Shown: positions 1-51,778 of the stretch, in pieces
How positions within the stretch are numbered: the stretch's first letter is position 1
How the letters are laid out: every line of letters starts with the position of its first letter
Origin: Lentisphaerota bacterium
GTDB taxonomy: Bacteria > Verrucomicrobiota > Kiritimatiellia > Kiritimatiellales > Pontiellaceae
Direction: 5' to 3'
NCBI GenBank assembly: GCA_012729265.1
Contig: JAAYDL010000114.1
Coordinates: 1-51,778 of the forward strand
DNA: 51,778 bases
Made by a program: the position numbers and the translations under genes
Notes under the pieces: model-generated
Database searches by the model: none
What the model saw: only the letters and a program-made list of their open reading frames with translations
Told to the model about the DNA's origin: nothing

Positions 1-480
1 AGGCACGTGAAGTATTTGTCAATAATATTAACCTTACTAAGCAGTTCGATCTGTTTCGCCCATCGCGACCTTGAAACAGGGACATTTCTTCCCCGTGATC
101 CAATCGGGTATAGTGATGGCCAGAGCGTGTGGGAGGAGGGGTCAGCCCGTGCATTGCGTCAAAATTGATTAACTCATGAGGTCTTCCACGGAGGCGAAGG
201 CGCGTGGCGGAATAAGTAGGGGATTTTGGCTCATAGAGCCAACGCTACAACGAACAGGGTTGCGCGGAGTTGTAGAGTCGGCTCTGTGAAGTTGTAGGGT
301 CGGCTCTGTGAGCCGATACAAGGACGGAGTGTTTCCCAATCGGCAAGATTGCTAGTCCCGGCGATTAGGGTTAAAACAAAATTGCGTCGAGCGTGTTATT
401 CGGTAACCTACGATGTGAGGACGCAGGTGTTTTTCGAAGCTGCGTTGTTGGGAGATTGAAAACAAAACAAGGAGTCTAAT
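1..480. other. Gene-free left end
   Basis: No convincing reading frame is seen in this 480-base stretch. It holds a cluster of short palindromic repeats at 228-314, described separately, and the ribosome binding site AAGGAG at 469-474 of the following gene. No clear promoter hexamers or terminator could be recognised. Confidence 0.6.
228..314. repeat. REP-like inverted palindrome cluster (family A)
   Basis: Three related copies lie here. 228-251 and 291-314 are inverted with respect to each other and match at 21 of 24 positions. 269-290 is a shorter direct copy of the second. In the 291-314 orientation each copy reads GTTGTAG, two or three bases, then a hairpin. The hairpin is TCGGCTC-TGT-GAGCCGA in one copy and TTGGCTC-ATA-GAGCCAA in the other, both perfect 7-bp stems with 3-base loops. 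The C/G versus T/A pair is a compensatory change. A GTAG tetranucleotide 5-prime of a small hairpin is the layout known for REP sequences served by RAYT (TnpA-REP) transposases. Confidence 0.65.
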
Positions 481-1458
481 GTGAAGAAGAGAATTGTTTC
501 TGCTGTGAGTTTGGCTGTGTTCGGTGCGGTTGCAGTCAGTGTCGCTCAAATGCCGGGTGGCGGCATGGGCGGTGGCATGGGTTTTGGCGGCATGGGCGGT
601 GGCATGGGTTTTGGCGGCATGGGTGGAGGGCGTACTCCTCAGGTCGTTGGAGAACCTGCGCCGGTGCCGAAGTCGGTGGCGATTCCTCGTCCGACCGCCC
701 AAGAAGTTGACGCGATGAACGCAGAGCTGAAAAAGTTTATTCAAAACAACACTTCAGCCAGCAAGGACCTGCTGAAAGAATATGCTGATCTGATCTCCGT
801 GGTACCGCCGCGCAATAATCCCTGTGTTCGCCCGACCTCCGGCGGGGTGCGTCAGGGACGTCATGACGCCTTTGTTGAAATTGCAAACAGTCAGGAATTT
901 GATGTTCTGTTTCACGGCGACTCGATTACGGACTGGTGGCAGCAGCCCGCTGAACAGGGCGGCGGAACGGCAGTTTTTGAAAAGCATTTCGGAGATATGA
1001 AGGTTGCCAATTTTGCGGTGGCCGGCGATACCACGCAGGGATTGCTTTGGGGTCTTCAGAATGGGGAAGGGCAGGGGCATAAGCCGAAGGTCGTTATGCT
1101 CATGATCGGCACCAACAGCGCCGGCAGCAGCACCGGAGCAGAGATTGCAGAAGGGGTGGGGGCCGTGGTTCTGGAGCTCCAGAAAAATTTCCCGGATGCC
1201 AAAATCCTTCTGCTCGCAATTTTCCCGCGCGGCGCCAGCAATGAGGATCGCATGCGTCAGACGAATGAAGAAGCTAACAAAATTATCGCCAAGCTGGCCG
1301 ATGACAAAAAAGTGTTCTTTATGAATATCAACGATAAGTTCCTCAACGCGCAGGGCGGCCTGATCGGTTTCCGTGGGGATAATCTGCACCCCAACGAAGA
1401 AGGCTACGAAATCTGGGCACAGGCGGTTAAGCCTATGATCGAAAAGCTGTTGAAATAA
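481..1458 (+). CDS. Secreted SGNH/GDSL-family hydrolase (probable carbohydrate esterase)
   Basis: A 325-residue protein starting at GTG 481, chosen because AAGGAG (469-474) sits six bases upstream; the overlapping ATG at 479 would stop at once. Residues 1-23 look like a signal peptide. Residues 24-50 are a Gly/Met-rich tract built from repeated GGMG and GFGG units. The SGNH fold follows: block I GDS at 146-148, block III GTN at 210-212, and D300/H303 in DNLHP, completing the Ser-Asp-His set. Relatives deacetylate polysaccharides or act as PAF-acetylhydrolase-like esterases, so removal of acetyl groups from an extracellular glycan is likely, but the substrate cannot be read. It precedes a secreted GH31 enzyme, which fits a glycan-degrading role. 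Confidence 0.85.
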   Translation: MKKRIVSAVSLAVFGAVAVSVAQMPGGGMGGGMGFGGMGGGMGFGGMGGGRTPQVVGEPAPVPKSVAIPRPTAQEVDAMNAELKKFIQNNTSASKDLLKEYADLISVVPPRNNPCVRPTSGGVRQGRHDAFVEIANSQEFDVLFHGDSITDWWQQPAEQGGGTAVFEKHFGDMKVANFAVAGDTTQGLLWGLQNGEGQGHKPKVVMLMIGTNSAGSSTGAEIAEGVGAVVLELQKNFPDAKILLLAIFPRGASNEDRMRQTNEEANKIIAKLADDKKVFFMNINDKFLNAQGGLIGFRGDNLHPNEEGYEIWAQAVKPMIEKLLK

Positions 1459-1615
1459 ATTCGAAAACCTCTGGCCGGAAATCAATCCGATTCAGCGCCT
1501 TCTCTCAGTAAGCAATGCTTTACGAGGAGGCGGGTTCTGATTGCTTGAATGGACAATTCTCCATTTAAAATCAAAAGGGGCCCTTTGTGTGTAAACCTAA
1601 ACAGTGAGATGACGG

Positions 1616-4021
1616 ATGAAAAAACGACAGCGTAAGATAAGTAAACTGCGTGTTCCTGCTCTGATCCTGGTGCTTTCGGCCGCTGGCGCGGTTGGGGCCC
1701 AATCGTATCAGAAAACCGATAACGGAATAAAAACGGTAATCAATTCCATTGGCGTAGAACTCCAGTTCTACAGCCCTTCAACGGTTCGCGTGTTGAAATG
1801 GCCAGAGAGTGATCGTTTTGAAAAGGAAAGTCTCTCGGTCATTAAGAGCCCCGAAAAAACGGCGTTTACCGTAAAGCAGACCGGCGATGAGCTGGCGCTT
1901 AAGAGCGACAAACTGACCGCGACGGTGAATCTGAAGAGCGGTCAGATTGCCTTTCAGTCGATCGATGGCAAGACGCTGCTGAGCGAAAAAGAATCCAGTG
2001 CTAAGTTCACGGATTTTGATGATGTCGGCGACAAAACCTACAGTGTTTCTCAGGCCTATACGCTGGAGGGTAATGAGGCGATTTATGGACTCGGGATTCT
2101 TCAGCGCGGCAAGATGTCGCTGCGTAATATCAATGTGCACATGGTACAGAACAATACCGAGGACTTTGTCACCTTCTTTCAGTCGGAGAAGGGGTACGGC
2201 CTGTTTTGGGACAACTATTCGCCGACGGATTTTGTAGATAATCGCGAAGGAACATCCTTCAGCTCAGAAGTGGGCGACTGCATTGACTACTATTTTATGG
2301 TTGGCGGTAATGCCGACGGCGTGATTGCCTGCATGCGCGACCTCACTGGCCAAGTGCCTATGTTCCCGTTGTGGACCTTCGGCTATTGGCAGAGCAAAGA
2401 GCGCTATAAAAGTCAGGATGAAACGGTGGGCGTGGTGCGCAAATACCGCGAGCTGGGCGTGCCGCTCGACGGCATTATTCAAGACTGGCAGTATTGGGGG
2501 AACAACTATCTATGGAACGCCATGGAGTTCCTGAATGAGGAGTTTCCGAATCCGCAGAAAATGATTAACGAGGTGCATGGGATGAACGCGCACATGATCA
2601 TTTCCATCTGGTCGTCGTTCGGTCCCATGACCAAGCCGTATCGTGAAATGGAGCCGCAAGGAATGCTGCTCGATATGGGTACGTGGCCGCAGTCGGGGTT
2701 GACCAGCTGGCCGCCGAACCGTGAATATCCTTCGGGCGTTAAGCCGTACGACCCCTTTCATCCAGAGGCGCGTGCGATTTACTGGAAATATCTCAACGAC
2801 GGACTCTTTAAGCTGGGTATGGACGGCTGGTGGATGGACTCCACAGAGCCGGATCATCTGGATTTCCGTGAATCTGACTTTAATAATCCGACCTATCTCG
2901 GCTCCTTCCGCAAGGTGCGTAACGCGTATCCGCTGATGGCGGTCGGAGGGGTGTATGATAGTCAGCGTGAAGTGACGTCTGATAAGCGTGTATTCATTCT
3001 GACCCGCTCGGCGTTTGCGGGACAACAGCGCTATGGTGCCAATACGTGGTCGGGCGATGTGTATGCCTCTTGGGATGCGCTGAAGAATCAGATCTCTGCT
3101 GGTCTCAACTTTTCGCTCACCGGTATTCCGTATTGGAACAGCGATATCGGCGGCTTCTTCCTCTCAAATTTTAGAGGCAAATTAAATGATCCTGATTATC
3201 GTGAGCTCTATGCCCGCTGGGTTCAGTTCGGTGCTTTCTGCCCGATGATGCGTTCGCATGGGGCTGATGCGCCCCGCGAAATTTATCAGTTCGGCGAGAA
3301 GGGCGACGCCATCTACGATGCCATCGATAAATACATTAATCTGCGCTACAGCCTGCTGCCCTACATCTATTCTACGTCGTGGGATGTCACGGCCAACCAG
3401 TCCAGCATGATGCGTGCGCTGGTGATGGACTTTGCCGCCGATAAACAGGCGCTGGACATTAACGATGAATATATGTTCGGCAAATCCATTCTGGTCTGTC
3501 CGGTAACACAGAGCATGTATAAGGGCGATTACAGCTTCGTCAAATCCCGCGAACTCTATCTGCCCAAAGGCTCCGCATGGTTCGATTTCTGGACCGGAAA
3601 AAAACTGGACGGCGGAGAAACGGTCAGCAGAGAAACGCCGCTGGATATCATGCCGCTCTATATCAAGGCCGGCAGCATTCTGCCGATCGGCCCGAAGGTG
3701 CAGTATGCCGAGGAGAAAGCGTGGGATAATCTGCAGATCCGCGTGTACGAAGGCGCGGACGGAAGCTTCACCCTCTACGAAGATGAAAACGATAACTACA
3801 ACTACGAAAACGGGGCCTTCTCAACCATCACCTTTACGTGGGATGACGCCTCCAAAACGCTGACCATCGGCGCGCGCAAAGGCGAGTTTCCGGGAATGCT
3901 CAAAAATCGTAAGTTCAGTATTGTTAAGGTTGCTGAAGGAAAAGCGGTCGGCGATGCCGCCGTCACCGCATATGATCAGGTCGTGAACTACACCGGGGAA
4001 AAGATCTCGATAAAGCTGTAA
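1616..4021 (+). CDS. Secreted glycoside hydrolase family 31 (alpha-glucosidase/alpha-xylosidase type)
   Basis: 801 residues. A basic N-terminus and hydrophobic stretch (about 10-28) form a signal peptide, so it acts in the periplasm or outside. An N-terminal beta domain (about 35-240) precedes the GH31 barrel. The nucleophile is D408 in WWMDSTEPD, and the likely acid/base is D481 in the WSGD motif. Residues from about 620 form the beta domains that follow the barrel in GH31, including a DUF5110-like part. GH31 enzymes cleave alpha-linked glucose, xylose or related sugars by retention; the exact linkage is not readable. No good Shine-Dalgarno is seen before ATG 1616. A strong terminator follows the stop. 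Neighbouring sugar-acid catabolic genes suggest it feeds that pathway. Confidence 0.88.
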   Translation: MKKRQRKISKLRVPALILVLSAAGAVGAQSYQKTDNGIKTVINSIGVELQFYSPSTVRVLKWPESDRFEKESLSVIKSPEKTAFTVKQTGDELALKSDKLTATVNLKSGQIAFQSIDGKTLLSEKESSAKFTDFDDVGDKTYSVSQAYTLEGNEAIYGLGILQRGKMSLRNINVHMVQNNTEDFVTFFQSEKGYGLFWDNYSPTDFVDNREGTSFSSEVGDCIDYYFMVGGNADGVIACMRDLTGQVPMFPLWTFGYWQSKERYKSQDETVGVVRKYRELGVPLDGIIQDWQYWGNNYLWNAMEFLNEEFPNPQKMINEVHGMNAHMIISIWSSFGPMTKPYREMEPQGMLLDMGTWPQSGLTSWPPNREYPSGVKPYDPFHPEARAIYWKYLNDGLFKLGMDGWWMDSTEPDHLDFRESDFNNPTYLGSFRKVRNAYPLMAVGGVYDSQREVTSDKRVFILTRSAFAGQQRYGANTWSGDVYASWDALKNQISAGLNFSLTGIPYWNSDIGGFFLSNFRGKLNDPDYRELYARWVQFGAFCPMMRSHGADAPREIYQFGEKGDAIYDAIDKYINLRYSLLPYIYSTSWDVTANQSSMMRALVMDFAADKQALDINDEYMFGKSILVCPVTQSMYKGDYSFVKSRELYLPKGSAWFDFWTGKKLDGGETVSRETPLDIMPLYIKAGSILPIGPKVQYAEEKAWDNLQIRVYEGADGSFTLYEDENDNYNYENGAFSTITFTWDDASKTLTIGARKGEFPGMLKNRKFSIVKVAEGKAVGDAAVTAYDQVVNYTGEKISIKL

Positions 4022-4041
4022 ATCAACGTTAATTCTGTTGT

Positions 4042-4114
4042 TGCTCGGAGCGGCAATGTATTGCCCCGAGCGACAAATGCAAAACGCGGGAAAAATGCCC
4101 GCGTTTTGTTTTTG
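4042..4114 (+). terminator. Double-hairpin terminator after GH31 gene
   Basis: Two hairpins lie just past the GH31 stop. The first (4042-4071) pairs GCTCGG with CCGAGC and GGCAA with TTGCC. The second is a perfect 10-bp stem, AAAACGCGGG (4081-4090) with CCCGCGTTTT (4098-4107), followed by GTTTTTG, a typical intrinsic terminator. Confidence 0.85.
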
Positions 4115-4521
4115 TGCACCCAGCAGGGCGCATTCAACTCTACGCTTTTGAGACACGCCGACTTTCTGAACCGAAAAATGTGGGGCAGACATCCCTGCCT
4201 CCCTCTCCCCGTCGTCGTAATCGTAATCGTCCTCGATGCGTGAAAAAGAGAACCGAGTAGATTGACCGCGAAATACGCGAAATTGCGCGAAAGGGAAGAC
4301 GTGGAGACGGTATAGCCTGCACTGCGTGCTGGCTCATGCACCCTAGAATGCAGTCCGAGTACCAGAGGGAGCGCAAGAAATTTTAAAAAGTTTTTGACAT
4401 GGGTAAACAGTAAAATTGGGGGCTTCCGTCCAATCTATAGACAACTCTCCGCAAAATGGCTGTTCATCAACCCGAGCGGTGCGATAAGATCGCGCCCGTT
4501 TTTTATTTAAGGAGTTATTTG
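4115..4521. other. Intergenic region before kdgK
   Basis: About 400 bases without a gene. It contains a REP-like copy at 4310-4343 (separate entry). A TTGACA is present at 4394-4399, but no matching -10 lies at normal spacing, so a promoter is not claimed. A small GCGAT/ATCGC hairpin followed by CCCGTTTTTT lies about 4480-4506, just upstream of the kdgK ribosome binding site, and could attenuate or end an upstream transcript. Confidence 0.5.
4310..4343 (-). repeat. REP-like palindrome (family B), isolated copy
   Basis: Read on the minus strand this 34-mer matches the copy near 46186-46219 at 27 positions, and all differences are transitions. The core hairpin is AGCCAGCAC-GCA-GTGCAGGCT here and AGCCGGCGT-GTA-ACGCAGGCT there. 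Two stem pairs (C-G to T-A and A-T to G-C) have changed on both arms, so the fold is kept. The plus strand begins GTAT directly before the hairpin. It lies in the intergenic region upstream of kdgK. Confidence 0.7.
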
Positions 4522-5619
4522 ATGAATATGCAGATCAAACCTGCTGAAGCGTGTCGGTATGATATTTTGTCGCTGGGCGAAGTGATGCTTCGTCTGGATC
4601 CCGGTGAAGGCCGTATTCGCACGGCGCGTTCGTTTAAGGCGTGGGAGGGCGGCGGAGAGTATAATGTTGCGCGCGGGCTGCGCCGGTGTTTTGGTCAGCG
4701 CGCGGCGGTGGTCACCGCATTTGCCAAGAACGAAGTCGGGCTCCTGATGGAGGATTTTATCCTGCAGGGCGGCGTGGATACTTCGCTGATACAATGGGTG
4801 GACTACGACGGCATTGGGCGAACCGTCCGCAACGGCATTAATTTTACGGAGCGCGGTTTCGGTATTCGCGGTGCGGTCGGCTGCTCCGATCGCGGTAATA
4901 CGGCGGCCTCGCAGCTAAAGGCGGGCGACATCGACTGGGAATATATTTTCGGCACGCTCGGCGTGCGTTGGTTCCACACCGGCGGAATTTTTGCAGCGCT
5001 CTCTGAAACCACCGGCGAAGTCGTTATCGAAGCGGCCAAGACCGCCCAAAAATACGGCACCATCGTTTCTTACGATCTGAACTACCGTCCCTCGCTCTGG
5101 AAGGGCTTCGGCGGCCTTCAAAAATGCCGGGAGATCAATCGCGAGATTGCAAGGTATGTGGACGTGATGATCGGTAACGAAGAGGACTTTACCGCCTGCC
5201 TCGGCTTTGAAGTGGAAGGCGCAGACGATAATCTGACGGACTTGGAAGTCGATGCCTTCAAGAAGATGATCGCTGCCGCCATTAAGGAGTTTCCGAACTT
5301 TAAAGCCACTGCCACGACCCTGCGCGGCGTCAAGAGCGCAACGGTCAACGACTGGGGCGCGATATGTTGGGTCGACGGTGAGTTTTACACTGCCACACAT
5401 CGGCCCAACCTGGAAATTATGGACCGTGTCGGCGGAGGCGACAGCTTTGCCTCCGGATTTATCTACGGCATGATGATTCTTCAAGATCCGGCCAAGGCCA
5501 TTGAATACGGTGCCGCTCACGGCGCGCTCGCTATGACCACGCCCGGCGATACCACGATGGCCTCGCTCGCTGAAGTTGAAAAAATCGTCGCCGGTGCCGG
5601 TGCCCGCGTTGATCGGTAG
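4522..5619 (+). CDS. kdgK: PfkB-family sugar kinase, probable 2-dehydro-3-deoxygluconokinase
   Basis: The frame is open from 4456, but ATG 4522 is preferred because AAGGAG (4509-4514) lies seven bases before it; this gives 365 residues, normal for the family. PfkB features are the N-terminal substrate-binding GGEYNVARGL motif and the C-terminal VGGGDSFASGF motif, whose Asp is the catalytic base and whose Gly-rich part forms the anion hole. The assignment to 2-keto-3-deoxygluconate (phosphorylation to KDPG) rests on general resemblance and on the aldolase gene 41 bases downstream. Related PfkB kinases for fructose or ribose cannot be excluded from sequence alone. Its TAG stop is part of a GTAG REP-like tetranucleotide (5616-5619). 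Confidence 0.82.
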   Translation: MNMQIKPAEACRYDILSLGEVMLRLDPGEGRIRTARSFKAWEGGGEYNVARGLRRCFGQRAAVVTAFAKNEVGLLMEDFILQGGVDTSLIQWVDYDGIGRTVRNGINFTERGFGIRGAVGCSDRGNTAASQLKAGDIDWEYIFGTLGVRWFHTGGIFAALSETTGEVVIEAAKTAQKYGTIVSYDLNYRPSLWKGFGGLQKCREINREIARYVDVMIGNEEDFTACLGFEVEGADDNLTDLEVDAFKKMIAAAIKEFPNFKATATTLRGVKSATVNDWGAICWVDGEFYTATHRPNLEIMDRVGGGDSFASGFIYGMMILQDPAKAIEYGAAHGALAMTTPGDTTMASLAEVEKIVAGAGARVDR

Positions 5620-5643
5620 GGGCGATATACATGTCGCCCGTAC
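5616..5643 (+). repeat. REP-like palindrome between kdgK and eda
   Basis: GTAG (5616-5619) is followed by GGGCGA (5620-5625), an 8-base loop, TCGCCC (5634-5639), and then GTAC. The TAG of GTAG is the kdgK stop codon. The layout matches REP sequences (tetranucleotide plus hairpin). It fills most of the kdgK-eda gap and may affect the relative expression of the two genes. Confidence 0.6.
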
Positions 5644-5660
5644 ATAAAATGGAGATTCTT

Positions 5661-6299
5661 ATGTTGAACGAACTGCTGAAACGACCGGTGATTCCGGTGA
5701 TTGTAATTGATAACGCCGACGATGCTGAGCCGTTGGCCGAAGCATTGCTGAAGGGCGGAATGGATGTGATCGAAGTGACCTGTCGTACGGCGGCAGCGCC
5801 CGAGGCGCTCGCACGCATCAAAAAAGCTTTCCCGGAAATGCTGTTGGGGGCGGGCACGGTCGTGACCTCCGCTCAGGCGCAGATGTGCATTGATACGGGG
5901 GTGAGCTTTGGTTTGGCGCCGGGGTTGAATCCCGATACCGTCGAATTCTTTCAAGAAAACAACACGCTCTTTATTCCCGGTGTAATGACGCCTTCGGAAA
6001 TTGAAGCCGGGCTCGCGCTGGGCTGTAAGCTGCTCAAATTTTTTCCGGCCGGTGCGGCAGGCGGCATCAATATGCTCAAAAACCTCGGAGCGCCGTATGG
6101 CCCGCTCGGAGTTCGGTTTTGCCCGACGGGCGGCGTGAGCCTCGATAACATGAACGACTATCTGTCGCTGCCGATTGTCAGCGCGATCGGCGGTTCCTGG
6201 CTCGCAACAAAACAGCAGATTGCTGACAAGCAGTGGTCTGTTATCACTCAGCAGGTCAAAGACGCCCTCGCTAAAGCTGCGGAAGTGGTTGCACTGTAG
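5661..6299 (+). CDS. eda: 2-dehydro-3-deoxy-phosphogluconate (KDPG/KHG) aldolase
   Basis: The frame opens at 5631, but ATG 5661 with GGAG at 5651-5654 gives 212 residues, the usual length. Class I aldolase motifs are present: the catalytic Glu in VIEVTCRT (E38), GAGTV (63-67), the Schiff-base lysine in LLKFFPAG (K126), and the phosphate-binding TGG (156-158). The enzyme splits KDPG into pyruvate and glyceraldehyde-3-phosphate. With kdgK directly upstream it forms the last two steps of a ketodeoxy sugar-acid pathway, probably co-transcribed. Its stop TAG (6297-6299) is also the TAG of a GTAG at the start of the downstream repeat array. Confidence 0.93.
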   Translation: MLNELLKRPVIPVIVIDNADDAEPLAEALLKGGMDVIEVTCRTAAAPEALARIKKAFPEMLLGAGTVVTSAQAQMCIDTGVSFGLAPGLNPDTVEFFQENNTLFIPGVMTPSEIEAGLALGCKLLKFFPAGAAGGINMLKNLGAPYGPLGVRFCPTGGVSLDNMNDYLSLPIVSAIGGSWLATKQQIADKQWSVITQQVKDALAKAAEVVAL

Positions 6300-6740
6300 A
6301 CGGAGGCTTCCAGCTCCGTTGTAAGCGCATAGTCTTAGGTGCACATTAGAGCTGGTGATTGCACTGTAGACGGAAGCTTCCAGCTCCGTTTTGGGCGCAT
6401 GGTCTTTGGTGCACAATGGAGCTGGAAGCTCCATCTACGTTTTGGGCGCATGGTCTTTGGTGCACAATGGAGCTGGAAGCTCCATCTACGTTTTCAGCGT
6501 ATGGCTTTGGTGCATAATGGAGCTGGAAGCTCCATCTACGTTTTGGGCGCATGGTCTTTGGTGCATAATGGAGCTGGAAGCTCCATCTACGTTTTCAGCG
6601 TATGGCTCTGGTGCATAATGGAGCTGGAAGCTCCATCTACGTTTTCAGCGTATGGCTCTGGTGCACAATGAAGCTGGAAGCTCCATCTACGTTTAGGCGC
6701 ATGGTCTTTGGTGCACAATGGAGCTGGAAGCTCCATCTAC
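6296..6740. repeat. Nine-copy REP-like hairpin array (family C)
   Basis: Nine hairpins fill the space between eda and the YceH-like gene. The first two are in plus orientation (GTAG at 6296 and 6366, followed by ACGGA-type stems). The other seven are inverted, with the stem ATGGAGCT-GGA-AGCTCCAT followed by CTAC (GTAG on the minus strand). Repeat units are 50-51 bp. Spacers come in two kinds, TTTTGGGCGCATGG and TTTTCAGCGTATGG, both ending in GGTGCA, and they alternate irregularly. Only one stem departs from the inverted consensus (ATGAAGCT, sixth inverted copy). This is not a CRISPR: repeats are palindromic and the spacers are near-identical. Confidence 0.9.
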
Positions 6741-6743
6741 GGT

Positions 6744-7406
6744 TTACTCAAAGTCGGCCTTGAAGGTTTCGAAGGCGGTGCGGAGGGTGTCGAGTTCTTC
6801 GCGGAGCTTGGTGACTTCGTTTTCCAGCGCTTCGATACGCTCTGTGTCTTTCGATACAGTTTCGATCACGAGCGGAAGCTCGCCCTGCGTTTCGAGTATC
6901 TCCGGCTCGCCTGCAAAGAGGTGCGCCCAGCGGCATTCACGTTTTCCGTTTTCACGCGGGAGCTGCACCACAAAAGGCCCCTGTTCGTGATTCTGCAGTC
7001 CTTGAAGGATTTCTTCGGCTTCGGTTGAATCGACGATAGGGTGGAGGCGCGAGGCGTGCGTACGCAGGTTGCCGGGCGTTTGCGGTCCGCGGATAAACAG
7101 CTCACAGAGGATCGCGGTTTGCGCGGGCGAAAAGTTCCAGTGCGCCGTCATGTTGTGGCGATACTTCGGCACACGGCTTCCGGCCACAGAAACTTCGACG
7201 GCCAGCTGATGATTGGTGCGCAGCGAATATAGCGCCGATTCAACCGTCGCTTCATCCAGCGACATCACCGGATGGCGGTTATTCTTCTGATTACAGGCGT
7301 TTACCAATGCATTGAGCGTGAGGGGATAATACTCCGGCGTCGCCATTTCCTTCTCAATCAGGCACCCCAATACGCGTTCCTCAACAGGGTTTAGTTCCAG
7401 TTCCAT
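6744..7406 (-). CDS. YceH/DUF480 family protein
   Basis: 220 residues. The N-terminal stretch LNPVEERVLGCLIEKEMATPEYYPLTLN is broken here only by context and is typical of DUF480: the family opens with this conserved block and continues with two winged-helix domains (about 5-90 and 95-175). The C-terminal 45 residues (about 175-220) are heptad-rich and probably coiled coil. On its own strand AAGGAG precedes the ATG. The family is widespread in Gram-negative bacteria and its biochemical role is unsettled; a DNA-binding role is suggested only by the fold. The gene converges on eda across the REP-like array, and its stop codon lies four bases from the last hairpin. Confidence 0.85.
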   Translation of the reverse strand: MELELNPVEERVLGCLIEKEMATPEYYPLTLNALVNACNQKNNRHPVMSLDEATVESALYSLRTNHQLAVEVSVAGSRVPKYRHNMTAHWNFSPAQTAILCELFIRGPQTPGNLRTHASRLHPIVDSTEAEEILQGLQNHEQGPFVVQLPRENGKRECRWAHLFAGEPEILETQGELPLVIETVSKDTERIEALENEVTKLREELDTLRTAFETFKADFE

Positions 7407-7460
7407 TGCACTCTCCTTGCTGTTTAAGATCCTCTCACGATCAGAAAATGGTCTGACCTG

Positions 7461-9494
7461 CTAGAAACGATTGTGTAATATTTCGAGTAGATGCTCCACG
7501 TAGGTTTTGTCCACCACTTCCGCCAAAGCGGTGAGGTAGACGTAGAGCTTCAGAAAGAGCGGGTCGGCCCTGCCGAAGCGCATCTGCTTTTCCAGTTCTT
7601 GGAAAAGGTATATTGACAAGTAGGGCTGCCGTAGTTCGTCGAGCGGATTAGTGTCTTGTTCTAGGAGATCGATTACCCAGTCGTATACAACATCGAAATC
7701 TTCCGCGAAGAAGTCGTCGTCCACCGGTTTTTTAGGAATAAATTGGATCAAGCTGACGTGGGCCGCCAGATCCATCGCCAGATCCAACGCCTCTTTGTTT
7801 TTGGGTCCGCAGTAGGTGACCAACTCCTTGGCGACCTGCGGATACAGGTGCTTGAAAAGCTTAACGAGTTCGCCGTCGGGATACTTGGCATCCAGATCGG
7901 CCATGCCTTGCGCGATTTGCTCATTGTCCAGCATAAGAAACTCTGCCGGATCGAACTCTTCTTCGTCGTCAGAATTTTCGTCGTCAAAATCCTCCTCGAC
8001 CGCCTGCCGCCGCGGCGGTGGCGGAAAGTTGATCTCGTCGAGGCCGAGTTCCTCCAGCATCCAGTTGATGTCGGTTTTACAGCCTTTACGCAGGTTGTTT
8101 TCGTCTTGGTCGCGGACATACGATTTCATGATTTCGACGAGGCGCGGTCGCCGGGCGGAATCCTTGGCGGCTTGGCGGGGGGTTAGGCCATCGAGCAACG
8201 GAATGGATTTGTCGAGGAAGGTTTTCATGAACTCCTGTTCAATATGCTCATCGAGCTGGACGCGTGAAGTCGCGTCCGGCTCAAATTTGATGCGCGAGAC
8301 GGCGGTTTCAACCTGCGTGATGTTTTGCATCAACCGTTCGGGAACCAGCGCCGGGTCATAATTGTACTTCCGTTTCTCGCAGTACTGCGCGGCAATATCG
8401 TCGGCTCGTTCGCTGCTAAAGCGGATGTGCTTGCCAAACAACTTGTCGATCCGCTGCTTGAGTTGGTTTGATCGTTCGGAAGAGGAGGCTTCGAGCTGGA
8501 GATAGCCATCTTTGTGAAGCAGGACTCGCCCAAGCAGCGACTCTCCCTTTATGTACTGGCTTTCTCCGCCGAGAGCGTCCCATGCCTGCACGAAACCCGC
8601 ATCTCTGTCTTCATCGGAGAGATCGCCCTCATCGATATCCTTCGCCTTTTCGAGAATCTGATGGAGCTTATCAATCGAGCATTTGATGTCGTAGACCGTT
8701 CTCGTGTAGGCCATTTCTATGCCGTTGAGCATCGCCTCATGGCGTGCCAAGGAGACCGCGTTAAAGCTAGTCCCCATCCTGCACAAGTTGTTTAGCAGCC
8801 ACTTACTCCGTTCCGGCAGAGACGGCGGAGCCCCTAGATGGGCTGCAATTTCCGTGAAGACGTCCCTCGCACTCAGTCCGGGGACGTCTGGAAGCGGATA
8901 TCCGACCGAGTGGATACGGCAATAATGCGGCAGGTCAAAAATCACGCAAAACAGGGTCGAAAACCGGCAGGCTGTTTTGCACAGCGAGCGGTCGAGAACC
9001 GGGAATGGCGCGCGATCCGGGTCGAGCAGGTCGACTGCTCGCACCATGCTTTCATTGCATATTTCGAGGATTTCCAGCACCGCGACGCGCATCATCGACT
9101 CGGCTGCGATATGGATGCGCTGGTCGTTGTTGAGCTCGGCGCACCGGTCATCTTTCCACCGTTGCCAGAAGGTTTTTCCGGACGCATCGGTTTCGCGGTA
9201 AAACTTATCGGAAAACCATTGCAATGAGGCCATTGCCCGATCTTTACCAGCAAAATCCGGGAAACGGGTATAACCTAGGGCGCGCACCTGTTCAGCCCGC
9301 AGGCGGGCGATCAATTTCTCGGTGCATCGGTCTTGGATCTCGAGAGTGCGGTCATAATTGTTCGGGGACCAAGGGTTGTTCGGGCAGTCCGCCGGACAAT
9401 CGTAGCTCGAAATTCTATTTTCGCCGCACTCCTGCCGCTTGATGCGCCGTCCGACTGCGGGGCAATCCAACTGTTTGCTTTTCGCCTCTCCCAT
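7461..9494 (-). CDS. Unrecognised large protein with N-terminal cysteine cluster
   Basis: 677 residues from ATG 9494, which is preceded by AGGAAGGAAGAGG on its strand; the frame is open to 9557 but the extra residues look non-coding. Cysteines C11, C23, C33 and C37 are arranged C-x11-C-x9-C-x3-C, within DCPAVGRR and YDCPADCPNNP, and look like a metal site. The middle is helical and charged. A DGLTPRQAAKD segment (about 415) resembles the DGxTPxxAA motif of SEC-C/zinc-chelation type proteins. A strongly acidic stretch (about 500-530, rich in D and E) follows. No enzyme motif was found. It is probably cytoplasmic. It is 54 bases downstream of the YceH-like gene start on the same strand. Function unknown. 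Confidence 0.7.
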   Translation of the reverse strand: MGEAKSKQLDCPAVGRRIKRQECGENRISSYDCPADCPNNPWSPNNYDRTLEIQDRCTEKLIARLRAEQVRALGYTRFPDFAGKDRAMASLQWFSDKFYRETDASGKTFWQRWKDDRCAELNNDQRIHIAAESMMRVAVLEILEICNESMVRAVDLLDPDRAPFPVLDRSLCKTACRFSTLFCVIFDLPHYCRIHSVGYPLPDVPGLSARDVFTEIAAHLGAPPSLPERSKWLLNNLCRMGTSFNAVSLARHEAMLNGIEMAYTRTVYDIKCSIDKLHQILEKAKDIDEGDLSDEDRDAGFVQAWDALGGESQYIKGESLLGRVLLHKDGYLQLEASSSERSNQLKQRIDKLFGKHIRFSSERADDIAAQYCEKRKYNYDPALVPERLMQNITQVETAVSRIKFEPDATSRVQLDEHIEQEFMKTFLDKSIPLLDGLTPRQAAKDSARRPRLVEIMKSYVRDQDENNLRKGCKTDINWMLEELGLDEINFPPPPRRQAVEEDFDDENSDDEEEFDPAEFLMLDNEQIAQGMADLDAKYPDGELVKLFKHLYPQVAKELVTYCGPKNKEALDLAMDLAAHVSLIQFIPKKPVDDDFFAEDFDVVYDWVIDLLEQDTNPLDELRQPYLSIYLFQELEKQMRFGRADPLFLKLYVYLTALAEVVDKTYVEHLLEILHNRF

Positions 9495-9909
9495 GACCCT
9501 CTTCCTTCCTAGTAAAAAAGTAGGAGCGAAGAGTAGCGGAGCAGCATGAGGGCGCAAGGAGGAATTACACCTTTCCGCCGAGTGAGACCTTAATCTACAG
9601 ATTCGGCATTTAAAGATTGCGATAGCGTGTTGATTTTCAGCCGCGAAAAAACGTATCAGCCGTAAAGTAACGAAGCTCAGATGGATGGATTTTAGGCAGA
9701 ATGATTACTTAGCGTGCATGGGAGTTGGAACCACGGATTAACCCGGAGATGGACACGGAAAGCTCGGGTGGATGGACATCATCTATTATATGCAACGAAT
9801 GAATGAAAATAAAGCTGAAGCTGCTTAAAAAAGTTGTGATGAAGATGTAGTCCCCGGGCAAGATGATGTCAAGGTGTCTTAGCCGATGGCAGGAGAGTGA
9901 TTCCGGCTC
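9495..9909. other. Intergenic region, nothing recognised
   Basis: About 415 bases between two minus-strand genes. No frame, tRNA, terminator with a T-run or clear promoter was found. Base composition is mixed and no repeat from elsewhere in the window is present. Confidence 0.5.
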
Positions 9910-10569
9910 TCACCTCGGTGGGAGCAGGCGGAAAAGAAACGACACGTGTATTCTTGTTCCGTCTTCGCGCTGACTGATCAGTCCCCCCATAGTGAACCAT
10001 GAGTTGGGAGCTAGGTTTGTTGTTGTGTTAAGAGATCGTTCTTCAAAATGAGGCATTTCAATATCAAATTTTTCTTCCAGTGTGTAATGATCAACGCCGC
10101 TAAGGCGACAGTGATTAATCTCTAAGTCAAAGTTGATGGCTCCGGATTCCAGAACCTTATTAATCGTAAGGATTGCTGAGGTGCCCACATTGATGGGTTC
10201 AGTTTCATACACAACTTTTCCCTCTACGACGCTGGCGTCGAGAACGGATTGAAAGACTTCTGTTTGAGCGTTTGTCACGGTTTCGCCAATCCCTGCATAT
10301 GCAATGGGAAACTCGATGATTTCAGCATCCGGATTCTTTAGTAAAGTGTCGACGAGTTCTTCAGCAAAAGTGGGTTGAGTTGGAATGGGGGTGCTGTCAG
10401 CTGACACAAAATACGTTGTGGACGTGGGCATTACGTAAGACGAAAGTACCCGGTTGAAATCATCGGTAGGTGTTGAAACAAGAAATGCTTGAAGGGTGTA
10501 TTTCTCAGGTGTTGTAGAACATCCCGCAACGGTAAGTGCCACCAATACTGCTATAATCCATTTTTTCAT
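9910..10569 (-). CDS. Predicted outer-membrane or periplasmic lipoprotein
   Basis: 219 residues with a classic lipoprotein signal: basic start, hydrophobic core, and lipobox VAGC with C17. GGGGGAG lies just before the ATG on its strand. The rest is beta-rich. The C-terminal part (about 185-219, WFTMGGLISQREDGTRIHV then SFLFRL) recalls the end of secretin domains, where a GGL turn is followed by a strand with an R/F-rich end, but the similarity is short and may be chance. It stands alone between gene-free stretches. No function is assigned. Confidence 0.75.
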   Translation of the reverse strand: MKKWIIAVLVALTVAGCSTTPEKYTLQAFLVSTPTDDFNRVLSSYVMPTSTTYFVSADSTPIPTQPTFAEELVDTLLKNPDAEIIEFPIAYAGIGETVTNAQTEVFQSVLDASVVEGKVVYETEPINVGTSAILTINKVLESGAINFDLEINHCRLSGVDHYTLEEKFDIEMPHFEERSLNTTTNLAPNSWFTMGGLISQREDGTRIHVSFLFRLLPPR

Positions 10570-10856
10570 TATTCTCCCCCATTTACTTCAATGAACTGCA
10601 CATAGATAAGTTAAATCACCTATGTACCACAAAAGATTTGATTTGAAAGATAATTTAATTGGGTTTATTCCTCTCGTAAACGGTGGAGTGAAGCTATTAT
10701 TTTGGCAACAAATGAATGAAAGCCGAAAACGAGAATGAGCGGGCGGTCGTTGAAACCCTGTTTGACGGAGCTTAGACGCCTGTTCCGCAAAATCAGATAA
10801 AGCGGATGGGCATGATCCGCTTTGACCTTTCTTCTGGAATAATTTAGCTTCCCGAA
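10570..10856. other. Divergent intergenic region with hairpin
   Basis: The region separates the minus-strand lipoprotein gene from plus-strand tamA and should hold promoters for both, though none could be fixed. A perfect 9-bp hairpin AAAGCGGAT/ATCCGCTTT spans 10799-10823 with a 7-base loop, 33 bases before the tamA start. It could be a regulatory site, or a terminator for upstream transcription, although only CTTTCTT follows it. Confidence 0.5.
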
Positions 10857-12626
10857 ATGCTGAAGCGCTTACACATTGCTTTTCTTGCGGGATTTTTTGC
10901 ATGGGTCTTGGCGGTGTATGCCGAGAGCGAACCGCAGGAAGGCGTTGCATATTCGGTCGAATTTCGGGGCGACCGCTCGGCCAGCATTCGTAAACTCATC
11001 AAAAAGCAGGCCTCCGTCTGCCGCCTTGAGGATCAGCCGCCGATTACCTTGGGCCAACTGCGTTACCGGATCGAACAGGATAAGCCGTTGATTGAATCTG
11101 TGCTGGAGAGCGAAGGCTACTACGACGCAACGGTTGATTTGACGATGGATGAGAAGACGCAGCCGACGCAAGTCATCATCGATCTGAAGCTGGGGCCGGC
11201 ATACGAGTATCGATTGGTTGAGATTGCATTCCCCGGCTCGACGGATAAGGAGCTGGCCAAGATTCGTCCTCGTCTGCGCAAAAAGCAGCGGGTTCAGTCG
11301 GCGGCGGTCTTTGAGGAACAGGAGCGCATTCTGGATGAAGTGCGGCGGCGGGGATATCCCTTTCCATCGCTGGCGAAGCGTACGGTGAATGTGAACCGTG
11401 CGGGAAAAAAGGTGGATCTGCGGCTCGAATTTGATCCGGGCGTGAAGGCCTATTTCGGATCGGTCGAAGTGGATGGGCTGGAAACGCTGGAGGATTCGTT
11501 TGTGCGGAGGCAACTGCCGTGGGAGCCGGGCGATCGCTATGACCGCGTGCTGGTGGATCGACTGGAGCGCCGGTTGTTAAACAGCGGAGTCTTCAGTCGC
11601 GTGAATGCCGAGCCCAGCGAGGCGGGCGCGGGCACAAATTCAATTCCGATTGCGGTGGAGCTGCGCGAGCGCGTTAAGCGCACGATTCAGCTGGGGGCCG
11701 GGTTTTCAGACATTGGCCCGGAAGTAAAAGTGTTTTGGGAGCACCGCAGCTTGTTTGGTTCGGGCGAGCGTTTTGAAACATCGGTGCTGTGGAATCCGAT
11801 CACGGTGGGCGGCGAGGCCAAGCTGACGCGCTCGGGCTTTCTGGATGCCAACCAATATCTCGTGCTGGAGGCCGAGGCGCTGCGCGAATATCCCGACGCG
11901 TATGATTCGCGCAAGCTGAGGGTGAGCGCGATGGTTCAGCGCGAGTTTAATCCGGAACTCTGGGGCGGAATCGGGATCGGCTATCGTCATTTGCTCGATG
12001 AACAACTCGGTTCGAGGGAACGCTACGGACAGCTCCTTTTCCCGTTGGAGATCAAATATGATTCGCGCGACGATCTACTCAATCCCGTGCGCGGGATACA
12101 ACTGTTCGGTCGGGCGGAGTTTTATGAGGATACGCTGGGCGCGGATTCCTATTTAAAGAGCCGGATGGAGGCGCTCCACTATGCCATGCTCTCGGAACGA
12201 TTCCGCCTTTCGAGCGCACTGCGGCTGTGTGTGGGGAGCATCGACGGAACCTCCCTCGGCGGCATTCCGGCGGGCGACCGCTTCTATGCGGGCGGCGGCG
12301 GATCGGTGCGTGGATATGAATATCAGTCGATCGGCAGCCGGATGAACGGGCGCGCGGCTGGCGGCGATCGCCTGTTGGAGTTTTCGGCGGAGCTGCGTTT
12401 GCAGCCGGGGCGCAAGCTGGGCTATGCGATTTTTCTCGACGGTGGCACGGCGTATAACAGTCAGCTGAGCGGGTTTGATCAGTCACTGCGCTACGGCGCA
12501 GGCGGCGGTTTGCGCTGGTTTACGCCGATCGGTCCGCTGCGCGTGGATCTGGCTTATCCGCTTAATCCCGCCGATGAGCACGATGAACGGCTGCAGTTTT
12601 ATATCAGTTTGGGGCAGGCATTTTAA
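10857..12626 (+). CDS. tamA: Omp85-family outer-membrane assembly protein, TamA-like
   Basis: 589 residues. Residues 1-23 are a signal peptide. Residues about 30-270 form POTRA-type repeats (alternating helix and strand, with phrases such as LIESVLESEGYYDATV). The rest is a 16-strand type beta barrel, with the VRGYEY signature of the Omp85 loop 6 and a terminal phenylalanine, the usual barrel sorting signal. TamA inserts autotransporters and other barrels in the outer membrane together with TamB. The direct coupling to a TamB gene (stop and start share one base) supports TamA over BamA, and the length is that of TamA. The Shine-Dalgarno is weak. Confidence 0.9.
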   Translation: MLKRLHIAFLAGFFAWVLAVYAESEPQEGVAYSVEFRGDRSASIRKLIKKQASVCRLEDQPPITLGQLRYRIEQDKPLIESVLESEGYYDATVDLTMDEKTQPTQVIIDLKLGPAYEYRLVEIAFPGSTDKELAKIRPRLRKKQRVQSAAVFEEQERILDEVRRRGYPFPSLAKRTVNVNRAGKKVDLRLEFDPGVKAYFGSVEVDGLETLEDSFVRRQLPWEPGDRYDRVLVDRLERRLLNSGVFSRVNAEPSEAGAGTNSIPIAVELRERVKRTIQLGAGFSDIGPEVKVFWEHRSLFGSGERFETSVLWNPITVGGEAKLTRSGFLDANQYLVLEAEALREYPDAYDSRKLRVSAMVQREFNPELWGGIGIGYRHLLDEQLGSRERYGQLLFPLEIKYDSRDDLLNPVRGIQLFGRAEFYEDTLGADSYLKSRMEALHYAMLSERFRLSSALRLCVGSIDGTSLGGIPAGDRFYAGGGGSVRGYEYQSIGSRMNGRAAGGDRLLEFSAELRLQPGRKLGYAIFLDGGTAYNSQLSGFDQSLRYGAGGGLRWFTPIGPLRVDLAYPLNPADEHDERLQFYISLGQAF

Positions 12627-15349
12627 TGAAGAAATGTATACGCATCTTAATGAGGTTGCTCCTTACGCTCGTGCTGCTGTTGGTGCTGGCGCTGGCCTTT
12701 GTTCAAAGTCCGCCGGGGAAAAAGTGGATTGCTGCCGAGCTGTCAAAGCGCCTGAGTGATCCGGGTCGAATGGAAGTACGGATCGGAACCCTTCGGGGTT
12801 GGATTCCAATGCAGGTGAAAATTGATCACATCGAAGTGCTGGATCAGGAGGGTGTGTGGATTACGTCGGAAAATCTGCGTGCTCGACTCTCGCTGAGCGA
12901 TCTGCTGAATGGACGATTGCATGTGCCGCAGTTGATCGTCAGCGATGTGGATATGGTCCGCCGACCGCTGTCGAACGCGAGAAAACAGGAGCGCAGCGGG
13001 TTGGAGCGCTTGTTCCTCCATGTCGAATCGGTGGAGGTGGAGCAGATTCAATTGGCGGAAGAAGTGGCCGGAGTTCCGCTGAGTTATGCCGTCTATTCCG
13101 GTCAGCTTTCTCTGGTTTCAGGTCTCCTTTCCGGCGAAGTGGAACTCGGCGGAGATGCGGAGGGGCTGTTTTCTCTTGAGGCTTCGCTCCTGAATCCCGA
13201 CACGCAGGCGATCTCAGTCTTCACCGATTCCTTTGAGCTGCATCACCCGACGTATGGATTGGAGGGCATTGCGGCCTCCGGGGCCTTGCGCGTGGATGCG
13301 CTGGGGGTAAATGCCCTGTTGGATGCCCGCTTCGTGCGGGACGGCTTCGCGGAGACGCTCTCGACGCGTCTGGGCTATGTGGATCAAGTTTTACGGGCCG
13401 ACGGGTTGCGCTGGAGTCGAGCCGGCTTGGAGCTGACGGGCGAGGCGGAATTAGTATTTTCGAGTGCGGGAATTGGTCTTCAGTTTGACGGCGCCTTCGA
13501 CGAGAATTCAACCAGTCATTATGAGGGCTCCGGACGCGGGCGCGTTGTGCTTGGCAAGGAGGGCTGGTCGGCGGAGGTCGATGCCCTGAGCGTGACGGCC
13601 TGGAGCAATGTGTTGCTGACGGCTTCCGGGCGTTTAGAGGTGAGCTCTGTCAAGAAAAGCTGGTCCGCAGAGGTGGATGCGCTGAATGTGAGCGCGTGGA
13701 GTAATGTGGTTTTAGCGGCGTCCGGCAGCGTCGATGCTGAGCGGATTGATTTGGGCGGAACGGTAGGCGTCGAAGAACTCGGACGCTTGCCCTTTCCGGG
13801 GATGGCGGAATTATGTGGTGCGGCGCGCGGTGTATTTTCGTTGAGCGGTCCGCTCAATAAGCCGGAGGGGTCGGCGGAGATTTGGGTTTCTGGATTGGGC
13901 GGTGTGGATAATGTGTTGGCAACGTGGGAGCGGGTAAATTTCAAAGTCGATGCCTCACTCTCCAATGGGACGTTGTCCGCTTCAACGGCGCTGGATGATC
14001 TCTATGGAGCAAGCATGGCCGCAGAGGTTTCTGTTCCCCTTCGGCTTTCGCTTCTTCCGTTTAAATTTTCGCTGGAGAACCAGCGGCTCTCCGGAGCATT
14101 GCGTGCTGCGCTTGATCTGGCGGAGCTGAATCAATTTAATGCGTTGGCCAATCAGCGGGTTTCCGGACGACTGACCGCTGATCTCTATATGCGAGAAGGC
14201 GCGCCGTTTGGTTCTATTCAGATCAATGACGGGGCGTATGAACATTATGGCCGGGGCATCCTGTTTCACGGGTTTAACGCACAGATGGATGCGTCTCCCG
14301 AAGGCTTGGTGCTTCGTGAGGCTTCGGCCACGGATGGCCATAAGGGCGAGCTCTTTCTCTCTGGTGGGCTGAGTCGCTCTGGGTGGAATGTTGCGCTGGA
14401 GCTAAAGCAGGCTAAAATTTTACGGCTCCCCGAGGCCTCGGCGACGATTTCGGGGCGTATGAAGCTGAGTGGTAAAGCGATGCATCCAGAGTTGACGGGC
14501 GAGCTGGTGCTTGATCGCGCTGACGTGCTCCCGGATCATATTGCGCCGGCAAAGCCGCAGCTGCTTACCAATTTTGATGCGTCGCAGCCCAATCTCGAAC
14601 CGCAGTCGCAGAAGCGCCCGTTTGTCGTTCCCTTCGGCGTGGATCTGCGCGTGAAAATGCCCGGTCAGGTATTTGTGAATGCCGACCTGATCGACTCCGT
14701 CTGGAGCGGAGATCTGCGGATCAGAAGCTCGGAAAAGGGCTGGATCATTGAAGGGAAAATGGAGCCGGAAAACGGGTTCTTTGATTTTGTGGGGCGGCCC
14801 TTTCGTTTTAAAGGCGGGGCAATTGAGTTCGACGGCTCGGTGCCGCCGGTGCCGGTCTTTAATGAGCTGACCGCCGAATATTCGCGCAGCGATGTCTCCG
14901 CGCGTCTGATTCTTAACGGCACGCTCAGTGAGCCGCAGTATCGCTTGGAATCAACGCCCGCGATGCCCGAGGATGAAATCCTTGCGCACGTGCTCTATAA
15001 CCGCTCTTCCGGCTCTATATCGCCTTGGCAGGCGGTGCAGATTGCACAGGCGCTTCGTCAGCTTTCCGGCGGGTTGAGTGGGCCCGGTTTTATTTATCAG
15101 CTTCGGCGCACGATCGGAATCGATACTTTTGAGGTGCGCGAGGGAGGGGATTCTTTGGGCGAATCCGCCGTGGTGGCCGGGAAATATCTTGCCCCCGGTC
15201 TCTATCTTGAAGTTAGTGGACAGCTCAAAGGAAACACTGAAACCGGCGTGCGGGTGGAATACCAGATCAGCAGACATTTCTCCCTCGAAACCAGCGCTGG
15301 CCCGTCGCTTCGCCCGGGCATCATGCTCAACTGGAAACTGGACTATTAA
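12626..15349 (+). CDS. tamB: TamB-like translocation/assembly protein (DUF490)
   Basis: 907 residues, starting in a TAATG overlap with tamA. An N-terminal membrane anchor (about 8-27) is followed by a long beta-helical AsmA/TamB-like region. The final ~330 residues match the conserved TamB domain (for example PEDEILAHVLYNRSSG and the terminal SLRPGIMLNWKLDY), which docks with TamA. TamB spans the periplasm as a hydrophobic-grooved beta structure involved in outer-membrane protein or lipid delivery. The protein is shorter than E. coli TamB (about 1260). A segment is duplicated in tandem: residues 314-339 and 346-371 share WSAEVDAL, AWSNV and ASG at a 32-residue period. Confidence 0.9.
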   Translation: MKKCIRILMRLLLTLVLLLVLALAFVQSPPGKKWIAAELSKRLSDPGRMEVRIGTLRGWIPMQVKIDHIEVLDQEGVWITSENLRARLSLSDLLNGRLHVPQLIVSDVDMVRRPLSNARKQERSGLERLFLHVESVEVEQIQLAEEVAGVPLSYAVYSGQLSLVSGLLSGEVELGGDAEGLFSLEASLLNPDTQAISVFTDSFELHHPTYGLEGIAASGALRVDALGVNALLDARFVRDGFAETLSTRLGYVDQVLRADGLRWSRAGLELTGEAELVFSSAGIGLQFDGAFDENSTSHYEGSGRGRVVLGKEGWSAEVDALSVTAWSNVLLTASGRLEVSSVKKSWSAEVDALNVSAWSNVVLAASGSVDAERIDLGGTVGVEELGRLPFPGMAELCGAARGVFSLSGPLNKPEGSAEIWVSGLGGVDNVLATWERVNFKVDASLSNGTLSASTALDDLYGASMAAEVSVPLRLSLLPFKFSLENQRLSGALRAALDLAELNQFNALANQRVSGRLTADLYMREGAPFGSIQINDGAYEHYGRGILFHGFNAQMDASPEGLVLREASATDGHKGELFLSGGLSRSGWNVALELKQAKILRLPEASATISGRMKLSGKAMHPELTGELVLDRADVLPDHIAPAKPQLLTNFDASQPNLEPQSQKRPFVVPFGVDLRVKMPGQVFVNADLIDSVWSGDLRIRSSEKGWIIEGKMEPENGFFDFVGRPFRFKGGAIEFDGSVPPVPVFNELTAEYSRSDVSARLILNGTLSEPQYRLESTPAMPEDEILAHVLYNRSSGSISPWQAVQIAQALRQLSGGLSGPGFIYQLRRTIGIDTFEVREGGDSLGESAVVAGKYLAPGLYLEVSGQLKGNTETGVRVEYQISRHFSLETSAGPSLRPGIMLNWKLDY
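13562..13735 (+). repeat. In-frame tandem duplication within tamB
   Basis: Two consecutive 96-nt units encode WSAEVDALSVTAWSNV and WSAEVDALNVSAWSNV at residues 314 and 346, with about 18 of 26 residues identical. The DNA copies have diverged at third positions, so the duplication is not recent. Confidence 0.8.
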
Positions 15350-15421
15350 GCTTTCTTGACCGGGGGCAATGTTGAAAATGCGGGCTTTACACATTTGGTG
15401 TACTTTTTCGGTTTTTCCCGG

Positions 15422-15449
15422 TTGACTGGACGGGCGCTTAATGTACTAT
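15422..15449 (+). promoter_or_regulatory. Promoter of tRNA-Phe
   Basis: TTGACT (15422-15427) and TACTAT (15444-15449) are separated by 16 bases and lie 19 bases before the tRNA, a good sigma-70-type promoter. Start of transcription would fall roughly ten to thirteen bases before the tRNA. Confidence 0.75.
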
Positions 15450-15468
15450 TCGCGGCCTTGTTTTTAAC

Positions 15469-15544
15469 GGCGAGATAGCTCAGTCGGTAGAGCAGCGGAT
15501 TGAAAATCCGCGTGTCCCCAGTTCAAATCTGGGTCTCGCCACCA
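15469..15544 (+). tRNA. tRNA-Phe (GAA)
   Basis: A full cloverleaf is readable: acceptor GGCGAGA paired with TCTCGCC, D-arm AGCTCAGTCGGTAGAGC, anticodon stem CGGAT/ATCCG around loop TTGAAAA (anticodon GAA), and T-arm CCCAG-TTCAAAT-CTGGG. A discriminator A and CCA are encoded (15541-15544). A terminator follows. tRNA 3-prime ends are common insertion sites, and the next 3 kb are mosaic, but no duplicated 3-prime end was found. Confidence 0.97.
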
Positions 15545-15547
15545 CTC

Positions 15548-15586
15548 TAAAGCCCTTTCTCCTTGCGAGTCAGGGCTTTTTCTTTT
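15548..15586 (+). terminator. Intrinsic terminator of tRNA-Phe
   Basis: AAAGCCCT (15549-15556) pairs with AGGGCTTT (15572-15579), and TTTTCTTTT follows. It lies four bases after the encoded CCA. Confidence 0.85.
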
Positions 15587-15874
15587 CCCTGATCTAACTG
15601 TTCGCCCCTGTCCCATCGAAATAAGGGTTTATTTCGTGTCGGGTATTCTCCGCTTCTTTTGCGCTTCTACGTCTCAAAAAGAGCGCTCGAAGGATTATCC
15701 ACCTGAACGAAAGCCGTCAAAAAAACGGGAACATTCGAGAGAAATTACTAGATTGCGGTCCTGGCACCTTTTCAGCAGGAAAAGAAGCACCCGTTAATCA
15801 AAATGACGAATTAGGCGGTCTGGCACCTTTTTTCTGGCTAATCATTAACGGTTAGTCGGGGCGACCCGATTATG
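15587..15874. other. Intergenic region with small inverted and direct repeats
   Basis: No gene is seen. Features are: a perfect palindromic hairpin with stem CGAAATAA/TTATTTCG and loop GGGT at 15617-15636; two copies of a GGTCnTGGCACCTTTT motif (15758-15773 and 15817-15832, the second lacking one base); a large imperfect inverted repeat from 15791 to 15850 whose ends are CCGTTAAT and ATTAACGG; and TCGGG-GCGA-CCCGA with TTAG/CTAA arms at 15852-15878, abutting the 3-prime end of the next minus-strand gene. The density of small repeats fits a site of past insertions beside the tRNA. Confidence 0.55.
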
Positions 15875-16372
15875 CTAATACCTTTTGTGTTCTGACCATC
15901 GAAGTGGTCTATCCTTAAAAATCAATTCAACAAAAGCATCCGGCAACCACAGAACCTTGTGTATATACCCCTTTTTGTGCATCTCATTTTCAAACACTTC
16001 CAAGTCAACTGGACCATGTATATACTCCTCAGTGCCGTCTGGATGTTGAATTGTCATTATTGAGTTTTCACTGCCATAATAAAACACGAGTCTGTCATAT
16101 GCACCGACCTCTATTGTTCCGACAGATGTCCACGTGTAAGAGTTCCTCGGTCCAGTCCCATTACATCCTCCAGAAGTGTTCAGATAGGCAATTCCATGTT
16201 CTTCTTCTTTTAGTCTCTCCAATTCAGCTGATAATAATGGTTCCGGATATACTCTTTTGACGATAGCGAATAATGGGCCGAACCAATCTTTGTCTAGCGC
16301 ATAGCAGTAGCCATACTGACCATTACAGTAAACCTGTAATACTTTTCCTTTTTTATATACGAATCGTTTCAT
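15875..16372 (-). CDS. Hypothetical protein, possibly immunity-like
   Basis: 165 residues, no signal peptide, rich in Tyr, Lys and Glu. The opening (KGKVLQVYCNGQYGYCYAL) recalls Imm26-like immunity proteins, which begin with a G-x-V/F-x-I-x-L-x-x-GxYGY pattern, but this is a weak impression, not an assignment. Its DNA is clearly more AT-rich than the surrounding genes, which suggests acquisition. The start codon lies six bases from the end of an attC-like site, the usual position of a gene in an integron cassette. No toxin gene is next to it. Function unknown. Confidence 0.65.
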   Translation of the reverse strand: MKRFVYKKGKVLQVYCNGQYGYCYALDKDWFGPLFAIVKRVYPEPLLSAELERLKEEEHGIAYLNTSGGCNGTGPRNSYTWTSVGTIEVGAYDRLVFYYGSENSIMTIQHPDGTEEYIHGPVDLEVFENEMHKKGYIHKVLWLPDAFVELIFKDRPLRWSEHKRY

Positions 16373-16378
16373 TACTCA

Positions 16379-16440
16379 GCATAACGCTTCAATCAGCCTA
16401 AAATGCGGCGAGCATTTTTAGGCTGCATTGTGTTGTTGGC
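16379..16440 (-). other. attC-like recombination site (tentative)
   Basis: Read on the minus strand it begins GCCAAC and ends GTTATGC. It contains an inner pair AATGCAGCC / GGCTGATT in which the left arm has one unpaired extra base, then a stem TAAAATGC/GCATTTTA around a TCGCC loop. These are the layout features of integron attC sites (simple outer boxes, inner boxes with an extrahelical base, variable tip). The left outer box is imperfect. Orientation agrees with the DUF4160 gene upstream and the hypothetical gene directly downstream. No integrase and no second site were found here. Confidence 0.4.
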
Positions 16441-16494
16441 TTTTCTCTTATGCCACTCGGCGTGTTTGATCTCGAATACCGAGGAGAAGGTTCT

Positions 16495-16737
16495 TTACTG
16501 AGATGTCTTCGTCCAGTACCTCTCAATTTCATCTTTATGCTCTAACGCAACATCTAGCAACTCTTTTAGTTCGTGCGCAGACAAGCCATGCGAGTCTGCT
16601 ACCGACGGATATGGAACCAACCAGAGTTTGGCTACTGCCGCACCCTTTCGCACATGAATGTGCAAAGGCTACAAAGGGTCGCCTTCATTGGAGTAGAAGA
16701 AAAACCTATATCCGCGATATCTGAAAACAACTGGCAT
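16495..16737 (-). pseudogene. DUF4160 gene interrupted by one in-frame stop
   Basis: Translating 16737 to 16495 gives an 81-codon frame: MPVVFRYRGYRFFFYSNEGD, then P-L-stop-P-L-H-I-H-V-R-K-G and an ending HKDEIERYWTKTSQ. This is a DUF4160 protein (conserved SNEG, HxHVRKG, KLWL and C-terminal W). Codon 23 is TAG (16669-16671) where relatives usually carry a charged residue; GAG to TAG would explain it. All downstream sequence remains intact and in frame, so the lesion is recent, or is a sequencing error or readthrough. DUF4160 genes are commonly paired with DUF2442 genes in toxin-antitoxin-like units; no DUF2442 partner is seen. Confidence 0.8.
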
Positions 16738-16846
16738 GTCGGAAAGCTACACAATGACTGTTGCGTCGTCCATTTATTTTCTGAAGAGTACGAGGACGAT
16801 GAAGCTTGGTGGACTTTGTGCCTTGGGCGAAGCGGTTTTTTTAAAT

Positions 16847-16906
16847 CGTCATAAGTTGCGAAATAATGGCATATAATGCTTTTATGTCGTCGCGAGTTGC
16901 GATATA
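16847..16906 (+). promoter_or_regulatory. hipBA promoter with paired operator repeats
   Basis: A TATAAT -10 lies at 16872-16877. It is flanked by two direct repeats of CGTCnnnAGTTGCGAnATA at 16847-16865 and 16888-16906, identical at 15 of 19 positions and 41 bp apart (about four helical turns). Such paired sites around the -10 suit autorepression by the HipB-type repressor encoded next. No good -35 is seen. Confidence 0.6.
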
Positions 16907-16930
16907 GGTCTTGTTGTTTGGAGGGCGGAA

Positions 16931-17278
16931 ATGAAGATTGAGAGTTTGATGACGGATGATGCGGTGTTGGCCGAGCTGGGCGGGCGTCTGACGCAGCGGC
17001 GGATAGAGTCGGGCCTGTCGCAGGCCGAGCTTGCCCATCGGGCGGGGGTGTCGAAGCGGACGGTCGAGCGGGTCGAGGCGGGTGCGCCGGCGCAAACGGC
17101 AACGCTGGTAAGGATGCTGAGGGCGCTGGATCTGCTCGACCGACTGGAAGCATTGGTGCCGGAGGCGGGACCGCGGCCGATGGATCTGCTGAAGCTCAAG
17201 GGCGAAGAGCGGAAGCGGGCGCCACGAAAAAAGGCGGATGTATCGGGGCAACCTTGGCAGTGGGGGGATGAGTCGTGA
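16931..17278 (+). CDS. hipB: HipB-like Xre-family antitoxin
   Basis: 115 residues. The Xre/Cro helix-turn-helix covers about 17-70, with LSQAELAHRAGVSKRTVERVE (about 29-49, broken by nothing) as the recognition unit. A short basic tail (about 92-102, ERKRAPRKKAD) follows. In type II hipBA systems this protein binds HipA and represses the operon. The stop overlaps the hipA start in GTGA, so the two are translationally coupled. The base composition is strongly GC-rich, unlike the AT-rich DNA just to the left, pointing to separate arrival. Confidence 0.88.
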   Translation: MKIESLMTDDAVLAELGGRLTQRRIESGLSQAELAHRAGVSKRTVERVEAGAPAQTATLVRMLRALDLLDRLEALVPEAGPRPMDLLKLKGEERKRAPRKKADVSGQPWQWGDES

Positions 17279-18582
17279 GCACGGCGGCAGAGGTCAGGCT
17301 GTGGGGGCGGACGATCGGTGCGGTGGCGCTGGCGGACGGCGAGGCCGTGGCGACGTTTGAGTACGATCCGGCATTCGCGCAAAGCGGGATCGAGGTGTCG
17401 CCGCTGACGATGCCGCTCTCTACGCGGCTGTATTCCTTTCCGGAGCTGAATCCCAAGACCTTTCGCGGGCTGCCGGGCATGCTGGCGGATTCGCTGCCGG
17501 ACCGCTTCGGCAATGCGCTGATCGATGCGTGGCTGGTTCGCGAGGGGCGTGCGGAAGGGTCGTTCAACGCGGTCGAGCGGCTCTCCTATACGGGAGCGCG
17601 GGGAATGGGAGCGCTGGAATATGCGCCTGCCATCGGGCCGCGCGCGCGCGCTGCGTCGCGGGTCGAGGTCGACCGGCTGGTGGAGCTGGCGTCGGAGGTG
17701 CTGACCCATCGGAGCAACCTGCGCGGCTGGCTGGACGAGGAGGGGCGCGTCGCGGCCTTGCGGGACATGCTGCGGATCGGGACTTCCGCCGGTGGCGCGC
17801 GGGCAAAGGCGGTGATTGCCTGGAATCCGCAAACCAACGAGGTGCGCTCGGGGCAGGTGAAAGCCGGCGAAGGGTTTGAATATTGGCTGATGAAGTTCGA
17901 CGGGGTGGGCGGCAACAAGGACAAGGAGCTGGAAGACCCGAAGGGATATGGCGCGATCGAGTATGCCTATTCCCGGATGGCCGTGGATGCGGGGATCGCC
18001 ATGAGCCCCTGCCGCTTGTTCGAGGAGGGCGGCCGACGCCATTTCATGACCCGCCGTTTCGACCGGCAGGACGGCGGCGGAAAACTGCACATGCAATCGC
18101 TGTGCGGATTGGCCCATTATGATTTCAACCAGGCCGGGGCGTTCAGTTACGAGCAGGCGCTGCAGGTGGTCCGGAAACTGGGGCTTTCAATGACCGCCGT
18201 GGAGGAGCTGTTCAGGCGCATGGTGTTCAATATGGTCGGGCGCAACCAGGACGACCATGTAAAAAACATTGCGTTCCTGATGGACCGGTCCGGCGAGTGG
18301 TCGCTGTCGCCCGCATTCGATGTGACCTACAGCTACCAACCGACCGGCCAGTGGACATCGTCGCATCAGATGACGCTGAACGGGAAGCGCGACGGGTTTG
18401 TGCTCGACGATTTCAAGGCGTGCTCAAAGGCGGCCTCCATGAAGCGGGGGCGCGCCGAAGCGATCATCGGCGAGGTGCGCGAGGTGGTTGGCCGATGGCG
18501 CGATTATGCGGATGAAGCCGGTGTCCTGCCGGAGCATCGGGACCGGATCCAACAGACGCTGCGGCTCGCGCCGTTTGCATGA
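17275..18582 (+). CDS. hipA: HipA-family Ser/Thr kinase toxin
   Basis: 435 residues, full family length, starting at GTG 17275 inside the hipB stop. The N-terminal HipA domain (about 5-105) contains the usual LPGMLADSLPDRFGN block. The kinase domain has the nucleotide/activation loop GTSAGGARAKA (169-179), the catalytic RNQDDHVKN (323-331) and the metal-binding D349 in LSPAFD. All key residues seem present, so the kinase is probably active. E. coli HipA phosphorylates glutamyl-tRNA synthetase and triggers growth arrest; the target here is unknown. The gene converges on the exonuclease gene with only five bases between stops. Confidence 0.92.
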   Translation: MSTAAEVRLWGRTIGAVALADGEAVATFEYDPAFAQSGIEVSPLTMPLSTRLYSFPELNPKTFRGLPGMLADSLPDRFGNALIDAWLVREGRAEGSFNAVERLSYTGARGMGALEYAPAIGPRARAASRVEVDRLVELASEVLTHRSNLRGWLDEEGRVAALRDMLRIGTSAGGARAKAVIAWNPQTNEVRSGQVKAGEGFEYWLMKFDGVGGNKDKELEDPKGYGAIEYAYSRMAVDAGIAMSPCRLFEEGGRRHFMTRRFDRQDGGGKLHMQSLCGLAHYDFNQAGAFSYEQALQVVRKLGLSMTAVEELFRRMVFNMVGRNQDDHVKNIAFLMDRSGEWSLSPAFDVTYSYQPTGQWTSSHQMTLNGKRDGFVLDDFKACSKAASMKRGRAEAIIGEVREVVGRWRDYADEAGVLPEHRDRIQQTLRLAPFA

Positions 18583-18587
18583 GGCTG

Positions 18588-19262
18588 CTACACCTTCTTG
18601 ATGGGCAGGTCGCGCCGCGTGATCTTTCCCTTCCGTTGGCGGATATGGCCGCACATGATGAGGAAGAGTTCCGCCGCGATGAACGCGTCGCCCTCGGCGG
18701 TGTGGCGATCGTGGAGCGGAAGCCCGAAGTTGGCGCAAAGGTCCTCGATCGACGGCGGCTTCTGGTTGGCGTATCCGCTTTTCCTGAAGCGTTGCAGCTC
18801 GGTCATCGCCAGCGCGGCGACATCGATGATTGGATTGCGGAACGAGATTCCAAAGTTGCGGCGCAGCGCTTCGTCGAGCATCAGGGCATCGAACCAGGTC
18901 TGGTGGCCGACCACGATCGATTCGGAGATGATGGGCAGCAGTTCGGTCAGCATCTGCTTTTCCGGAATGCCCTGCAGGATATCGGAGGGAAGGATGCCGT
19001 GGATTTCCGTGGCCTTGTTGGCGACCATGTTCGGCTGGTAGACCAGCCATTCGATCCGGTGTTCGGTGTGGATATGGGTCCAGTCGATATCGATCACGGC
19101 CACCGAAAGCAGGCGGTCCTTTCCGATCTCGAAGCCGCTGGCCTCCGTATCGAGCGCCACCACGCGCAGTTGATCGAGGGGCTTTTTCCTCGCGATGCCC
19201 GGATGGGTCCGCTCGAGATACTGCTCGAGGAACGCGGGATGCTTTTGACGGGACCAAGGCAT
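18588..19262 (-). CDS. DEDDh-family 3-prime to 5-prime exonuclease
   Basis: 224 residues. Exo I is ALDTEASG (D38, E40), Exo II is VGHQTWFDALML (D125) and Exo III is HDRHTAEGDA (H187, D192), a complete DEDDh set as in DNA polymerase III epsilon. It lacks the polymerase-binding tail of DnaQ, so it is more likely a stand-alone repair or RNA/DNA-trimming exonuclease. The start overlaps the stop of the upstream DUF294 gene by one base (TAATG), so the two form an operon; the same pairing is common in other bacteria. Confidence 0.88.
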   Translation of the reverse strand: MPWSRQKHPAFLEQYLERTHPGIARKKPLDQLRVVALDTEASGFEIGKDRLLSVAVIDIDWTHIHTEHRIEWLVYQPNMVANKATEIHGILPSDILQGIPEKQMLTELLPIISESIVVGHQTWFDALMLDEALRRNFGISFRNPIIDVAALAMTELQRFRKSGYANQKPPSIEDLCANFGLPLHDRHTAEGDAFIAAELFLIMCGHIRQRKGKITRRDLPIKKV

Positions 19263-21214
19263 TAGCGCTGTGCTTCCAGGTTAAAGTGGCGCCGGACGGC
19301 GTTTTGCACCATGCGTTGGACGTCGAACACGTTGGCCAGCTGTTCGCGTTCAAGCCGGTCCAGATCGCTGGGATCGATGAACCGTCCGTCATCCTTGCGG
19401 CGCAGGCCGGTGAGGGTCCGGAAGCGGAGCAGCAGGTCATAGCCGCTGCGCGCCAGGTTGGCGACTTCCTCCAGCTCGGGATGCGTTGCCGCAAGCTCCT
19501 GCAGGCGTCCGCCGGTGGAGTGGTGGCTCTTGAGTCCAAATTGGAGTGCAAACACGCGGGCTGCATCCCGTATTGGGGTCAACCCCCGCTTCTTTAGGTC
19601 GAACTCACCTTCATTGATGCCCTTCTTTTCGACGATAAACTTGCCCCGGAAATTGAGCGGCGGCGGCGTGGCAACCACCATTTCAGCCAGATGTTTCAGG
19701 GCGCTCGCCCGGTCGGCGGTCGCGGAGAATTCGAAGACGGTGTCACGGACCTGATGGCAGATTTTCCGGTCGCCCGCCACGTAGCGCAGGTCGTAGAGGA
19801 CCAGGGCCCGCAGCAGATTGTCGCCATCGAGCAGGTGGTCGACATCGCGGATCTCCGCGATCCACTCTGTTTCCGTTTTGCACCAGCGGGGATTCGAGGC
19901 CATGACACCGCCCTGGCAGCGCGAGAAGCCGGCTTCAATCATCAGGTTGATCACCTGCGTCGCCATTTCGAGGAGGATGGCGCGGTGGTTCTCGTCGGTT
20001 TTGGCGTCTCCCGAACTCTTAAAAACCAAGGCGTTGTCCATATCGGTGCGCAGGACCTGTTCACGGCGTCCGTCGCTGCCCACCGCCATCCAGGCCCAGG
20101 GGATCGCGGGCAGGGTGGTTCCCTTTTCGGCGAGCTTTTCCTCGGCGATTTGAATCATGCGGGCGACGAGGGTATCGAAAAGCTGGGCGCAGATCTGGCC
20201 CATGACAATCCCCGAGATGCCCGCTTCGAGATAGGAATAGGCGATCGCCTCGATGTCGTCGCACAGTTCCCTCAGGCGCGCCGAGCTGCGTGCCCGCTGA
20301 ATGCTGTTGGCGATCCCGACCGGATGGCGTCCGCTTTGGGCGAGCAGATCCTTCGGCGTGCAGACATCGATGGCTCGGCTCTCGGGCGTTCCATCCTCAG
20401 TGACGCAGATGTGGTCAATGCGCTCGGCAAGCATGGTGAGCAGGGCCGCCACCGTGCTCGACTTAGGCGTGACGGTTGCCACGGGACTGAGCATGACACG
20501 GGCGACCGGGCTGGTCGAAGCATTGTTGCCGACCACCACTTCCCGCACGAGTTGGCGGTTGGTCACAAAGCCCAGTGGACGGTTTTGGGTGTCCACGACG
20601 AGAATCGACGACAAATTCCGCGAGACCATCATTTCGGCGGCGGTCCGGATCGAAGTGTCGGGTTGGCAGGAGAGGAGTCGCTCGATCGGTCGCGGCTGGA
20701 TCACCTGTGCGCCATCGAGGTGAGCCTCCAGAATATTGCGGCTTTCTACGGGCGTTTCGAGGTTGATGGAGGCGATTGAACGGCCGACGCGGGTTCCCCA
20801 GAAGAGATGGCGGCGGACATAGTTTCGGGCCTGGTCGTTGACTTCGAGGATGAAGCGCACGTCCGCCCAGGGCAGGACGTAGAGGATGCTGTCCTCCTTG
20901 ACCTCGGCAGTAACGCGGTAGGATTCCGCTTCGTGCAGGGCGGAGAGGCCGAGGATGTCGCCCACGTCGCGCACGTCGACCAGTTCCTTGGCCCCGTTTT
21001 CGAAGCGATAGTATTCCACCCGGCCCATGGCGAGGAAGAGAACCTCGTCGCCCGGCGGGTCGCCTTGTTTCCAGACAAAGTCGCCCTGCACGAGAATCTT
21101 GACGAAGGCCTTTTCCGCAAGGTTGGCTACCGTGGGGGCGGGAAGCATCGAGAACGGAGGAAACTTTTGCAGTGCCTCGGCGATACGGGCGGGAATTCGG
21201 TTGGCTTTATTCAT
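19262..21214 (-). CDS. cNMP-binding / CBS / DUF294 nucleotidyltransferase-like signalling protein
   Basis: 650 residues. A cyclic-nucleotide-binding domain (about 20-130, with GDFVWKQGDPPGDEVLFL) is followed by two CBS motifs (about 172-295) and a DUF294 nucleotidyltransferase domain with GSDGRREQ (379-386) and D391/D393. A DUF294 C-terminal helical domain ends the protein. The NT core resembles GlnD-type enzymes, so transfer of a nucleotide to a protein or small molecule under ligand control is possible, but no substrate is known from sequence. It is translationally coupled to the exonuclease gene. Confidence 0.88.
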   Translation of the reverse strand: MNKANRIPARIAEALQKFPPFSMLPAPTVANLAEKAFVKILVQGDFVWKQGDPPGDEVLFLAMGRVEYYRFENGAKELVDVRDVGDILGLSALHEAESYRVTAEVKEDSILYVLPWADVRFILEVNDQARNYVRRHLFWGTRVGRSIASINLETPVESRNILEAHLDGAQVIQPRPIERLLSCQPDTSIRTAAEMMVSRNLSSILVVDTQNRPLGFVTNRQLVREVVVGNNASTSPVARVMLSPVATVTPKSSTVAALLTMLAERIDHICVTEDGTPESRAIDVCTPKDLLAQSGRHPVGIANSIQRARSSARLRELCDDIEAIAYSYLEAGISGIVMGQICAQLFDTLVARMIQIAEEKLAEKGTTLPAIPWAWMAVGSDGRREQVLRTDMDNALVFKSSGDAKTDENHRAILLEMATQVINLMIEAGFSRCQGGVMASNPRWCKTETEWIAEIRDVDHLLDGDNLLRALVLYDLRYVAGDRKICHQVRDTVFEFSATADRASALKHLAEMVVATPPPLNFRGKFIVEKKGINEGEFDLKKRGLTPIRDAARVFALQFGLKSHHSTGGRLQELAATHPELEEVANLARSGYDLLLRFRTLTGLRRKDDGRFIDPSDLDRLEREQLANVFDVQRMVQNAVRRHFNLEAQR

Positions 21215-21368
21215 CGTCTGGTCCTCTATTGGGTTCGGATGCCTCTGTTCGTCAGTTCGAAAAATACGCAGGGCGCATCAACAAGCAAACTAAAAAGCGT
21301 TTGTCTTCCTTCTTTCCGTCGGAGGCATAGTTTTGTTTAATGGAACGTTCATAACCAATGGAGAAAAA

Positions 21369-22259
21369 ATGGGCAGGAGATTTAGCAAGGTGGCGGTTTT
21401 GAAGGGCGGCGTTTCTTCGGAGCGCGAGGTATCGTTGAAATCGGGTGCAGCCGTTGCGCAGGGGTTGCGCGAGGGCGGTTATGAGGTGGTGGAGGTGGAG
21501 GTGGATTCGCGGAGTCTGAAGCTTCCGTCCGGCGTTGAGGCGGTCTTTGTAGCGCTTCACGGACAGTTTGGAGAGGATGGGGAAGTTCAGACGTTGCTGG
21601 CGGAAGCGGGCGTACCTTTTACAGGTTCCGGTGCAGCATCGAGCCGCCTCTCTTTTGATAAGGTTTTAACGCGGGTCTGTCTGGCGGGAAACGGGGTTCC
21701 TGTTGCAAAAGGTGAGGTACTGAAGGTCGCTGCAGCACGAACGCTGCCGTTGCCGGTGGTGGTGAAGCCGCCGCGCGAGGGATCAAGTGTGGGTTGCTAT
21801 CTCGTTTTTGAGGAGTCGGAGTGGGAGGCTTCGTTTAAAAAGGCAGTACAGTTTTCGGGCGATGCGCTGGTGGAGGAATATATTCCCGGGCGAGAGCTGA
21901 CGGTCGGCATTGTGGGCGATCAGGTGCTGCCGGTGGTGGAGATTAAACCTGCGAAAAAATGGTATGATTTTGCAGCCAAATATGTGAACGGCAATACAGA
22001 ATATACGGTTCCCGCAAAGCTTGAGCCCGAAACGGCGGAGCAGCTCCAGGCGATTGCGCTGAAGACGTTTACATCTTTGGGCGCGGAAGGTTTTGGGCGC
22101 GTCGATTTTCGACTATCGCCGGAGGGCAACCCCTATGTACTGGAACTGAATGCCATTCCGGGCTTTACCGCAACCAGCCTGCTGCCCAAGGCGGCGCAGG
22201 CGGCGGGAATCGGTTTTTCAGCGCTTTGTTGTCGAATCATGGAACAGGCTCATCTATAG
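21369..22259 (+). CDS. ddl: D-alanine--D-alanine ligase
   Basis: The frame opens at 21333, but ATG 21369 has GGAG five bases upstream and gives 296 residues, typical for Ddl. ATP-grasp features are visible: VLKGGVSSEREVSLKSG at the N-terminus, VVKPPREGSSVG for nucleotide binding, EEYIPGRELTVGI, and GFGRVDFRL followed by LELNAIPGFTATSL with metal-binding Glu and Asn. The enzyme joins two D-alanines for peptidoglycan. It begins a plus-strand run ddl-ftsQ-ftsA-ftsZ, the end of a classical dcw cluster. Upstream dcw genes (murC, murB) are not beside it, so the cluster is split. Confidence 0.95.
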   Translation: MGRRFSKVAVLKGGVSSEREVSLKSGAAVAQGLREGGYEVVEVEVDSRSLKLPSGVEAVFVALHGQFGEDGEVQTLLAEAGVPFTGSGAASSRLSFDKVLTRVCLAGNGVPVAKGEVLKVAAARTLPLPVVVKPPREGSSVGCYLVFEESEWEASFKKAVQFSGDALVEEYIPGRELTVGIVGDQVLPVVEIKPAKKWYDFAAKYVNGNTEYTVPAKLEPETAEQLQAIALKTFTSLGAEGFGRVDFRLSPEGNPYVLELNAIPGFTATSLLPKAAQAAGIGFSALCCRIMEQAHL

Positions 22260-22286
22260 TGAAGGCTTGTTTCAGGGGTGCAGAGA

Positions 22287-23150
22287 ATGGCTGTTAGAAC
22301 GTCGAATACGAATCGGGGAAATATCCAATATGTGAAGGACCGGAAACGCTCAGAGCGGCGTGGGCCGGTTGTTGCGCGCCGTGTTGCTGCCATCCTTGTT
22401 TTGCTGCTGTTGGCCGTATTTCTCTGTGGTGGCATCGTTTGGTCTTTTTTATGGGTCGAGCGAGCGCTCTTTTCTGAAAATCCGACGTTTAGGATTCGCA
22501 CCATTGAGGTTTCCATTTCAGGGGATAAATTCAGCGCGGCGGATATTTGCGAAATGGGCAATATACGCAAGGGGATGAATCTATTTGCGCTGCGTTTTAA
22601 GGATCTTCGTAAAAAATTCCGCGATAATCCTGATATTGTCTCCATTGAGTTTACAAGGGAGCTTCCGGATACGTTGCGGATTCAGGTGCGCGAACGCGTT
22701 CCGGTTGCGCGGGTGGATTCTGATCATCCTGATTCTGAAGTCCGATGTCTCATCGATGCAGAAGGGTTTTTGTTGACATCAGAAGGTCGGCGAGGTGTGG
22801 GACACCTTAGCTATATCATAGGGCTCTCCGACAAGTTAGTTCCCGGGAAGCAGCTAAATGATGAAAAGATAAAAGTGGCATTAGGCATCATCAAGCTGTG
22901 CAACAGTAATCCTCAATGGGATTATTATATTGAGTTACTGAATATTGATGTTTCGCCTTATGATTATGTCATTTTGAACCTAAGGGAAAACAACATCGCA
23001 AAAATCCCGTTGCATTCGCTGGAGTCAAAACTTTCACACCTAGCATCGATAATACAGACGGCCATCACACAGGGAAATCCTCCGGTTACAGAGCAAATTG
23101 ATCTGACACCAAACGGAGACGGGGTATTCAGACGGAGACGCGATATTTAG
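22287..23150 (+). CDS. ftsQ: Cell division protein FtsQ
   Basis: ATG 22287 is chosen because a G-rich stretch (22275-22278) lies eight bases before it; GTG 22278 is an alternative. The protein has 287 residues: a basic cytoplasmic tail, one membrane helix (about 31-57), then a POTRA domain (about 66-140) with the typical VxxIEFTRELPDTLRIQVRER ending, and a beta domain. FtsQ links early and late divisome proteins in the periplasm. Identity is supported by position between ddl and ftsA. Overall sequence conservation is low, as usual for this family. Confidence 0.88.
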   Translation: MAVRTSNTNRGNIQYVKDRKRSERRGPVVARRVAAILVLLLLAVFLCGGIVWSFLWVERALFSENPTFRIRTIEVSISGDKFSAADICEMGNIRKGMNLFALRFKDLRKKFRDNPDIVSIEFTRELPDTLRIQVRERVPVARVDSDHPDSEVRCLIDAEGFLLTSEGRRGVGHLSYIIGLSDKLVPGKQLNDEKIKVALGIIKLCNSNPQWDYYIELLNIDVSPYDYVILNLRENNIAKIPLHSLESKLSHLASIIQTAITQGNPPVTEQIDLTPNGDGVFRRRRDI

Positions 23151-23182
23151 GATTCAAGATCAGAACAGAAGCAAAAAATAAT

Positions 23183-24409
23183 ATGTCACTTGAAGCAACA
23201 GCAGTTTTAGAAATAGGAACGAGCACCATCCGCGTTTTGGTGGGTGAGTTGCGCGATGACGGTGTCGTTACCGTGGTCGGCATCGGCGAGGCGGAGTCGA
23301 AGGGCATTCGTAAGGGCGAAATTGTGGACCGCGATGATGCGATTGACTGCGTGCGTGCCGCGCTGAAGGCCGCAGAGGAAAATTGGCGGAAGACCATTCA
23401 GTCCGTCATCCTGATTACTTCCGGCGGACAGGCGGAAGCTAAAAAGAGCACCGGCGTCCATCGTGTGGTCGATCCCGGCGATAACCGTCTGGCGGAAATT
23501 AGCGAAGCGGATGTGGCGGAAGTGGTCGAAACGGCTCGTAAGGTTCTGCTTCCCGAAAACCGTATTCGGCTTCATACGCTTCAACAGTTTTTCCAAGTGG
23601 ATGATTCGCTCAATGTGACGAATCCGGTGGGGATGGCCTGTGAAGAGCTGCGGGTGGATGTGCTGACGATTCACGGAAAGCGAAGCGCGGTGGATAACTT
23701 GCGTAAAATAGTCGATGATGCGCCGATAGCTTGTGAGGACGCGGTTTTCAGTGGATTGTGCGCTGCCCGCGCGGTGGTGTCCGATGAACAGAAAAAAGCG
23801 GGCGTACTGGTCATTGATATCGGTGCGGGTACAACCGATTTTGTGCTCTATTATGACGGCTTTGTTATGGCCGCCGGATCCATTGGAGTAGGCGGCGAAC
23901 ATGTGACGAACGATATTTCCTCCGGGCTTCAGATTCCTATGGCGCAGGCGGAATTGCTGAAGCAGGAGAAGGGCAGTGCGATTACCAACCTGATGGAACG
24001 AGATCATAATATTTCGGTGCCGGCGTCATCGCAGGGTTTCGGCGCGAAAATAGTGCGAGCCATTACACTTAACACCATCATAAATGCACGTATGGACGAA
24101 CTCTTTGGACTCATTAAAGAAAGTATCGATCGCAGCTGTCCGAATGTCCCGCTGGGTGCAGGGGTACTCTTGACCGGCGGCGGTTCTTTCCTCAGCGGAA
24201 CGCGCGATCTGGGGCAAAAGGTGTTTAATGCACCGTGCTCACAGGGGAAACCGTTCGATGTGCAGGGATTGTCCACCGCGAAAGAGGGTTCGCTCTACGC
24301 CTGCCACATCGGCGCCATTCGCTACGCTTCGGATATGAAAACGGTGGAATACAAGCCCTCTTTGGGGCGACGCTTGCTGAAGGTGCTCTGGGGAGGTGGC
24401 CGTGACTGA
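23183..24409 (+). CDS. ftsA: Cell division protein FtsA
   Basis: 408 residues. Actin-fold motifs are clear: phosphate 1 loop VLEIGTSTIRVLVGEL (about 8-23), phosphate 2 loop VLVIDIGAGTTDFVLYYDG (about 207-225) and adenosine loop LLTGGGSFLSG (about 328-338). A 1C (SHS2) domain lies between. The C-terminus (KTVEYKPSLGRRLLKVLWGGGRD) is a basic amphipathic helix for membrane binding. FtsA tethers FtsZ polymers to the membrane by binding the FtsZ C-terminal peptide, which the next gene retains. No strong ribosome binding site is seen. The end overlaps ftsZ by eight bases. Confidence 0.95.
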   Translation: MSLEATAVLEIGTSTIRVLVGELRDDGVVTVVGIGEAESKGIRKGEIVDRDDAIDCVRAALKAAEENWRKTIQSVILITSGGQAEAKKSTGVHRVVDPGDNRLAEISEADVAEVVETARKVLLPENRIRLHTLQQFFQVDDSLNVTNPVGMACEELRVDVLTIHGKRSAVDNLRKIVDDAPIACEDAVFSGLCAARAVVSDEQKKAGVLVIDIGAGTTDFVLYYDGFVMAAGSIGVGGEHVTNDISSGLQIPMAQAELLKQEKGSAITNLMERDHNISVPASSQGFGAKIVRAITLNTIINARMDELFGLIKESIDRSCPNVPLGAGVLLTGGGSFLSGTRDLGQKVFNAPCSQGKPFDVQGLSTAKEGSLYACHIGAIRYASDMKTVEYKPSLGRRLLKVLWGGGRD

Positions 24410-25547
24410 TCCATCTGAAAAACGATTTTCTACTCTGCATGTTCCCCGCACATTGGTAATGGGGGTGGGATCGAGCGGAAGCCTTGCGGTTTCCGGCCTT
24501 TCCGGCCTTCCGGAAGAGGTGATGGTTGCCGCAGTGGATACCGATAGCAAGCTGCTTGCCGGGTTGGAAATAGATCATTTTATTTGCGTTGGCGAAAGCA
24601 TAACGCACGGCCTCAGTGCGGGCGGTGCGGTTGAGCTGGGGCGTCAGTTGCTGGAAAAAGATTCATCGGGTATCCGCCGTAAACTGCGGGATGTAGATTT
24701 AGTGATTCTCGTGGGCGGTCTCGGCGGCGGAACAGCTTCCGGAGCGTTGCCTGTGGTCACTCGTATTGCCCGGGAGGCCGGTTGCCTGATTCTGGCCGTC
24801 GTCTCCATGCCGTTCGATTTTGAAGGAAAAATGAAGAAATCGGCGGCGGAAGATTCGCTGAAACGGGTTCGAACTCACGCCGATGCGGTCATTCGTATCT
24901 CCAACGAACGACTGTTGAGCCGCGCAGATTCCGATATATCGGCGGAGGATGCATTTTCCAGAAGCCATCAGGTTGTTCGCGACGGCGTGGGTATGCTCTG
25001 CCGTCTGATTTCCAGCGTCGGAGTGTGCAGTCTGGATTTTGCCTGTATTCATACCATGCTTAAAAACTGCGATGGGTTCTGCAATCTCGCGTTAGGGCGC
25101 GCCGCCGGCCCAACTCGGGCCGAGGTCGTGGCGGAATCGTTACTGACTCATCCGCTGCTGGGCAATGTGGAGCCGTGGGCCAGGGCTCAAGGGGTTATTG
25201 TCGGAATAACGGGCGGCCCGAGTCTCACTTTGCGCGAGATTGAAACGGTCATGAAAAAGATACAGGAGAAACTCCCTGCGGAGGTCTGGTTTAATTTTGG
25301 GGTTCTGGTTGATCCGGATTGCGGCGATGATCTTTCGGCCATGGTTTTGCTTGCGGAGCAGTGGAAAGAGCCGTTGGTGGATAGTGCTGGTCGGCAGATC
25401 GCGGTCCGCGGGAGAGGCGGGCAGGCGGAATTTGCGCTCGAAACGGTCGGAAAAGGACGCTTTGCCCATGTGAATCCGACCATTTACAACAACCAGGATC
25501 TGGATGTCCCTACCTATATCCGACGCGAAATTAAACTGCCGCGATAA
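24402..25547 (+). CDS. ftsZ: Highly divergent FtsZ
   Basis: 381 residues from GTG 24402, five bases after GGGAGG; GTG 24396 is an alternative. The tubulin-like GTPase fold is recognisable: VDTD (46-49), SITHGLSAGG (66-75), GGLGGGTASG (105-114, instead of the usual GGGTGTG) and GITGGPSLTLREI (268-280). The C-terminal peptide QDLDVPTYIRR (365-375) closely matches the canonical FtsZ tail that binds FtsA. Key nucleotide and catalytic sites have changed. The T7 loop reads SLDFACIHTM, so the first Asp (D212) is present, but the position of the second catalytic Asp (D212 in E. coli) is C215 and the usual Asn is Ser. In the guanine-binding helix the usual AND is SHQ. It sits directly after ftsA with no second ftsZ in the window, so it is probably the working division protein of a divergent lineage. 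Confidence 0.88.
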   Translation: MTDPSEKRFSTLHVPRTLVMGVGSSGSLAVSGLSGLPEEVMVAAVDTDSKLLAGLEIDHFICVGESITHGLSAGGAVELGRQLLEKDSSGIRRKLRDVDLVILVGGLGGGTASGALPVVTRIAREAGCLILAVVSMPFDFEGKMKKSAAEDSLKRVRTHADAVIRISNERLLSRADSDISAEDAFSRSHQVVRDGVGMLCRLISSVGVCSLDFACIHTMLKNCDGFCNLALGRAAGPTRAEVVAESLLTHPLLGNVEPWARAQGVIVGITGGPSLTLREIETVMKKIQEKLPAEVWFNFGVLVDPDCGDDLSAMVLLAEQWKEPLVDSAGRQIAVRGRGGQAEFALETVGKGRFAHVNPTIYNNQDLDVPTYIRREIKLPR

Positions 25548-25608
25548 GTACCTGTGGTATTGCGAAAACGAAATATACCCGATAGGGAACAGACCCATTT
25601 CGTGAGGA

Positions 25609-26580
25609 CTAATCGTTGTAGCCGTTGCCATGGACCTGATGCCAATTCCACGCGCTTTGGACGATTTCCTTAAGGTCGGCGTGCTGCGGATTCCAGCCGA
25701 GTACCGTTTTGGCCTTGGTGGCATCGGCCACGAGCGCGGTGCAGTCGCCTGGACGGCGCGGTTGGCTTTCTGCGGGGATCGGATGGCCAGTCACTTCGCG
25801 GCAGACATCGATCACTTCCTTGACCGTGTAACCGTCGCCGTTGCCGAGGTTGAAGGCGCCGGAAATGCCGGGCTTGAGCGCCAAAATATGCGCCTGCGCC
25901 AGATCTTTGATGTGGATATAGTCGCGCACACAGGTGCCGTCGCGAGTTTCATAATCCTCCCCGAAGATGGAGATTTTTTCGCGCTTTCCTTGCGCGACTT
26001 GGAGCACGAGGGGAATCAGATGGCTTTCCGGGTGGTGCGCTTCGCCATATTGTTCGGTGGCGCCGCAGGCATTGAAGTAACGCAGGAAGACGCATTCAAT
26101 GCCGTGGATTTCCTGTCCCCACTGGAAGATTTTTTCACAGAGGAGCTTGGATTCGCCGTAGACCGATTCGGGTTTCTGCGGGAGTGTTTCGTCCATCGGG
26201 ATGCGCTCCGGCGTTCCGTACGTGGCGCAGGTGGAGGAAAAGATCAGTTTTTTGCATCCAGCTTCCACCATTGCGGTCATCAGGTTGAGCGATCCGCTGA
26301 CATTGTTTTCGAAGAACGGCATCGGCGCTTTCATCGATTCGCCGACTTCAATGTAGGCTGCAAAGTGAATGACCGCCTCGGGGCGTTCGGCGAGCAGCGC
26401 GTTTTTGATGTCGTCCTTGTTACGCAGGTCGCCCTGAATAAACGATGCGCGGGGATCAACCGCCGGGCGATGTCCGCGTTCGAGGTTGTCGAAGACCACA
26501 ACGTCGTGCCCTTCGTCGCAGAGCATTTGAGTGGTAACGCTTCCGATATATCCGGCTCCGCCGGCAACGAGTACTTTCAT
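25609..26580 (-). CDS. galE: UDP-glucose 4-epimerase
   Basis: 323 residues, short-chain dehydrogenase fold. NAD-binding GGAGYIG (7-13), SSTCATYG (115-122) and catalytic YGESK (Y141, K145) are present, with the GalE-typical DYIHIKDLAQAHILAL. AAGGAG precedes the ATG on its strand. The enzyme interconverts UDP-galactose and UDP-glucose. It follows galK on the same strand with a repeat-filled 142-base gap, so the two are likely co-transcribed as a partial Leloir operon; no galT is in the window. It converges with ftsZ. Confidence 0.95.
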   Translation of the reverse strand: MKVLVAGGAGYIGSVTTQMLCDEGHDVVVFDNLERGHRPAVDPRASFIQGDLRNKDDIKNALLAERPEAVIHFAAYIEVGESMKAPMPFFENNVSGSLNLMTAMVEAGCKKLIFSSTCATYGTPERIPMDETLPQKPESVYGESKLLCEKIFQWGQEIHGIECVFLRYFNACGATEQYGEAHHPESHLIPLVLQVAQGKREKISIFGEDYETRDGTCVRDYIHIKDLAQAHILALKPGISGAFNLGNGDGYTVKEVIDVCREVTGHPIPAESQPRRPGDCTALVADATKAKTVLGWNPQHADLKEIVQSAWNWHQVHGNGYND

Positions 26581-26603
26581 TTGAGAATCTCCTTTTTGCC
26601 TAC

Positions 26604-26713
26604 TGCGTATTACGTATTGCGTATTACGTATTGCGTATTGCGTATTGCGTATTGCGTATAATTTTTTTTTGTCTCTGTTTGAGGATCAAGTAATACGTAA
26701 TACGAAATACGCA
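26604..26713. repeat. 7-bp tandem repeat with inverted arm between galK and galE
   Basis: Eight head-to-tail 7-mers (TGCGTAT or TACGTAT) run from 26604 to 26659. After a 31-base centre containing a T9 tract, three inverted 7-mers (TAATACG, TAATACG, AAATACG) and CA follow at 26691-26713. The arms can pair, so in the galK-galE transcript this would form a long hairpin. It resembles a miniature element more than a simple microsatellite. Confidence 0.85.
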
Positions 26714-26721
26714 CTATATTT

Positions 26722-27888
26722 CTACTCCACAACCGTTGCGCCGGCGGAAGGAATGATCGTTTCCGCCGTAGGCTCAAAGCCTTTGGTTTTGCAGATTTTA
26801 ATGATTTTTGCGCAGACGGCGTCGGCCTGATCGGCGTGTACGAGTGCGATGGCGCTGCCGCCCCAGCCGCCGCCGGAGAGGCGTGCACCGAGTGCGCCGG
26901 CCTCGCGGGCTGCTTCCACAACGATATCGAGTTCTGCGCAGGAGTTTTCAAACGAAGTGCGCGAGGTTTCGTGCGAGTCGTAGAGGTATTGACCGAAGGC
27001 TTCAAGTTCCCCTTCTTTGAGCAGCTTAACGCCTTCTTCTACGCGATAAATTTCACCGACCACATGGGTGGCTCGTTGGGCGGCCTCGGGGTCGATTTTG
27101 TCCTTATGGGCTTCAAAATCTTTAAAGGGTATGTCGCGCAGTGCGGAGACCTCGTAGTCGACGAGCGCGTTAAGTTGAGCGGCGGCCTTTTCGCAGCTTT
27201 TCCGCCGTGCGTTGTAGGGCGACTCGGCGAGCGCATGTTTGACGTTCGGGTTGATCATCAAGAAGACGACATCGTCGGGCAGTTTTACGGGATAGGTTTC
27301 CAGCGTCCGGAAGTCGGAATGGATCAGCCCGTGGTGGACGCCGTAAATGCTGGAAAACTGATCGAGCAGACCGCAGCTGCAACCGGCGAATTCGTGTTCC
27401 GCGCGTTGGCCGATTTTGGCAATGTCAATTTTATCAATCTCCTTGCCGGTGTAGGCGAGCACGGCGTAGGCCGTGGCCACTTCCAGCGCGGCGGAGCTGG
27501 AGAGTCCGGCACCCATCGGAATAGAACCGAGAAACGTGCAGTCGACGTTGTTGATTTCCACGTCGAAGTCGCGGAGATAGTGCATTACGCCTTTAACGTA
27601 GTTGGCCCACTGAAATTTCTTTTCCAGCGCATCGCCGTTGGAAGGATCAAACTCGGTGGTCTCTTTCAGGTCGCCGGCGGTCAGGCGTACACCCGGTTTG
27701 TCGGAGGCAGAGATGCAGAAGCAGTGGCCCATGTTGATGGCGCAGGAAAAGGTCGTTCCGGCGTTGTAGTCGGTATGATTACCCAGTACTTCAATACGGC
27801 CTGGAGCATACGCCACGGTGGTGGGATTTTTCCCGTAGATTTCCGCGTGGATGGCCTTTGCTTTCTTCACAACCTTTTCATCATACAT
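26722..27888 (-). CDS. galK: Galactokinase
   Basis: 388 residues, GHMP kinase. The galactokinase signature GRIEVLGNHTDYNAG (30-44), the phosphate loop MGAGLSSSAA (125-134), catalytic D176 in CGLLDQFSS and the C-terminal LSGGGWGGSAIAL are all present. GGAGG precedes the start codon on its strand. The enzyme makes galactose-1-phosphate. It is first in a galK-galE unit that diverges from potA, and the 195 bases between galK and potA should hold both promoters. Confidence 0.95.
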   Translation of the reverse strand: MYDEKVVKKAKAIHAEIYGKNPTTVAYAPGRIEVLGNHTDYNAGTTFSCAINMGHCFCISASDKPGVRLTAGDLKETTEFDPSNGDALEKKFQWANYVKGVMHYLRDFDVEINNVDCTFLGSIPMGAGLSSSAALEVATAYAVLAYTGKEIDKIDIAKIGQRAEHEFAGCSCGLLDQFSSIYGVHHGLIHSDFRTLETYPVKLPDDVVFLMINPNVKHALAESPYNARRKSCEKAAAQLNALVDYEVSALRDIPFKDFEAHKDKIDPEAAQRATHVVGEIYRVEEGVKLLKEGELEAFGQYLYDSHETSRTSFENSCAELDIVVEAAREAGALGARLSGGGWGGSAIALVHADQADAVCAKIIKICKTKGFEPTAETIIPSAGATVVE

Positions 27889-28083
27889 GGGTTTTCCTCC
27901 GGTAGGGTTAAAATGAGTGAGTGACTATAGGTTCGGCGGAAAAATAAGTCCATAGGCTAAACGTGCAAAAGAAATTATCCGATCATTCGGCCGCTTGCGT
28001 GAAAGAGGATTTTTTTGGGATTGCCAAGGCGGGCATCTTGGTTTCCAATCCGCAATTTATTTGGAGGGCAGATCGCGGAAAAG
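27889..28083. promoter_or_regulatory. Divergent promoter region galK/potA
   Basis: 195 bases between divergent galK and potA must carry both promoters, but no consensus hexamer pair could be picked with confidence. A GGAGG at 28063-28067 is 16 bases before the chosen potA ATG, a little far for a ribosome binding site. Confidence 0.4.
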
Positions 28084-29274
28084 ATGAGCGGATTTCTTGA
28101 GTTTGAAGGTATTACCAAAAGCTTCGGCGACCTGAAGGCGCTCGACCATGTTTCGTTGAGTATTCGTCAGGGCGAAATCTTTTCCCTGCTGGGTCCGAGC
28201 GGTTGTGGGAAGACCACGCTGCTGCGGATCTGTGCAGGGTTCGAAACGCCGGACTCAGGTCGTGTTCTCCTCGACGGGAAAGACATTACCGACCTTCCGC
28301 CGAACCGGCGCAAGGTCAATACGATCTTCCAGAACTATGCGCTCTTTCCGAACATGACGCTGCGCGAAAACATTGCCTTCGGACTTCAGATTGCAAAGGT
28401 TCCCAAGAAAGAGATTGCTGAGCGCGTGGAAGCGATGCTCCAGCTCGTTCAGCTCGAATATCACGCCCACAAACGCCCGCACCAGATCAGCGGCGGACAA
28501 AAACAGCGCGTCGCCATTGCCCGGGCGCTGATTAATCGCCCGCAGGTTTTGCTGCTCGACGAGCCGTTGGCCGCCCTTGATCTAAAGCTGAGGCAGCGCA
28601 TGCTGGTTGAATTGGACGGCATCCACGACGAGGTCGGAACCACGTTTGTTTACGTTACCCACGACCAGAGCGAGGCGATGGGGCTATCCGACCGGATTGC
28701 CGTGTTAAACCGCGGGGTTGTCGAGCAGGTCGGAACGTCTACAGAAATCTACGAGGCGCCGCGCAGTAGTTTCACGGCGGCGTTTATCGGCGATACCAAC
28801 TTTTTCAATGGGCGGGTTTGCGAGATCATCGACAACGAATATTGCCTTATTGAGATCGAGGGCATTGAGCCCCGGTTACGTTTTTTCAACGACAAAAACC
28901 TGCGCGCCAATGTCCGGGTCGACGTGAGCGTTCGACCCGAAAAGTTTTCGATGGACCGGAATCCGCCGGTCCCCAGTCTGAAGCACAACACCCTGCGCGG
29001 GATTGTCGAGGATATCATCTACCTGGGCTCGCATTCCAAGTGCTGGGTTCGGATCAACGATGAATACCTGATTTCCGTCACCAGCCAGCACAGCCGTTTC
29101 CTGCTCGATCGCAAACCTATCCTGTGGAACGAGGAGGTTTGGATCAGCTGGCATGCGGACGATGGCTACATGCTGGAACGGTACGACGAGAACGACGAGG
29201 CGCTGTTGGCCCTCCCGTCGGATACCGATCTCATCGAAGAACCCGCCGCTGTCGACGACGTGGAGGCGGAATAA
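28084..29274 (+). CDS. potA: Spermidine/putrescine ABC transporter ATP-binding protein
   Basis: The frame is open from 28015, but the conserved protein begins at ATG 28084, giving 396 residues. Walker A GPSGCGKTT (37-45), Q-loop NYALFPN, signature SGGQKQR (136-142), Walker B VLLLDEP (155-161) and switch H193 are intact. A C-terminal TOBE-like domain (about 270-370) fits the PotA type. It energises polyamine uptake with the two permeases and binding protein encoded next. The stop overlaps the potB start by one base (TAATG). Fe3+ or other MOI-type importers share this ATPase, so substrate rests on the PotD gene. Confidence 0.92.
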   Translation: MSGFLEFEGITKSFGDLKALDHVSLSIRQGEIFSLLGPSGCGKTTLLRICAGFETPDSGRVLLDGKDITDLPPNRRKVNTIFQNYALFPNMTLRENIAFGLQIAKVPKKEIAERVEAMLQLVQLEYHAHKRPHQISGGQKQRVAIARALINRPQVLLLDEPLAALDLKLRQRMLVELDGIHDEVGTTFVYVTHDQSEAMGLSDRIAVLNRGVVEQVGTSTEIYEAPRSSFTAAFIGDTNFFNGRVCEIIDNEYCLIEIEGIEPRLRFFNDKNLRANVRVDVSVRPEKFSMDRNPPVPSLKHNTLRGIVEDIIYLGSHSKCWVRINDEYLISVTSQHSRFLLDRKPILWNEEVWISWHADDGYMLERYDENDEALLALPSDTDLIEEPAAVDDVEAE

Positions 29275-30122
29275 TGTTGAGGCGGCTGAAAGAATGGCTC
29301 CTTTCTATCCCCAGTCTTGCCTGGCTGGTATTCTTTTTCCTGCTGCCGACGCTGATGGTCTTCGTGATCGCGTTCAAACCCGCCAATCTTCTTGGCGACA
29401 TTGGCGAGGGGTGGACGTTGTCGACCTGGGTGGAATTGGGCAACCCGAACTATCCCGCGATCGTCTGGCGCACGTTGCGGCTCTCCTTTTACTGCACCGC
29501 TGTATGTATTCTGTTGGGAATTCCCTTCAGCTACTGTATTGCACGCGCCTCGGAAAAATGCCAACGCTGGCTGCTGATGCTGGTGATCATTCCGTTCTGG
29601 ACCAATTTCCTGATCCGCGTTTTCGCGTGGAAGGCGATCCTGCATCCGGAAGGGATCCTGAAGCATGTGTTGGTTTCGGTCGGGCTGGCCACGCCGGACA
29701 CGATGCTACTCTACAACGAAGGGGCCGTGCTGCTGGTGATGGTCTATACCTACCTCCCATTCGCGATTATGCCGCTTTACGCCGCAATCGAAAAATTTGA
29801 TTTTTCGCTGATCGATGCCGCGCTCGATCTTGGGTCCACAGTGGCGACCGCTTTCCGGCGCGTATTTGTTCCCGGCATTCGCCGCGGCATACAAACCGCC
29901 ATCCTGATGGTGCTCATTCCCGCCCTGGGTTCCTATGTCATTCCCGACATTCTGGGCGGACCGACGAGCGAAATGCTCGGGAATAAGATTGCCCAGCGTG
30001 CTTCGACCGATCGTAACCTGCCGCACGCGGCCGCCTTGTCCGCATTGCTCTGCCTGGGCGTGATGTTGCCGATGCTCGTCAGCACGCTGGTGCTGCGCCG
30101 GAAGAAGCGAGGGGAGCCATGA
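29274..30122 (+). CDS. potB: Spermidine/putrescine ABC transporter permease
   Basis: 282 residues from ATG 29274 in a TAATG overlap with potA; an upstream extension of the frame is non-coding. About six membrane helices are visible, starting at SLAWLVFFFLLPTLMVFVIA. The EAA loop that contacts the ATPase is DAALDLGSTVATAFRRVFVPGI, near residue 185. The family partner is PotC, whose start overlaps this stop in ATGA. It forms half of the inner-membrane channel for polyamines. Confidence 0.92.
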   Translation: MLRRLKEWLLSIPSLAWLVFFFLLPTLMVFVIAFKPANLLGDIGEGWTLSTWVELGNPNYPAIVWRTLRLSFYCTAVCILLGIPFSYCIARASEKCQRWLLMLVIIPFWTNFLIRVFAWKAILHPEGILKHVLVSVGLATPDTMLLYNEGAVLLVMVYTYLPFAIMPLYAAIEKFDFSLIDAALDLGSTVATAFRRVFVPGIRRGIQTAILMVLIPALGSYVIPDILGGPTSEMLGNKIAQRASTDRNLPHAAALSALLCLGVMLPMLVSTLVLRRKKRGEP

Positions 30123-30904
30123 AACGCTCAAGACTGCCTGCGGTCACGCTGGTGCTGGTGATGGTCTTCTTCTACCTGCCCATTATCATTCTGGTGGTCA
30201 ACTCGTTCAACGAACACAAGTATGGCAGCGCGTGGTCTGGTTTCACGCTGGAGTGGTACGTTCATTTGTGGAAGGATGCCGACATCTGGCATGCCCTGCG
30301 CAATTCGCTGCTCGTTGCGTCGGTGAGCACGGTGGTCTCGACGGTGCTTGGAACGGTGGCGGCCTATGCCCTCGATCGGGTTCATGGAAAGCTGCAAAAA
30401 TTCCACAATGGGCTGATCTACATGCCGCTTGTGATGCCGGACCTTCTGATGGGGATGAGCCTTCTGCTCTTTTTTGTGGCCGTCGGCTTTAAACTGGGAC
30501 TGGCCTCGATCTGCGTCGCCCATATTACGTTCTGCATCAGCTATGTCGCGATGGTTGTACTCGCCCGCCTGCAGGATTTCGATTTTTCCATGATGGAGGC
30601 GGCCTACGATCTGGGCGCAAACAGCTGGACTGCAACGACGCGCGTCCTGTTGCCCGCTCTCGCTCCCGGCATCGCCGCCGGAGCGCTGCTGGCATTCACT
30701 CTCTCGATTGACGATTTCGTAATCACGTTTTTCGTTGCCGGTCCCGGTTCAAACACACTGCCGGTGGTTATTTACAGTATGATGAAACACAGCCGGTTCA
30801 TGCCGGTCATCAACGCGCTTTCAACCTTGCTTCTAGTGGTCACGTTTGTGGCTGTCGGGAGCAGTCAACTCATCAATAATAAGAAAGGAACGGACCTCCC
30901 ATGA
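30119..30904 (+). CDS. potC: Spermidine/putrescine ABC transporter permease
   Basis: 261 residues starting in an ATGA overlap with potB. About six membrane helices; the EAA loop EAAYDLGANSWTATTRVLLPAL lies near residue 160. The N-terminus (VTLVLVMVFFYLPIIILVVNSFN) is typical PotC/PotI. It forms the second half of the polyamine channel and is coupled to potD by another ATGA overlap, so all four pot genes are translated from one message. Confidence 0.92.
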   Translation: MKRSRLPAVTLVLVMVFFYLPIIILVVNSFNEHKYGSAWSGFTLEWYVHLWKDADIWHALRNSLLVASVSTVVSTVLGTVAAYALDRVHGKLQKFHNGLIYMPLVMPDLLMGMSLLLFFVAVGFKLGLASICVAHITFCISYVAMVVLARLQDFDFSMMEAAYDLGANSWTATTRVLLPALAPGIAAGALLAFTLSIDDFVITFFVAGPGSNTLPVVIYSMMKHSRFMPVINALSTLLLVVTFVAVGSSQLINNKKGTDLP

Positions 30905-31944
30905 AAATCCTGAAAAGCTTGTCTATTCTCACCATTGCTGCCGTTGCAGCAGGGCTGACCGGTTGCGGAAAAGACGCGAGACCCGTGCTTCACGTCTATA
31001 ACTGGGCCGACTATGTCGATGAAGATCAGCTGGCCGCCTTTGAAGAGGAATTTAACTGCAAAGTGGTGGTGGATACCTTTGACTCCAATGAGTCTATGTA
31101 CGCCAAGCTCAAGGCCGGCGCCACCGGTTATGACGTAATTTTCCCCTCCAGCTACATGTGCAAGCTCATGGACGATCAAAAAATGCTGGTGCAGCTCGAC
31201 CATACCCGGCTGCCGAATCTGATGAACCTTGATCCCTCCTTCAAAGCCCTGTTGATCGACAAAGAATGCTCCTACAGCGTGCCGTACGCCTTCGGTTATA
31301 CCGCCATTGGATATCGCACGGATAAAATTAACAACCCGGAACCCAGCTGGGATCTCTTCGCCAACACGCAATATTCGGGACGCACCACGCTGCTTAACGA
31401 CATCCGCGAAACCATCGGCGCTGCGCTGATCAAACTCGGCTATCCGCTGAACTCCATCGATGAAAAGCAGATCAACGAAGCCGCCGACCTCGTGATCAAA
31501 TGGAAAAAGCAAATCGCTAAATTTGACAGCGAGCAGTACAAAACCGGTATTGACTCCGCCGAATTTATTCTCGTCCAAGGCTATTCGTCCGACCTGCTGA
31601 TGGTCATGGAAGAAAACGACGATATCGACATCCTCTTCCCGAAAGAGGGGATGGCGGCCACCTGCGACGAAATGGTGATTCCCGTCTCTTCCGACAATCA
31701 GGAGTTGGCGTACGAATTTATCAACTTTATGCTGCGCCCGGAAGTCGCCGCCGCGAACATGGAATGGAATCTGGCGCAGATTCCCAACCTGCCGGCCTAT
31801 GATCTGATCGATAAAGAAATCCGCAGCAATCCCGCCATCTTTCTTACTTCGGAGGTGCTGGCAAACTGCCGGATTCTCGAAGATGTCGGCGAATCGATCG
31901 CGCTCTACACCAAAGCGTGGGACCGCATCAAAGCCGCTGAATAA
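30901..31944 (+). CDS. potD: Polyamine-binding lipoprotein of the Pot importer
   Basis: 347 residues. The signal ends in the lipobox LTGC (C22), so the binding protein is membrane-anchored rather than free in the periplasm. The mature part opens with VLHVYNWADYVDEDQLAAFEEEF, the hallmark of PotD/PotF proteins, and contains GYDVIFPSSYM and SVPYAFGYTAIGYRTDKI. Whether spermidine or putrescine is preferred cannot be told. It is last in potABCD, coupled to potC by ATGA. Confidence 0.93.
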   Translation: MKILKSLSILTIAAVAAGLTGCGKDARPVLHVYNWADYVDEDQLAAFEEEFNCKVVVDTFDSNESMYAKLKAGATGYDVIFPSSYMCKLMDDQKMLVQLDHTRLPNLMNLDPSFKALLIDKECSYSVPYAFGYTAIGYRTDKINNPEPSWDLFANTQYSGRTTLLNDIRETIGAALIKLGYPLNSIDEKQINEAADLVIKWKKQIAKFDSEQYKTGIDSAEFILVQGYSSDLLMVMEENDDIDILFPKEGMAATCDEMVIPVSSDNQELAYEFINFMLRPEVAAANMEWNLAQIPNLPAYDLIDKEIRSNPAIFLTSEVLANCRILEDVGESIALYTKAWDRIKAAE

Positions 31945-31956
31945 CAGCGCCAAACT

Positions 31957-31988
31957 CCTCTTTTACTTTTGTTCAAAGCGAAAAGAGG
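31957..31988. terminator. Hairpin between potD and hsdM
   Basis: CCTCTTTT (31957-31964) pairs with AAAAGAGG (31981-31988), with a second CTTT/AAAG pairing inside. It lies 13 bases after the potD stop and 22 bases before hsdM. There is no T-run after it, so terminator function is uncertain. Confidence 0.45.
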
Positions 31989-32010
31989 ACAACGATGAAT
32001 AGGAACAACC

Positions 32011-33681
32011 ATGTTTGAACAGGCTTTCAAGAATATCGACGACGTGCTTTGGAAAGACGCGGGCTGCACGAGCGAGCTGGACTACACCGAGCAGAGTTCC
32101 TGGCTGCTCTTCCTGAAATACCTCGACGCCCTCGAACACGACAAGGCCATGGCGGCTGCCCTTGAAGGACGGGAATACAGCTACATTCTCGATCCGTCCT
32201 ACCGCTGGGAATCCTGGGCCGCGCCGAAGGGCCGGGATGGAAAGATTGACCACAATGCCGCGCAGACTGGCGATGACCTGATTGACTTCGTTAACAAGAA
32301 ACTTTTTCCGTATCTGCAAGGGTTCAAGGCCAAGGCCAGCGGCCCGAACACGGTGGAATACAAGATCGGCGAGATTTTCGGGGAGATCAAGAACCGCATC
32401 CAGAGCGGCTACAACCTGCGGGAGATCATTGACCACATTGACGAGTTGCGGTTTGCGTCGCAAAGCGAGAAGCACGAGCTCTCGCACCTCTACGAGGCCA
32501 AGATCAAAAACATGGGAAACGCCGGGCGCAACGGCGGCGAGTATTACACCCCGCGCCCGCTGATTCGCGCCATTGTTGCCGTCACCGCGCCGAAGCTGGG
32601 CGAGACCATTTGCGATCCGGCGGTCGGCTCGGCGGGCTTCCTGTGCGAGGCGTTCGAGTATCTGCGTTCGACAGGCTCACGCACCGGTCGGTCCATGAGC
32701 ACCGCCGAATGGCGCGCCTTACAGGAGCGCACCTTTTACGGTAAGGAAAAGAAGTCGCTCGCCTACGTGATCGCGATCATGAACATGATCCTGCACGGCA
32801 TTGAGGCGCCCAACATTCTCCACGTCAACACGCTGGCCGAAAACCTGGCCGACGTGCAGGAGAAGGACCGCTTCGACATCATCCTCGCCAACCCGCCCTT
32901 CGGCGGCAAGGAGCGCAAGGAGGTCCAGCAAAACTTTCCCATCCGCACCGGCGAGACCGCGTTCCTCTTCCTCCAGCACTTCATCAAGGTGCTCAAGGCC
33001 GGAGGCCGCGCCGGCATCGTCATCAAAAACACCTTCTTGAGCAACACCGACAACGCCTCCGTCAGCCTGCGACGGAAACTGCTGGAGGAATGCAACCTCC
33101 ACACCGTGCTCGACTGCCCCGGCGGTACGTTCCAAGGCGCGGGCGTGAAGACCGTCGTGCTCTTCTTCGAGAAGGGGACAAAAACGCGCAAGGTCTGGTA
33201 CTACCAGCTCGATCCGGGAAGAAACCTCGGCAAAACCAACCCGCTGAATGATGGTGACCTCGCTGACTTTATTGACAAGCAGAAGACCTTTGCCGATTCG
33301 GACAAAAGCTGGAGCGTGGACGTGGCGGACATCGACCCGACGACCTTTGATTTGTCCGTGAAAAACCCCAACGCCGGCGAAGAAGTCGTGCACCGCAGTC
33401 CGCAGGAAATCATGGAAGAAATCACCGCCCTCGACGCCGAGAGCGCCGAAGTGCTGGAAAAAATCCGGCAAGCCCTGAGCGGAGTCGAAGGAGGGGCTGC
33501 TGGGATGAAGAAGGGGTGGGAGACAAAGAAGCTGGGAGACGTGTGCGCTTTCGACAAAGCGCAAGGCATCCATCGCGGTTTGCCTTACGTCGGGCTTGAA
33601 CATCGAATCACATACCGCCCGTTTCATCGGCTCAATCGAGCCGCAACCTGTCAAAAGTTCGACGTTTCGGTTTTCCGATGA
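32011..33681 (+). CDS. hsdM: Type I restriction-modification methyltransferase HsdM, reading into HsdS
   Basis: The HsdM part is residues 1-498: helical N-terminal domain, SAM-binding DPAVGSAGF (202-210) and catalytic NPPF (294-297). It methylates adenine as part of an M2S complex. The frame then has no stop and runs straight into the start of HsdS (residue 499, MKKGWETKKLGDV), ending at 33681 after a frameshift. Just before the junction the DNA reads CTGAGCGGAGTCGAAGG (LSGVEG), a sequence resembling common dispersed repeats, so an insertion may have removed the original hsdM stop. A TTCGACAGGCTCACG stretch near 32669 lies in a small unusual loop (about 218-230). Confidence 0.9.
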   Translation: MFEQAFKNIDDVLWKDAGCTSELDYTEQSSWLLFLKYLDALEHDKAMAAALEGREYSYILDPSYRWESWAAPKGRDGKIDHNAAQTGDDLIDFVNKKLFPYLQGFKAKASGPNTVEYKIGEIFGEIKNRIQSGYNLREIIDHIDELRFASQSEKHELSHLYEAKIKNMGNAGRNGGEYYTPRPLIRAIVAVTAPKLGETICDPAVGSAGFLCEAFEYLRSTGSRTGRSMSTAEWRALQERTFYGKEKKSLAYVIAIMNMILHGIEAPNILHVNTLAENLADVQEKDRFDIILANPPFGGKERKEVQQNFPIRTGETAFLFLQHFIKVLKAGGRAGIVIKNTFLSNTDNASVSLRRKLLEECNLHTVLDCPGGTFQGAGVKTVVLFFEKGTKTRKVWYYQLDPGRNLGKTNPLNDGDLADFIDKQKTFADSDKSWSVDVADIDPTTFDLSVKNPNAGEEVVHRSPQEIMEEITALDAESAEVLEKIRQALSGVEGGAAGMKKGWETKKLGDVCAFDKAQGIHRGLPYVGLEHRITYRPFHRLNRAATCQKFDVSVFR

Positions 33682-34069
33682 GCACGTTCTTTACGGTCGG
33701 CTTCGGCCTTATCTGAATAAAGCACTCGCGCCAGATTTCGAGGGTCATTGCTCAACGGAAATATTTCCGTTGAAGCCATGTCCTGAACTCTCTCGGGAGT
33801 ATCTGTTGTTCTGGCTTCTGGCAGATGAGACGTGCGGACGCATCAACGCGACTTGCACCGGCGCACGAATGCCACGCGCCCAGATGAACGACGTGCTCGG
33901 CTTCGATATACCCGTCCCCCCGCTGGCCGAACAGCAGCGGATCGTCGCGAAGCTCGACGCCTTCTCGTCCGAAACCCAGCGCCTCGCCCGCATCTACGAG
34001 CGTAAGCTGGCTGCGCTGGAGGCGTTGAAGAAGTCGCTGCTGCATCGGGCGTTTTCGGGGGAATTGTGA
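33505..34069 (+). pseudogene. hsdS: Half-length HsdS specificity subunit with frameshift
   Basis: ATG 33505 (GGAGG about ten bases upstream) opens an HsdS sequence up to GLPYVGLEH, then the frame breaks near 33601-33605 and continues in the next frame as IESHTARFIGSIEPQPVK to the end LLHRAFSGEL. Restoring two bases (or dropping one) would join them into about 188 residues: one target-recognition domain and one coiled-coil arm (PPLAEQQRIVAKLDAF). A full HsdS has two of each, so this is half-size as well as broken. Half-size subunits can dimerise in some systems. If the frameshift is real, the methylase lacks specificity and the restriction system is probably off. Confidence 0.85.
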
Positions 34070-34170
34070 GATGAGGTGTTTGACACAGATGACTTTTTTG
34101 ACCAAATTGCCCGGGATGACAATGAAGTCAAAAGAGTCATTAAGGTCCCACCACCAGAAAGGAGCGCATT

Positions 34171-34923
34171 ATGCCTGAACTCTTCGACAAGCACGGGGGC
34201 TTTCGCCGGCTGCATTCGTTCACGCTGGCGACGATCGTGCAGCTCGACACGCTGCGCTTCTGTCGCCGTTTCCTGACCTTCGATCACCGCGAGACGGAGA
34301 CGAAGTTCTACGACCCCAAGGGGCGGCAGTATGACCAGATGACCCAGGCGGCGCGTAGCGGTCGGCAAAACATTATCGAGGGCTCGGAGCGTTCCTCGAC
34401 CTCGAAGGACACGGAGATGAAGCTCACCGACGTGGCGCGGGCGAGCCTTAGCGAACTGCGCGGCGACTACGAGATGTTCATCCTCGACCGCGGCCAGCTT
34501 CCGTGGTCGGTGCATTCGCCGGAGGCTAGGGCCATCAACGCCATCTCGCTCGACGATGCGCCGTTTGCGGACGACATGGTCCACGAGTCGGCGAAACACG
34601 CGCTGGAACAGCGCAGGAAATATGCCCGCTGGCTGGACGCCGACGATGCGGTGGTGGTGGCCAACGCCATGCTCATTATCATTGGCCGCGCACTGAACAT
34701 GCTCAAGAGCCAGATCGAGGCCCAAGGCAAAACCTTCGAGGAGACCGGCGGGTTTGGCGAGCGGCTTATGGCCAAGCGCCTTGAGGCCCGCGAGCAGCAA
34801 AAGAGCGCGGACGCCCCCGAATGCCCCCAGTGCGGGACGCCCATGCGGCGACGTACATCGGCGAAGGGGGACTTCTGGGGGTGTTCGAGCTACCCCGAGT
34901 GCAAAGGAACGAGGCCGATATGA
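34171..34923 (+). CDS. Four-helix-bundle suffix protein with topoisomerase-type zinc ribbon
   Basis: 250 residues; AAAGGAG (34158-34164) precedes ATG 34171. Residues about 1-200 are helical and match the four-helix-bundle (S23-like) suffix family, with FYDPKGRQYDQMTQAARSG and NIIEGSERSSTSKDTEMKL. The C-terminus (CPQCGTPMRRR, then GDFWGCSSYPECKGTRPI) is a C4 zinc ribbon of the topoisomerase I type, which usually binds single-stranded DNA. It lies between hsdS and hsdR and overlaps hsdR by ATGA, so it is an integral part of this restriction operon. Its role there is unknown; contact with DNA or with the complex is a guess. Confidence 0.85.
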   Translation: MPELFDKHGGFRRLHSFTLATIVQLDTLRFCRRFLTFDHRETETKFYDPKGRQYDQMTQAARSGRQNIIEGSERSSTSKDTEMKLTDVARASLSELRGDYEMFILDRGQLPWSVHSPEARAINAISLDDAPFADDMVHESAKHALEQRRKYARWLDADDAVVVANAMLIIIGRALNMLKSQIEAQGKTFEETGGFGERLMAKRLEAREQQKSADAPECPQCGTPMRRRTSAKGDFWGCSSYPECKGTRPI

Positions 34924-37319
34924 ACGAAGCCGAAACCAGAGCCGAACACATTGACCCCGCGCTGAAGGCGGCAGGCTGGGGCGTTGTCGAGGGCAGCCGC
35001 ATCCGACGGGAATACGCGATTGCGCCCGGCCGCATCGAAGGCCATGGCAAACGCGGTAAGGCGCTTATCGCCGATTATGTGCTCGAATACCGCAACACGA
35101 AACTGGCCGTGGTCGAAGCCAAGGCCTGGAACGAAGAGCTGACCGAGGGCGTGGCGCAGGCCAAGAACTATGCGGGAAAAATGGCCGTCCGCTATGCGTG
35201 CTCCACCAATGGACGCGGCATCTACCGCATCGACATGCAGACGGGCGCGGAGGGGGAAATCCCCTGTTATCCCACGCCGGACGAGCTTTGGCGCTACACC
35301 TTTGCCGAGGCGAACGCGTGGCGCGACCGCTTTGCCGATGTGCCGTTCGAGGACAAGGGCGGTTCCCATCCGGGTCGCTACTACCAGGATTCGGCGATCG
35401 AACGGGTCATGGCAGCCATCGCCGCCGGGCAAAACCGCATCCTGCTGACGCTGGCCACGGGTACGGGAAAGACCTTCATCGCCTTCCAGGTTGCGTGGAA
35501 ACTGTTCCACGCCCGATGGAACCTGTCTTCGGCAAACTCAGACACCGGTTATGTTGAGCGGCGGCCGCGTATCTTGTTTTTGGCCGACCGGAACATCCTG
35601 GCGAATCAGGCATACAACGCCTTCTCCGCCTTCCCCGAGGACGCGCTGGTGCGGATCGAGCCGGGCGATATCCGTCAGCGGGGACGTGTGCCAACCAACG
35701 GCAGCCTGTTCTTCACCATCTTCCAGACCTTCATGTCCGGTGAAGAGAACACCCCGCACTTTGGAGAGTACCCACCGGACTTTTTCGACTTCATCGTCAT
35801 CGACGAGTGCCATCGCGGCGGGGCGAACGATGAAAGCAACTGGCGCGGCATTCTGGAGTACTTCGAGCCAGCCGTTCAGCTCGGGTTGACCGCCACGCCC
35901 AAGCGCAAGGATAACGTGGACACCTACCGCTATTTCGGCGAGCCGGTGTTCATCTATTCGCTCAAGGACGGAATCAACGACGGCTTCCTCACGCCGTTCC
36001 GGGTGAAGCAGATCCAGACGACGCTGGATTCCTATGTTTGGACCTCGGACGACACCGTGGTGGAGGGCGATATCGAGACGGGCAAGCTTTACGAGGAGGA
36101 AGACTTCAACCGCAGCATCGAGATTCGGGAGCGGGAGAAGAAGCGCGTGGAGATTTTCCTGGAGCAGATCAACCCGAACGAGAAGACGCTGGTGTTTTGT
36201 GCCAACCAAGCCCACGCGCTGCTGGTGCGCGACCTGATCAACCAGATGAAGACGAGCCGGGACCCGAACTATTGCCACCGCGTCACGGCGGACGATGGCG
36301 AACTCGGCGAGCAACACTTGCGCGACTTCCAAGACAACGAAAAGACCATCCCGACCATCCTCACCACATCGCAGAAACTCTCCACGGGCGTGGACGCCCG
36401 CAACATACGTAACATTGTCCTGATGCGGCCCATACGCCAAATCATTGAGTTCAAGCAGATCATCGGGCGCGGCACGCGGCTGTTTGACGGAAAGGATTAC
36501 TTCACGATCTACGACTTTGTGAAGGCACACCAGCATTTCATCGATCCAGAGTGGGACGGGGAACCGCTTGAACCGGAACCTTGCTCGAAGTGCGGCTGCC
36601 AGCCGTGCGAGTGCGAGAAAGCGCCGCCGCAACCGTGCCCGGTCTGCGGCCAGTCTCCATGCATCTGCCCTCCGGAGCCCTGCCCGGAGTGCGGTCAGCG
36701 CCCTTGTGTATGCAAGAGGCAGCGCAAGGTGAAGGTGAAGCTCGCCGACGGCAAAGAGCGGACCATCCAGCACATGATGATGACGAGCTTCTGGCATCCC
36801 GACGGCACACCCATGTCCGCGCAGCAGTTCATGGAGCTGCTCTTCGGCAAACTGCCTGATTTCTTCAAGGACGAGGCAGAGCTCCGCGCCATCTGGAGCG
36901 CACCCGACACGCGCAAGAAGCTGTTGCAGGGGTTGGCCGAGAAGGGATTCGGGCTTGAACAACTGGCCGAGATGCAGAAGATCATCGACGCCGAGAAGAG
37001 TGACCTCTTCGACGTGCTTGCCCATGTGGCCTACGCCTTGCCGCCGGTCACCCGTGAAGTTCGGGCAGAGCACGCGCGGGTCCACATCAGCGCGCATTTT
37101 AGTGCCAAGCAGCAGGCGTTCCTCGATTTCGTGCTTCAGCACTACGTCTCGGTGGGGGTTGAAGAGCTCGATCAAGAAAAGCTTACCCCGCTGCTCCGGC
37201 TCAAGTACCACAACTCATTGGCGGATGCTGTGGCGGACCTCGGCGGCCGACCTGAGGAGATCAATAAAGCCTTCGCTGGCTTCCAGAAATACCTTTACCA
37301 GCAAACGGCCGCAGCATGA
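34920..37319 (+). CDS. hsdR: Type I restriction endonuclease subunit HsdR
   Basis: ATG 34920 in an ATGA overlap gives 799 residues; the longer open frame is non-coding. The N-terminal nuclease domain has the PD-(D/E)xK pieces IADYVLEYRNTKLAVVEAK (about 50-68). The helicase motor has LATGTGKTF (about 178-186), IDECHR (about 294-299) and LTATPKRKDN. The C-terminal EcoEI-type domain follows. Between them a Cys-rich insert at 555-598 holds 13 cysteines as three repeats of C-x2-C-G-x3-C-x-C, then a basic KRQRKVKVK. It translocates DNA and cuts at a distance with HsdM/HsdS. The subunit itself looks intact. Confidence 0.93.
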   Translation: MNEAETRAEHIDPALKAAGWGVVEGSRIRREYAIAPGRIEGHGKRGKALIADYVLEYRNTKLAVVEAKAWNEELTEGVAQAKNYAGKMAVRYACSTNGRGIYRIDMQTGAEGEIPCYPTPDELWRYTFAEANAWRDRFADVPFEDKGGSHPGRYYQDSAIERVMAAIAAGQNRILLTLATGTGKTFIAFQVAWKLFHARWNLSSANSDTGYVERRPRILFLADRNILANQAYNAFSAFPEDALVRIEPGDIRQRGRVPTNGSLFFTIFQTFMSGEENTPHFGEYPPDFFDFIVIDECHRGGANDESNWRGILEYFEPAVQLGLTATPKRKDNVDTYRYFGEPVFIYSLKDGINDGFLTPFRVKQIQTTLDSYVWTSDDTVVEGDIETGKLYEEEDFNRSIEIREREKKRVEIFLEQINPNEKTLVFCANQAHALLVRDLINQMKTSRDPNYCHRVTADDGELGEQHLRDFQDNEKTIPTILTTSQKLSTGVDARNIRNIVLMRPIRQIIEFKQIIGRGTRLFDGKDYFTIYDFVKAHQHFIDPEWDGEPLEPEPCSKCGCQPCECEKAPPQPCPVCGQSPCICPPEPCPECGQRPCVCKRQRKVKVKLADGKERTIQHMMMTSFWHPDGTPMSAQQFMELLFGKLPDFFKDEAELRAIWSAPDTRKKLLQGLAEKGFGLEQLAEMQKIIDAEKSDLFDVLAHVAYALPPVTREVRAEHARVHISAHFSAKQQAFLDFVLQHYVSVGVEELDQEKLTPLLRLKYHNSLADAVADLGGRPEEINKAFAGFQKYLYQQTAAA

Positions 37320-37377
37320 CCGTGAAGAAAAAATGTAGTGCAGACCTTTGAGCGGAAATCGAACAAACAAGCCACTT

Positions 37378-38010
37378 TTACCAGTAAACACCGAAAAACG
37401 GGTTAGTGGCTTTTTCTGTTCCAATGGTGGTGTGGGGTCCGTGGCCGGGATAGACGCGGGTGGTGTCGGGAAGCTGTTTCAGTTTCTGGAGCGAGTTTGT
37501 CATCTCGCGGGGATTTCCGCCGGGCAGATCGGTGCGTCCATAGGTTCCCCTGAATAAGGTGTCTCCGGAAATTAAGAGTTGTTCTTCATGAAAGAACAGA
37601 CAGCAGGAGCCGGGGGTGTGGCCCGGTGTTTCAATGCATTGAAATGCCGGCAGGTCGCGCGGCCATTTCTCCGCATCTTCCAAGGGAATATAATCGGCAT
37701 TGATCGGTCTTTCAGGAACCCCATGAATGGGGAAGAGATGATTGACCAGTTCAAAGGCCCAGCTCAGGTCTGCGGAATGAATGAGGATCGGAGCAGGGAA
37801 AAACCGGTGCAGATCGGCCAACGCCCCGATGTGGTCGGTATGACCATGTGTACAAATAAAGGCCGCGACGTTTAAGTCGCGGTCTTTAATGAACTGTCCA
37901 ATGCGCTCGGCTTCTGCCCCTGGATCGATTACTAAAGTTCGCTGTGGATCATTCCATAGCAAGTAACAGATTTGTTGGAGGGGTCCGGTAATGAGAGACT
38001 TAAGTTCCAC
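37378..38010 (-). CDS. Metallo-beta-lactamase-fold hydrolase (glyoxalase II-like)
   Basis: 210 residues starting at GTG 38010, nine bases after the upstream gspM-like stop. The zinc-binding motif HGHTDH (55-60) is complete, with a further His in ETPGHTPGS, Asp in SGDTLF and His in YPGHGPHT, giving a dinuclear site. Small proteins of this type hydrolyse thioesters such as S-lactoylglutathione, but the C-terminal substrate domain of true glyoxalase II is missing. Its place at the end of a pseudopilin operon is probably incidental. Confidence 0.88.
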   Translation of the reverse strand: MELKSLITGPLQQICYLLWNDPQRTLVIDPGAEAERIGQFIKDRDLNVAAFICTHGHTDHIGALADLHRFFPAPILIHSADLSWAFELVNHLFPIHGVPERPINADYIPLEDAEKWPRDLPAFQCIETPGHTPGSCCLFFHEEQLLISGDTLFRGTYGRTDLPGGNPREMTNSLQKLKQLPDTTRVYPGHGPHTTIGTEKATNPFFGVYW

Positions 38011-38019
38011 AGAAGAAGA

Positions 38020-38580
38020 TCAACTTTGAGGGGGAACACGCATATATGTACAGTTGACATCCATGGTCCCGCTCAACATACCCGCCTGAGCAGTTCTTCC
38101 ACTCTGCGGGGTAATGGTCAGCGTGGTGATATCAAATTTAAGGCCGGTACCGGAATTCTGAATTCCATGGAGCGAATTGACGAGCTGTTCCGTTGTTCCG
38201 GTCCATTGAAGCCGAATAATCTGCTCATAAAGGTTTCCGGTTTTTTCCTCTTTTTGGGCAGTGGAACTTGAAATGTTGAGTCCGTGGTAGGTGGTGATCG
38301 CCTTTATTTCAGTCGTAAGCCGCGGAGCAACCGACATCGGTTCTGCGGGGTAGGCATCTCCGCTGATACTTGCCTCGAGTTTGTTCAGGTTGCTTTTCCA
38401 GTTTTTCTGTTGATCAATTGTAATTAGATGATTTTCAATATTTTTATCGATTCGGGGCATTTCTTCCCCTTGTTTTCTGTAGTCATCATACATCTTTCCA
38501 ACGACAAGCCAAGTTGCTCCGAACAGCACACAGGTCAACGTCGACACCGTCAGGATCATTTCGCGTTTTGATATTTTCAT
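38020..38580 (-). CDS. GspM/PilO-like inner-membrane secretion protein
   Basis: 186 residues: short cytoplasmic tail, one membrane helix (about 9-28), a coiled-coil stretch (about 30-75), then a small ferredoxin-like domain (about 85-186). This is the plan of GspM or PilO, which pairs with GspL/PilN in the platform of type II secretion systems or type IV pili. The sequence itself is too divergent for a firm name; the call rests on architecture and the gene order gspI-J-K-L. It is coupled to the gspL-like gene by TAATG. Confidence 0.7.
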   Translation of the reverse strand: MKISKREMILTVSTLTCVLFGATWLVVGKMYDDYRKQGEEMPRIDKNIENHLITIDQQKNWKSNLNKLEASISGDAYPAEPMSVAPRLTTEIKAITTYHGLNISSSTAQKEEKTGNLYEQIIRLQWTGTTEQLVNSLHGIQNSGTGLKFDITTLTITPQSGRTAQAGMLSGTMDVNCTYMRVPPQS

Positions 38581-39983
38581 TATTTCCCCTCCTGATCCAT
38601 CAGCAACGTGACCGAAAACTCAGTCATAACTGTAGTTTCACGTCCGGTACGGACGTTTCTAGTGCTGCTGTTTTGATTCGCTATGTTTACAAACAGTTCA
38701 GATTTTGTCAGGTTGTTAAAAAAGGTATCAACAGAACCAACGGAATCAGTTGATCCTCGGACCTGAACCTCACCTTTTTTCTTTTCATAATTAAAGCGGG
38801 TTAAATCACTGATTTCTCCCTCTCCCGGCCAGAGCACTACAATTTCACGCAATCCTTCGAGAGCAGAATTCTTTTGGTCCATCTTCGCCTTCAGCTTTTC
38901 AAGCTTCAGCTTGTCCTGTCTTGCGACAGTTGCCTTTTTATAATATCCCTCTTCCTTTGATTTTAGTTCACTGTAATCATTGTCTCTCATCTTGAAGAGG
39001 GTGAGCAGAATGGCGAGTGCACAGATCCATACGCCGACAATAATCGATGATGCGGTTATGACCTGTTTTTTGAGCTGTTTGTTTTTTTCGTGTTCAATCC
39101 ATTCGGTCGGGATGAGTTCAATTCGGTTGGCTTTGTCCCGAGAACGTTCCGCAATGCCCTCCGAAAGTGGAGGCAGCTCAGCCAGACTATATATGTTGGG
39201 CTTGAGGCCGACTCTTTGCTGTAGGCATGCTGTGGTGGCAGGAGGCAGCTCGGTCACGCTCCAGAAATCAATCGATTGGGGAGAGGGGAGATCATGCTCA
39301 GCATCAAGTGCCACCATGGTATATTTAATCTCCTCAGCCAATGCCTCGCAGAGATTTTCGCTGTTCACTGTACTGTCCAGAGAATGAATGGAGAGCGGAA
39401 TACCGTCCAATAGAACGGCGAGCGCAAAGTCAATTCCATCTCTAATCACGAGGATCTGAGTGCCGGTTTCAAGAATATGGCCGCCTTTTTTCAGGAGCTG
39501 AAGCCATCCTAAAACACTGGCATCAATGCTGTGGATGTGAATGTCGCGTTTCTTAAAAGTTTCACCAATCGCGTCAATGCAGGTACGCTTTGCTGCGGCC
39601 ATAAGAACCAGTGCCCCGTTTTCTGTTTCTCGGAGGATTTCGTGAGAAATCGCCATTTGATCCATCGGGTAGGGGGCAATCTTATCAATCTGAAAGCTGA
39701 CCATGGATGCAACTTCATCGGGATCTGATGAAGGAACCTCAATGGTTCGCATGATGAGCTCGGAGGTTCTGATGGAGACAGTAATATCGCCTTCTACTTT
39801 TCCGGCGAGATTTTCAGGCAACACGACGGTTGCCATCGTTACTCCCTCCTGCTGCGTTTCGGAGAACGGCAGGGATTTTCGTTCTTGTCGTTCGGTTTTT
39901 CCCTGCTTAATTTTCAGGGAAGTCCACTCGATGCCTTCGGGGAAAAGGCAGACTGCTGTTATGCTCTTATCGCGTATTCGCAT
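38580..39983 (-). CDS. GspL-like (PilM-PilN fusion type) secretion platform protein
   Basis: 467 residues. Residues about 1-290 form an actin-like PilM-type cytoplasmic domain (VSFQIDKIAPYPMDQMAISHE is typical of PilM/GspL). One membrane helix (about 313-333) and a coiled coil (about 338-380) lead to a PilN-like periplasmic ferredoxin domain with VRGSTDSVGSVDTFFNNL. GspL anchors the secretion ATPase to the inner membrane. Starts two bases after the gspK stop and overlaps the gspM-like gene by one base. Confidence 0.82.
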   Translation of the reverse strand: MRIRDKSITAVCLFPEGIEWTSLKIKQGKTERQERKSLPFSETQQEGVTMATVVLPENLAGKVEGDITVSIRTSELIMRTIEVPSSDPDEVASMVSFQIDKIAPYPMDQMAISHEILRETENGALVLMAAAKRTCIDAIGETFKKRDIHIHSIDASVLGWLQLLKKGGHILETGTQILVIRDGIDFALAVLLDGIPLSIHSLDSTVNSENLCEALAEEIKYTMVALDAEHDLPSPQSIDFWSVTELPPATTACLQQRVGLKPNIYSLAELPPLSEGIAERSRDKANRIELIPTEWIEHEKNKQLKKQVITASSIIVGVWICALAILLTLFKMRDNDYSELKSKEEGYYKKATVARQDKLKLEKLKAKMDQKNSALEGLREIVVLWPGEGEISDLTRFNYEKKKGEVQVRGSTDSVGSVDTFFNNLTKSELFVNIANQNSSTRNVRTGRETTVMTEFSVTLLMDQEGK

Positions 39984-39984
39984 G

Positions 39985-40971
39985 TTAATTGACCGGTCCT
40001 TCGTTCCAATAGAGCACCGTTGCCTCTTCTGATCCTAGCAGAAAGACCGCGGTGACTTGGTATTTGGTTTTGAATGATTCTCCAACAGATATTACCTTTA
40101 TGTAATCGCTTTCCAATTTAAAATTTGTGGTGTCTGCACTGACTTCGTTGAGTGACTGAATACCGTCGTCAAGCGTGCCTTCTTCGCCGTCCAGTCCGGC
40201 GCGGGCGAGCATGATATCTTCCAGCTGCCACTCTTCATATTCCGGAAAGCTCAGGAGCGTGTTTGTAGGGGCCGTATTAATATTTACTCTTCCATCGCCC
40301 CATACCGTAAGGAGGTCGGCAATTCCATATATCCCATCACTTCCATTTCCGTAAAGAATTTCCGGGGTCCATCCTTTGATCAGCAACAGTTCTTCCACGC
40401 TGTCGAGCTGCGAGTTCTTTACGGGATAGCCTTGCTCTTCATAGAATGCGTCGTCACTTTCTGCGCCGTTCAGCTCATGCAGGTCATCGTCATCGATCCA
40501 GTCGGTAAGACAGTCAATCAGCTCTTCCCACTGGGTGGAGGGAACATTGGCCATTTCAAAGATATCCATCCATTGGTCGCTGGTCAGCAGATTGACATTT
40601 CGTCCCGATTCTGCAGACTCAATCGTAATGGTGAACGTCCCAGTGCCCTGTTGGATCGTTGATGATGCGGAAAGTCCGCGCTGGGCGTAGAGCGCCATCT
40701 GCATAAATCCGTCTCGATCCTCTTGACCCAACTCTTTAACCTCCAACTCGGAGACCTCAGACTGCTGGGCCAGAATGGCTTTTGCATATTCAATCCCGGA
40801 ATAAGCCAGCATTTCGGCTTTTAATTTATTCCTTTTGTAGGAAATCAGTTGCGCTTCAAGTTTGGCGTCAAAGGCAATGGACATCACAATCAGTGGTAAA
40901 ATAAGCAGGACGCCCAGTACGACTAAGAGAGCAGCGCCTTCCTTTGAATGGTTATGGATTTTGCTGTTCAT
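39985..40971 (-). CDS. gspK: Minor pseudopilin GspK
   Basis: 328 residues. A short prepilin leader with KEG before AALLVVLGVLLILPLIV is followed by the long hydrophobic helix; the Glu at position 5 of other pseudopilins is absent, as is normal for GspK. The large globular domain contains GRVNINTAP, the family signature. GspK sits at the tip of the pseudopilus with GspI and GspJ and is thought to start its assembly. It belongs to the minus-strand unit I-J-K-L-M. Confidence 0.88.
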   Translation of the reverse strand: MNSKIHNHSKEGAALLVVLGVLLILPLIVMSIAFDAKLEAQLISYKRNKLKAEMLAYSGIEYAKAILAQQSEVSELEVKELGQEDRDGFMQMALYAQRGLSASSTIQQGTGTFTITIESAESGRNVNLLTSDQWMDIFEMANVPSTQWEELIDCLTDWIDDDDLHELNGAESDDAFYEEQGYPVKNSQLDSVEELLLIKGWTPEILYGNGSDGIYGIADLLTVWGDGRVNINTAPTNTLLSFPEYEEWQLEDIMLARAGLDGEEGTLDDGIQSLNEVSADTTNFKLESDYIKVISVGESFKTKYQVTAVFLLGSEEATVLYWNEGPVN

Positions 40972-40974
40972 GAT

Positions 40975-41880
40975 CTAACGAGCTCCTCCTCCGCCGTCCA
41001 TGCCGCCGCCACCCATGCCGCCGCCACCCATGCCGCCGCCACCTGGAGGACCGCCGCCTGCTCCGCCTCGTCCGCCGCCGCCCATGCCGCCGCCACCACC
41101 GCCGAATCCGCCGCCGCCGAATCCGCCGCCGCCACCACCGAATCCGCCGCCGCCGTCCGAAGAGGAGGTCGGCCCTGCAATCTGTTGCAGGGTGGCAGCA
41201 TATACGGGAATTTCAATGATGCGCTGGAATATCGTATCGTCTTCATCGGGATCAGAAGACATTACGGAAACGATGACCTGGATGCGCTGTGGGACGGAGT
41301 TTTCCTCTTCCCACTCCTCTTCCCATTCCTCATCCTCTTCGTTCCAAAATAAAATTTCGAGTCCGTTGACATTGGGGCAGGCGATGACGGGGTCAGCATC
41401 ATATTGGTCTCTGAAATCCTCGGTCTCGTCTTCCATAAGCATACTCACTGCGGGCATGGCGAGCACGAACAGCGCGGGGTCCCCATTTTTGTCGGAATCG
41501 ATCGTGAGTTCGATCCGGTGCGGCCCCTTCAAGAAGGGCGAGTCCGGCGGAAGAAAGGCCGGACTGGTGGTCACAAATGAAACAATATCGGCGGGATTTC
41601 CAAAGTTGGTGTCCTTTTCAACGGTAAAGGCATAGGTGGCTCTTTCGTCATAGAAATAGAGCGTTGAGTTAATGGCGCTGACCAATTGCGAAATGACATA
41701 ATCTCCGTGCTGGATGCTGTCGATTACCTCTTCGCCTCTTTTCCATGCGTGGAGGGTTTGGTGGAGAGCTTGGACGGCAACACTCATTACAATGGTCAGA
41801 ATAACAGCAGCAACCAGAAGCTCCAAGAAGGTGAAGCCTCGTTTTTTACAATTTTCAGAGGTGGCGGTTGAGCGTTTCAT
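40975..41880 (-). CDS. gspJ: Minor pseudopilin GspJ with long glycine-rich tail
   Basis: 301 residues. Prepilin signal RGFTFLELLVAAVIL (cleaved before F, Glu at +5) and a helix give way to a GspJ-type globular domain with an acidic loop (EEDEEWEEEWEEE). From about residue 242 to the end the protein is almost pure Gly with Phe, Met and Arg, in units such as GGGGF, GGGGM and GMGGGG. Normal GspJ has no such tail. It gives a long run of GCC/GCC-type DNA. The order I-J-K and the signal support the assignment. Confidence 0.8.
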   Translation of the reverse strand: MKRSTATSENCKKRGFTFLELLVAAVILTIVMSVAVQALHQTLHAWKRGEEVIDSIQHGDYVISQLVSAINSTLYFYDERATYAFTVEKDTNFGNPADIVSFVTTSPAFLPPDSPFLKGPHRIELTIDSDKNGDPALFVLAMPAVSMLMEDETEDFRDQYDADPVIACPNVNGLEILFWNEEDEEWEEEWEEENSVPQRIQVIVSVMSSDPDEDDTIFQRIIEIPVYAATLQQIAGPTSSSDGGGGFGGGGGGFGGGGFGGGGGGMGGGGRGGAGGGPPGGGGMGGGGMGGGGMDGGGGAR

Positions 41881-41888
41881 ATAGGTGT

Positions 41889-42299
41889 TTAGAACTCCGA
41901 AGTGACGCTTTCGGCATCGGGGCAGTATTTATAGGTGGTGACCTCTTCGAACGCTGTTCGGCTTTTTTCGGACCATTGAACACGCGTGGTGACCACAAAC
42001 AACCCTGGTCGATTTTCTTCATCATCCATAACTATTTCTCTAGACCATGAGTACTTTTCCATGTCGTCAAACTCTCCCGATTCAGAGCCTTCTTCCATAT
42101 CTATACTCAGGATGGGGTTTTCCGCATCAACTCGTGCCAGCAGACCGCGGGCGGTTTCCAGCTGGCGTCCGCGGCCGATAACCGACATGCACTGCGCCGT
42201 GGCCGCCATTAATGACGCCACACTGGTTGCCAGAATCACCATCGCGATCAGTACTTCGATCAGGGTGAATCCTAGTTGGTCTGTCGGTTTTTTTTTCAT
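41889..42299 (-). CDS. gspI: Minor pseudopilin GspI
   Basis: 136 residues from ATG 42299; the frame is open to 42353 but the extra residues (MIGLSLFTSTELKNY) do not look like a prepilin leader. LGFTLIEVLIAMVILA is a perfect prepilin cleavage site with Glu at +5. A small globular domain follows. It is first in the set of minor pseudopilin and platform genes. No ribosome binding site is clear. The major pseudopilin (GspG) and secretin are not in the window. Confidence 0.8.
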   Translation of the reverse strand: MKKKPTDQLGFTLIEVLIAMVILATSVASLMAATAQCMSVIGRGRQLETARGLLARVDAENPILSIDMEEGSESGEFDDMEKYSWSREIVMDDEENRPGLFVVTTRVQWSEKSRTAFEEVTTYKYCPDAESVTSEF

Positions 42300-42481
42300 A
42301 GACACGGCATAGTTTTTCAGTTCCGTAGAGGTAAATAAAGACAAACCTATCAAGCTTTTTATTGCCAGTCATTCCCCTCTTTTTGGTGGGGGAGGGCAAC
42401 CTCTCCCTGAATTGCCTTGACTGAACGGGCCGATTTCCAATGATTAGCGCCTTTGTAACGGGAAAAACCAAGGAGAGTAAG

Positions 42482-42832
42482 GTGCTATTCGGTAATTCGG
42501 GCGTAATCAATTCGCTGATGAGTCAGCGCGGGTTCAAGCATACTCGGGATGATGAGGGGTTTACGATGTCGGGCGAATATGCCCGCAATCTGCAGTATGT
42601 ATACAGCAGGGAGCGGATGACGCGGGAAGGCCTCATCGTGGATCTGCTCTACTTTGGCGTGGATATTCTCAGTGAAAAGCTGGTGGTGGGTCTGTTTCGG
42701 GAAAATCCTACCGTCGAAAACGGGACCATCGAAAATCAGTCGCGCTCAATCCGTTTGACGGATTTTTCCAAGGAAAACCTTGAGAAACTGCTCGATAAGC
42801 TTATTCCTCCGCTGAAAAGCCAATCCATTTAA
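42482..42832 (+). CDS. Hypothetical protein
   Basis: GTG 42482 is preferred because AAGGAG (42470-42475) lies six bases before it, giving 116 residues; a start at ATG 42440 is possible but lacks a site. The protein is charged, soluble and has no recognised domain. It contains MTREGLIVDLLYFGVDILSE and ends with a Lys/Leu-rich helix. It diverges from the gspI gene and is followed by dapL after a hairpin. Not assigned. Confidence 0.55.
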   Translation: MLFGNSGVINSLMSQRGFKHTRDDEGFTMSGEYARNLQYVYSRERMTREGLIVDLLYFGVDILSEKLVVGLFRENPTVENGTIENQSRSIRLTDFSKENLEKLLDKLIPPLKSQSI

Positions 42833-42854
42833 CCCATCGAATATCAATAACCGT

Positions 42855-42878
42855 CCGGGAAAGAGATAAATTTCCGGG
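42855..42878 (+). terminator. Hairpin upstream of dapL
   Basis: CCGGGAAA (42855-42862) pairs perfectly with TTTCCGGG (42871-42878) around an 8-base loop, in the 71-base gap before dapL. There is no T-run, so it may be a terminator or a leader structure. Confidence 0.45.
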
Positions 42879-42903
42879 CTTCGCATCAGTTAAGGAGAAG
42901 ACC

Positions 42904-44124
42904 ATGGACTACGAAAAACTGTTTGCCGACCGTATCGGCGGAACGCAGTTCGGTAAATCAACCGAAATTTATAAATTTGAAAAAATCAAGCGCGCCAAAG
43001 CCAAAGCCCGCAAGGCGCACCCGGAACTGGAAATTCTCGATTTCGGCGTGGGCGAGCCCGACCAGATTGCGCCGGCCCCGATCCGCGACGTGCTCAAGGT
43101 CGAGTGCGATAAGCCGGAAAACCGAGGCTATGCCGATAACGGCGGGCCGGAATTTAAGCAGGCCGCCGCAGAATATATGCAGAAGTTTTTCGGGGTGGAA
43201 CTGGATCCCGCCACCGAAATCAATCACAGCATCGGCACTAAGCCGGCGCTGGCGATGTTGCCGCTCGCCTTTGTGAATCCGGGCGATGTGGTCTTCCAGA
43301 CCGTTCCCGGTTATCCGGTGATGGCGACACATTCAAAATATCTTGGTGCGGAGGTGGTGAATATTCCGCTGCTCGAAGAAAATGCGTTTTTGCCCGATCT
43401 CTCTAAAATTGATCCGGCGCTGGCCGAACGCTGCAAGCTGTTTTACATCAACTATCCCAACAATCCGACCGGTGCGGTGGCCACGCCCGAGTTTTATGAC
43501 GAGCTGATCGCTTTTGCGAAAAAGTACAACATTCTCATTGTTCAGGACGCGCCGTATTCCACGCTGGTTTACGACGGCAAGCGCACCTCGCTCCTGCAGC
43601 GTCCCGGTGCCAAGGAGTGCACGCTGGAGCTGCACTCCATGTCGAAGGCCTACAACATGACCGGATGGCGTCTCGGCTTTTTCTGCGGTGCGGAATGGGC
43701 CGTCAGTGCGCTCGCAATGATTAAGGACAACTGCGACAGCGGACAGTTTAAGGCCATTCAAAAGGCCGCCTGCGCCGGCATTGCTGACCAGTCGCTGGCG
43801 GACGGCATTCGCGATCACTATGAAAAGCGGCTGCGCCGGATGGTGGAAGTGCTGAAGTCCGTCGGCTTCGATGCCAAAATGCCGGGCGGAACCTTCTTTA
43901 TGTATTTGAAAGCGCCGAAAGGCGCCGGCGATGTGGTGTTTTCCAACGCCGAGGAAGCCTCGCTCTACCTCATCGAAAACTTTGGCATCTCCACGGTTCC
44001 GTGGGACAACACCGGCCCGTTCATTCGCTTCGGTGCGGTGTTTGAATCCGCCGGAGAAGAGGACGACGAGCGCGTATTGAACGAGCTGGCCGCCCGTCTA
44101 AAAAAGGCCGACCTTAAATTCTGA
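42904..44124 (+). CDS. dapL: LL-diaminopimelate aminotransferase
   Basis: 406 residues; AAGGAG lies before the ATG. Fold type I PLP enzyme: NYPNNPTG (183-190), D215 and Y218 in VQDAPYSTL, PLP lysine K248 in SMSKAYNMTGWR. N-terminal LFADRIGGTQFGKSTEIYKF is characteristic of the DapL family. The enzyme makes LL-diaminopimelate from tetrahydrodipicolinate in one step, the lysine/peptidoglycan route used by Chlamydiae, Verrucomicrobia, plants and others. This supports a PVC-type host. It is followed one base later by rsmE. Confidence 0.9.
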   Translation: MDYEKLFADRIGGTQFGKSTEIYKFEKIKRAKAKARKAHPELEILDFGVGEPDQIAPAPIRDVLKVECDKPENRGYADNGGPEFKQAAAEYMQKFFGVELDPATEINHSIGTKPALAMLPLAFVNPGDVVFQTVPGYPVMATHSKYLGAEVVNIPLLEENAFLPDLSKIDPALAERCKLFYINYPNNPTGAVATPEFYDELIAFAKKYNILIVQDAPYSTLVYDGKRTSLLQRPGAKECTLELHSMSKAYNMTGWRLGFFCGAEWAVSALAMIKDNCDSGQFKAIQKAACAGIADQSLADGIRDHYEKRLRRMVEVLKSVGFDAKMPGGTFFMYLKAPKGAGDVVFSNAEEASLYLIENFGISTVPWDNTGPFIRFGAVFESAGEEDDERVLNELAARLKKADLKF

Positions 44125-44125
44125 A

Positions 44126-44863
44126 ATGAACCTGATTTTGCTCCAACCCGACGAAGTGGACTCCGCGGGTTTGTGTTGTCTGAACGGTTCGCGGGCAAAG
44201 CATGTGCGCGAGGTTCTGAGAGCCGAGCCCGGAAAGCCGCTGCGTGTCGGTTTGTTGAACGGTCCGCTTGGCGCGGGCGTTGTCGATCGGATTGCGACGG
44301 AGCAAGTGGTGCTTCGATGTGCTTTTGAAACGGCCCCGCCGCCGCGTCCGCGTGTCGACCTGCTGCTCGCCATGCCGCGCCCTAAAGTCATGAAACGGCT
44401 CTGGGCGCAGTTGGCGGCGTTTGGGGTGGGGCGGATGGTGCTGCTTCGGGCCGATAAGGTGGAGCGGTACTATTTTGACAGCCACGTCATCGATCCCGAT
44501 TTTTACACCAAACTACTCCTCGAAGGGTTGCAGCAGGCGCGCTGTACGCACCTTCCGGAGGTGCTGATTCGTCCGCGCTTTAAACCGTTTGTCGAGGACG
44601 AGTTGGACGCACTCTTTCCTAATCATTTTAAACTGCTGGCCGATCCTTCCGGAACAAAGCGGATGAGCGATTTTTTCCCGGACGCAGCATCGTCGCAGCG
44701 GATTCTGCTGGCGATCGGCCCGGAGGGCGGCTGGACGCCGTATGAGTTGGAGCAGTTGGCCGCGCACGATTTTAACCTCTTTGGGATTGGGGAACGAATT
44801 CTTCGCTCCGACACCGCAACAATTGGTCTGCTCTCTGTGCTTGCAGATCGAATGGCGGAGTAA
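44126..44863 (+). CDS. rsmE: 16S rRNA m3U1498 methyltransferase
   Basis: 245 residues, SPOUT fold. The conserved C-terminal knot IGPEGGWTPYELEQL and RILRSDTATIGLLSVLADRM identify RsmE, and RPRVDLLLAMPRPKVMKRL fits the family start. It methylates U1498 in 16S rRNA. It begins one base after the dapL stop, so the two are coupled. Confidence 0.93.
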   Translation: MNLILLQPDEVDSAGLCCLNGSRAKHVREVLRAEPGKPLRVGLLNGPLGAGVVDRIATEQVVLRCAFETAPPPRPRVDLLLAMPRPKVMKRLWAQLAAFGVGRMVLLRADKVERYYFDSHVIDPDFYTKLLLEGLQQARCTHLPEVLIRPRFKPFVEDELDALFPNHFKLLADPSGTKRMSDFFPDAASSQRILLAIGPEGGWTPYELEQLAAHDFNLFGIGERILRSDTATIGLLSVLADRMAE

Positions 44864-44900
44864 GGAAGACCCGCTCATCATTTTACCTAATAAAAACCAG

Positions 44901-44937
44901 TGGACAGGCTGGTCGTTATATTCTACTACTAGAATAT
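44901..44937 (+). promoter_or_regulatory. Palindromic operator overlapping the padR start codon
   Basis: ATATTCTA (44918-44925) and TAGAATAT (44930-44937) form a perfect 8-bp inverted repeat around four bases, ending within the ATG at 44936. TGGACA (44901-44906) and TACTAC (44924-44929) are 17 bases apart and could be -35 and -10. That would start the message at or near the ATG, and no Shine-Dalgarno is visible. Binding of the encoded repressor here would block its own transcription. Confidence 0.5.
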
Positions 44938-45472
44938 GAAAAAGAGCGGATTGACGGATTCGGAATTACTGCTGCTGGGACTGGTCGCCGAGATGCCGCG
45001 CCATGGCTACGAGCTGGAGCTGGTGATCGAAGAGCGCGGCATGCGGGAATGGACCCAGATCGGCTTTTCCTCCATCTACTTTGTTCTGGGAAAGCTGGAG
45101 AAGGCCGGGCTCGTCCTGGCTGAGGCTCCGGCCGGAAGCAAGGCGCGGAAGACCTATTCCTTGACGGCGCTGGGGCGGGAGACGCTGGTCGCTCAAGCCT
45201 TGGAGCTGCTGGGAAGCTTCCGCCCAACCTATTCGTCGGCCCTGCTTGGAATGGTCCATTGGCCGTTGATGCCCCGGACCGAGGCGCTGGCCGCGCTCCG
45301 CAACCGACTTCAAATGGTCTCGGCGGAAATGGAGCGGGTGGAGGGCATTCGCTGCGAGCGCCAGCCGTTGCCGGACTTCGTCGAGGCGCTCTTCGATTTC
45401 CTGGCCGGCCAGCTCGCGACGGAAAAGGCGTGGATCGCCCAGACGCTGGACTATTTGGAAACCAAACCCTGA
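44936..45472 (+). CDS. PadR-family transcriptional regulator
   Basis: 178 residues. A PadR winged-helix domain covers about 8-85 (LLLLGLVAEMPRHGYEL, then SSIYFVLGKLEKAGLV and RKTYSLTALG). A C-terminal helical domain (about 95-178), with WIAQTLDYL at its end, is used for dimerisation. PadR proteins repress neighbouring genes and respond to small molecules. It is co-directional with and 14 bases from a GyrI-like gene, which may bind or sense the same ligand. Confidence 0.9.
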   Translation: MKKSGLTDSELLLLGLVAEMPRHGYELELVIEERGMREWTQIGFSSIYFVLGKLEKAGLVLAEAPAGSKARKTYSLTALGRETLVAQALELLGSFRPTYSSALLGMVHWPLMPRTEALAALRNRLQMVSAEMERVEGIRCERQPLPDFVEALFDFLAGQLATEKAWIAQTLDYLETKP

Positions 45473-45486
45473 AAGGAGTGCTGAAT

Positions 45487-46083
45487 ATGGATCTGACCAA
45501 GGACCGGAAAAAACTAAAGGAACTCTATCTTCCCGACACGGAGGACTTTGTCCTCGTCGATGTGCCCGACCTGTTCTTTGCCGTGGTTGATGGCGAGGGG
45601 TCGCCGGAGGAGGAGGGGGCATCCGCCGCGATACATCATCTGTTCAAGACGATTTATCCGATTAGAAGAGAAGCCCGGAAGCGAATGGGGAAGTCCTTCG
45701 TGGAGCCTCCGCCCGAAATGCTCTACTGGGCGGACGACATGCGGGATCTTCCTCTGGGAAACAAGGAACGGTGGAAATGGAAGGCCATGGTTGTGTTGCC
45801 CGACTGGGCGGACGAGAGTCAGTTTTCCGTCGAGGATGGGAACGCCGCGCCGACGGTTCGAGCGGAGCGCTTCAAAGAGGGTCTGTGCGCCCAGATCATG
45901 CATGTGGGAGGGTCGCAGGGAATCCCGACATTGCTCGAGCGGCTCTACACGCAATACTTGCCGCAGCAGAGTTTGGTCCCTGCGGGTGCCTACCACGAAA
46001 TCTATCTGGACGATTGGCACCGGGTCGCTCCCGAAAAGCGCCGGACCGTTCTGCGCCAGCCGGTCCGTTTCGTTGGGGCGTGA
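45487..46083 (+). CDS. GyrI-like small-molecule-binding protein
   Basis: ATG 45487 has AAAGGAG just upstream and gives 198 residues; the longer open frame is not coding. The sequence (FFAVVDGEGSPEEEGASAAI, VEPPPEMLYW and a C-terminal YHEIYLDDWHRVAPEKRRTVLRQP) fits the GyrI-like family often encoded beside PadR or MerR regulators. These use a SHS2-type fold to bind drugs or metabolites. A role with the adjacent regulator, in sensing or sequestering its ligand, is likely but unproven. Confidence 0.82.
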   Translation: MDLTKDRKKLKELYLPDTEDFVLVDVPDLFFAVVDGEGSPEEEGASAAIHHLFKTIYPIRREARKRMGKSFVEPPPEMLYWADDMRDLPLGNKERWKWKAMVVLPDWADESQFSVEDGNAAPTVRAERFKEGLCAQIMHVGGSQGIPTLLERLYTQYLPQQSLVPAGAYHEIYLDDWHRVAPEKRRTVLRQPVRFVGA

Positions 46084-46090
46084 AGCGGAG

Positions 46091-46219
46091 GAGGACCTGC
46101 TTGTGGTGCATGAGCCGGCGTGTAACGCAGGCTGTACTGGGTAGCGCCGCCCGCTACGTCGGTGGCGTTTAGAGGACCTGCCGGGGGTGCATGAGCCGGC
46201 GTGTAACGCAGGCTGTACT
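46091..46219. repeat. REP-like palindromes (family B), two direct copies
   Basis: Two 48-bp copies (46091-46138 and 46172-46219) begin GAGGACCTGC and differ only in a few bases near the front. Each contains the hairpin AGCCGGCGT-GTA-ACGCAGGCT, followed by GTAC. Between them is GTAGCG-CCGCC-CGCTAC (46142-46158), another GTAG hairpin. They lie in the gap after the GyrI-like gene, where two converging genes end. The related single copy is at 4310-4343. Confidence 0.8.
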
Positions 46220-46258
46220 TTATTCCCACCGTCGCGGAGTCGGTTCCTTGATATCAAA

Positions 46259-46293
46259 AGCCGGGCCCCGCGAGGGATGTGCGGGACCCGGCT
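46259..46293 (-). terminator. Terminator of the exported-protein gene
   Basis: AGCCGGG-C-CCCGC pairs with GCGGG-A-CCCGGCT around a 9-base loop. On the minus strand TTTTGAT follows, giving a short T-run, so it probably ends the minus-strand transcript of 46316-48325. Confidence 0.7.
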
Positions 46294-46315
46294 CTCGGAG
46301 GTTTTTGGGAAACCA

Positions 46316-48325
46316 TTATTTCAGGCCGGAGAAGCTGTAGCTGAACCAGGGATCTTCATCGAGAACGAGAATCTTCTCGAATTTATAGTTTTCTCCGGTG
46401 ATCGGGAGTTGGACTTTAACGGCATCAGCGGTAGCCGCCGGGACGTTGATGATCGGCGCCGTCTGCTGGCCCATATCAAAGTTCACGTTGTTCTGGAGCT
46501 GGATGCTCTGAACCTCCGCAACATTATACTGGAAATCGTTTCCGCCTTTGACCGGGGTGAATGAATCGACCTCGCGGAGGTTCCCTTTGAAGTCGGAATA
46601 GCGTCCGTCTTCGGGAACATAGAGATCCACCATCATATGGAAAACCGGTTCGGAGCAGGAGGCCAGCGCAACGCGTACGTCGCCGCGTCCGCGGCTGTCG
46701 GGGGCTGTTCCCTCTTCTGCATAGGTGATTTCCACCGGGAAGGAAGAGAGTCCGCCGACGCCCTGCGAGCGGACGAGCGGCAGCAGCAAACGCCCTTCTT
46801 CATCCTTGGCGGGCTGCGTTGATTTGCCGGCTACAGAGGCACTCCAGAGGGAAGCACCTGCGGGCAGTTTAAGCCGCAGAAATTGATTGCGGTTGTTGCG
46901 TACATTGTAGCGCGCTTTAACGATGCGGCGGCCGTCGAGGGTCTGCATCACCTGAACGTGTGCGCTGTCAACGACTGTGAGCAGCACATCAACATCGGGA
47001 TGCTTATCAATCTTGAGGCGGACATCAAATTGGGGATCGATGTAGCGATAGCCGAGCAGCACGGGCTGTGTCGTCATGCCCAGCAGTTCCGGCGGAAGGT
47101 CCTTGGTGTCGACTTTGGTGGCACCGGTGGTTTCCAGTCCTGAGATTTCCACATTGCTCAGCGCGACAATAGCGATATGACCTTTTTCCCGCTCCACGCC
47201 GTCGGCGGTAATCACCGGAAGAGCCGAACCTTCGGCCCCGATGGGTGCTTCATAGAGCACTTCGATGGAGAGCGAGCCGATCATCTCTTTGGAGAACTGG
47301 ACCATCAGTTGGCCGCCGTCGACGCGCCAATCACGAATGGACGGTCCGCGCACATCATAGATGCTTGCGCCTTGGGGGACCTTCATCTGAAGCTGACGCG
47401 TTCCGGCGTGCAGCACATTAAAGGCCAGCTGGCTGCGACCGAGGAGCATGCCATCGCTGACGGAAATGAGCGTGCGGGTTTCGGTATAGAGCTTGGGCGG
47501 AACGGTTTCGGCTTCAGGAATGGCGCGCTCCCACGAAATGCTCACGGCGGAGCCGGCGGAGAGGGCCGCCACCATGCGCGTGGCATCGCCGGCGCTCTTG
47601 GAGAGCTTGGACTGCGCACCGCGGATGTTGATGTCCACTTCTTTTTCCGGAACGGTGACGTCGATCAGGCAGGTGCCGGAGGGCACTTTGTTGAACGCCA
47701 TGGAATAGGTCCCGCTGGATTCGGTGACCTGTGCAGTAAACTCAAAGCCGACTTCAATGGTGCCGTTGGTTTGGGTGAGCAGGAAATAGTTGTTGCCTTC
47801 CAGCTGAAGGTATACGCCTTCGGGCAGATCGGCTTTGCTGACGGCGACATTGCCGGGCAGCACCTGGATTCTGTGCCAGCCCTTTTTCTCCAGAATGTCG
47901 ATTTTTAGGTTGGCTTCAAAGAAGGCGCCGTCGCTCGTGAGTTCTTTGCCGACATATTCGGCGGCGGTGATCAGAACCGGCGTTGGAACGGGGGCCTCGT
48001 TATTGAGTTCCTGCTGTTTACGTTCCTCTTCGCGCACGCTCCACTCAAGCAGCGCCTTGAACTCTTTCCAGGGAAGGGTCAGCTCGGCCGCCTGCATATC
48101 ATCCATTTCGATGCCGAACAGATCTTTAACTTCGCTCCACGGAATCGTGAAATCGCCGGAGTCCGCTCCGTTGGCCTGTTGTTCTGTCCAGCCGGTGATA
48201 TCTTTAAACTCGTTCCATGTCAGTACGATGTGATTGCTGACTTCGTCCGTGCCGTCAGCTGCCGCGGCGGAAACCGCGCCGGCGCAGAGCAGACATGCCA
48301 TTAGGGCCCATGCTGTTCTTTTCAT
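46316..48325 (-). CDS. Exported protein, unknown function
   Basis: 669 residues with a signal peptide (1-23), preceded by GGGAGG. The N-terminus has three copies of a short motif, W37, W63 and W86, reading LTWNEFKDI, IPWSEVKDL and LPWKEFKAL. A beta-rich body follows. Around residue 475-600 it shares a domain with the upstream gene: RNNRxQFLxxKLPxGAxLxSASV, GLxSFPxExxY and LYxPE. The C-terminal FEKILVLDEDPW also has a counterpart there. Probably periplasmic or surface exposed. No known family recognised. Confidence 0.72.
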   Translation of the reverse strand: MKRTAWALMACLLCAGAVSAAAADGTDEVSNHIVLTWNEFKDITGWTEQQANGADSGDFTIPWSEVKDLFGIEMDDMQAAELTLPWKEFKALLEWSVREEERKQQELNNEAPVPTPVLITAAEYVGKELTSDGAFFEANLKIDILEKKGWHRIQVLPGNVAVSKADLPEGVYLQLEGNNYFLLTQTNGTIEVGFEFTAQVTESSGTYSMAFNKVPSGTCLIDVTVPEKEVDINIRGAQSKLSKSAGDATRMVAALSAGSAVSISWERAIPEAETVPPKLYTETRTLISVSDGMLLGRSQLAFNVLHAGTRQLQMKVPQGASIYDVRGPSIRDWRVDGGQLMVQFSKEMIGSLSIEVLYEAPIGAEGSALPVITADGVEREKGHIAIVALSNVEISGLETTGATKVDTKDLPPELLGMTTQPVLLGYRYIDPQFDVRLKIDKHPDVDVLLTVVDSAHVQVMQTLDGRRIVKARYNVRNNRNQFLRLKLPAGASLWSASVAGKSTQPAKDEEGRLLLPLVRSQGVGGLSSFPVEITYAEEGTAPDSRGRGDVRVALASCSEPVFHMMVDLYVPEDGRYSDFKGNLREVDSFTPVKGGNDFQYNVAEVQSIQLQNNVNFDMGQQTAPIINVPAATADAVKVQLPITGENYKFEKILVLDEDPWFSYSFSGLK

Positions 48326-48372
48326 TGTTTACCTCCCGTTTTACTCATTTCCAACACACCTTTCCGTGCGGT

Positions 48373-51300
48373 TCAGTCCCGTTGTGCGAGGCGGTATTCG
48401 ATCACCATGTCCATGGTTTCGTTTTCCGCCAGCAGCGTTTTTTCAAACCGATGCGGGGTTCCCACCTTGGGAAAGACAATTTCCTGCGATACTTCAACGG
48501 GGAGCAGTTCGGGCAGAAGGTCTCGTTGTTCCTGCCAGTTATGCTCCGCGCTTCCCTTCAAAATGGTTACGTGGCTGCCGTTATCGAGCGCCAGATATTG
48601 GTTGTGCTCCAGCGCGATCGAGGTGCCGTCGATGTTAATGCCGTTGTATTTTGCATCGCTGTTTTCCAGTCGGAAATCTTGCCCGGCCACGCTGTTCCAT
48701 GTATTGGGAACCACAGCGCGCTGACCGAACTCGGGTTGCGCTGCACCGCGCTGTATGGCCTGCAGCGTACGGAACTGCGCTTCGTCGAGCACCGCATAGC
48801 GCTGACCTGTTTCAGTGGTCTGATTAAACAGCGCGCTGACCGGATTATCGGTTGCGAGGACCGAGGCATCCCAATTACTTCCGGCGATGCTCACTACATT
48901 ACCATCATTGAGCGCCAAATTATTAACCGCTTCGTTCAGCACCAGCGCATTGTTTCCATAGTTTGCAACCGCTAGGCGCCCGTTAACCACTTCCACCGGC
49001 GCGTTCATTTGCTGATTGTCGTAATCTGCGACGGAAAAATCATTATTGCCCACAATCATTTCGACCAGCTCCTGCTGCTGAAACGTGTTGTTGTCTGTGT
49101 TGAACCAATCCGAATCATCCTCAACCACCACTTGCCGTGCGCTTTCTCGTCGCCTGCGGGCATCTTCGAGCTTTTGCTCGCCCTCCTGAATCAGTTCGCC
49201 GAGTTGTACGATATCGTCCTGAAGAATCCCGTTGTTGGCATACACATTCTCCAGCGTAGTCTGTCGACGCTTCAGGTCCTCAAGCTGCTCGCTGAACTCG
49301 ACATCGGAAAGCGTTGCTTGGCCCATTCCGAACTGAGCATCGGCGGTCGACAGGCTGTCCACCACCTGAGCCAGTTCGCGGCGGGTTTGCTCCAATCGAG
49401 TCCGTGCATTCCCTTCAAGATCAACCTCCGCCTCCATGGCCGGAGCGGCGGCCTGCTCGGTCTGTACCAGCGCGTTCTGAAGAATCTGTACCTGTCGATT
49501 GAGTTTTTTGTTTTCATCCTCAATCGAGAGGCTGGAGGGCAGGATGTCGGACGTCTCAGAAAAGAGCAGTTCCTCCGCCTCATAGGCATCGTAATCAAGA
49601 TCCTTTGCCACCGTATTGAGGTTTGCGACCAGCCGCTGCCCCTTTGCGCCCCCCTTATCCTGGGCCACCATCGCCTGCGTCTGCATTTGAAGATCGGCGA
49701 CCTGTTGTTTCAGCGCAACGTTGGTGCTTTGCTCATTGCGAACTTCATCCAGTTTTTGACTGTACTGCAGCCGAACGGTGCGCTGGCCGAGCTCTTCTCC
49801 GCGGGCGGAAAGCTGTCGGCTCAGTTGATCAGCCTGCTCCAGCAGTTGAACGCCGGCGCTCTCGTTGCCCGATTCAATCATGGCCAGCCCTTCTTCAATC
49901 AATGCCTCTTGCTCGCCGGCTTCGCTGACGTTCCATGCGCTGTTGGAGCGGGCAATGTAGGAGGCTTTTGCGCGGTCTGTTCCGCTCGGAGCCGCTGATC
50001 CGACGGTGCCGCCGAATCCGCCGAATCCGCCGGAGGTTACCTTAATGTTATTCAGCAGGCTGTCCGCGTTTTTATCGGTCCCTTTGCTCAGTTCGACCGC
50101 CTGCTCCAAATAGCGTTCCGCGTTCTCAAAGTCGCTGTTTTTATACGATTCGAGCCCGAGGTTATAATAGTTGCGATAGAGCTCCTGCTCCGCCATCAGG
50201 ACCGTTTCATCTGCTACAGCGCTGGAATCAACTGCCCAGGAGGTTCCCTCTCCATATTCAAAGTGCTGCGCAGAGGAAGCGAACTGCTCCACCTGCTCGA
50301 GCGGGCCGTTAACCTTTTTCAGCTTCAGCTCGTCCGGAAGATAGAGCGTCATTCCCACCTGCGCGGTCGGAACTCCGATCAGCTCCGGCAGATCAATCGC
50401 TCGGTTTTCCCGATCCGTAAAAGGGGCCCCTTTTCGGATATAGACGAGTTCAATCGGGAAGGAGATCAGGCCGTCCATGGTCTGGAGCGAACGCGGCAGG
50501 GGAATCAGGGTTTCGCCGTCGGCGATCGACGGCGTACACAAAGCATCTTCCACCGAAGCCGACAGCAGGCGTGCGCCTTCGGGCAGTTTGATGTGCAGAA
50601 ACTGTGCGCGGTTGTTGCGCATTTCATAGTGCAGTTTAACCAGCTCCTCGCCGTCGGGGCGCAAAATGCATTCACCTTCGGCGCAGTCGGCAATAGTATC
50701 GACCAGCGGGAACGGCACGGTCTGAACCAGTTCAAACGTAGCGGATGCGTTGCGCGATTCACGGCGATACACATAAGTCGGTGTCGCGTGTGATAGCCCT
50801 TTAGCATTAGCCGGAAGTTCCAACGCCGACGCCAGCGCGTAGCCCGAAACCGATTGCTCCAGCAGTTCGCCGCCGACATCGTTGGCCACCGTCAGCCAGC
50901 CGCCCTCGGTGACGCGTCCGTCCGCCAGCGTGAAGCGCGGCAGCGTGAGCGTGGAGGGGACGGTGCCGGGAACGGTGCAGGAAATATTCAACTGCGTGGC
51001 GCCCTGAATGCGGCCCTTTAAAAAGATAACGGCGGTCGAGCCTTCGATGCGTGTGTCGCGTACGTCTGTGCCGGTAATCTTCACGCGGTCAACATTCGAC
51101 GGCAGGTTGAGGGTCAGCTGGTCGCGCGAGCCGCCTGTAACCCGCACGTCCATAATAGCATTGGCGGTGAGCGACCGTTCCTCAATCGTCCATGCCTCAG
51201 AGGTGTAGTAAGAGGGCAGCCCATCTCGATCGCTGTGCGGACGCACCGGCTCCCAGCTCAATTGTACAATCGGCTCGCTGCTCTGGAGTGCAAGATTACC

Positions 51301-51778
51301 GGAGGTTCCCTTTTCCGTCGTTCCGGTCAGCGCCGTCGGCGCTCTGGCGGCTCGAACCTCCAGCGCTTCGTCCGATTCAAAATGGACGTTAGCCAGCGCA
51401 TACTGCTGCTGGAAGAGTTGAATCCGCCCCGTTCCGCCCTGAAGCGATGCCTCGGGTTTAATGCGCGCCTTGACATGGTGCGCTCCGGTGCGGATCAGCG
51501 GAATCGACAAATTGGGGGATGAGGGATTAATCTGCTGCTGAGTTAAGGAAAATGTATCCGGCAGCGTCGGCTTGATCGGGGTAACTTCCTTCCCGTCGAG
51601 GGTCAGGTTTTCGTAGACCGTAGTTGCAGGGAAAAGTTCGAGCATGACCGGGCGGAAGGGGCCCGCATCCAGTACATCGACGTCCATCTCGATTTCCACT
51701 TCTACGGTTTCGTTGGTGACCGAAATATGGGCCGTCCATTCCGAGCGGATCAGACGGGCCGGAGGGGGAGTCGGCCCG
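48373..51778 (-). CDS. Large exported or envelope protein with coiled coils, 5-prime part outside window
   Basis: At least 1135 residues; the frame is open through the window edge, so the N-terminus and signal are missing (a GTG at 51699 is not a convincing start). Early beta-rich domains contain the same RNNRAQFLHIKLPEGARLLSASV block and PLPRS, GLISFPIELVY and LYLPDE as the downstream protein. A TPR-like pair (YRNYYNLGLESYKNSDFENAERYLEQA split by motif context) follows near 50100-50190, then a Gly-rich stretch, a long coiled coil (about 49150-49700) and a C-terminal domain with FEKTLLAENETMDMVIEY. It looks like an envelope scaffold. No known family recognised. Confidence 0.7.
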   Translation of the reverse strand, partial: GPTPPPARLIRSEWTAHISVTNETVEVEIEMDVDVLDAGPFRPVMLELFPATTVYENLTLDGKEVTPIKPTLPDTFSLTQQQINPSSPNLSIPLIRTGAHHVKARIKPEASLQGGTGRIQLFQQQYALANVHFESDEALEVRAARAPTALTGTTEKGTSGNLALQSSEPIVQLSWEPVRPHSDRDGLPSYYTSEAWTIEERSLTANAIMDVRVTGGSRDQLTLNLPSNVDRVKITGTDVRDTRIEGSTAVIFLKGRIQGATQLNISCTVPGTVPSTLTLPRFTLADGRVTEGGWLTVANDVGGELLEQSVSGYALASALELPANAKGLSHATPTYVYRRESRNASATFELVQTVPFPLVDTIADCAEGECILRPDGEELVKLHYEMRNNRAQFLHIKLPEGARLLSASVEDALCTPSIADGETLIPLPRSLQTMDGLISFPIELVYIRKGAPFTDRENRAIDLPELIGVPTAQVGMTLYLPDELKLKKVNGPLEQVEQFASSAQHFEYGEGTSWAVDSSAVADETVLMAEQELYRNYYNLGLESYKNSDFENAERYLEQAVELSKGTDKNADSLLNNIKVTSGGFGGFGGTVGSAAPSGTDRAKASYIARSNSAWNVSEAGEQEALIEEGLAMIESGNESAGVQLLEQADQLSRQLSARGEELGQRTVRLQYSQKLDEVRNEQSTNVALKQQVADLQMQTQAMVAQDKGGAKGQRLVANLNTVAKDLDYDAYEAEELLFSETSDILPSSLSIEDENKKLNRQVQILQNALVQTEQAAAPAMEAEVDLEGNARTRLEQTRRELAQVVDSLSTADAQFGMGQATLSDVEFSEQLEDLKRRQTTLENVYANNGILQDDIVQLGELIQEGEQKLEDARRRRESARQVVVEDDSDWFNTDNNTFQQQELVEMIVGNNDFSVADYDNQQMNAPVEVVNGRLAVANYGNNALVLNEAVNNLALNDGNVVSIAGSNWDASVLATDNPVSALFNQTTETGQRYAVLDEAQFRTLQAIQRGAAQPEFGQRAVVPNTWNSVAGQDFRLENSDAKYNGINIDGTSIALEHNQYLALDNGSHVTILKGSAEHNWQEQRDLLPELLPVEVSQEIVFPKVGTPHRFEKTLLAENETMDMVIEYRLAQRD

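Follow-up and report, generated by a model that had tools for sequence, protein, structure and literature searches.

A single-copy FtsZ lacking the canonical T7 catalytic motif in a Lentisphaerota bacterium, and repeated loss of T7-loop residues across its phylum

The window analysed here, a 51,778-nucleotide stretch of DNA from a Lentisphaerota bacterium, contains an open reading frame (24402–25547, forward strand, 381 amino acids) whose product resembles the division GTPase FtsZ and lacks one of the two T7-loop acids, which raises the question whether this is a genuine FtsZ and, if so, how a cell might divide with it. The initial annotation suggested an FtsZ that polymerises and binds FtsA but hydrolyses GTP slowly or differently. 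The gene, present in a single copy, starts with GTG (an alternative GTG is located at 24396), and its start overlaps the stop of ftsA (24409). As annotated, it is preceded by ftsA (23183–24409, forward; TIGR01174, 292 bits, above the 176-bit cutoff) and ftsQ (22278–23150, forward; POTRA_1, 8.4e-10), and also by ddl, encoding D-alanine–D-alanine ligase (21333–22259, forward); the order ddl-ftsQ-ftsA-ftsZ is kept among relatives. A Pfam search identifies the tubulin GTPase and FtsZ_C domains (PF00091, 1.6e-28; PF12327, 2.5e-14), and a PDB search retrieves FtsZ chains only, with E-values from 1.9e-50. The score against TIGR00065, 202 bits, falls under the 295-bit equivalog cutoff, a limit on score that is no criterion of homology. 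The AlphaFold2 model, built on 65 sequences, has a pLDDT of 86.9, and a Foldseek search started with this model gives a best FtsZ match with an E-value of 3.7e-35 and target TM-scores as high as 0.94. An identity with TubZ, PhuZ or BtubA/B is rejected because the best matches are all FtsZ and both the FtsZ_C domain and the C-terminal peptide are present. By homology, fold and genomic context, the product of 24402–25547 is an FtsZ, one without the canonical catalytic motif. Elsewhere on the same strand, the window encodes a HipA-type kinase (Couple_hipA and HipA_C; 17275–18582), a few kb upstream of the dcw genes, and an outer-membrane assembly pair of adjacent Omp85 and TamB genes (10857–15349).

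Residue correspondences were taken from an alignment to E. coli FtsZ, in which D212 of the window protein matches E. coli D209 and C215 matches E. coli D212. The T7 loop (25014–25046, forward) carries SLDFAC where E. coli has NVDFAD: N207 is replaced by S210 and D212 by C215 (codon 25044–25046), and D209 is retained as D212, so that the NxDxxD motif has lost its Asn and second Asp and kept the first Asp. These replacements and their positions were correctly given in the initial annotation, and the alignment equally bears out three other features that it described. The guanine contacts A185-N186-D187 of H7 are replaced by S188-H189-Q190 (24963–24971, forward); the G-box in the T4 loop reads GGGTASG (24723–24743, forward), in agreement with the GGGTGTG-like tubulin signature; and the C-terminal FtsA-binding peptide QDLDVPTYIRR (25494–25526, forward) is near-canonical, with D368, P370 and R374 invariant in 65 sequences. 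Beyond that annotation, N43 is replaced by Asp and Q47 by Lys in the T2 loop, D46-T-D48-S-K50 (24537–24551, forward), in which D48 corresponds to E. coli D45 and both D46 and D48 are invariant in the family. A lysine, K145 (24834–24836, forward), occupies the position of E. coli R142, the counterpart of the arginine-finger-like R143 of S. aureus (PMC8936486).

The H8-S7 turn contains a C223-D-G-F-C227 motif (25068–25082, forward) with a one-residue insertion relative to E. coli; C223, D224, G225 and C227 are invariant in the family, and the two cysteines and the aspartate are retained in the sister family as well. The motif is part of a cysteine-rich stretch (25026–25082) comprising C209, C215, C223 and C227 together with H217, of which C223 and C227 are family-invariant, and a metal-binding or redox role of this stretch is possible. 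The invariant D224 was considered as a replacement acid and rejected, since it would lie at the far end of helix H8 and is unlikely to reach the nucleotide. An acid placed one step away, which could have filled the same site, is absent from the T7 loop throughout the family, where position 211 is Ala or Ser.

The extent of the change becomes apparent when the protein is compared with the S. aureus filament crystal structures, in which the interface consists of D46, Q48, R143, N208, D210, D213 and N44 (PMC8936486), that is, D45, Q47, R142, N207, D209, D212 and N43 in E. coli numbers. In these structures, N44 holds a Mg-bound water, D210 swings to place the catalytic water, and D213, which only provides environment, is water-bridged to R143 (PMC8936486). 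The window FtsZ retains two of the seven residues, D45 and D209, the others being D43, K47, K142, S207 and C212. On average, 2.1 of the seven are retained in the family and 4.1 each in the sister family, the rest of the class and the other classes, compared with 6.87 in a control phylum (the one to which an unrelated FtsZ contig, named as Deltaproteobacteria, belongs). Family members have Cys or Ser at 212, mostly Ile or Val at 142 (Lys in the window), Gly or Ser at 207 and Lys or Arg at 47; R142 is lost also in most of the order. The loss of D212 is one part of a wider interface change.

An artefact, namely an assembly error, a misalignment or a canonical second ftsZ missed in an incomplete genome, would dispose of the whole question, and a genome that is 94% complete in 385 contigs leaves some room for it. 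However, the T7 loop alignment is unambiguous in the family, and the aligned C215 is not a shift artefact because the loop is anchored by D209 and F210, with Ala at position 211. Neither is C215 a sequencing error, since separate genomes of the family have Cys (17/24) or Ser (7/24) at this position, and the same kind of change is found in separate assemblies that include complete single-contig genomes of the phylum. The annotation found no second ftsZ in the window, and the search of the genome (94.3% complete) extends this result, with no second tubulin-superfamily gene in either; PF00091 does not recognise two weak extra matches in genome G000 (E-values 0.02 and 0.25) as tubulins. In each of 24 well-assembled genomes from the phylum, ftsZ is present as the sole strong tubulin-superfamily gene, and no second FtsZ, canonical or otherwise, is found among them. 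An artefact is accordingly very improbable.

Extra matches were confined to three of these 24 genomes: G012, where ftsZ is split and its second piece matches separately, and G020 and G029, each with a weak plasmid-type tubulin. The split gene (G012:C1:425837-426948, L170) consists of two overlapping frames in a one-contig genome and reflects either a long-read indel or a real frameshift. The second tubulin-superfamily genes of G020 (L219:721-2147) and G029 (L220:3548-4987) encode 366 amino acids and are located directly behind a gene of about 110 codons that may encode a small DNA-binding protein, a layout resembling TubR/TubZ plasmid partition. Their products match PF00091 (3e-8 and 8e-7), RepX in the PDB (2e-5) and PhuZ among PHROGs (2.5e-4); no relative was found among viral contigs, and no such gene is present in the window's genome.

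The altered T7 loop is not a peculiarity of the window gene. In an alignment of 159 FtsZ sequences gathered from the order, the class and the phylum, position 212 is non-acidic in all 24 sequences of the family, in 10 of the 11 from the sister family, in 41/93 from the rest of the class and in 18/31 from other classes; counted by family, it is non-acidic in all sampled members of 24 of the 57 families and in at least one member of 30. Several complete genomes of the phylum have the T7 loop LDFATL or LDFAGL. Other lineages of the phylum have lost the acid at position 209, which is Asp in 24/24 sequences of the window's family. When the T7 columns are excluded from tree building, the state of position 212 changes at least 17 times and that of position 209 at least 14 times. 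By comparison, both acids are retained in 30/30 FtsZ of the control phylum, although these are the best-scoring sequences and thus lean towards the canonical form. The TIGR00065 cutoff is passed by FtsZ from only 19/194 genomes of the window's phylum versus 58/59 of the control phylum; for FtsA, whose own cutoff is more lenient, 183 of the same 194 genomes pass. T7 residues have been lost repeatedly across the phylum.

Some lineages show further variants of the site. Families f29, f31 and f10 (e.g., L105, L107 and L124) have Arg or His at position 212 and usually retain the first acid, which gives a beta-tubulin-like T7 loop; E211 is present in some families, f29 among them. Family f35 (L128, L166) has no acidic residue across E. 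coli positions 205–213. In the sister family (f2, L033-L043), the G-box Thr at position 108 is replaced, in addition to the loss of D212, by Phe (GGGFGTG) in 10/11 sequences and by Leu in the remaining one.

Changes on this scale could signify decay, i.e., a degenerate FtsZ that forms no GTP-dependent polymers and acts only as a scaffold or is being lost, as proposed for Nitrosopumilus FtsZ. The N. maritimus protein has no T7 motif and does not polymerise (PMC3684127), Planctomycetes and Chlamydiae lack FtsZ altogether, and the small share of genomes that pass the TIGR00065 cutoff points in the same direction. So does the rate of evolution. Within the family, FtsZ evolves faster than its neighbour FtsA (mean identity 63% versus 71%; in only 2% of pairs does FtsZ have the higher identity). 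In the control phylum, by comparison, the two proteins show about equal conservation (FtsZ higher in 50% of pairs); a report on Methylacidiphilum mentions the same contrast, without data (PMC2474590). Such a protein would not be expected, however, to keep E138 in 159/159 sequences and D209 in 24/24 sequences of the family, together with many other invariant sites, an intact G-box and an intact C-terminal peptide. Nor is an alternative division tubulin found, and ftsZ is essential in Verrucomicrobium spinosum (Henriques 2025, PMC12283558). Furthermore, both T7 acids are lost in fewer cases than independent loss would give, six being observed against a mean of 18 in conditional simulations, only one of 128 of which is as low; this test is approximate (one tree and a simple model), and across all simulations, unconditioned on the number of losses, the probability is 0.07. 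In four of the six cases of double loss, position 211 is Glu. Read with this caution, the test suggests selection for at least one T7 acid. Since the T7 loop almost never lacks both acids and the C223-D-G-x-C227 motif is family-invariant, the protein looks constrained rather than decaying, and degeneration appears improbable.

The sequence changes, their recurrence across the phylum, the single copy, the synteny, the predicted fold and the sequence constraint are best compatible with a functional division FtsZ. We infer that it binds GTP, polymerises and docks FtsA, and that its gamma-phosphate site is rebuilt around D209, probably with much slower hydrolysis, a reading that, taken as a whole, we place just on the probable side. 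Under this reading, the window protein would be the sole FtsZ of the cell and its working Z-ring component, tethered by FtsA via the conserved C-terminal peptide. In head-to-tail filaments, the T7 loop of one subunit would close the GTP site of the next, contributing a single acid (E. coli D209) to a rebuilt inter-subunit GTPase site in which the partner pocket retains D45. With D209 as the only T7 acid, and with other residues in place of the D212-R142 water bridge and the N207/Q47 potassium site, GTP hydrolysis is expected to be clearly slower, and the filaments more stable and slower-turning, than in E. coli. The annotation's proposal thus survives as the best-supported reading, with two corrections: the pattern is phylum-wide, and besides D212 four more of the seven interface residues are changed, while the one with the direct catalytic role in the S. 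aureus structures, D210 (E. coli D209), is kept.

Work on model proteins bears on this expectation in both directions. The GTPase activity of E. coli D212G, in a membrane-targeted fusion, is almost tenfold lower and the vortices are static (PMC7320174); earlier work, as cited there, puts this activity at less than 1% of wild type. The S. aureus mutants Q48A and R143K assemble, with roughly sixfold lower GTPase activity and stabilised polymers (PMC8936486), and expression of FtsZ(D212A) with FtsA in wild-type E. coli yields extra septa that are completed (PMC4383033). In beta-tubulin, where the equivalent T7 position is K254, the GTP of alpha-tubulin stays unhydrolysed (PMC13394414). On the other hand, S. 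aureus FtsZ no longer assembles in vitro with any one of the changes R143Q, N208L, D210N and D213N (PMC8936486), and E. coli D212G needs genomic suppressors in order to complement (PMC5405962). Because single changes at four of these sites abolish assembly in S. aureus, extrapolation from single mutants is unsafe, and the rebuilding must have involved the site as a whole. A literature search found no filament structure or biochemistry for the altered FtsZ of this phylum.

Many simultaneous substitutions could also restore a normal rate. In such a compensated enzyme, D209 alone would position the water, N43D of the partner subunit would contribute a carboxylate beside the Mg2+, and the T7-loop potassium would be replaced by Lys or Arg at 47. 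The division of labour in S. aureus, where D210 places the water and D213 only provides environment (PMC8936486), fits this possibility. D43 is present in 22/22 sequences of the family and 11/11 of the sister family and, more broadly, accompanies a lost 212 acid in 73/91 cases versus a kept one in 25/66, which makes N43D in the partner T2 loop a possible compensating acid; Q47 tends to accompany N207 (36/50), and Lys, Arg or other residues accompany its loss, so that Lys or Arg at 47 is a candidate for the potassium substitute. However, none of the phylogeny-aware coupling tests (212 against 209, 43 and 142; 207 against 47) is significant, with too few independent pairs, and the replacement of T108 in the sister family looks like weakened catalysis. 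Beta-tubulin retains the first T7 Asp and still does not support hydrolysis. Full compensation is therefore a possibility that we regard as rather doubtful.

The loss of a T7 catalytic acid in a working division FtsZ does not appear in the literature searched, which covered few subscription papers, so that its novelty is weakly supported. Accelerated evolution of FtsZ in Verrucomicrobia, by contrast, is known, and its divergence there has been on record since 2007 (Yee 2007, PMC1845146). The T7 aspartates, N208, R143 and Q48 have been called conserved across species and key to assembly or catalysis (PMC8936486), and Z-ring condensation in B. subtilis is considered to require FtsZ treadmilling (PMC8079713). 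Repeated loss of such residues in a single-copy division gene amounts to a natural experiment on whether division requires fast GTP hydrolysis by FtsZ; cells of this phylum may divide with an FtsZ whose GTP hydrolysis is slow or chemically different. More speculatively, much of the phylum might divide with a naturally GTPase-crippled FtsZ whose GTP-assembled filaments hardly treadmill, septal wall synthesis being organised without fast turnover and the T7 acid lost many times under such a regime; as a general account, we consider this conceivable and somewhat unlikely.

Compared with canonical FtsZ (E. coli, S. aureus, M. tuberculosis), the window protein shares the fold, the domain order, the G-box, E138, N165, D45, D209, the FtsA-binding peptide, the dcw synteny and the single copy. 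It differs in D212, N207, Q47, R142, N43 and the ND of the guanine motif, in the insertion and CDGxC motif after H8, and in scoring below the TIGR00065 cutoff. The FtsZ of V. spinosum, probably from the same phylum, is likewise very divergent and encoded in a dcw cluster, and has a long C-terminal extension that the window FtsZ lacks; the accessible portions of the two papers (PMC1845146, PMC12283558) list divergent positions and do not discuss the T7 aspartates. In N. maritimus FtsZ, the T7 motif is not conserved either, but in that protein the GTP-binding motif is gone as well, and Cdv proteins are present beside it (PMC3684127), whereas the window FtsZ has an intact G-box and no other division tubulin was found in its genome. 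The E. coli D212G and D212A mutants are non-acidic at the same position; D212G, however, depends on suppressors, and the state in the window is natural, fixed and accompanied by several companion changes. Finally, the replacement of the second T7 acid appears to follow the residue pattern of beta-tubulin (K254), and some families of the phylum have Arg or His at this position. Beta-tubulin, however, acts on its alpha-tubulin partner within a heterodimer, whereas the window FtsZ must use one site for all interfaces.
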